Assembly: GCA_029932385.1 (NCBI GenBank)
Contig: JAOZQE010000011.1
Coordinates: 1-32,159, forward strand
Length of the DNA stretch: 32,159 nucleotides
Origin: a bacterium
GTDB lineage: Bacteria; Desulfobacterota; Anaeroferrophillalia; Anaeroferrophillales; Tharpellaceae
Direction of reading: 5' to 3'
Position 1 is the stretch's first letter, and each line of letters opens with the position of its first letter. Made by a program: the position numbers and the translations under genes. Positions 1-32,159 of the stretch are shown piece after piece. The notes under the pieces are model-generated. The model was given only the letters and a program-made list of their open reading frames with translations. It was not told the origin of the DNA and searched no databases.

Positions 1-48
1 TACAGTGAAGGCGAACGCTATCTCGGTGCGAAAAAACTCTACGAATAA
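1..48 (+). CDS. C-terminal end of a truncated CDS (…YSEGERYLGAKKLYE*), product unknown
   Basis: Open frame from base 1 to TAA at 46-48, followed by a terminator-like hairpin at 94-135; too short to identify. Confidence 0.45.
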   Translation, partial: YSEGERYLGAKKLYE

Positions 49-93
49 ATAGTAAATCCGGATAAGAATGTACGGGCCATATGCCAAATAAGC

Positions 94-135
94 AAAAAGC
101 CGGAAGTGAAACTTGTCGTTCACTTCCGGCTTTTT
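94..135. terminator. Bidirectional Rho-independent terminator
   Basis: Perfect 17-bp inverted repeat AAAAAGCCGGAAGTGAA / TTCACTTCCGGCTTTTT with 8-nt loop, A/T tracts on both sides, between convergent genes. Confidence 0.9.
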
Positions 136-172
136 AATTTTTATTAGTCTCTGATCATTACGACCGGCAGAG

Positions 173-1660
173 TTAGTAGAGATTCGGCGTATTCCGTAAA
201 CGGGCGGTTACCCGCTCCCGGCCGATCGTGGTAACGATTTCAAAAAGACCGGGGCCGGCGAGCTGGCCGGTAATCACGGTTCTGACGCCGTTGATGATGG
301 CGCCCGGTTTAACCTCAAGCTCTTCGGCAAAAACCCGCATCAAATCTTCAATGGCGGCCTCGCTGAAATCTTCAAGCTGCTCCAGCCGGTCGGCAAGCTG
401 CGGCAGCCAGAGACTTAAATCGGGGAATTTATCGAGGTTGCGTTTCCGGGCCTTGGGCTCGATCTCATACTGAATTTCATCACTGAAATAGGGTTTTCCA
501 AAAACCGCAAAATCGGTCAAAAGATGATAACGGACCCGGATCAGATCAACAGTCTGCAGAAACCACTGATGCTTCGCTCCCGCATACTCGTCCCGCCACA
601 AACCGGCCTTTTCCAACTCGGCCCGGACATAGGGCTCAAGCTCCGTAAGCGCCATGGTTTTAATATAGTGGGCGTTCATGTTGATAGCTTTGGGGTCGGT
701 AATGAATTTAGGGTCGTTCTTATTTACATTAAAAACCGAGTTGGCCCGGTTCATACCCGCAAATGAGAAGGCCTCAAGCAGCTCTTCATAAGAGAACACC
801 TCTCTCGATTCCGGGTTGGACCAGCCCAGCAAAACCAGGAAATTAACCAGAGCCCAGGGCAGAAAACCGTGATCACGATAGAAGTGAATCGCCACCAGTT
901 CCCCGTGAGTACGCTTGGAAATTTTGGCTTTCTTCGGATCCAGAGTCAAACTCATATGTGCGAAAATCGGCAATTTCTTACCCAAGGCCTCATAGAGCAG
1001 AATCTGTTTCGGGGTGTTGCCAAGACCGTCCTGACCGCGAATAACATGGCTGATTCGATCGCGGGCATCATCGACCACATTGGAGAGCAGATAGAGCGGC
1101 TGGCCGTTGGCCCGAACGATGACAAAATCTTCAATATCCTGATAACGTTTCGTGATAGTCCCGTAAACCGCGTCATCGAAGACCACCGCGCCCTCACCCT
1201 CCGGCACCTTTAAACGCACCACATACGGATGCCCCTGGCTCTCCCGCTCCGCAACCTCGACCGGAGAGAGCTTCCGGCAGGTACGATCGTAACGAAAATC
1301 CTCTTTATTGGCTTTCGCAATTTCGCGTTTGGCCTCAAGTTCCTCCTTGGTACAGAAACACTTGTAAGCCGCTCCCGAAGCCAGCAGGGCTTCCGCGGCG
1401 ACAATATGCTCCTTGATAAAATCGGTCTGATAGTAGGGCCCTTCGTCACATTCGATCCCGAGCCACTCAAGCCCGTCAAGAATCCCCTGAATCATTTCGG
1501 TAGTTGAACGTTCGGTATCGGTATCTTCAATTCTTAAAATCAGTTTCCCGTTATTCTGCCGGGCATAGAGCCAGTTTAAAATCGCCGTCCGGGCCCCGCC
1601 GATATGGAGATAGCCCGTCGGACTCGGGGCAAAGCGTACTCTTACTTCTTCACTCATCAT
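173..1660 (-). CDS. gltX: Glutamyl-tRNA synthetase
   Basis: VRFAPSPTGYLHIGGARTAILNWLYAR (HIGH-type motif), RIEDTDTERS, KISKRTHG (KMSKS-type); full length. Confidence 0.97.
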   Translation of the reverse strand: MMSEEVRVRFAPSPTGYLHIGGARTAILNWLYARQNNGKLILRIEDTDTERSTTEMIQGILDGLEWLGIECDEGPYYQTDFIKEHIVAAEALLASGAAYKCFCTKEELEAKREIAKANKEDFRYDRTCRKLSPVEVAERESQGHPYVVRLKVPEGEGAVVFDDAVYGTITKRYQDIEDFVIVRANGQPLYLLSNVVDDARDRISHVIRGQDGLGNTPKQILLYEALGKKLPIFAHMSLTLDPKKAKISKRTHGELVAIHFYRDHGFLPWALVNFLVLLGWSNPESREVFSYEELLEAFSFAGMNRANSVFNVNKNDPKFITDPKAINMNAHYIKTMALTELEPYVRAELEKAGLWRDEYAGAKHQWFLQTVDLIRVRYHLLTDFAVFGKPYFSDEIQYEIEPKARKRNLDKFPDLSLWLPQLADRLEQLEDFSEAAIEDLMRVFAEELEVKPGAIINGVRTVITGQLAGPGLFEIVTTIGRERVTARLRNTPNLY

Positions 1661-1808
1661 TCTATCCTGTACTTAAAAAGTTATTTTTGCCAATAATTAT
1701 TCACTTTCGCCTAACTAACACACAAAGAGTATTCATTTCAACCACAGGCTTACGCCCGGGGCCGGTTTTTTATTCCATCTGGACACTGTTTCATGTTAAA
1801 AGATGCCG

Positions 1809-1948
1809 AAATCATCGAAAAATTGCCTTTTTACCCGATTACGGCGTTAGGTTCAAATTTTAATCCTCGAAATATTCTATATATTCCTCCGGTTAAAATC
1901 TTCACCTGCCTTGTACTCGAATAAAAATTCTAATTTTTCAAGATACCC
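1809..1948. repeat. Family-A interspersed palindromic element, copy A1 (degenerate left end)
   Basis: Ungapped match by eye to 10582-10724 (roughly 80-85% identity); ends …tcgaaaaattg / taatttttcaaga, inner arms ATTTTAATC…GGTTAAAAT, centre AATAT-tctat-ATATT. Confidence 0.85.
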
Positions 1949-1973
1949 ATAAGTAAAGAGACAGGCTTCATCT

Positions 1974-2804
1974 ATGAACTTTGATCAAACTTCCGATATT
2001 CTTGAAATTCCCGACTCATGGCGGCAGGGATGGCTCAAAAGCGAACCGTTCACGAAACTTTTCGCTCTTGAAGGCAAACTTTACCGCCATAAGGACGGAC
2101 GCCGAACGCTTCAGTTTAAGCATGATGGAAAAAGCTATTTTGCCAAACTTCATCACGGTCTCGGCTGGCACCGGTTCCTAAAAAGCCTGTTTCGTCTTAA
2201 ATGGCCGATCAGCGGGGCTGAAAATGAGTGGCAGGCAATCAAACTCCTGGAAGCCTTAGATATCCCGACAACCCCGCTGGTTGCCTACGGCCGCCGGGGC
2301 ACCAACCCAGTCAACAAACAATCATTTATTATTACCGAAGACCTTGATAACTGTACCAGTCTGGAAGATTACTGCCGCGAATGGCCGGTCAAACCACCGC
2401 CGCCCGAACTGAAATGGGCTCTGATAAAAGAAGTGGCTCGGATTACCGGCACCATGCATCGAGCTGGATTAAACCATTGTGATCTCTATATCTGCCATTT
2501 TCTGCTTGAACTTGAAAACGGCAGCGTTCCTGATCCGAAAAAACCAATCCTGCACCTGATTGATCTGCACCGCGTGCGCCAACGTCGGCAACTGCCGCGC
2601 CGCTGGCAGATCAAAGATCTGGCGGCACTCCATTTCTCAAGTTTTGAAATCGGCCTCACCCGGCGCGACCGGCTGCGTTTCATAAAAATCTACAGCCAGG
2701 CACCATTGCGCCAGGCTTTGACCGAAAACCCGCAACTCTGGCAGGCGGTTGAAAAACGGGGCCAGGCTTTTTATCGAGAATTTAAACGACGGGGCCCACG
2801 ATGA
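1974..2804 (+). CDS. waaP: Lipopolysaccharide core heptose kinase, WaaP/RfaP (Kdo/WaaP) family
   Basis: GRRTLQFKHDGKSYFAKLHHGLGW, SGAENEWQAI, FIITEDL, MHRAGLNHCDLYICHFLL match WaaP-family motifs. Confidence 0.85.
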   Translation: MNFDQTSDILEIPDSWRQGWLKSEPFTKLFALEGKLYRHKDGRRTLQFKHDGKSYFAKLHHGLGWHRFLKSLFRLKWPISGAENEWQAIKLLEALDIPTTPLVAYGRRGTNPVNKQSFIITEDLDNCTSLEDYCREWPVKPPPPELKWALIKEVARITGTMHRAGLNHCDLYICHFLLELENGSVPDPKKPILHLIDLHRVRQRRQLPRRWQIKDLAALHFSSFEIGLTRRDRLRFIKIYSQAPLRQALTENPQLWQAVEKRGQAFYREFKRRGPR

Positions 2805-3808
2805 GAGTGCTTCTGGTGCAGACCAGTTTTCTTGGCGACACCATCCTTTCCACCCCGTTGATTGCGGCCTTGAAAGAGCTCCATCCGCAGGCCGAAATCT
2901 GGATGATGACCACCCCTCTGGCCGCAACTCTAGTAAAGCGCGACCCGCTCCTGAGCGGGGTTATCCTGTTTGCAAAACGTGGCCGGGAGAGCGGCATAAA
3001 AGGTATCTTGCGACAGGCCGCAACATTACGCAAACTGAAATTTCAGATCGTCTATTCCTTGCACAGATCCGCCCGCACCAGCCTGTTGTTAAAATTAAGT
3101 CGGATTCCAAAAAGAGTCGGCTTCAAAAATTCCCGGCTGGCTTTTCTCTACACTGAAACCCGGCTGCGGCCACCGGAAAAGCACGATGTTCTGCGCAATC
3201 TGGCCCTGGTCAGCGAAGATTTCAAAGGCCGCAAGCTACCCGACGAACTCCGCCTTTTTACTCCGCCCAGAAAGGAGCTTGCTACAAATATGCAAGCCCA
3301 TCTGCCGGAAGCCGGAAGCTATGCCCTCATTGTTCCCGGCAGTGCCTGGGAAACCAAGCGCTGGAGTGCCAGCGGCTATCATCAGGTAGCGAAGTATCTC
3401 ATCGAGAAAGGTCTTAAGGTGGTCTTGACGGGAAGTGCGGATGAGGCTGAGATCTGCCGGGAAGTTGCGGGTAATCTAAAGGTAATTAATCTTGCCGGAG
3501 AGGCGGATTTAGATACGGCTCTCTACCTGACAGAAAATGCCCGAATGATGATCTGTAATGACAGCATGGCCCTGCACATGGCTTCAGCCTACAAAACCCC
3601 AACCGTGGCCGTCTTCTGTGCCACCGTTCCCGAATTCGGTTTCGGCCCCTGGCAGAATCAAGCTCTGACAGTTGAAAAAAAAGACCTTGACTGCCGCCCC
3701 TGTGCCCGTCACGGCAGCCGCAGCTGCCCCAATCAAAGCCGGGCCTGTATCGATGAACTGCCGGCCGAAGAAGTAGTCAATGCGGTACATGAATTGCTGA
3801 ATTGCTGA
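2801..3808 (+). CDS. waaF: ADP-heptose:LPS heptosyltransferase, glycosyltransferase family 9
   Basis: MRVLLVQTSFLGDTILSTPLIAALKELHP N-terminus, PGSAWETKRW, CNDSMALHMASAYKTPTVAVF; ATGA overlap with the upstream kinase gene. Confidence 0.88.
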   Translation: MRVLLVQTSFLGDTILSTPLIAALKELHPQAEIWMMTTPLAATLVKRDPLLSGVILFAKRGRESGIKGILRQAATLRKLKFQIVYSLHRSARTSLLLKLSRIPKRVGFKNSRLAFLYTETRLRPPEKHDVLRNLALVSEDFKGRKLPDELRLFTPPRKELATNMQAHLPEAGSYALIVPGSAWETKRWSASGYHQVAKYLIEKGLKVVLTGSADEAEICREVAGNLKVINLAGEADLDTALYLTENARMMICNDSMALHMASAYKTPTVAVFCATVPEFGFGPWQNQALTVEKKDLDCRPCARHGSRSCPNQSRACIDELPAEEVVNAVHELLNC

Positions 3809-3820
3809 TTTTGTAAACTG

Positions 3821-6454
3821 TTATTCGAGCAGACCGCCGCAACACCGCAGAAGTTCTTTCTGGGAAAACGGTTTTTCCATTACTTCCATGACCACTGGAA
3901 AAAGTTTGCAGACCCTGAAACCTTCGTTGACAGTGCCGGTCATAATCAGGACTGGAATTTTAATATTCTCACGCTCCATTTCAGCCAGAAACTCCTCACC
4001 ACTCATCCCCGGCATAATCAGATCAAGGATAATCAGGTCAATCTCCGACTCCTTAATAATAGTGAGGGCTTCACGGCCGTGAGAGGTCGTCTTAATCCGG
4101 CCGCCATAGAGTTCAAGCAGAACCTTAAGACTGTCTCTTAAAATCTCTTCATCTTCAACAACCAGAATATTTTTTGCCTTAAGATCATGCGAATACTCTT
4201 CAACAAGTTTCGGGGACAGCTCCTTTTTAACCCCGCTGGCAACCGGTAGATAGATCACAAATGAACTGCCGGCTCCGATCTCTGAATTTACCGTTATAAT
4301 TCCGTTGTGATTGGTAATCGTCCGATATGCAATCGGCAACCCTAAGCCGGTACCTTTACGATTGGTCCACTCCTTGGTGCTGAAAAACGGGTCAAATATT
4401 CTTTTCATCATCGCCGGAGGGATACCGCTACCGTTATCGGAAACCGTAATTTCACAATACCATTTACCCGGAATCAGATTAAAACGCTGGCCTAAATAAC
4501 GATCGACAAATTTAACCTTGGCAACCACATTTATACGGGTTTCACTCTGATCTGCGGGAAAAGATTCCACGGCATTCAAGATCAGATTCAATAGAGATTG
4601 TACCAGAGCCGAACGATTCACATCCAGCTTAACCTCATCACTGTCCTCCAGATAATCACATACAATCTGAACCGGGATTGAAGGGGGCACTAAAGCTAAG
4701 GTTGACTCCACCAGTTCAACCACACTCATAATTTCGGTTCCCCCGACATCACGCCGCGAGAAAAGCATAATCTTTCCCGTCAGATCAGCTGCCTGCAGGG
4801 AAGCTTGTTTGAGCTTTTCGATGTAATGGCTGCACTTCTGAGGAGAACTTTTAATCATCATTTCCAAAAGTTCAATATTGCCGTGTATACTCGCCAGCAG
4901 ATTATTGAAATCATGCGCGAAACCGGCCGCCAGAATACCAACGGTCTCCATTTTCTGGGTCTGGACGATGACCTCGGTCTGACGTTCAACTTCCTTATGG
5001 AGAAAGTCACTGTAGACCTCAACCTCTCGCTGCAGGCGCCGCTCCTCACTGATATCATGAAGGCTACTGATATAACCAACCCGGTTACCGTCACGGTAGA
5101 TTTCAGAGAAGTTCTGACTGACCTCATGGGCAGGCTGTTTCCCGACCTTCCGGTACGAAACGATCCCCTGCCAGCGACCGCGCAGAGCCAAATGCGCCAG
5201 AATATCATCAGGCAATCCTTTGGCGGTCACATTGGCTGGCCCCTTGCGAAACATGGCTCCGACAATCTCATCCTGCGGCACCCCTATGATCTCGCAATAA
5301 GGCTGATTCGCGAACAGGTAACGGCCCCTGTAGTCAAGGACAATAACTCCATCTACACTTGCGACCAGACCTGCCTTGAAAATTGCACTCTCCCGGGCAA
5401 AATGGTCAAGACGCCGGAGCATGAAAAATGATATCGCAACAATCAGCAGCAGAGACAGAATACACAGAGAAATAATCGGCAACAACAGATTCCAGACCAG
5501 TTCATTGGCTTTTATACTCGGAGTCGCCACCATAACGGTCCAGCCTGAAGTCCCCAGCCGCAAACTCTCAAATGAAGCCAAAAAATCTCTTGGAGAACTC
5601 TTATCTTCGCCGACAGATATCTTCATAGTGGTTGAAAAAGGGCTGCGATTACTCAGGGCGGCCATAACTTCAGGTATCTGTTTTTTATCAAGCTGCACCA
5701 GAGGCTCTTTTTTTTCATAGAACAGATCAGCCGCGGGGCTGCCGTAGGCAGGATAGAAATTAGTATAGAGCAGACCCGACAGCGATGAAAAGACTACCTT
5801 TCCCCGGCAATTAGCAACTATAATATCACGGCGTTTGTCAACGATCATACTTCGACAGTAGTTGTCAAAAATAAAATCGAGCTGGTAAGGAACCAGCATA
5901 AGCCCGACATACTTCCCCTCCACCTCCACGCGCTTGGTAAAAATGACCATCGGCACCGGCATCACCTTTTCAAGTTCAGGGACATACTTCATAAGAACCG
6001 TAACATACTGATGCAGACCCGGATCACGATTCTCACTCCAGAGATCAATCGCAAAATGCTGCCACTCATAAACATCCCGCAGAGGCAGTCCTAAGGGTAT
6101 GAAATCACCGTCATGGCCGGTATAGTAGACTTTATTGTCGGAACTCAAAAATATGAGATGGGTTATCTCCGGATAGATATCCCAGAGCAGGCGAAAACGC
6201 TGCGAGGTTACGAGACTTATATTATCAACCTGATGGGGAGTGAACGTTAACACTGAGTTAACCGTCTGCCGAACCCGGGCTAAATAGTTTTCCAGATTAC
6301 TGACGATACGTTTCGCCACCACCTGCTGTTCCATCTGAACTTCAAGGGTAGAATGCCTAGTGAAATGGTCGTAAGAAAAGTATCCGGCAGCAGAAAAGAT
6401 GAGCAGGGCCGCCACGACTATGATAATAAATTTAAGGTAGCTTCGACTTGCCAT
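3821..6454 (-). CDS. Membrane-anchored hybrid sensor histidine kinase (N-terminal TM, extracytoplasmic sensor, second TM, PAS, HisKA, HATPase, REC)
   Basis: Hydrophobic FIIIVVAALLIFSAAGY and LLLPIISLCILSLLLIVAISFFML; GFAHDFNNLLASIHGNIE H-box; DNGSGIP…GTGLGLPIA; REC NILVVEDEEILR…LIILDLIMPG. Confidence 0.93.
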   Translation of the reverse strand: MASRSYLKFIIIVVAALLIFSAAGYFSYDHFTRHSTLEVQMEQQVVAKRIVSNLENYLARVRQTVNSVLTFTPHQVDNISLVTSQRFRLLWDIYPEITHLIFLSSDNKVYYTGHDGDFIPLGLPLRDVYEWQHFAIDLWSENRDPGLHQYVTVLMKYVPELEKVMPVPMVIFTKRVEVEGKYVGLMLVPYQLDFIFDNYCRSMIVDKRRDIIVANCRGKVVFSSLSGLLYTNFYPAYGSPAADLFYEKKEPLVQLDKKQIPEVMAALSNRSPFSTTMKISVGEDKSSPRDFLASFESLRLGTSGWTVMVATPSIKANELVWNLLLPIISLCILSLLLIVAISFFMLRRLDHFARESAIFKAGLVASVDGVIVLDYRGRYLFANQPYCEIIGVPQDEIVGAMFRKGPANVTAKGLPDDILAHLALRGRWQGIVSYRKVGKQPAHEVSQNFSEIYRDGNRVGYISSLHDISEERRLQREVEVYSDFLHKEVERQTEVIVQTQKMETVGILAAGFAHDFNNLLASIHGNIELLEMMIKSSPQKCSHYIEKLKQASLQAADLTGKIMLFSRRDVGGTEIMSVVELVESTLALVPPSIPVQIVCDYLEDSDEVKLDVNRSALVQSLLNLILNAVESFPADQSETRINVVAKVKFVDRYLGQRFNLIPGKWYCEITVSDNGSGIPPAMMKRIFDPFFSTKEWTNRKGTGLGLPIAYRTITNHNGIITVNSEIGAGSSFVIYLPVASGVKKELSPKLVEEYSHDLKAKNILVVEDEEILRDSLKVLLELYGGRIKTTSHGREALTIIKESEIDLIILDLIMPGMSGEEFLAEMERENIKIPVLIMTGTVNEGFRVCKLFPVVMEVMEKPFSQKELLRCCGGLLE

Positions 6455-6590
6455 CAGAAAATAAAAGGCTCAAAATATTATTAAAAATAGAGTCGCAGTA
6501 TCCGGCTCGACATATCTACCTATATACAAGTTCATCGACAAAACGCAAGATAAAACCGAGCCACAAACTCTAATCTCCTTAGGTACTCGC

Positions 6591-7553
6591 TTAATCGGGT
6601 TTGCCACCAGCCCCACACCACTCCGGTAGCGGGGCCGAGATTATCCTGCCGTCGGCAAGGGTAAGTTGAAAACAGTGGAGATGAAAAGCAACGTCGGCAG
6701 TCACCTTAACAAAATCAGATTCACCAGCCACAAACGGCCGGCCACCGTAAAGTGAATCTCCGAGCAGCGGATGACCAAAATCAGCCAGATGCACCCGAAG
6801 TTGATGCATGACCCCGCTGACCATAACCAGTCTGGTCAGGGTTGAATCATAGGAGGCTGTGTATGAAACCGGAAAAATTTCCGTCCGGGCAGGATAGATA
6901 CCACGGCATAAAGGTGCGGGCGGGGTCACAACCATTCGCCGGCGGTCATCGACATCATGAGTCAGAGCCTTATCAACAACAATTTTATTTTCAATTAAAC
7001 CATGTACCTGAGCCATATATTCTTTAACGACAAGATGACGGCTGAACTGCTCGCGCAATCGCTTCCAGGACGAATCACTGCGGGCGACCAATAAGACTCC
7101 GGAGGTGGCAAAATCGAGACGGTGCAACAGGCCGGGCTGCAACGGCCCGAAATCTCCGATGCCGGCAAGTTCTGGAAAAACTGTGATAAGATGATTAGCC
7201 AGGGTTCCGGTTCCTGCCGCCTCAAGCGGATGGGTATGAGAGCCGGCCGGCTTATTTAAAGCCAGCATTTCCTCATCCTGATAAAGGATCTCAAGTTCAG
7301 GTTCAGCTTCCGTTTCCGGCTTCTCCGGCTGCAGGCGATTTAGAAGTTCTTCAGGAATGACAACCTTCTGTCCAACTGCCAGAGAAGTGCCTTTCAGCGC
7401 CCGCCGGCCGTCAACCTTGACTTCATGATTACGCAGAGCTCGACGCCATTGATTGATCGGAATAAATGGATACCTAGTGTGGAGAAAATGATCCAGACGA
7501 GAGGTTGATTTATCAACAACAATGGTAATCACAGGGGATGAAAAAGAGGGCAT
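6591..7553 (-). CDS. RluA-family pseudouridine synthase with S4 domain
   Basis: S4-like N-terminus (STSRLDHFL…VKVDGRRALKGTSLAVGQKVVIP); catalytic LLHRLDFATSGVLLVARS; HQLRVHLADFGHPLLGDSLYGG. Confidence 0.93.
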   Translation of the reverse strand: MPSFSSPVITIVVDKSTSRLDHFLHTRYPFIPINQWRRALRNHEVKVDGRRALKGTSLAVGQKVVIPEELLNRLQPEKPETEAEPELEILYQDEEMLALNKPAGSHTHPLEAAGTGTLANHLITVFPELAGIGDFGPLQPGLLHRLDFATSGVLLVARSDSSWKRLREQFSRHLVVKEYMAQVHGLIENKIVVDKALTHDVDDRRRMVVTPPAPLCRGIYPARTEIFPVSYTASYDSTLTRLVMVSGVMHQLRVHLADFGHPLLGDSLYGGRPFVAGESDFVKVTADVAFHLHCFQLTLADGRIISAPLPEWCGAGGKPD

Positions 7554-7621
7554 ATCTATTCCCCGTACCGTAAACTACGGGTACAGACAGTTCAACAATT
7601 TACAGGTTATTTGCTGAAATC

Positions 7622-7672
7622 ACTTATCTACGACCGGGGCCAATCTTACCCGATCCCCGGTTGCAGATAAGT
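7622..7672. other. Long imperfect stem-loop in the valS-rluA intergenic region
   Basis: ACTTATCT(acg)ACCGGGG … CCCCGGT(tgc)AGATAAGT: 15 base pairs interrupted by a 3x3 internal loop; no U-tract immediately following. Confidence 0.7.
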
Positions 7673-7689
7673 CAGACAAAATTTATTTT

Positions 7690-10401
7690 TCAGGATTCTG
7701 TAACCTGCTCCAGGGTTCTGATATTGGCTTTGATCTTTTCAACCTTAAGACTGAGCTCTTTGTACTTGGCCTTTTCTTTCTCAATAACCTCAGCTGGAGC
7801 TTTGGCCAGGAACTTTTCATTACCGAGTTTGTTACTGACTCCACTGAACTCTTTTTCGGTTTTTTTAAGCTCTTTCGCTAAGCGAGCCGCCTCCTGGGCA
7901 AAATCAATCAAGCCGGCAAGCGGAACAAATATCTCAAAACCTGCGGCCAGGCCCGCAGCTGATTGCGGCGGCCGCATGACTTCTGAATCTATGGTAAAAG
8001 ATGTCAGGCGGGCAATATTGGCGATTGCGGCCGAGCTCTTTTTTAAGGCTGTAATTGCCCCGGCATCAGGTCCGGTAACCACCGCCGCCAAGCGTTGCCC
8101 CGGGGAGAGATTCATCTCTCCGCGAATATTTCGGACAGCCGTAATCACGGCCATCACCTGCTCCATATCCGCAGCCGCCGATTCATCTTCAAATTCAGCA
8201 TCGGCCCGGGGAAAAGCGGTCTGCATAATACTCTCCGGCATAGCGGATGTATGCGGCAGAGTCTGCCAGATCTCTTCACAGACAAACGGCATAATCGGGT
8301 GCAGTAGTCTTACGACCTGCTCTATCGTACGGTAGAGAACAATCTGAGCCGTAGTCCGCCGGAGAGGATCATCGCTCTGAAAGAGATCGGGTTTGGCAAG
8401 CTCCAGATACCAGTCACAGAATTCATGCCAGGTAAATTGATAAAGGGCATGCGCCGCATCATTAAAACGATACTCATCCAGAGCCGCAACCACTTCGGCA
8501 ACGGTCTGGTTCAGACGATGGCATATCCAGCGCTCGGCCAAGGAGAGATCACGCCCGGAGATTTCAGCCTCAGGGTCAAAACCTTCAAGGTTCATCAGAG
8601 TAAAACGGGCCGCGTTCCAGAGTTTGTTGACGAAATTGCGGTAACCGCTGATCCGGGCCTCGGAGAGGCTGACGTCGCGCCCCTGAGCTGCAAACGCAGC
8701 CAACGTAAAACGTAAGGCATCGGCTCCGTACTGATCTATAATAATCAAAGGATCAATAACATTACCCTTTGATTTACTCATCTTCTGACCATGTTCATCA
8801 CGAACCAGAGCATGGATATAGACATCCTTAAACGGAATCTCATCCATACATTTGAGGCCCATCATCATCATCCTGGCAACCCAGAAAAAGAGGATATCAA
8901 AACCGGTTACCAGCACTGAAGTGGGATAATATTTTTTCAAAGTCGGGGTTGATTGCGGCCAGCCCATGGTCGAGAACGGCCAGAGACCGGAGGAGAACCA
9001 GGTGTCAAGGACATCGGTTTCCTGACGCAGATTGGCACTTGCACACTCAGGACAGACATCGGGATCTTCACGCGCGACAATCATTTTGCCGCAATCTTCG
9101 CAATACCAGACCGGGATTCGATGACCCCACCATATCTGCCGCGAAATACACCAGTCGCGGATATTTTCCATCCAGTTGAAATAGGTCTTCTCCCAGTTCT
9201 GAGGGATAATCCGGGTATCACCGTTTTTAACCGCGGCCAGAGCCCGATCCGCCAGGGGTTTTATTTTGACAAACCACTGATTCGAAAGATAGGGCTCAAT
9301 AATCGTCTGACAGCGGTAGCAGTGGCCGACATTATGCTGATAATCTTTAATTGCGGGCAGCAGATTAAGCTCCGCCAAATCTTTAATTACCTGCTCCCGG
9401 CACGCCTCACGGGTCAGACCGGCATAAGATCCGGCATTCTCATTCATAACCCCGGCCTCATCCATCACTTTGATGATCTCAAGTTTATGCCGGATCCCGA
9501 CCTCAAAGTCGTTGGCATCATGGGCCGGAGTGATCTTTACCGCTCCGGAACCGAACTCGCGATCAACGTAGTCATCGGCCACCACCGGAATCCGGCGGTT
9601 CATCAACGGTAACAGGACTTCTTTGCCGACCATGTCACGATAACGCTCGTCGGCTCCGTTAACCGCGACCGCGGTGTCGCCAAGCATAGTTTCAGGCCGG
9701 GTCGTGGAAACAATAATCGAACCCGAGCCATCCGCCAGAGGATACTCAAGATCCCAGAGTTTGCCGTCGTTATGCTCCTCAAATTCAACTTCCAGATCAG
9801 AGAGTGCGGTATGACAACGCGGACACCAGTTGATGATATAGTCGCCCTGATAGATCAGACCATCTTCATAAAGGGTAACGAAAACCTCTCGCACCGCTTT
9901 CGAAAGACCTTCATCCATCGTGAAACGCTCCCGGCTCCAGTCACAGGAGGAGCCAAGTCGTTTCAACTGATTAATAATGGTACCGCCCGACTCCCGGCGC
10001 CACTGCCAGACCCTTTCAATAAATTTTTCACGGCCGATATCGTGTCGCCCGATCCCCTCTGCGGCCAACTGTTTCTCAACCACATTCTGAGTCGCGATCC
10101 CGGCATGATCCATACCCGGCATCCAGAGAACATTTCGACCCTGCTGCCGCTGATAACGAGCCAGGATATCCTGCAAGAGATTATTCAAGGCATGGCCCAT
10201 ATGCAGGGAGCCGGTAACATTCGGCGGTGGGATAACCATAGAGAAGGGTTCGCCGTCGGCCTCAGGATCAGCGGCAAAGCAGCCCTTCTCTTCCCAAAAT
10301 TCATACCACTTGCTTTCGATCTTTGAAGGATCGTAATTTTTGTCAAGCTGTCGCGCCGGGTTATCGGAATGGTTAACGTTTTCAGTCATTGTCGTACTCA
10401 A
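7690..10401 (-). CDS. valS: Valyl-tRNA synthetase
   Basis: PPPNVTGSLHMGHALNN, KMSKSKGNVIDPL, DVLDTWFSSGLWPFSTMGWP, C-terminal coiled coil. Confidence 0.98.
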   Translation of the reverse strand: MSTTMTENVNHSDNPARQLDKNYDPSKIESKWYEFWEEKGCFAADPEADGEPFSMVIPPPNVTGSLHMGHALNNLLQDILARYQRQQGRNVLWMPGMDHAGIATQNVVEKQLAAEGIGRHDIGREKFIERVWQWRRESGGTIINQLKRLGSSCDWSRERFTMDEGLSKAVREVFVTLYEDGLIYQGDYIINWCPRCHTALSDLEVEFEEHNDGKLWDLEYPLADGSGSIIVSTTRPETMLGDTAVAVNGADERYRDMVGKEVLLPLMNRRIPVVADDYVDREFGSGAVKITPAHDANDFEVGIRHKLEIIKVMDEAGVMNENAGSYAGLTREACREQVIKDLAELNLLPAIKDYQHNVGHCYRCQTIIEPYLSNQWFVKIKPLADRALAAVKNGDTRIIPQNWEKTYFNWMENIRDWCISRQIWWGHRIPVWYCEDCGKMIVAREDPDVCPECASANLRQETDVLDTWFSSGLWPFSTMGWPQSTPTLKKYYPTSVLVTGFDILFFWVARMMMMGLKCMDEIPFKDVYIHALVRDEHGQKMSKSKGNVIDPLIIIDQYGADALRFTLAAFAAQGRDVSLSEARISGYRNFVNKLWNAARFTLMNLEGFDPEAEISGRDLSLAERWICHRLNQTVAEVVAALDEYRFNDAAHALYQFTWHEFCDWYLELAKPDLFQSDDPLRRTTAQIVLYRTIEQVVRLLHPIMPFVCEEIWQTLPHTSAMPESIMQTAFPRADAEFEDESAAADMEQVMAVITAVRNIRGEMNLSPGQRLAAVVTGPDAGAITALKKSSAAIANIARLTSFTIDSEVMRPPQSAAGLAAGFEIFVPLAGLIDFAQEAARLAKELKKTEKEFSGVSNKLGNEKFLAKAPAEVIEKEKAKYKELSLKVEKIKANIRTLEQVTES

Positions 10402-10476
10402 TAAGAATAGTTAGAGTTTAAAAAATTTGTTTGTCCTACATTTTTCGGGACAGTTCCGAATACAATAAAAAAGATA

Positions 10477-10511
10477 AAGGCACAAAGTTTTTCTGATTTA
10501 CTTTGCGCCTT
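10477..10511 (-). terminator. Candidate Rho-independent terminator downstream of the acidic protein gene
   Basis: AAGGCACAAAGT…ACTTTGCGCCTT inverted repeat; on the minus strand it is followed by TATCTTTTTTATTG. Confidence 0.6.
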
Positions 10512-10581
10512 CAACTTCTTAAGTTTTTCCATTTTCAGGATCGCTGACAACTGCAGCCCGGAATCACAGAGGTAAAACTAA

Positions 10582-10724
10582 AGGGTACCTTGAAAAATTG
10601 CCTTTTTCCCCAATTGCTGCGTTGAACTCAAATTTTAATCCTCAAAATACTCAATGTATTCCTGCGGTTAAAATCTTCGTTCGCCTTGCACTAGAATAAA
10701 AATTCTAATTTTTCAAGACACCCT
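10582..10724. repeat. Family-A interspersed palindromic element, copy A2 (complete)
   Basis: Terminal inverted repeats AGGGTACCTTGAAAAATTG (10582-10600) / TAATTTTTCAAGACACCCT (10706-10724), inner arms 10632-10640 / 10666-10674, central AATAC-tcaat-GTATT (10646-10660). Confidence 0.9.
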
Positions 10725-11613
10725 AAAGATCTTCGCCCTCTTCGAGCTCCAGTTTCTCTTCCAAGCGGGTGATTTCAGCCTTGATTACCTTTTCCGCCAG
10801 CGGTGGAATGACCTCCCGGGCAACCTGTTCAACAATGGTCGGAGCCAAGTCACCAATTGCCTTTATCATCTTATCCATACTGGCGTAAGTAGTCTGCAGA
10901 AGATGTTTACTCCACTCCTGGGTCATATCCTCAATCTGCTGGGAAAAATCGAGCCCATGGGGTTCAGTGAAAATGTGAGGGGTCGCAGAATCTGACACGG
11001 AATCGACCCGCAGAGGGGAAACCGGAGAACTCGGCTCAGGCCTGCCTTTGGCCTGCGGCTGCGGTTTAGTTTTGTGAGCCGCCGCCGAATCTTCGGTGGC
11101 AAGTTCATCATCGACAAGGTAATCATCCGGCAGTTCCGCCTCAGGTTCCGGGTCGCGGACACTCGCAAAAGAGAACTTCCCATCAGAACCCCCTCCGACA
11201 ACCACAGTTTCATCTAAAAGTTCATCAAATCCATCCAGGTCATCAAAATCATCGTCGAAAAGATCATCGGCATCTTCGTTTAAAAGAGAACTTTTCGCAT
11301 CATCTATTTCTCCGTTTTTACTTCCGGCAACCAGGGTTTCATTCTGAACCTTCAACCCGGCATTTTTCAACTCGGTCAGAATCGGATCACCATTAGCTAT
11401 CGAGTCTGCCATATCCAACTTGAAATAATCATCACCAGCAAATCCAGTGTCACCGGCTACCGGAGAGGATACCGTGGCAGCTTCAGCGCCAGCGGCAGGC
11501 TCAGTCAACAGACTCTTCCGAGCCCCAATTTCCGGCAGCTCATCAAGAGGCAAGCCCTCTTCAATAATGTCGGTCAGTTCAATAATCTTAACAGCGGCAT
11601 CGGTCTTTCCCAT
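10723..11613 (-). CDS. Acidic, low-complexity protein with predicted disordered N-terminus and amphipathic C-terminal helix; function unknown
   Basis: DADDLFDDDFDDLDGFDELLDE acidic tract, P/A/S-rich linker, C-terminal DLAPTIVEQVAREVIPPLAEKVIKAEITRLEEKLE; only long ORF, plausible RBS (gaggag). Confidence 0.75.
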   Translation of the reverse strand: MGKTDAAVKIIELTDIIEEGLPLDELPEIGARKSLLTEPAAGAEAATVSSPVAGDTGFAGDDYFKLDMADSIANGDPILTELKNAGLKVQNETLVAGSKNGEIDDAKSSLLNEDADDLFDDDFDDLDGFDELLDETVVVGGGSDGKFSFASVRDPEPEAELPDDYLVDDELATEDSAAAHKTKPQPQAKGRPEPSSPVSPLRVDSVSDSATPHIFTEPHGLDFSQQIEDMTQEWSKHLLQTTYASMDKMIKAIGDLAPTIVEQVAREVIPPLAEKVIKAEITRLEEKLELEEGEDL

Positions 11614-11645
11614 CTTGATGCTCCTCTTTTACGAGTGGTTTTTTC

Positions 11646-11670
11646 AAATTCTAATTTTTCAAGACACCCT
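11646..11670. repeat. Solo right end of family-A element (A3)
   Basis: AAATTCTAATTTTTCAAGACACCCT identical over 25 nt to the right end of A2. Confidence 0.8.
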
Positions 11671-11755
11671 TTATAAAAGATGAATCTGATTATCCGCGGT
11701 CTAATAGCGCAAAAACCGGAAAAAAACAAGTAGCTCAAGTTAAGATGAGCGGCAA

Positions 11756-12799
11756 TTAGAAAATTCCGGCGACCTGGGTCTGACAGCGCGGACATTCATG
11801 CCCGAAAATTTTATTTTCAACCACCCTGAAACCGTAACGTTCTATCAATAGTTCTCCACATTGATGACAATATGTACTCTCGCCGCCAACTCCCGGACGA
11901 TTACCCTCGAAAACATATTTCAAACCTGCTTCGAGTCCTATATCACGGGCTTTTTTCAGGGTTTCCGGTGGCGTTGGAACCACTTCAGTAAGATTGTAGA
12001 TGGGGAAAAACCCGGTAACATGCCAGGGAATCAGGGGTGATACCGAAACCAGAAAACGGGCCAGCTCCCGAAGCTCGGAAGCTTTGTCATTATAACCGGG
12101 GATCAGCAGGGTTGTGACCTCAACCCAGATCCCATGGGCAACAAAATCAGCGATGGTTTCCAGAATCGGGGCCATGCTGGCCGCCCCGCAGACCCTGCGG
12201 TAAAAACTGTTCGACCAGGCTTTAAGATCAATGTTGGCCCCGTCCAGTAACGGGTACAGAGACTTTCTCGCAGCCGCTGTCAGATAACCGTTGCTAACCA
12301 TCAAATTGAGCAGACCTTGCTCACGCCCTAAGGTTGCAGTCGCCCGCATCAATTCAAAATAGACCGTCGGTTCAGTATAGGTGTAGGCCAGTGACTGACA
12401 ACCGGTGGCAATCGCTTCACGAACCAGCAATTCCGGTCGCAGATGCCGGCCGGCAAGTTTTTCCATACGATGCGGCATCTGCGAAATTTCATAGTTTTGA
12501 CAGTGCCGGCAGTTGAAATTACAGCCCGGAGCGGCTAGAGAATAACTTTTACTGCCCGGCAGAACATGATAGAAAGGTTTTTTCTCAATCGGATCGACAT
12601 GGGTCGCGATAACCAGATCGGCCACCTCCGTGTAGAGAACCCCCTCAAGGTTCCGCCGAACCCCACAGATCCCGGCCTGACCCGGCCGGAGATAACAGTG
12701 ATGCGCGCAGAGTTCACAACGAACCCGATTTTTCGCCAATCTGGTATAAAGTTCAGCTTCCCGCACGATTAACTCTCCTTGAATAATTTTCTCCCGCAT
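11756..12799 (-). CDS. amrS: AmmeMemoRadiSam-system radical SAM enzyme (AmrS-like)
   Basis: CELCAHHCYLRPGQAGICGVRRN, radical SAM CNFNCRHCQNYEIS, LAYTYTEPTVYFELM, C-terminal CHQCG…CPRC ribbon. Confidence 0.9.
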   Translation of the reverse strand: MREKIIQGELIVREAELYTRLAKNRVRCELCAHHCYLRPGQAGICGVRRNLEGVLYTEVADLVIATHVDPIEKKPFYHVLPGSKSYSLAAPGCNFNCRHCQNYEISQMPHRMEKLAGRHLRPELLVREAIATGCQSLAYTYTEPTVYFELMRATATLGREQGLLNLMVSNGYLTAAARKSLYPLLDGANIDLKAWSNSFYRRVCGAASMAPILETIADFVAHGIWVEVTTLLIPGYNDKASELRELARFLVSVSPLIPWHVTGFFPIYNLTEVVPTPPETLKKARDIGLEAGLKYVFEGNRPGVGGESTYCHQCGELLIERYGFRVVENKIFGHECPRCQTQVAGIF

Positions 12800-12900
12800 G
12801 ACAAATTTTTATTGCATTTTTAGTGCTGGTTGGGTATTTCATCTGATTCATATTTTTTCTTAACCAAAATAGATCCCAAGCGCGACAAGAGGAAGGTATT

Positions 12901-14478
12901 ATGGCCACCATCAAACAAGCTCTGATAAGTGTCTCCGACAAGGACGGCATTGTTGAATTTTCACAGAAACTGATCGCTTCCGGGGTTCGTATCCTCTCAA
13001 CCGGCGGTACGGCCAGGCTTTTACGTGACAATGGTTTAGAAGTAGTTGAGGTCTCCGACTACACCGGCTTCCCGGAAATGCTCGACGGCCGGGTAAAAAC
13101 CCTGCATCCGAAGATTCATGGCGGTCTCTTGGGCCGCCGCGACCTGCCGGAACATGTCGCCAAGATGAAAGAGTACGATATCGAAGAGATTGATATGGTA
13201 GTCGTCAATCTCTACCCGTTTGTGGAAACCATAGCCAAACCTGACTGCAGTTTTGCCGATGCAATTGAAAATATCGATATCGGCGGCCCAACCATGCTGC
13301 GTTCGGCGGCAAAGAACTACACCGCAGTCACGGTTATCATCGATCCCGCTGATTATGCTCCGATTATCGATGAAATGCAAGCTCACAATGGTGCCGTCAG
13401 TAAAGAGCGTAATTTTGCTCTGGCGAAAAAAGTTTTCGCTTCAACCGCTGCCTACGATGCCGCGATCGCCAATCATTTGGGACTTTTTCCGGTTCCGGAT
13501 GCCGTGCCGGCAGACCAACAATTTTTCCCTGAAACCTACACCTGGCAGGGCGCTAAAGCCCAGGATCTGCGTTACGGAGAAAACCCCAACCAGAAAGCGG
13601 CGTTCTACAAGGATGCAAAAATCAATGAGCCCTGTATCAGCAATGCTAAGCAGCTCCAGGGTAAAGAGCTCTCTTTTAATAATATTCTCGACAGCAACGC
13701 CGCATTTGAACTGGTTAAAGAGTTCAAGGAGCCGGCCGCGGTCTATATCAAACATACCAACCCTTGCGGCGGCGCGACTTCGAACGATGCACCTTTAGCC
13801 GAGATCCTGCGCCGGGCCCGGGCATGTGACCCGGTCTCAGCCTTCGGCGGCATTGTCGCCATTAATCAGGAGGTCGATGAAGAGAGTGCACTAGTTCTGG
13901 CGGAGACCTTCATTGAAGCGGTGATCGCCCCGGGTTTCAGTGCTGAAGCCCGAGCGGTTCTGACCGCGAAACAGGCCCTGCGCCTGCTTGAATCGCCCCT
14001 GCTCGGAGGTTATGAAGCCGGCGGCCTGGAATTTAAAAAAGTTGTCGGTGGCTTTCTTCTGCAGGAACGTGACCTGAAAGAAGATGTCAGTGACAACTGG
14101 ACTACTGCCTCTAAACGCGAACCGACAGCCAACGAACTCGCAACCATGAAATTTGCCTGGAAGATCTGTAAACATGTCAAATCCAATGCCATCGTTTTAG
14201 CGGCTGACAATTGTCTGGTCGGAGTCGGGGCCGGGCAGATGAGCCGGGTTGATTCAGTTAATATCTCCATCAACAAGGCCCAGGTGCCGACTGCCGGTTC
14301 AGTTCTGGCCTCTGATGCTTTCTTCCCTTTCCGTGACGGTATTGACGCGGCCGCCAAAGCCGGCATCACCGCGATTATTCAGCCCGGCGGCTCCAATCGT
14401 GATGATGAAGCGATCGCTGCGGTAAATGAAAATAACATGGCTATGATCTTTACCGGGAATCGTCATTTCAAACATTAG
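12901..14478 (+). CDS. purH: Bifunctional AICAR formyltransferase / IMP cyclohydrolase
   Basis: ALISVSDKDGIVEFSQKL, STGGTARLLRDNG, RVKTLHPKIHGGLLGRRD, YIKHTNPCGGA, QPGGSNRDDEAIAAVNE; RBS aggaagg. Confidence 0.98.
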   Translation: MATIKQALISVSDKDGIVEFSQKLIASGVRILSTGGTARLLRDNGLEVVEVSDYTGFPEMLDGRVKTLHPKIHGGLLGRRDLPEHVAKMKEYDIEEIDMVVVNLYPFVETIAKPDCSFADAIENIDIGGPTMLRSAAKNYTAVTVIIDPADYAPIIDEMQAHNGAVSKERNFALAKKVFASTAAYDAAIANHLGLFPVPDAVPADQQFFPETYTWQGAKAQDLRYGENPNQKAAFYKDAKINEPCISNAKQLQGKELSFNNILDSNAAFELVKEFKEPAAVYIKHTNPCGGATSNDAPLAEILRRARACDPVSAFGGIVAINQEVDEESALVLAETFIEAVIAPGFSAEARAVLTAKQALRLLESPLLGGYEAGGLEFKKVVGGFLLQERDLKEDVSDNWTTASKREPTANELATMKFAWKICKHVKSNAIVLAADNCLVGVGAGQMSRVDSVNISINKAQVPTAGSVLASDAFFPFRDGIDAAAKAGITAIIQPGGSNRDDEAIAAVNENNMAMIFTGNRHFKH

Positions 14479-14571
14479 AATTTAAGTTGCAAGTCCGGAG
14501 ATTAATATCAAACCCATAAATTCACTTTTAGATTGCCGGTTTCCGGCACGTTTGAATCAGGAGAAAACACA

Positions 14572-15849
14572 ATGAAACTTTTAGTAGTCGGCGGCGGCGG
14601 CCGGGAACATGCGTTGATCTGGAAACTTTCACAAAGCACCAAGGTCGAACAAATCTTCTGCGCCCCCGGCAATGCCGGAATCGCGTCTCTGGCAACCTGC
14701 ATTCCAATTGATGCCAACGATATTGACCGTTTGGTCGAATTTGCCCGCAATGAAGAGATCGACTTAACGATTGTCGGGCCGGAAGACCCGCTGGTCGCCG
14801 GCATTGTCGATGCTTTTGAAGAGGCTGAGCTAAAGATCTTTGGCCCGAGCCGGGTGGCTGCGGAAATCGAAGGCAACAAAACCTTCTGCAAGCAATTGCT
14901 GAAAGACAACAATATCCCGACCGGTGATTTCGCCTCCTTTGATAACCTCGACGACGCGATTGACTACGTCTACAAAAAGGGTGCGCCGATCGTGGTAAAA
15001 GCCAATGGTCTGGCCGCCGGCAAAGGGGTCGTAGTCGCCCAGACGGTTGAAGAAGCTGAAAATGCAATCAATAAAATCATGCGCCGCCGCGCCTTCGGTG
15101 ATGCCGGCAAGGAGATTATTATTGAAGAGTTTTTAGAAGGTGAAGAGGCCTCTTTTCTGGTCTTTACCGATGGCGATATCGTCGTCCCGATGGTTACCTC
15201 ACAGGATCACAAACCTGTATTTGATGATGACAAAGGTGCCAATACCGGCGGCATGGGAGCCTACTCTCCGGCCCCGGTTATATCTGAAGGTCTATTCCGC
15301 CGGGTCATGAACGACATCATGATTCCAACCGTCAAAGCAATGTCTTCCGGTGGTCGGAAATACCGGGGTATTCTCTATGCCGGGTTGATGATTAAAGACG
15401 GCATCCCCAAGGTTCTGGAATTTAACGCCCGTTTCGGTGACCCGGAGACCCAACCCATCCTGATGCGTTTAAAAAGCGACCTGCTGCCGATTATCGAAGC
15501 CTGCATCTCCGGCCATCTCGCGAAAACTATTGTCGAGTGGGATGACCGCCCCGCGGTCTGCGTCGCCATGGCTTCAGGTGGTTACCCCGGAGAGTATGAA
15601 AACGGCAAAGAGATCTCCGGCTTGAATCTCGCCGGTCGGCTCAAGGATGTCATGGTTTTTCATGCCGGCACCGCCAAAAATGAAGCGGACAAGGTTATTA
15701 CCAACGGCGGCCGGGTTTTAGGAGTGACCGCGATTGCTGAAGACATCCCTAAAACTATTGAAAAAGCCTATCACGCCGTCTCAAAGATAAGCTGGGATGA
15801 AGCCCACTACCGTACCGATATCGGCCGTAAAGCCTTAAAGAGAATTTAA
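14572..15849 (+). CDS. purD: Phosphoribosylamine-glycine ligase (start moved from ORF start 14533 to 14572)
   Basis: MKLLVVGGGGREHALIWKL, GPEDPLVAGI, GKGVVVAQ, NARFGDPETQPI; ATG at 14572 is preceded by CAGGAGAAAACACA. Confidence 0.97.
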   Translation: MKLLVVGGGGREHALIWKLSQSTKVEQIFCAPGNAGIASLATCIPIDANDIDRLVEFARNEEIDLTIVGPEDPLVAGIVDAFEEAELKIFGPSRVAAEIEGNKTFCKQLLKDNNIPTGDFASFDNLDDAIDYVYKKGAPIVVKANGLAAGKGVVVAQTVEEAENAINKIMRRRAFGDAGKEIIIEEFLEGEEASFLVFTDGDIVVPMVTSQDHKPVFDDDKGANTGGMGAYSPAPVISEGLFRRVMNDIMIPTVKAMSSGGRKYRGILYAGLMIKDGIPKVLEFNARFGDPETQPILMRLKSDLLPIIEACISGHLAKTIVEWDDRPAVCVAMASGGYPGEYENGKEISGLNLAGRLKDVMVFHAGTAKNEADKVITNGGRVLGVTAIAEDIPKTIEKAYHAVSKISWDEAHYRTDIGRKALKRI

Positions 15850-15852
15850 AAA

Positions 15853-16362
15853 ATGTCTGAGCAAATTGATATTCTGATACTGATGGGCAGTGACTCTGAC
15901 TGGGAGGTTATGAGTAACGCCGCCAAAATACTTGATGAATTCGGCACCGCCTATGAAGCCCGGGTATCCTCCGCGCACCGGACTCCGGAGAGAACCTTGA
16001 ACCTGGTTCGAAATGCTGAAGAGAGAGGCTGCAAGGTGATCATTGCCGGAGCCGGGGCCGCAGCCCATCTCGCCGGCGTTGTCGCCGGACATACCCTACT
16101 GCCGGTTATCGGTATTCCTTTGAATGCGACCTCTCTCCAGGGCATCGATGCCCTGCTGGCCACCGTCCAGATGCCGGCCGGAATCCCGGTTGCAAGCATG
16201 GCGATCGGTAAAGCCGGAGCCACCAACGCCGCCCTCTTCGCCCTGCAGATTCTGGCCTCAGCCAACCGGGAGGTAGCCGAGCAACTGGCAGCTTATCGCA
16301 AAAATATGACTGCGAAAGTTGAGAGTAAGGATAAACGCCTGCAGGAACATCGCCGACAGTAG
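15853..16362 (+). CDS. purE: 5-(carboxyamino)imidazole ribonucleotide mutase, class I
   Basis: LILMGSDSDWEVM, VSSAHRTPERT, AGAAAHLAGVVAG, NAALFALQIL; start 3 nt after purD stop. Confidence 0.96.
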   Translation: MSEQIDILILMGSDSDWEVMSNAAKILDEFGTAYEARVSSAHRTPERTLNLVRNAEERGCKVIIAGAGAAAHLAGVVAGHTLLPVIGIPLNATSLQGIDALLATVQMPAGIPVASMAIGKAGATNAALFALQILASANREVAEQLAAYRKNMTAKVESKDKRLQEHRRQ

Positions 16363-16364
16363 CG

Positions 16365-16982
16365 ATGATAACCCTAAATTATCCCTTTTCTCCATCTCAT
16401 GAGAGAGAAAGCCTGGAAATAATTGCCTCAATCTGCAGAACCGGAGGAGTTATGGTCTATCCGACTGAAACCTTCTATGCAATTGGCGGCAATGCCCTCA
16501 ACGAAAAACTTGGGAGACACATCTCAAGCATTAAAAACCGGCCGCCGGAAAAACCCTTTCCGACAGTCGTCGGCGATTTACAAAGCTTAGACAAACTGAT
16601 TAGCCACTGGCCGGAAAACGCCCGGGAAACTGCTGAAAAATACTGGCCCGGAGCCCTGACCATGATTTTACCCGGCCGGAAAACGCTGCCGGCGGCCATA
16701 ACCGGCGGCGATGGCAGTATTGCCATCCGCTGGTCCCCGCACCCGCTGATCAATGATTTGGCAAAACTCCTCCATACTCCTTTAATCTCCACCAGTGCCA
16801 ATCTAAGCCGCCAGCCTCCGGTTCGGAAAGCGAGTGCAATCGCCTTAGAAATCATTGCTGAAACCGACCTTCTAATTATTAGCGACAACGATGACGATCC
16901 GGATCCGCGACCTTCAACTATTATCGATGTCAGGGTCAATCCGCCACTGCTCCTGCGCCCGGGAGCAGTAACCATCAACTGA
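16365..16982 (+). CDS. Sua5/YciO/YrdC-family protein (L-threonylcarbamoyladenylate synthase)
   Basis: GGVMVYPTETFYAIGGNA, SIKNRPPEKPFPTVV, WPGALTMILPG, ISTSANLS, STIIDVR…LLRPGAV. Confidence 0.93.
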   Translation: MITLNYPFSPSHERESLEIIASICRTGGVMVYPTETFYAIGGNALNEKLGRHISSIKNRPPEKPFPTVVGDLQSLDKLISHWPENARETAEKYWPGALTMILPGRKTLPAAITGGDGSIAIRWSPHPLINDLAKLLHTPLISTSANLSRQPPVRKASAIALEIIAETDLLIISDNDDDPDPRPSTIIDVRVNPPLLLRPGAVTIN

Positions 16983-16996
16983 AAGGGTACCTTGAA
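16982..16996. repeat. Possible solo left end of family-A element (A4)
   Basis: AAAGGGTACCTTGAA identical over 15 nt to the left end of A2 (10581-10595). Confidence 0.5.
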
Positions 16997-17112
16997 CATT
17001 TTTTATTTGACAAATGCGGCTTGACCTGTGCTAGATTTATTCTATTGACCGGGATCTCAAACCAGAGTGCAAGATTTAAGTAACGGAGTTTAAATAAAAT
17101 GGAAAGAAGGAC

Positions 17113-20100
17113 TTATTGGCTCTGGATCCGGCCAATTAATTGCAGTAAATCTTCAAAGATATAGGGCTTGTTCAAACAGCCGCAGAAACCGTATTTTTCA
17201 TATTCGGCCATTATCGGGTCATTAGCATAACCGCTGGAGACCACTGCCTTGACTTCAGGGTCGTATTCTCGCAACAGCTTGATTGTTTCCCGACCGCCCA
17301 GGCCGCCGGGAATGGTCAGGTCGAGAATAACCAGAAAGAATTTCTCCTGCCGATAAGCTGCAAGCGCTTCCCGACCATCGTTTACCGTCACCACATCATA
17401 GCCTTGGCTCTGCAGAAACACCGACAATATCTCACAAATCAGTTCTTCATCATCCAGAACCAGGATCCGGCCGCCGGTTTGTAACTTATGGTTCTCAACC
17501 ATGACATCTTTCTTCGAGTTTGACCGGTGACCATGCAGAGCCGGCAGAAAAACTATGAAATCAGTAAACTTTCCCGGTACGGAAGAGATCGCAACATGCC
17601 CGTCATGTTTACCTATAATCGAATGAATTACCGACAAACCTAAACCGCTACCCTCGGGCCGGGTCGTAAAAAACGGATCGAACACTTTTTGTCTTATACC
17701 CGAAGCAATACCGTGTCCCTGATCTCTCACTGAAATTCTGATATAAGCCCCCGGCGACAAGGGCAGTGTTGGCATTTCGCCAACCTCAAACTGAATATTT
17801 TCAACCGTGATCGAGATGGTTCCACCATCAGACATAGCCTGTACGGCATTGATTACCAGATTCTGGATAACCTGGCTGATCTGACCGGTATCAACCTCAG
17901 CCGACCAGAGATCTTCCGCAACATCAACCTCCAGAGCGATATCTGAACCAGACATTACAAATTCGGCAGAATCACAAATAATTTCACCAAGGTCAGCTGT
18001 TTTTTTGATCGGTTCACCGCCTTTGGCAAAGGTCAGAAGTTTCTGGGTCAGCTCCGCCGCCCGATGTGATGCTTTAATAGATTTAGTGATATTCTCCCGG
18101 GCCCGTTCCGGATCCTTGATCAGGCGCAGCAAGGCAACTTCGAGGTTGCCCATGATCCCGGCCAGAAGATTATTAAAATCGTGCGCGATCCCACCCGCCA
18201 GACGGCCAACACTCTCAAGCTTCTTAAATTTCAGCACCTCTTCCTGCAGACGCTCGCGATCACTGATATCACGAAAAACCATGACTCCACCGATAATCTG
18301 ACTTTTTTCATCTCGAATTGGTGAAGCACTGTCAGCAATCTTAAAGTGCTGGCCCGAACGAGAGAGGAGCACGGTATCCTCGGAAAGCTCAAGCACTATC
18401 CCCTTGTTTACCGCCTGGGTCAGAGGATTAACTACCGCCTCCCCTGTTTTCCCGGAAACCAGCTCTAAGACCTCGCTTATCATAAGACCGGCAGCCTCTT
18501 TCTGAGACCAACCGGTCAGCTGTTCAGCGACCCGGTTCAGCAACACCACCCGACCGGCAATATCAGTAGTGATTACAGCATCTCCGATACTGCGCAAGGT
18601 TACCATCAACTGTTCCCGCTCATCTCGCAGAAGCTGTTCCAGTTTTTTAATGTCTGAGATATCCCGCCAGACAGTAAATAAAATTTTGCGATTTCTAAAC
18701 GGAATAACCGTCAATGAGACATCAGCCCAAAAATGATGGCCGGTGAAATCCTGATGCAGCCACTCAAAACGATTGGTCCCAACCGAAAATGCCTTGTTGA
18801 TTTCAAGCTCTGCTTTAACTCTGGAGGAACTCCCATCAGGTTGAAACTCAGGTGAAATCCCTGCGGGATGAATCAGCAGAGCCTCTTTACTCTCGGCTTT
18901 AAGCCCCTTAGCTGCCGCCTGATTACAGTCAAAAAATCCGTTTTCATCCAGAAGCAACATGGGATCTGTCGAATGCTCAAAAAGATTCCTGAATTTTGCT
19001 TCACTCTCCTTCAAGGCCTTTTCCGACTTCATCCGATCGGTAATATTGACGGCACTGGCTAAAACAGTAACCTCATCACCTTCACCTTCAAGGCGTATCC
19101 CGGAGATCTCCAGCCAGAATTCCTGACCCTCTTTATTCACGACGGCAACATCGTAGGCTTGCCCGTCTCCCTGACCTATACGCCGGGTCATAGCATGCTC
19201 AAGAACCATCTTCCGGTAATCCTCACGCACAATATCGAGGAAATGCATCTGCAGAAATTCACTGCGGGAGTAACCGGCCAGCTGCACACACTTTCGGTTC
19301 ACATAAGTAAACTTGCCTTTACTGTCATAGGTGTAGATCATAACCTGAAGATTTTCAGCAAAGTTTTTAAATTTCTCTTCACTTAACCGCAGTGCCTGCT
19401 CACTCTCTTTCCGGGCGGTGATATCGATAGCGGTTCCCAGGCTTACCGCCTGGCCATCTATCAAAAATTTCTCCATATGCAACTCAACCCAGATTACTTT
19501 GTCACCTTTTACCTGAAGTCTCATATCATAATGAGCAGGAACCCTCTCACCCCGTAGCCGGGCTTGGTTTCTGGAAACTGCCATTTCACGCTCTTCAGGA
19601 TGAATAATGGCAAAACCCGGCAGACCCATAAGCTCCTTAATACTGTAACCCGACAACTCAGAGGCAAAGGGATTAGCATAGAAAATTTCACCCTTTTCAT
19701 TCAAAAGATAGATTGCCGCGCGAATATTGTCGGCAAAACCGCGAAAAAGAGATTCACTCTTGCGCAGAGCCTGGTCTGCGGCCACTTTTCTACTGACATC
19801 GACGGCATTGATCAAGAGAAAGGGTTCATCCGCAGCTTCGAGTGTGACCCCGTAGATCTCCACCCAGACGGTACTGCCGTCTTTCCTCTTCATCCTATAC
19901 TCATGAGCCTCAGGAGGCTCATTGTTTCTAGCTCGAACCATGATTCGGGCCATCGCCAGGTCCCGACTCTCTTCATGCACCAGTTCAAGAAGATCTACAC
20001 CTACAAGTTCCGACTTGGAAAATCCGGAAATATCCGCGCAAGCCTGATTAACGTAAGTGATCTTACCCCGGGAGTTACTGGTTATAACCATAGAGGAGAG

Positions 20101-20295
20101 TTTTTCCAGCAGCTGTTTCTGGTCTTGTTCATTATTCGATAAAGGCTGGGTGGCGGGACTGTCGGCAGAAGTCTTGCTTCTTTCTATCTTGAGAGCACTG
20201 CGCAGGGTTTCATTCTCCAGATACAAAGAAAAAGCCTGCTTCAGCAGTTCATCTTTATCCATTTCCTGCAGACGGCTGATTGACAGATCATCCAT
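17113..20295 (-). CDS. Cytoplasmic multi-PAS hybrid histidine kinase with C-terminal receiver
   Basis: Repeated PAS blocks, GGIAHDFNNLLAGIMGNLEVAL H-box, DQGHGI…GSGLGLSVIHSI, REC RILVLDDEELICE…LVILDLTIPGG; no evident TM segment. Confidence 0.94.
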   Translation of the reverse strand: MDDLSISRLQEMDKDELLKQAFSLYLENETLRSALKIERSKTSADSPATQPLSNNEQDQKQLLEKLSSMVITSNSRGKITYVNQACADISGFSKSELVGVDLLELVHEESRDLAMARIMVRARNNEPPEAHEYRMKRKDGSTVWVEIYGVTLEAADEPFLLINAVDVSRKVAADQALRKSESLFRGFADNIRAAIYLLNEKGEIFYANPFASELSGYSIKELMGLPGFAIIHPEEREMAVSRNQARLRGERVPAHYDMRLQVKGDKVIWVELHMEKFLIDGQAVSLGTAIDITARKESEQALRLSEEKFKNFAENLQVMIYTYDSKGKFTYVNRKCVQLAGYSRSEFLQMHFLDIVREDYRKMVLEHAMTRRIGQGDGQAYDVAVVNKEGQEFWLEISGIRLEGEGDEVTVLASAVNITDRMKSEKALKESEAKFRNLFEHSTDPMLLLDENGFFDCNQAAAKGLKAESKEALLIHPAGISPEFQPDGSSSRVKAELEINKAFSVGTNRFEWLHQDFTGHHFWADVSLTVIPFRNRKILFTVWRDISDIKKLEQLLRDEREQLMVTLRSIGDAVITTDIAGRVVLLNRVAEQLTGWSQKEAAGLMISEVLELVSGKTGEAVVNPLTQAVNKGIVLELSEDTVLLSRSGQHFKIADSASPIRDEKSQIIGGVMVFRDISDRERLQEEVLKFKKLESVGRLAGGIAHDFNNLLAGIMGNLEVALLRLIKDPERARENITKSIKASHRAAELTQKLLTFAKGGEPIKKTADLGEIICDSAEFVMSGSDIALEVDVAEDLWSAEVDTGQISQVIQNLVINAVQAMSDGGTISITVENIQFEVGEMPTLPLSPGAYIRISVRDQGHGIASGIRQKVFDPFFTTRPEGSGLGLSVIHSIIGKHDGHVAISSVPGKFTDFIVFLPALHGHRSNSKKDVMVENHKLQTGGRILVLDDEELICEILSVFLQSQGYDVVTVNDGREALAAYRQEKFFLVILDLTIPGGLGGRETIKLLREYDPEVKAVVSSGYANDPIMAEYEKYGFCGCLNKPYIFEDLLQLIGRIQSQ

Positions 20296-20381
20296 AAAAA
20301 ACCCATATTCCCAGATTAATAATCAACAACAGATACCCGCACCTGTCTGTCCAAAAGACCAGAGAACACCTGACAAATTGA

Positions 20382-20410
20382 ACTATGATTTATTTCCATC
20401 TTTTTGTCAA
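20382..20410 (-). promoter_or_regulatory. Candidate sigma-70-type promoter for the multi-PAS kinase
   Basis: Minus strand TTGACA - 17 nt - CATAGT, about 85 nt upstream of the ATG. Confidence 0.4.
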
Positions 20411-20493
20411 ATCAATTCATTGGAGGTAGCTGTCAGGCAGGCAATTTACATGGGCACTTAAATCTTGTGGCCGATGCAAACAGACACAAAAAA

Positions 20494-21033
20494 CTAATCG
20501 TTCGGCAACACTTTTTTGTCACGACAGGGGATACAGATATTTTTCCCATCCTGAGAACAGATACGGGTCTCCATCACCGCCTCGCCACACTCTTCGCAAA
20601 CCAGCGAAGCCAAAATCTTAGCCTTTTCCGGTGCCTCTATCGTAACCGCCTGTAAAGAGACAACCTCAGATTCATCTGCCTTAAGAAGCCATTTGATAAA
20701 AACCGGCCGATCAGCTCTGATGGCCGCCGGGATAGATGCCTGATTCAAAACCACCCGCACACCCTGACCGGTTTTACGAGCATAGAAGGTGTAAGCCTGT
20801 TTACCGTAATCTTTGAAAATCAGATTACCCTTGCCAAATGTACAGCCACTGATAAACTGCAGGGCATCAACCCCACAGGCGTTGTTTTCAGTAATTGCCA
20901 CCAGCTCTTCATCTTCAGAACGATACTGGGCCAGGAAATCCATAGCTGCGACTGTCATTCTGTAACCGATGGCCAGCCCCGGGCAACTGTGACCGTGAAA
21001 AGCCACCATTTTATCGTAATCGATCAACATCAA
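20494..21033 (-). CDS. FmdE-family protein (formylmethanofuran dehydrogenase subunit E-like) with C-terminal zinc finger
   Basis: AFHGHSCPGLAIGYRM, ENNACGVDALQFISGCTFGKGNL, KDYGKQAYTFYAR, CEECGEAVMETRIC…CIPCRD. Confidence 0.9.
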   Translation of the reverse strand: MMLIDYDKMVAFHGHSCPGLAIGYRMTVAAMDFLAQYRSEDEELVAITENNACGVDALQFISGCTFGKGNLIFKDYGKQAYTFYARKTGQGVRVVLNQASIPAAIRADRPVFIKWLLKADESEVVSLQAVTIEAPEKAKILASLVCEECGEAVMETRICSQDGKNICIPCRDKKVLPND

Positions 21034-21351
21034 TCAGGTCTCCTTTTCGATTAAACCTTAAATTAACCAGATGATTCCACATTTACCAATATATATCGGA
21101 TAACAATTATAGACAAAAACCCGTCAATAAGCTATAAAATTAATCAGTATTGTTTAACTGGGTATCGGTGCTGTACGACCCATATAATCTGGTCACTCAG
21201 TGCACGCTTTTTCAGGGGTACTTTACTTAAAAGAGCACCACCTAAAAATGCTGAGCATATCTGGCATAACTTGCATTCATAGTTAGATTATGAGATAATA
21301 ATTGTTAGTAATCAGTCGTACGCAGCCCATTTAAAACCTGAGAGGAGTTTC

Positions 21352-21945
21352 ATGACAACCCCCATACCCTGTCCCGCTTGCGCGAAACCGGTCAACCCGA
21401 AAAGCCGCTACTGCCCCCACTGCGGCCACGAGAACCGAATCGCCGACGCCTCTGTCGATCCCTTCTGCCCACGCTGTAATATTGCTTTGGAACCGCATGA
21501 TTATCGGCACAACGATGCTATGATCTGCCCGGAATGCTCGGGTCTCTGGTTTGATCGGATTGAATTCAATTACCTGGCCTCTGAACGCGATGTCTATCAG
21601 GATCAGAGCCTGCCGAAAAGCTATCAGCGCCCGACCCTGCAGACCGAAGCCGGTTATCTTCCCTGTGTCCGCTGCAACACCCCGATGATGAAAAAAAACT
21701 TCCATAATATATCAGGGGTTATGATTGATATCTGCGGTGATCACGGAATCTGGCTTGATGCCGGAGAGATCGAAGCGATCCGTTCATTCATCGCCAACGG
21801 CGGCCTTGATAAGTCACAGGATCGTAGCATTGAGCACAACAATTTAGCTATCAAAGAACTTGCCACCCGGGTCCATGAAGTTGAATTCACACAGAGAGTG
21901 CTCCACTTTTTTGATTTTAAATATTGGCTGTTCAAGATTTTTTAA
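21352..21945 (+). CDS. Multi-zinc-ribbon (zf-TFIIB-type) protein of unknown function
   Basis: CPAC…CPHCG, CPRC…CPECSGLWFDRIE, CVRCNTPM…CGDHGIWLDAGEIEAI. Confidence 0.88.
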   Translation: MTTPIPCPACAKPVNPKSRYCPHCGHENRIADASVDPFCPRCNIALEPHDYRHNDAMICPECSGLWFDRIEFNYLASERDVYQDQSLPKSYQRPTLQTEAGYLPCVRCNTPMMKKNFHNISGVMIDICGDHGIWLDAGEIEAIRSFIANGGLDKSQDRSIEHNNLAIKELATRVHEVEFTQRVLHFFDFKYWLFKIF

Positions 21946-22002
21946 TTGCAACCGGCCCTCTAGCTCCGAGCCGCCACCTTAACCTGAGTATAAACATTCA
22001 AA

Positions 22003-22599
22003 ATGAATAACAAACAGGCTATTCCTTCAGAACTGAGCCAGGCCGCAAATTCACTCAATCAGGTTCTGGCAAAAGTGGTTGACAGTTGCGGCCCTAGCCT
22101 CAAAGAGGCGGTCGCGTTAAGCTGCAAGGCTTTGCGAAACGGCAACAAAATTCTCTTTTTCGGTAACGGCGGCAGTGCCACCCAGGCTCAGCATCTGGCA
22201 GCTGAATTAATCAACCGTTTTCAGCTTGAGCGCAAACCTCTGGCCGCCCTGGCACTGACTCCTGATGCCGCAGTCATTACCTCGATCGGCAATGACTACT
22301 CTTTCACCGAACTTTTCAGTCGTCAGCTTATCGGTCTTGGACAACCCGGTGATATTGCTGTCGCTTTGAGCACCAGCGGAACTTCAGAAAATATTGCCGC
22401 CGGCTTAAAGCAGGCCCGAACGCAGGATCTTATCACAATCGGTCTGCTCGGCCGTGATGGCGGTGTCTGTATCGAATTTTGTGATATCAGCCTGCTGGTT
22501 CAAGCGACCGAAACCGCCCGAATTCAGGAAGCCCATCTACTTTTAGGACATCTGTTTTGTGAACTGGTTGAAAAAGAGATGGCCGCCAACAGTCATTGA
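22003..22599 (+). CDS. gmhA: SIS-domain phosphoheptose isomerase
   Basis: FFGNGGSATQAQHLAAELINRF, ALSTSGTSENI, RIQEAHLLLGHLFCELVE. Confidence 0.9.
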   Translation: MNNKQAIPSELSQAANSLNQVLAKVVDSCGPSLKEAVALSCKALRNGNKILFFGNGGSATQAQHLAAELINRFQLERKPLAALALTPDAAVITSIGNDYSFTELFSRQLIGLGQPGDIAVALSTSGTSENIAAGLKQARTQDLITIGLLGRDGGVCIEFCDISLLVQATETARIQEAHLLLGHLFCELVEKEMAANSH

Positions 22600-22613
22600 G
22601 AGGGTAAAGCGAG

Positions 22614-23561
22614 ATGAAGGAAATTAAGCTGGACAAAAGAAAACTCTCAACCTACGCCCTGGCATCACGACCGAGCAAGGTCAGTGTCAATAATTTTGCC
22701 CGGGAACTTAACGGCATGGAAACCGTCACCGGCCTGCTCGATAAACTGCCGGGATTTCTCGCAGCTGATGACCTGAAAAAGGTGATCCGGGCGATCACCT
22801 TTGCCCACCGCCAGCAACGTACAATCCTGCTCGGCCTCGGCGCCCATGTCATCAAGGTCGGCCTGACGCCGTTGCTGCTGCAGCTGGTTGAAAAAGGCGT
22901 TCTCAACGGTTTCGCCCTGAACGGGGCCGGAATTATTCACGATTTTGAACTGGCCTTGGGCGGACACACCTCGGAAGATGTCGCTGAGGGCATAACCGAA
23001 GGCAATTTCGGCATGGCCAAAGAGACTGGCGAGCTCTTAAATCGAGCCATCCTGCTCGGTGACCGTGAAGGCCTCGGTTTAGGCGCCGCTGTTGGCAAAA
23101 TGATCTGGGAGGAGAAACTGCCGTACCGGGAGATGAGCCTTCTCGGACAATGCTACCGCATGCAGATTCCGACAACCGTACATGTTGCCATCGGCACGGA
23201 TATTATCCATATGCATGCCGCCGCCGACGGAGCCGCAATCGGCCGCACCAGCCTGAGAGACTTTGACACCTTCTGTTCTATGGTCGCGAGCCTTGAAAGC
23301 GGAGTCTATATAAATCTTGGCTCAGCCGTAATCCTGCCTGAAGTTTTCTTGAAAGCAATTTCATTAGTGCGCAATCTCGGCCACCAAATCAACAATCTGA
23401 CTACGGTTAATATGGATTTCAACCGGCAATACCGATCCTTTGAAAATGTTGTCAAACGCCCGACTCTGGGCACAGGACATGGTTATCAGATTATTGGCCA
23501 TCATGAAATTATGTTCCCGCTGCTGGTCGCCGGAATTTTAGCCACACTCGAAGAGGAGTAA
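22614..23561 (+). CDS. Conserved protein with weak deoxyhypusine-synthase-like resemblance; function unknown
   Basis: Complete ORF between gmhA and proC; LGLGAHVIKVGLTPLLLQLVEKGVLNGFALNGAGIIHDFELALGGH and HHEIMFPLLVAGIL recall blocks of the DHS fold but the substrate/lysine motif is not obvious. Confidence 0.8.
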   Translation: MKEIKLDKRKLSTYALASRPSKVSVNNFARELNGMETVTGLLDKLPGFLAADDLKKVIRAITFAHRQQRTILLGLGAHVIKVGLTPLLLQLVEKGVLNGFALNGAGIIHDFELALGGHTSEDVAEGITEGNFGMAKETGELLNRAILLGDREGLGLGAAVGKMIWEEKLPYREMSLLGQCYRMQIPTTVHVAIGTDIIHMHAAADGAAIGRTSLRDFDTFCSMVASLESGVYINLGSAVILPEVFLKAISLVRNLGHQINNLTTVNMDFNRQYRSFENVVKRPTLGTGHGYQIIGHHEIMFPLLVAGILATLEEE

Positions 23562-23568
23562 AGCAAAA

Positions 23569-24378
23569 ATGGATATAGCCAACTATAAAATCGGCATTAT
23601 CGGCGGCGGCAATATGGGGCGGGCGATTATCAGAGGACTTGCCGAAAGCCTGTCAAGTTCGAAAATAACCGCCTGGGATGCCGACAGTAACTGCCGCGAA
23701 AGCCTTGAAAATGATCTACAGGTCACTATTGCTCAGGATAATCGTGAACTGGCAACCGATTGTGACATAATTATTCTTGCTGTCAAACCGCAGATTATCA
23801 CGCCCGTAGTGACCGAGATCGCCGATATTCTAACGGATAACAAGCTGCTGATCTCGATTGCGGCCGGCGTACCCTGTGAACGACTGGAAAAACCTTTATC
23901 AAACAGAGTACCCACCATCCGGATTATGCCCAATACCCCGGCCCTGATCAACCGGGGCATATCCGCAATTGCAGCGGGTCGTGATGCCGGTGAAGAACAC
24001 CTGGCTATTACTCAGGCAATCTTCTCCTGTCTCGGTGAAACCGTAATTGTTCCGGAAAGTTCGATGGATATGGTAACCGCCGTCTCCGGTAGCGGGCCGG
24101 CGTATGTTTTTCTGGTTATCGAAGCCCTGCTTGATGCCGCAGTCGGTATCGGCATGAACCGGGAACTCGCCCGAACTCTGGTTATCGAGACAATTTTAGG
24201 CTCCACCGAACTCGTTAAAGAGACCGGCAAACAACCGATGGAGCTGAAAGATATGGTCACATCACCCGGCGGCACCACCATCGCCGGTTTGGCGGAACTG
24301 GAGAAAAACGGTCTCCGTCAGGCTTTTAACGCCGCTCTTGCCAGCGCCTGTCAACGGTCGCAAGAATTGGGAAAATAG
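23569..24378 (+). CDS. proC: Pyrroline-5-carboxylate reductase
   Basis: IGIIGGGNMGRAIIRGL, RIMPNTPALINRGISAI, SGSGPAYVFLVIEAL, VTSPGGTTIAGLAELE. Confidence 0.97.
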   Translation: MDIANYKIGIIGGGNMGRAIIRGLAESLSSSKITAWDADSNCRESLENDLQVTIAQDNRELATDCDIIILAVKPQIITPVVTEIADILTDNKLLISIAAGVPCERLEKPLSNRVPTIRIMPNTPALINRGISAIAAGRDAGEEHLAITQAIFSCLGETVIVPESSMDMVTAVSGSGPAYVFLVIEALLDAAVGIGMNRELARTLVIETILGSTELVKETGKQPMELKDMVTSPGGTTIAGLAELEKNGLRQAFNAALASACQRSQELGK

Positions 24379-24461
24379 GTGGCCGGGATTCTGGCTTTAG
24401 AAAAGCAAAATACTGACTTTGGTAACAAATAACTAACTATAATTATAATTTATTAGAGATA

Positions 24462-25376
24462 ATGGATAAATTAATCAGGAAAATTGAGCAGCTAAAAAGT
24501 GAGCGCCAGGCGGTTATCCTAGCGCACAATTATGAACCTCCGGAAATTCAGGATATTGCGGACATTGTCGGTGATTCACTGGGTCTCAGTATTGACGCGG
24601 CTAAACTTGACAATCCCGTAATCGTTTTCTGCGGCGTCAGTTTTATGGCTGAAAGTGCGGCAATTTTAGCGCCGGATAAACAGGTTCTCCTGCCACGATT
24701 AAATTGTGGTTGCGGCCTGGCCGATATGGCGAATGCAGCCGCATTAAGAAAAATACGGGGCAAACACCCCGATGCTGTGGTTGTCACTTACGTCAACTCT
24801 TCGGCGGCGGTTAAAGCGGAAAGCGATATCTGCTGCACTTCAGGTAATGCCGTAAATGTTGTCAGATCGATTCCCAAGGATAAGGATATTATCTTTGTCC
24901 CTGATCGTAATCTCGGCGCCTATGTCCAGACCCAGACCGGCCGGAAGATGATTTTATGGGATGGCGCCTGCCCGATTCACGATGTTATTTCCGCCGACGA
25001 TATCACAACGGCCCGGGCAGCTTATCCTGACGCTCTGGCTATCGTCCACCCTGAATGCAAACCTGAGGTTGTGGCAATGGCGGACAGTGTCTGCAGTACC
25101 GGCGGTATGTTCGACTTTGTTGCCGGCACCAACCATAAAGAATTTATTGTCGTTACTGAAGAAGGGATGCTCTATCCCTTACGCCAGGCTCACCCAGATC
25201 GAACCTTCTATCCGGTTAAAAAAGGTGGCATGATCTGCCCCGACATGAAAATGATCTCACTTGATGATGTCTGCACCAGCCTGGAAAAGATGGAGTACAT
25301 CATTACTGTAAACCCGGAAACCGCCACCAAGGCCCGACTCGCCCTGGAGAGGATGCTGACTGTCCCGCGCAATTGA
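24462..25376 (+). CDS. nadA: Quinolinate synthase A
   Basis: AVILAHNYEPPEIQDIADIVGDSLGLS, CGVSFMAESAAIL, VTYVNSSAAVKAESDICCTSGNA, VPDRNLGAYV, HPECKPEV, CPDMKMI. Confidence 0.98.
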   Translation: MDKLIRKIEQLKSERQAVILAHNYEPPEIQDIADIVGDSLGLSIDAAKLDNPVIVFCGVSFMAESAAILAPDKQVLLPRLNCGCGLADMANAAALRKIRGKHPDAVVVTYVNSSAAVKAESDICCTSGNAVNVVRSIPKDKDIIFVPDRNLGAYVQTQTGRKMILWDGACPIHDVISADDITTARAAYPDALAIVHPECKPEVVAMADSVCSTGGMFDFVAGTNHKEFIVVTEEGMLYPLRQAHPDRTFYPVKKGGMICPDMKMISLDDVCTSLEKMEYIITVNPETATKARLALERMLTVPRN

Positions 25377-25441
25377 AACCTTTATAAATTTAGCAACTTA
25401 CCAAAATTCCCCTGGATACAGACAACACCCGCACCAGAAGC

Positions 25442-25481
25442 AAAAAAAACCCGCTCAAATTATATTTTAAGCGGGCTTTTT
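25442..25481. terminator. Rho-independent terminator between convergent nadA and rubrerythrin genes
   Basis: AAAAAACCCGCTCAAA…TTTAAGCGGGCTTTTT hairpin flanked by A and T tracts. Confidence 0.85.
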
Positions 25482-25504
25482 GGGGGACTAATTTCTATTA
25501 CAAA

Positions 25505-26080
25505 TCAGTAGTTTTCTCCCAGCAACTCAAAATGGGCCTGAGCATGGTCACAAGCGGGACAAACTTCCGGAGCCTCGCTGCCGCTGTGGAGATAGCCGCA
25601 ATTACGGCAGCGCCAGACAACTTCGCCGTCACGTTTGAAAACTTTACCGGCTTCAATATTTGCGGCCAAATCAAGAAAGCGTTTTTCATGCTGCTTTTCA
25701 GCCACGGCAATCGCGGTAAAAATTTCGGCGATATCATCAAAACCCTCTTCTTTGGCAATCACCGCAAATTCCGGATACATCTCGGTATGCTCATGGTTTT
25801 CACCGGCAGCTGAACCTTTAAGATTCTCCAGAGTTGATGCAACCACGCCGGCCGGGAACGAGCCGCAGACTTCAACTTCACCACCCTCCAGCAACTTAAA
25901 CAGACGCTTGGCGTGCTCTTTCTCCTGATCTGCGGTTTCGGCAAATATTTCAGAAATCTGCACAAAACCCTCTTTTTTAGCTTTGCTGGCAAAATAGGTG
26001 TAGCGGTTCCGCGCCTGACTCTCACCGGCAAAAGCGGCAAGAATATTTTTTTCTGTTTTACTTCCTTTTAATTCGGCCAT
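25505..26080 (-). CDS. rbr: Rubrerythrin (start moved to internal ATG at 26080; ORF opens at 26095)
   Basis: NILAAFAGESQARNRYTYFASKA, DQEKEHAKRLF, rubredoxin-like CRNCGYLHSG…CPACDHAQAHFE; GGAGGAGG RBS lies inside the longer ORF, before ATGATGGCC. Confidence 0.95.
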   Translation of the reverse strand: MAELKGSKTEKNILAAFAGESQARNRYTYFASKAKKEGFVQISEIFAETADQEKEHAKRLFKLLEGGEVEVCGSFPAGVVASTLENLKGSAAGENHEHTEMYPEFAVIAKEEGFDDIAEIFTAIAVAEKQHEKRFLDLAANIEAGKVFKRDGEVVWRCRNCGYLHSGSEAPEVCPACDHAQAHFELLGENY

Positions 26081-26149
26081 CATATCCTCCTCCATTATTC
26101 AGGTTAAAAATTTTACTGTTTATTTCAGATAAAGTTCATCATATTAATC

Positions 26150-26178
26150 TTCATACACGAAATGCAGCCCGGCGTCAA
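26150..26178 (-). promoter_or_regulatory. Candidate promoter of rubrerythrin
   Basis: Minus strand TTGACG - 17 nt - TATGAA, about 70 nt upstream of the start. Confidence 0.4.
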
Positions 26179-26264
26179 CCTTAATCAGACAAAATCAACC
26201 CGACAATTTTTACTTGCATCGTCAGTAAAATCACTCTATATCGTTTTATCAAATACCATAAACC

Positions 26265-26684
26265 ATGACCAGAGACCGAATTCCTATGGATAAAATAAGG
26301 CAATTTTTCAAAAGAGACCGCTTTGCGAAACATAATGATATTACCCTCCTTGAAATTAGTCCCGGCTACGCCAAGGCTGAATTAATTATCAGCGACAAAC
26401 ATCTCAACGGGGTTGACATTACCCACGGCGGCGCAATTTTCACTCTCGCCGATCTTGCTTTTGCCGTCGCTTCAAATTCGCATGGCACGGTTGCCGTCGG
26501 GGTCAGCGCTACTATCTCCTACCTCAAGGCAACCAGTAAAGGAACACTCACAGCCGAAGCCAAAGAGGTTGCCTTGAATCCCAAACTGGCGACCTATCAG
26601 GTCGAAGTCCGTGATGCAGGCAAAGACCTGGTTGCTATTTTCCAGGGAACCGTTTATCGCAAAAAACAGGCCCTTGCCTTATGA
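26265..26684 (+). CDS. PaaI-family hotdog thioesterase
   Basis: LNGVDITHGGAIFTLADLAFAVASNS, VGVSATISYLKATSKGTLTAEA; start may be the second ATG at 26286. Confidence 0.9.
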   Translation: MTRDRIPMDKIRQFFKRDRFAKHNDITLLEISPGYAKAELIISDKHLNGVDITHGGAIFTLADLAFAVASNSHGTVAVGVSATISYLKATSKGTLTAEAKEVALNPKLATYQVEVRDAGKDLVAIFQGTVYRKKQALAL

Positions 26685-26706
26685 GTAATTAGTTAAATTT
26701 AGTTTT

Positions 26707-28170
26707 TTATTTAATTTCCGGTAATTCAGCAAACTCAATTCCCAGTGCCAGAGCCACTCCTTTACCGTAATCCGGGTCAGCCTTCATACAGTTTCCGATA
26801 TGCCGCAGCTGAATTGGTTTTGGAGCATCACCGATTGACCGGGCCGTATTCGCAAACAGCAGCTCCTGCTGCTCTTTGCTCATCAGGCGAAACAGTTGAC
26901 CGGGCTGCGAGTAGTAGTCATCATCTTCCTTGTGATTCCAATGATCGGCCGCTCCCTCTAGACTCAATGGCGGTTCGGCAAACTCGGCCTGCTCCTGCCA
27001 CTGGCCATAACTGTTCGGCTCATAGCCCAAGGTTGAGCCGTGATTTCCGTCAACCCGCATGGCCCCGTCACGATGGTAGATGTGAAATGGACAACGGGCA
27101 GCATTGACCGGAATCAGGTGGTGGTTGACCCCAAGCCGGTAACGCTGGGCGTCGCCATAAGAAAAGAGACGGCCTTGCAGCATTTTATCCGGCGAAAAAC
27201 CGATTCCGGGAACCACATTCGCAGGATTGAAAGCCGCCTGTTCGACCTCGGCAAAATAGTTTTCCGGGTTGCGGTTGAGTTCAAGCACCCCGACTTCAAT
27301 CAGAGGATAATCCTTGTGGGGCCAGACTTTACTTAAATCAAAAGGGTTATAGGGGCAGGTAGCGGCCTCTTTTTCCGGCATCACCTGAACAAACATGGTC
27401 CAGCGCGGAAAATCTCCTCCCTCGATATTCTCATAGAGATCACGCTGGTGACTCTCACGGCACTTGCCAATCATCATTTCCGATTCCTGATCAGTCAAGT
27501 TGCGGATTCCCTGCTGCGTCCGAAAATGAAATTTAACCCAGTAGCGTTCGCTGTCGGCATTAATCAGGCTGAAGGTGTGACTGCCGAAACCGTGCATATG
27601 ACGATATGAAGCGGGAATGCCCCGGTCGCTCATGACAATCGTGACCTGATGCAATGCTTCCGGCAATGAGCTCCAGAAATCCCAGTTATTCAGGGCGCTG
27701 CGGAGATTGGTGCGCGGATCCCGTTTAACCGCATGATTAAGATCGGGGAATTTAAGCGGGTCGCGAAGAAAGAAGACCGGAGTGTTGTTGCCGACCAGAT
27801 CCCAATTGCCCTCTTCGGTATAAAATTTAACCGCAAAGCCCCGGATATCTCGCTCCGCATCCGCGGCCCCGCGCTCACCGGCAACTGTGGAAAAGCGAGT
27901 GAAAAGTTCAGTTTTCTTACCAATCTCCGAAAAAATTTTGGCCCGGGAATAGCGGGTAATGTCATGGGTTACGGTAAAGGTACCGTAGGCCCCCGATCCC
28001 TTGGCATGCATCCGCCGCTCGGGAATAACTTCACGGTCAAAATGGGCCAGCTTTTCCAGGAACCAGACATCCTGCAATAACATCGGCCCGCGCGGACCGG
28101 CGGTCATAATATTCTGATTATCGACAACCGGTGCACCCGAATTGGTGGTAAGTTTTTTTGATTCATTCAT
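26707..28170 (-). CDS. katA: Monofunctional heme catalase
   Basis: [85 protein letters not shown], heme-ligand region [15 protein letters not shown]. Confidence 0.98.
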
Positions 28171-28274
28171 CTGCGGTCTCCTTTGGTTTAGTTTGCAATC
28201 GTTGACATTTTCGGCTGGTCTTAAAATTGTAAAAGCAACCCACCATTTTCCAAAACTTTATTTTTTTATAAACT

Positions 28275-28288
28275 TTACTACATAGTAA
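28275..28288. promoter_or_regulatory. Candidate PerR/Fur-type operator upstream of katA
   Basis: TTACTA-CA-TAGTAA inverted repeat in the katA-perR intergenic region; similar half-sites TTACTAA (28828) and TACTAA (28845) upstream of the regulator gene. Confidence 0.4.
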
Positions 28289-28342
28289 TTTTTATTATTA
28301 TAAGGCAAAAAAAAGCGCGAACTTTTTTCTAATTTATTGCAA

Positions 28343-28798
28343 TCAATTCTGCAGGCACTTATCACAGATACCATGTAGCACCACATTTTTATGCTGGATC
28401 TTACCCCACCCGGTAACCGCTTCCGGCAGATTTGACTCATCAAAAACCCGCCACTGGAAATCGATTATCTCCTTACACTTATCACAGATCAGGTGATGGT
28501 GCTGCAGCATCTGAGCTTCAAATCGCGCCTGGCTCTCCGCAGTCTGGACTTTACGAATCAAACCATGACTCTCAAATGTCGTCAACGTCCGATAGATGGT
28601 ATCCAGTGAAATCGTCGGCATCCGTTTTTTTAAACGCTGATAAACAGTCTCTGCGGAGGGATGATCTAAGGCCACCGCCAGTTCATGATAAATCTCCAGG
28701 CGCTGATGCGTAAGTTTAAGACCCGCAGCTTTACAGGCAGATTCAAAATCATCTAGTTTTTCCTGAAGTGACATCTTTTCTTCGTACTGGTTGAGCAC
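28343..28798 (-). CDS. perR: Fur-family regulator, PerR-like
   Basis: LKLTHQRLEIYHELA…HPSAETVYQRLKKRMPTISLDTIYRTLTTFESHGLI, HHHLICDKCKEIIDF, C-terminal CDKC; adjacent to katA and near rubrerythrin. Confidence 0.88.
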   Translation of the reverse strand: MLNQYEEKMSLQEKLDDFESACKAAGLKLTHQRLEIYHELAVALDHPSAETVYQRLKKRMPTISLDTIYRTLTTFESHGLIRKVQTAESQARFEAQMLQHHHLICDKCKEIIDFQWRVFDESNLPEAVTGWGKIQHKNVVLHGICDKCLQN

Positions 28799-28927
28799 TG
28801 ACCACCTTCCATATCAAATAAGATTAATTACTAACTAATAAATATACTAATCAGAATAAAACGTCAAGCTCTTTTTAAGATCATTTCAAATAACGAAAAA
28901 AAATCATGCACGAATCAAGCTATTTTA

Positions 28928-28943
28928 TTGACATCAACGTCAA
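28928..28943. promoter_or_regulatory. Candidate operator/-35 region upstream of the BKACE operon
   Basis: TTGAC-ATCAAC-GTCAA inverted repeat, about 95 nt upstream of the likely GTG start. Confidence 0.3.
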
Positions 28944-29038
28944 CAAACATTATCCAAAGATATAGTGTATGTAAAACCATTCATTTTTAATCGTCCAAGC
29001 CATTTTTAATGTCACGGATACCATCAAGGAGAGATAGA

Positions 29039-29953
29039 GTGGCAAATAAAGTTATAATCTGTGCCGCCATTACCGGGGCAATTCATACACCAACCATGTC
29101 CCGCTATCTTCCAATCACCCCGGCAGAAATCGCGCAAAATGCCATTGATGCCGCGACAGCCGGGGCGGCAACGGTTCATATTCATGCCCGTAACCCTGAA
29201 AATGGCATGCCCAGCTCAGATCTCGACCTATTTAAAGATATCATCGCCAGAATAAAGTCTGAATCAGACGCAATAATCTGTGTCACCACCGGCGGTGGCT
29301 ACGGCATGAGTGTTGAAGAGCGGGTGGCAGTGGTTCCTGAGACCCGCCCCGAACTGGCTTCATTTAATATGGGATCGATGAATTTCAGCCTCTTTCCACT
29401 AGCCGAACGCTACAAGGAGTGGAAATATGACTGGGAGAAAAATCTGCTGGAAGCTTCCAAAGCCTTTGTTTTTCAAAATTCATTCGCCGACCTTGAAAAA
29501 ATCTGCCAAACCATGCTTGAGAACGGCACCAAACCGGAGCTGGAAATCTATGATGTCGGCCATCTCCATAATGCCGCCTTTCTGCTCTCTAAAAAACTCC
29601 TGAAACCACCGCTTCATCTCCAGTTCGTTATGGGAATTTTAGGAGGAATTCAACCATCAATCCCCCATCTTATCCATATGAAACAGACCGCGGATCAACT
29701 TTTCGGCATGGGAAATTACCAGTGGTCAGCCTTCGGTTCCGGGGCGATGGCATATCCGATCTGTACGACCGCGGCCCTGCTCGGCGGAAACTGCCGGGTC
29801 GGTCTGGAGGATTCTCTCTATCTTTCCAAAGGGGTGCTGGCAAAAAACAATGCTGAACTTGTCGAAAAAATGGTGCGCATAATCCGCGAGTTTTCGCTTG
29901 AGCCCGCCACTCCGGATGAAGCCCGGCAGATACTGGGAATCAAAAAAACATGA
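29039..29953 (+). CDS. Beta-keto acid cleavage enzyme (BKACE, DUF849; 3-keto-5-aminohexanoate cleavage enzyme family); likely GTG start
   Basis: KVIICAAITGAIHTPTMSRYLPITPAEIAQNAIDAATAGAATVHIHARNPENG, PELEIYDVGHL, HLQFVMGILGGI, GNCRVGLEDSLYLSKGVLAKNNAELV; AAGGAGAGATAGA precedes GTG at 29039 (ORF track starts at 29009). Confidence 0.93.
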   Translation: MANKVIICAAITGAIHTPTMSRYLPITPAEIAQNAIDAATAGAATVHIHARNPENGMPSSDLDLFKDIIARIKSESDAIICVTTGGGYGMSVEERVAVVPETRPELASFNMGSMNFSLFPLAERYKEWKYDWEKNLLEASKAFVFQNSFADLEKICQTMLENGTKPELEIYDVGHLHNAAFLLSKKLLKPPLHLQFVMGILGGIQPSIPHLIHMKQTADQLFGMGNYQWSAFGSGAMAYPICTTAALLGGNCRVGLEDSLYLSKGVLAKNNAELVEKMVRIIREFSLEPATPDEARQILGIKKT

Positions 29954-30933
29954 AATCTGCACCCGATAAAGTTACAACCCTTAAAAATGCAGTCAGTTCA
30001 CTGGTTCCGGACGGCTGCCATTTGAGTATCGGCGGTTTTACAATCAACCGCAATCCAATGGCGGCAGTCTATGAAATTATCCGCCAACGCAAAAAAGATC
30101 TGCACCTCTATGCTCACTCCAACGGTCAGGGGGTCGATGAGCTCATTGGCGCCGGGTGCGTTAAACGACTGGAGATAGCCTATGCCGGCAGCGGCCGTTT
30201 CGCCCCGACCTGTGTACGTTTCCGTAAGGCAATCGAGAGTGGCCAACTTAAAGTCGAAGACTACTCCAACTACCAGATGACCTTGCGCTTTATGGCCGGG
30301 GCTATGGGAGTTCCATTTCTGCCAACCCGCTCAGGTCTGGGAACCGATATCATAAAAAAGTGGGGTTTTTCCGAAGAACTGCGACAAGCTGAAACAAAAA
30401 TACCGGAGCAAAAACTTGTAACCATCAACAACCCGTTTGGCAGCTGGGGAGAGGCGCCGAAACTGGTTCTGGTACCCGCCATCAACCCCGATGTCACCAT
30501 CATCCATGTCCAGCAGGCTGATAAGCGCGGTACCGCCCGAATTCAGGGCCTGACTTTTGCCGATGTTGAGCAGGCTAAAGCCTGCCGCCATTTAATCATA
30601 ACCTGCGAAGAGCTGGTAACCGAAGAGTTCTTAAGGAAGGAGCCGGATCGCAACCAGATTCCTTTTATCAACGTCGATGCGGTAATCCATATACCCTGGG
30701 GAGCCTACCCCACCGCCTGTTTCAGACATTACGATTATGATCCTGTGTACTTAAATGATTATCGAATTGCCGCCGGAGATGAGTCCAGGTACCAAACTTA
30801 TCTTAAGGAAAAAATTTTTGACATAAAAGATCATCAAGAGCTGATTAAACAGACAGCATCAGAGCATCTTAAAGATTTGATTGCCAACCCTGAAACCGGT
30901 TACGCTAACGGTCTTGAACGGGGTGGAGAATAA
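29950..30933 (+). CDS. CoA-transferase alpha subunit (glutaconate CoA-transferase GctA-like)
   Basis: LSIGGFTINRNPMAAVYEIIRQRKKDLHLYAHSNGQGVDELIGAGCVKRLEIAYAG; ATGA overlap with upstream gene. Confidence 0.92.
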   Translation: MKSAPDKVTTLKNAVSSLVPDGCHLSIGGFTINRNPMAAVYEIIRQRKKDLHLYAHSNGQGVDELIGAGCVKRLEIAYAGSGRFAPTCVRFRKAIESGQLKVEDYSNYQMTLRFMAGAMGVPFLPTRSGLGTDIIKKWGFSEELRQAETKIPEQKLVTINNPFGSWGEAPKLVLVPAINPDVTIIHVQQADKRGTARIQGLTFADVEQAKACRHLIITCEELVTEEFLRKEPDRNQIPFINVDAVIHIPWGAYPTACFRHYDYDPVYLNDYRIAAGDESRYQTYLKEKIFDIKDHQELIKQTASEHLKDLIANPETGYANGLERGGE

Positions 30934-30939
30934 CCAAGT

Positions 30940-31722
30940 ATGGCTGACAAAGATAATCAGGATTACAGCTCTAAGGAGATGATGGCGATTGCGGCCGCAC
31001 GTGAGGTCAAAAACGGGGATATTGTCTTTTGCGGTACCGGAATCTCAATGCTGGCGGCCATGGCCGCAAAAAATATTAACGCCCCGTTGAGTACCATCTT
31101 CTTCGAAACCGGAGCCATTGACGCAAAACTTGAAGAGCTGCCGCTCGCAGTCGCCGACTCACGGGTAATGTACGGAACCGCTGTCAACGGAGGCCTGGCC
31201 GAAGCTTTCGCGACGATGCAGAACCGTTTCACCGGCAGCCGGGTTGTCGGCATCCTGGGCGCGGCCCAGATCGATATCTACGGTAATCTTAATTCGACCG
31301 CAATCGGTGACTACCAGCAGCCGGATGTCCGTTTCTCCGGCAGCGGCGGCGCCTGCGATGTCGCCAGCTTTGTCAATCGCACCATAATTTTCATGCAGCA
31401 CGAAAAACGCAAATTTGTCAAAAAGCTCGACTATTTCACCAGTCCGGGCTGGATTGACGGCCCCAGCGGCCGCCAAAAAACCGGCCTCGGACCGGGCGGG
31501 CCGGAGGCAGTCATAACCAACCTGGGAATTTTACGTTTCGACCAAACAAGTAGAAAAATGTATCTGGCGGCCTGCTATCCCGGCATCACTCCGGAAAAGA
31601 TACAACAGGAGACCGGTTTTGCCATTGATTTAAGCCGGGCTGTAGAGTTTTCCCCACCAACCATTAAGGAACTCAAGATCTTGCGTGAACGCTGCGACCC
31701 GCAGGGATTGATTTTAAATTAA
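30940..31722 (+). CDS. CoA-transferase beta subunit (GctB-like)
   Basis: AAREVKNGDIVFCGTGISMLAAMAA, FFETGAIDAK (active-site Glu region of the GctB family), GSGGACDVASFVNRTIIFMQHEKRKFV, VITNLGILRFD. Confidence 0.92.
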   Translation: MADKDNQDYSSKEMMAIAAAREVKNGDIVFCGTGISMLAAMAAKNINAPLSTIFFETGAIDAKLEELPLAVADSRVMYGTAVNGGLAEAFATMQNRFTGSRVVGILGAAQIDIYGNLNSTAIGDYQQPDVRFSGSGGACDVASFVNRTIIFMQHEKRKFVKKLDYFTSPGWIDGPSGRQKTGLGPGGPEAVITNLGILRFDQTSRKMYLAACYPGITPEKIQQETGFAIDLSRAVEFSPPTIKELKILRERCDPQGLILN

Positions 31723-31954
31723 CCTTGGTTTAATTCAAGATTTTCCGCGACCGACTCTGTAGATTTTGAAATATCCCGACCCTGACTATCTGTGTTCAAT
31801 TAATCCTGACTGAATCACATCTGTCAAAACAGGATCACAAAGAAGTGTTTTCACTTTTGCAACTTGACTTATCATCCAGATTAAAGGTATTGATTAAGCT
31901 AGTTCTGCCAATCTAAAGCATCTTCCAGACAACCACCATCCCACTGGTCAATCA

Positions 31955-32107
31955 TGATGGCGTCGTAAAAAGTCCGATCTACTGCGTTATTGCGGCTCTC
32001 CAGCCGCTCGACATACTATATGTATGGTCTCGCGTCTGGAGAGACCACAATATCTTGTATATCGAAATTTTTACTTAGCCATCCCGAGACTTTTTACGAG
32101 AGCATCA
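31955..32107. repeat. Family-B interspersed palindromic element
   Basis: Ends TGATGGCGTCGTAAAAAGTC / GACTTTTTACGAGAGCATCA, inner arms GGCTCTCCAG (31994-32003) / CTGGAGAGACC (32036-32046), centre CATAC-TATAT-GTATG (32012-32026). Confidence 0.88.
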
Positions 32108-32159
32108 ATCATGCGTCTATTATTCACTTTTTGCACAACCATTTTCAGACTTCTCTGGC

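Follow-up and report, generated by a model that had tools for sequence, protein, structure and literature searches.

Introduction

ERIC, known since 1990-91, is the basis of ERIC-PCR typing. It was described from Enterobacteriaceae and Vibrionaceae, with 7-bp terminal inverted repeats (TIRs) and TA termini (PMC10969869, PMC2229807). The literature that we searched named neither a transposase for ERIC nor relatives beyond these two families, and a search in which subscription journals were mostly uncovered returned no published link of ERIC to other phyla; priority for such a link is not established. Among the Geobacter palindromic sequences, one set is said to resemble sequences of many other genomes (PMC2700814, PMC2996986). 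Here we describe an ERIC-like element in a 32,159-nucleotide stretch of DNA (the window) that forms contig C200 of a fragmented genome, G000 (2.35 Mb, 206 contigs), whose genes appear deltaproteobacterial.

Results

An ERIC-like mini-transposon in the window

The family B element in the window is an ERIC-like mini-transposon of 151 bp at 31956-32106 on the forward strand, longer than earlier described. The repeat that the first-pass annotation had placed at 31955-32107 is real, and its limits were corrected by a perfect 6-bp target-site duplication, AATCAT, which reads the same on the left (31950-31955) and on the right (32107-32112).

The left TIR GATGGCGTCGTAAAAAGTC (31956-31974, +) pairs with the right TIR GACTTTTTACGAGAGCATC (32088-32106, +). 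Alignments A1 and A3 (below) show a conserved CTGCGTT motif at 31982-31988 (+), followed by a left inner arm at 31989-32003 (+) that differs among copies and is complementary to the right inner arm at 32036-32051 (+), both arms being supported by covariation. Alignments and covariation also place the core CTCGACATACTATATGTATGGTCTCGCG at 32007-32034 (+), which has a TAC-N5-GTA hairpin centre; the centre CATACTATATGTATG occupies 32012-32026. CTTG at 32054-32057 (+) is, by alignment within the own genome, the remnant of a conserved CGCCTTG, which is complete in L005-L007. The right side carries two end-like sequences in tandem, an inner one (32066-32083, +; reverse complement GATGGCTAAGTAAAAATT) found in nearly all B copies that retain the 3' part, and the outer right TIR (reverse complement GATGCTCTCGTAAAAAGTC). 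The outer right end is missing from several B copies of the own genome.

The inverted ends, CTGCGTT, centre and inner arms that had been named for B were all found in the sequence. The arms had been taken as sequences constant within the family, and this part did not hold, since they vary among copies while staying complementary. The right-hand motif CGCCTTG, common to A and B, had been overlooked. As a single strand the element folds well beyond shuffled sequence (z -4.9 as DNA and -6.6 as RNA, with 0 of 200 shuffles equal). No Rfam family matched the window at gathering score. The element has the general features of a MITE, being shorter than about 600 bp, multicopy, bounded by inverted ends and target duplications, and without a transposase gene.

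B copies in the genome and the genus

A second copy (L002, contig C195) is 100% identical over 31954-32108 and is flanked on both sides by AAAAAT. Identical copies with different 6-bp flanks (AATCAT and AAAAAT) indicate two recent insertions. Together with six more that align lengthwise, the own genome holds eight near-complete B copies.

B-type end sequences were present in all 13 of the 13 genus genomes; counts per genome ranged from 3 to 274, and the reversed control gave 0-4. The proposed abundance of TCGTAAAAAG-type repeats in related genomes was borne out. Searches with TGATGGYGTCGTAAAAA (up to 2 mismatches) gave 170 matches in the relative G011 and 274 in G001, and G011 contained 24 complete copies with ends as in the window element.

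Two further observations concern the copies themselves. Remnants of 29-36 bp, scarcely longer than two joined ends, occur for family A (L034, L040, L042) and for family B (L211, L220), as if the interior had been precisely excised. Another small repeat (GCACCCCAAGGGCACTTCC.. / ..GGAAGTGCCCTTGGGGTGC) lies within or next to B-type elements at L203, L209, L224, L227, L231, L233, L239, L402, L411, L414, and L415.

Families A and B have a common plan with covarying arms

The window also holds a 141-bp family A element (10583-10723, +) with the ends GGGTACCTTGAAAAATT and AATTTTTCAAGACACCC and, by flank comparison, the 4-bp target duplication TAAA (10579-10582 and 10724-10727). A second, decayed copy lies at 1812-1948 (+; 85% identity to the copy at 10583), and a right-end fragment was recognized by sequence match at 11646-11673 (+). 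The own genome gave 46 family A matches, about 10 of them complete or near-complete. The ends and arms of A are unrelated to those of B and the motif order is the same. Both families read CTGCGTTG, a variable complementary arm, CTC..TAC-N5-GTA..CTC, the other arm, and CGCCTTG, with three sequence-constant islands (CTGCGTTG, CTC-TAC-N5-GTA-CTC, and CGCCTTG).

We measured arm pairing in two alignments, A1 with 33 representatives from other lineages and A3 with 37 B copies. The B arms showed standard pairs in 95.4% of pair cells, compared with 88.6% in shuffles, and two-sided changes at 12 of 20 pairs (45 cells, compared with 10 in shuffles). Covariation in both alignments exceeded every shuffle and every slid register. 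The common fold of A1 pairs TGCG with TGCA, uses all four Watson-Crick types in the arms and is closed at the top by YGTAC-N5-GTACR. The pattern used to gather the A1 seeds specified CTGCGTTG, TAC-N5-GTA, NNCT, and CGCCTTGCA, so these letters are invariant by construction; no such constraint applied to the arms, to the neighboring TCA, or to the outer part. The likeness in CTGCGTT and core, which was expected to vanish with more copies if wrong, persisted with the 37 B copies, the A copies, and the 33 other-lineage families.

The module occurs in several phyla and in ERIC

The motif pattern was matched in 13 of 40 relatives and its reversed form in none. GTDB genomes contained at least 119 matching stretches, and the matches listed include Pseudomonas, Stutzerimonas, Chlorobium, Chlorobaculum, Bacteroidales, Alistipes, Marinilabilia, Methylovulum, Desulfuromusa, Pseudodesulfovibrio, and Clostridiales; the module is also present in Chlorobi, Bacteroidota, and Methylococcales. 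Among 2.9 million viral contigs there was no exact pattern match although chromosomal matches are frequent, which makes phages an unlikely vehicle.

We built a covariance model (R1) from 33 non-enteric representatives, with the sole A copy (L162) removed by hand and with no B and no ERIC sequence. Independent tests of R1 come from families A and B and from ERIC; the search pattern was inspired by A and B and not by ERIC. The model matched all A copies examined (E 3e-17 to 6e-9), with the window element at 10597-10710 (E 5e-15), and all eight B copies (E 7e-11 to 0.26; window copy 0.0017). In 83.6 kb there were no other matches up to E 10 besides two E. coli ERIC loci. All five ERIC loci examined (two E. 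coli and three Klebsiella) were matched, at E 8e-10 to 5e-6, and R1 matched nothing else there. Sampled Pseudomonas DNA (480 kb) gave 13 matches below 3e-5, followed by about 10 up to E 10, which is the chance level. The claim that A and B belong together as families of a larger kind, with a common core and geometry, is upheld by a model built without either of them.

The published RU-1/ERIC consensus has these islands too, in unchanged order (PMC2759123 Table 1a). Apart from this paper, a literature search by motif letters returned chance matches only. R1 copies in Bacteroidota are often paired or clustered at a spacing of about 120-200 bp (L304, L117, G053:C11, G053:C27). A reading of the repeats as attC-like was rejected, as GTTRRRY fits many A copies and neither B nor the G015-type copies.

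Target duplications differ among families

Left and right flanks were compared in each family against re-paired controls. Family A showed a 4-bp duplication (90% compared with 51% in shuffled pairs, n = 13), as did the Chlorobi copies (91% compared with 45%, n = 28). Family B in G011 showed a 6-bp duplication (68% compared with 46%, n = 24; some 7-8 bp). Most Pseudomonas and Desulfuromusa copies with the ends CAGGCTGTTGAAAAA had TA on both sides. Cut size is a property of the transposase, and the differing duplication lengths mean that the families differ in more than their end sequences.

Small elements with B-type ends in another relative, G012, had perfect 6-bp duplications in 8 of 11 cases (e.g., AACCTT, AAGATT, AACAGT, AAGAGT). 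Four elements (L397, L399, L400, L408) combined B-type ends and perfect 6-bp duplications with no R1 match inside, the R1 match at L408 belonging to a neighboring element, while L412 and L415 had B-type ends and the core. Because coreless elements also generate 6-bp duplications, such insertion does not need the core. The core looks dispensable for transposition, yet it is conserved.

An IS1182-like element carries matching ends

In G012 we found a DDE_Tnp_1 locus (L374/L416) between the ends TGATGCCCTCGTAAAAAG and TGATGGACTCGTAAAAA, which lie 1.9 kb apart; its right end was found again in L406 and L407. The right end of the window element, TGATGCTCTCGTAAAAAG, differs from the left end of this IS at 1 of 18 bases (counting from the flanking T), so that B has ends matching an autonomous IS of IS1182/ISDol1 type at 17 of 18 bases. 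The product matched IS1182-family transposases at E 2e-47, with weaker matches to ISNCY and IS5. It scored 162 bits against an IS1182 equivalog cut-off of 270, which leaves the exact transposase family uncertain.

Elements of the ISDol1 group make 6-7-bp duplications. The one complete IS1182-like copy, in G012, has no clean duplication; the B-type MITEs have 6 bp. The element was found in this relative and not in the window's own genome; a PF01609 search gave no such transposase gene in G000 (89.6% complete, 206 contigs) or in the B-rich G011, both fragmented assemblies.

No autonomous partner was found for the other ends. Chlorobi ends (GGGCACCTCTAAAAA) had none at IS-like spacing among the matches listed from 7 genomes, where inverted pairs lay about 115-330 bp apart; the A, Pseudomonas, and Bacteroidota ends had none in 2.0 Mb of loci, and no autonomous element with ERIC ends was present in the loci searched. 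Four long-spaced end pairs (L124, L137, L144, L251) were considered as autonomous elements and rejected because they enclose ordinary genes.

Discussion

A module probably carried by different transposases

The reading that we prefer, with a probability of about three in four, is that B is a MITE moved in trans by an IS1182/ISDol1-like DDE transposase, and that its ERIC-like module is carried by several transposases and owes its conservation to an intrinsic property. Such a transposase would recognize the B ends (GATGG..TCGTAAAAAG) and cut AANNNT sites, giving the 6-bp duplications. Between the ends, the module forms a long imperfect hairpin in which constant islands are joined by changing paired arms. 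The same module, with other ends and duplication lengths, occurs in family A, in repeats of several phyla, and in enterobacterial ERIC, and one old module may have come to be carried by different transposases as its ends were exchanged or diverged. That an IS1182-like transposase moves B is suggested by the matching ends; that the core is kept for its own property, and not for recognition by one transposase, is what we infer.

It is possible, but doubtful, that no end swap took place and that one ancient MITE lineage changed its ends in step with related DDE transposases (IS4/IS5/IS1182-like), with the core as the slowest part. An A-tract lies about 10-14 nt from the tip in all outer arms, total lengths vary little (about 124-155 nt), and the DDE families concerned are related to one another, all of which would fit co-divergence. 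However, the duplications jump among TA, 4 and 6 bp, and in G012 the same ends surround core or coreless interiors, which indicates that ends and interior recombine.

What the core is for

Two possible roles of the core were weighed. Its RNA could act on neighboring transcripts (stability, RNase sites), which we consider unlikely. Effects of ERIC RNA on neighboring transcripts were reported in Yersinia, and published work on ERIC RNA and on RNase E (PMC10969869, PMC2229807), the stable RNA fold of B (z -6.6), and the covariation in A1 and A3 all favor this role. However, core orientation relative to genes showed no overall bias (sense 23, antisense 28, convergent 21, divergent 18), which speaks against a simple transcript role, and G-U cells counted against A-C cells on both strands gave no consistent one-strand excess. 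After this two-strand count, a case based on the lack of G-U intermediates was given up.

Less likely again, the core could act at the replication fork as a hairpin of single-stranded DNA, in priming, slippage or strand choice. Pairing is kept while the arm sequence changes, and in two Pseudomonas genomes (G048 C8, C9, C13; G050 C1, C2, C7) the (+) strand, the one that reads CTGCGTTG, was on the G-rich replication strand in 51 of 69 copies, from contigs partly picked after the bias had been seen. The bias was not replicated elsewhere (45/78 at named loci, about 21/44 in sampled Marinilabilia contigs, and 10/16 in P. indica). We regard the replication-strand bias of the copies as a lead.

Machineries that fit the data less well

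The first-pass annotation had proposed one mobilizing machinery that recognizes structure plus core across the families. The common core and geometry would suit it, and it is nevertheless improbable, given duplications of 4 bp in A and 6 bp in B, an IS1182/ISDol1-like IS that has the B ends without the core, and coreless elements that duplicate alike.

Movement by a Y1 (HUH) transposase, as for REP/RAYT-type elements, is very improbable. Y1 genes are present in 9 of the 13 genus genomes, which would allow it. Against it stand the target duplications and the Y1 loci themselves: in the suggested check for co-occurrence, copy number did not correlate significantly with Y1 genes (rho 0.45, p = 0.13), and the core lay near 1 of 24 Y1 loci, about 1 kb off. 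The Y1 loci lack A- or B-type elements, and 3 of the 4 examined for repeats have other inverted repeats. Y1 genes of RAYT-like length also lie inside inverted repeats of their own (e.g., AAATAGGGGACAGACCACG), a family separate from A and B (L389:1777-2585, L390:1634-2383, L383:1375-2431).

Chance or convergence as the source of the A-B likeness, which the unrelated arms and ends of the two families might suggest, can be set aside given E-values down to 3e-17 from a model without A or B and a pattern that matched 13 of 40 relatives while its reversed control matched none.

Wider meaning and comparison with known systems

Beyond the preferred reading of a MITE moved in trans, a broader one, to which we give somewhat less than even odds, is that a pan-bacterial, protein-free core (CTGCGTTG / TAC-N5-GTA / CGCCTTG hairpin) is maintained across phyla by adopting the ends of available transposases. 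ERIC would then be its enterobacterial branch, and the core a counterpart of the tail-swapping CORE-SINEs. With ERIC placed in a multi-phylum superfamily of which one branch has IS-matching ends and a transposase gene, there is a first handle on how these repeats move, and interchangeable ends around a conserved interior make ERIC's purpose a testable question.

Several described repeats resemble B in part. The Geobacter multicopy palindromic sequences are likewise described as deltaproteobacterial intergenic palindromic families, a likeness of description and not of sequence. Correia/NEMIS and RUP are short MITEs with TA ends, Correia with reported RNA-level effects; the descriptions consulted make no mention of the core motifs, and they are set apart from B by description, not sequence. 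REP/REPIN are, like B, short, palindromic, intergenic, and present in many copies. Unlike REP/REPIN with RAYT (Y1), B has target-site duplications and long inverted ends, and shows no link to Y1 loci here, so that it lacks the association with a Y1 (RAYT) gene by which REP/REPIN are recognized.

The MITEs of IS1182/ISNCY (ISDol1-like) elements are closer, as B has 6-bp duplications and ends that match an IS1182-like element from the relative G012. In contrast to them, the interior of B is not IS-derived and carries an ERIC-like core; elements that combine these ends with a coreless interior exist too. ERIC (IRU, RU-1) differs from B in its TATACCC ends (7 bp), TA duplication, length of 127 bp, and enterobacterial hosts, B having GATGG..TCGTAAAAAG ends, a 6-bp duplication, 151 bp, and a host that looks deltaproteobacterial by gene content. 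The TATACCC ends and TA duplication of ERIC in the strict sense are thus absent from B, while the two have in common the core sequence, with its motifs in the same order (CTGCGTTG, CAGTCACTTAC-N-GTAAGCTCC, CGCCTTGC..), the hairpin layout, and the habit of an intergenic MITE.
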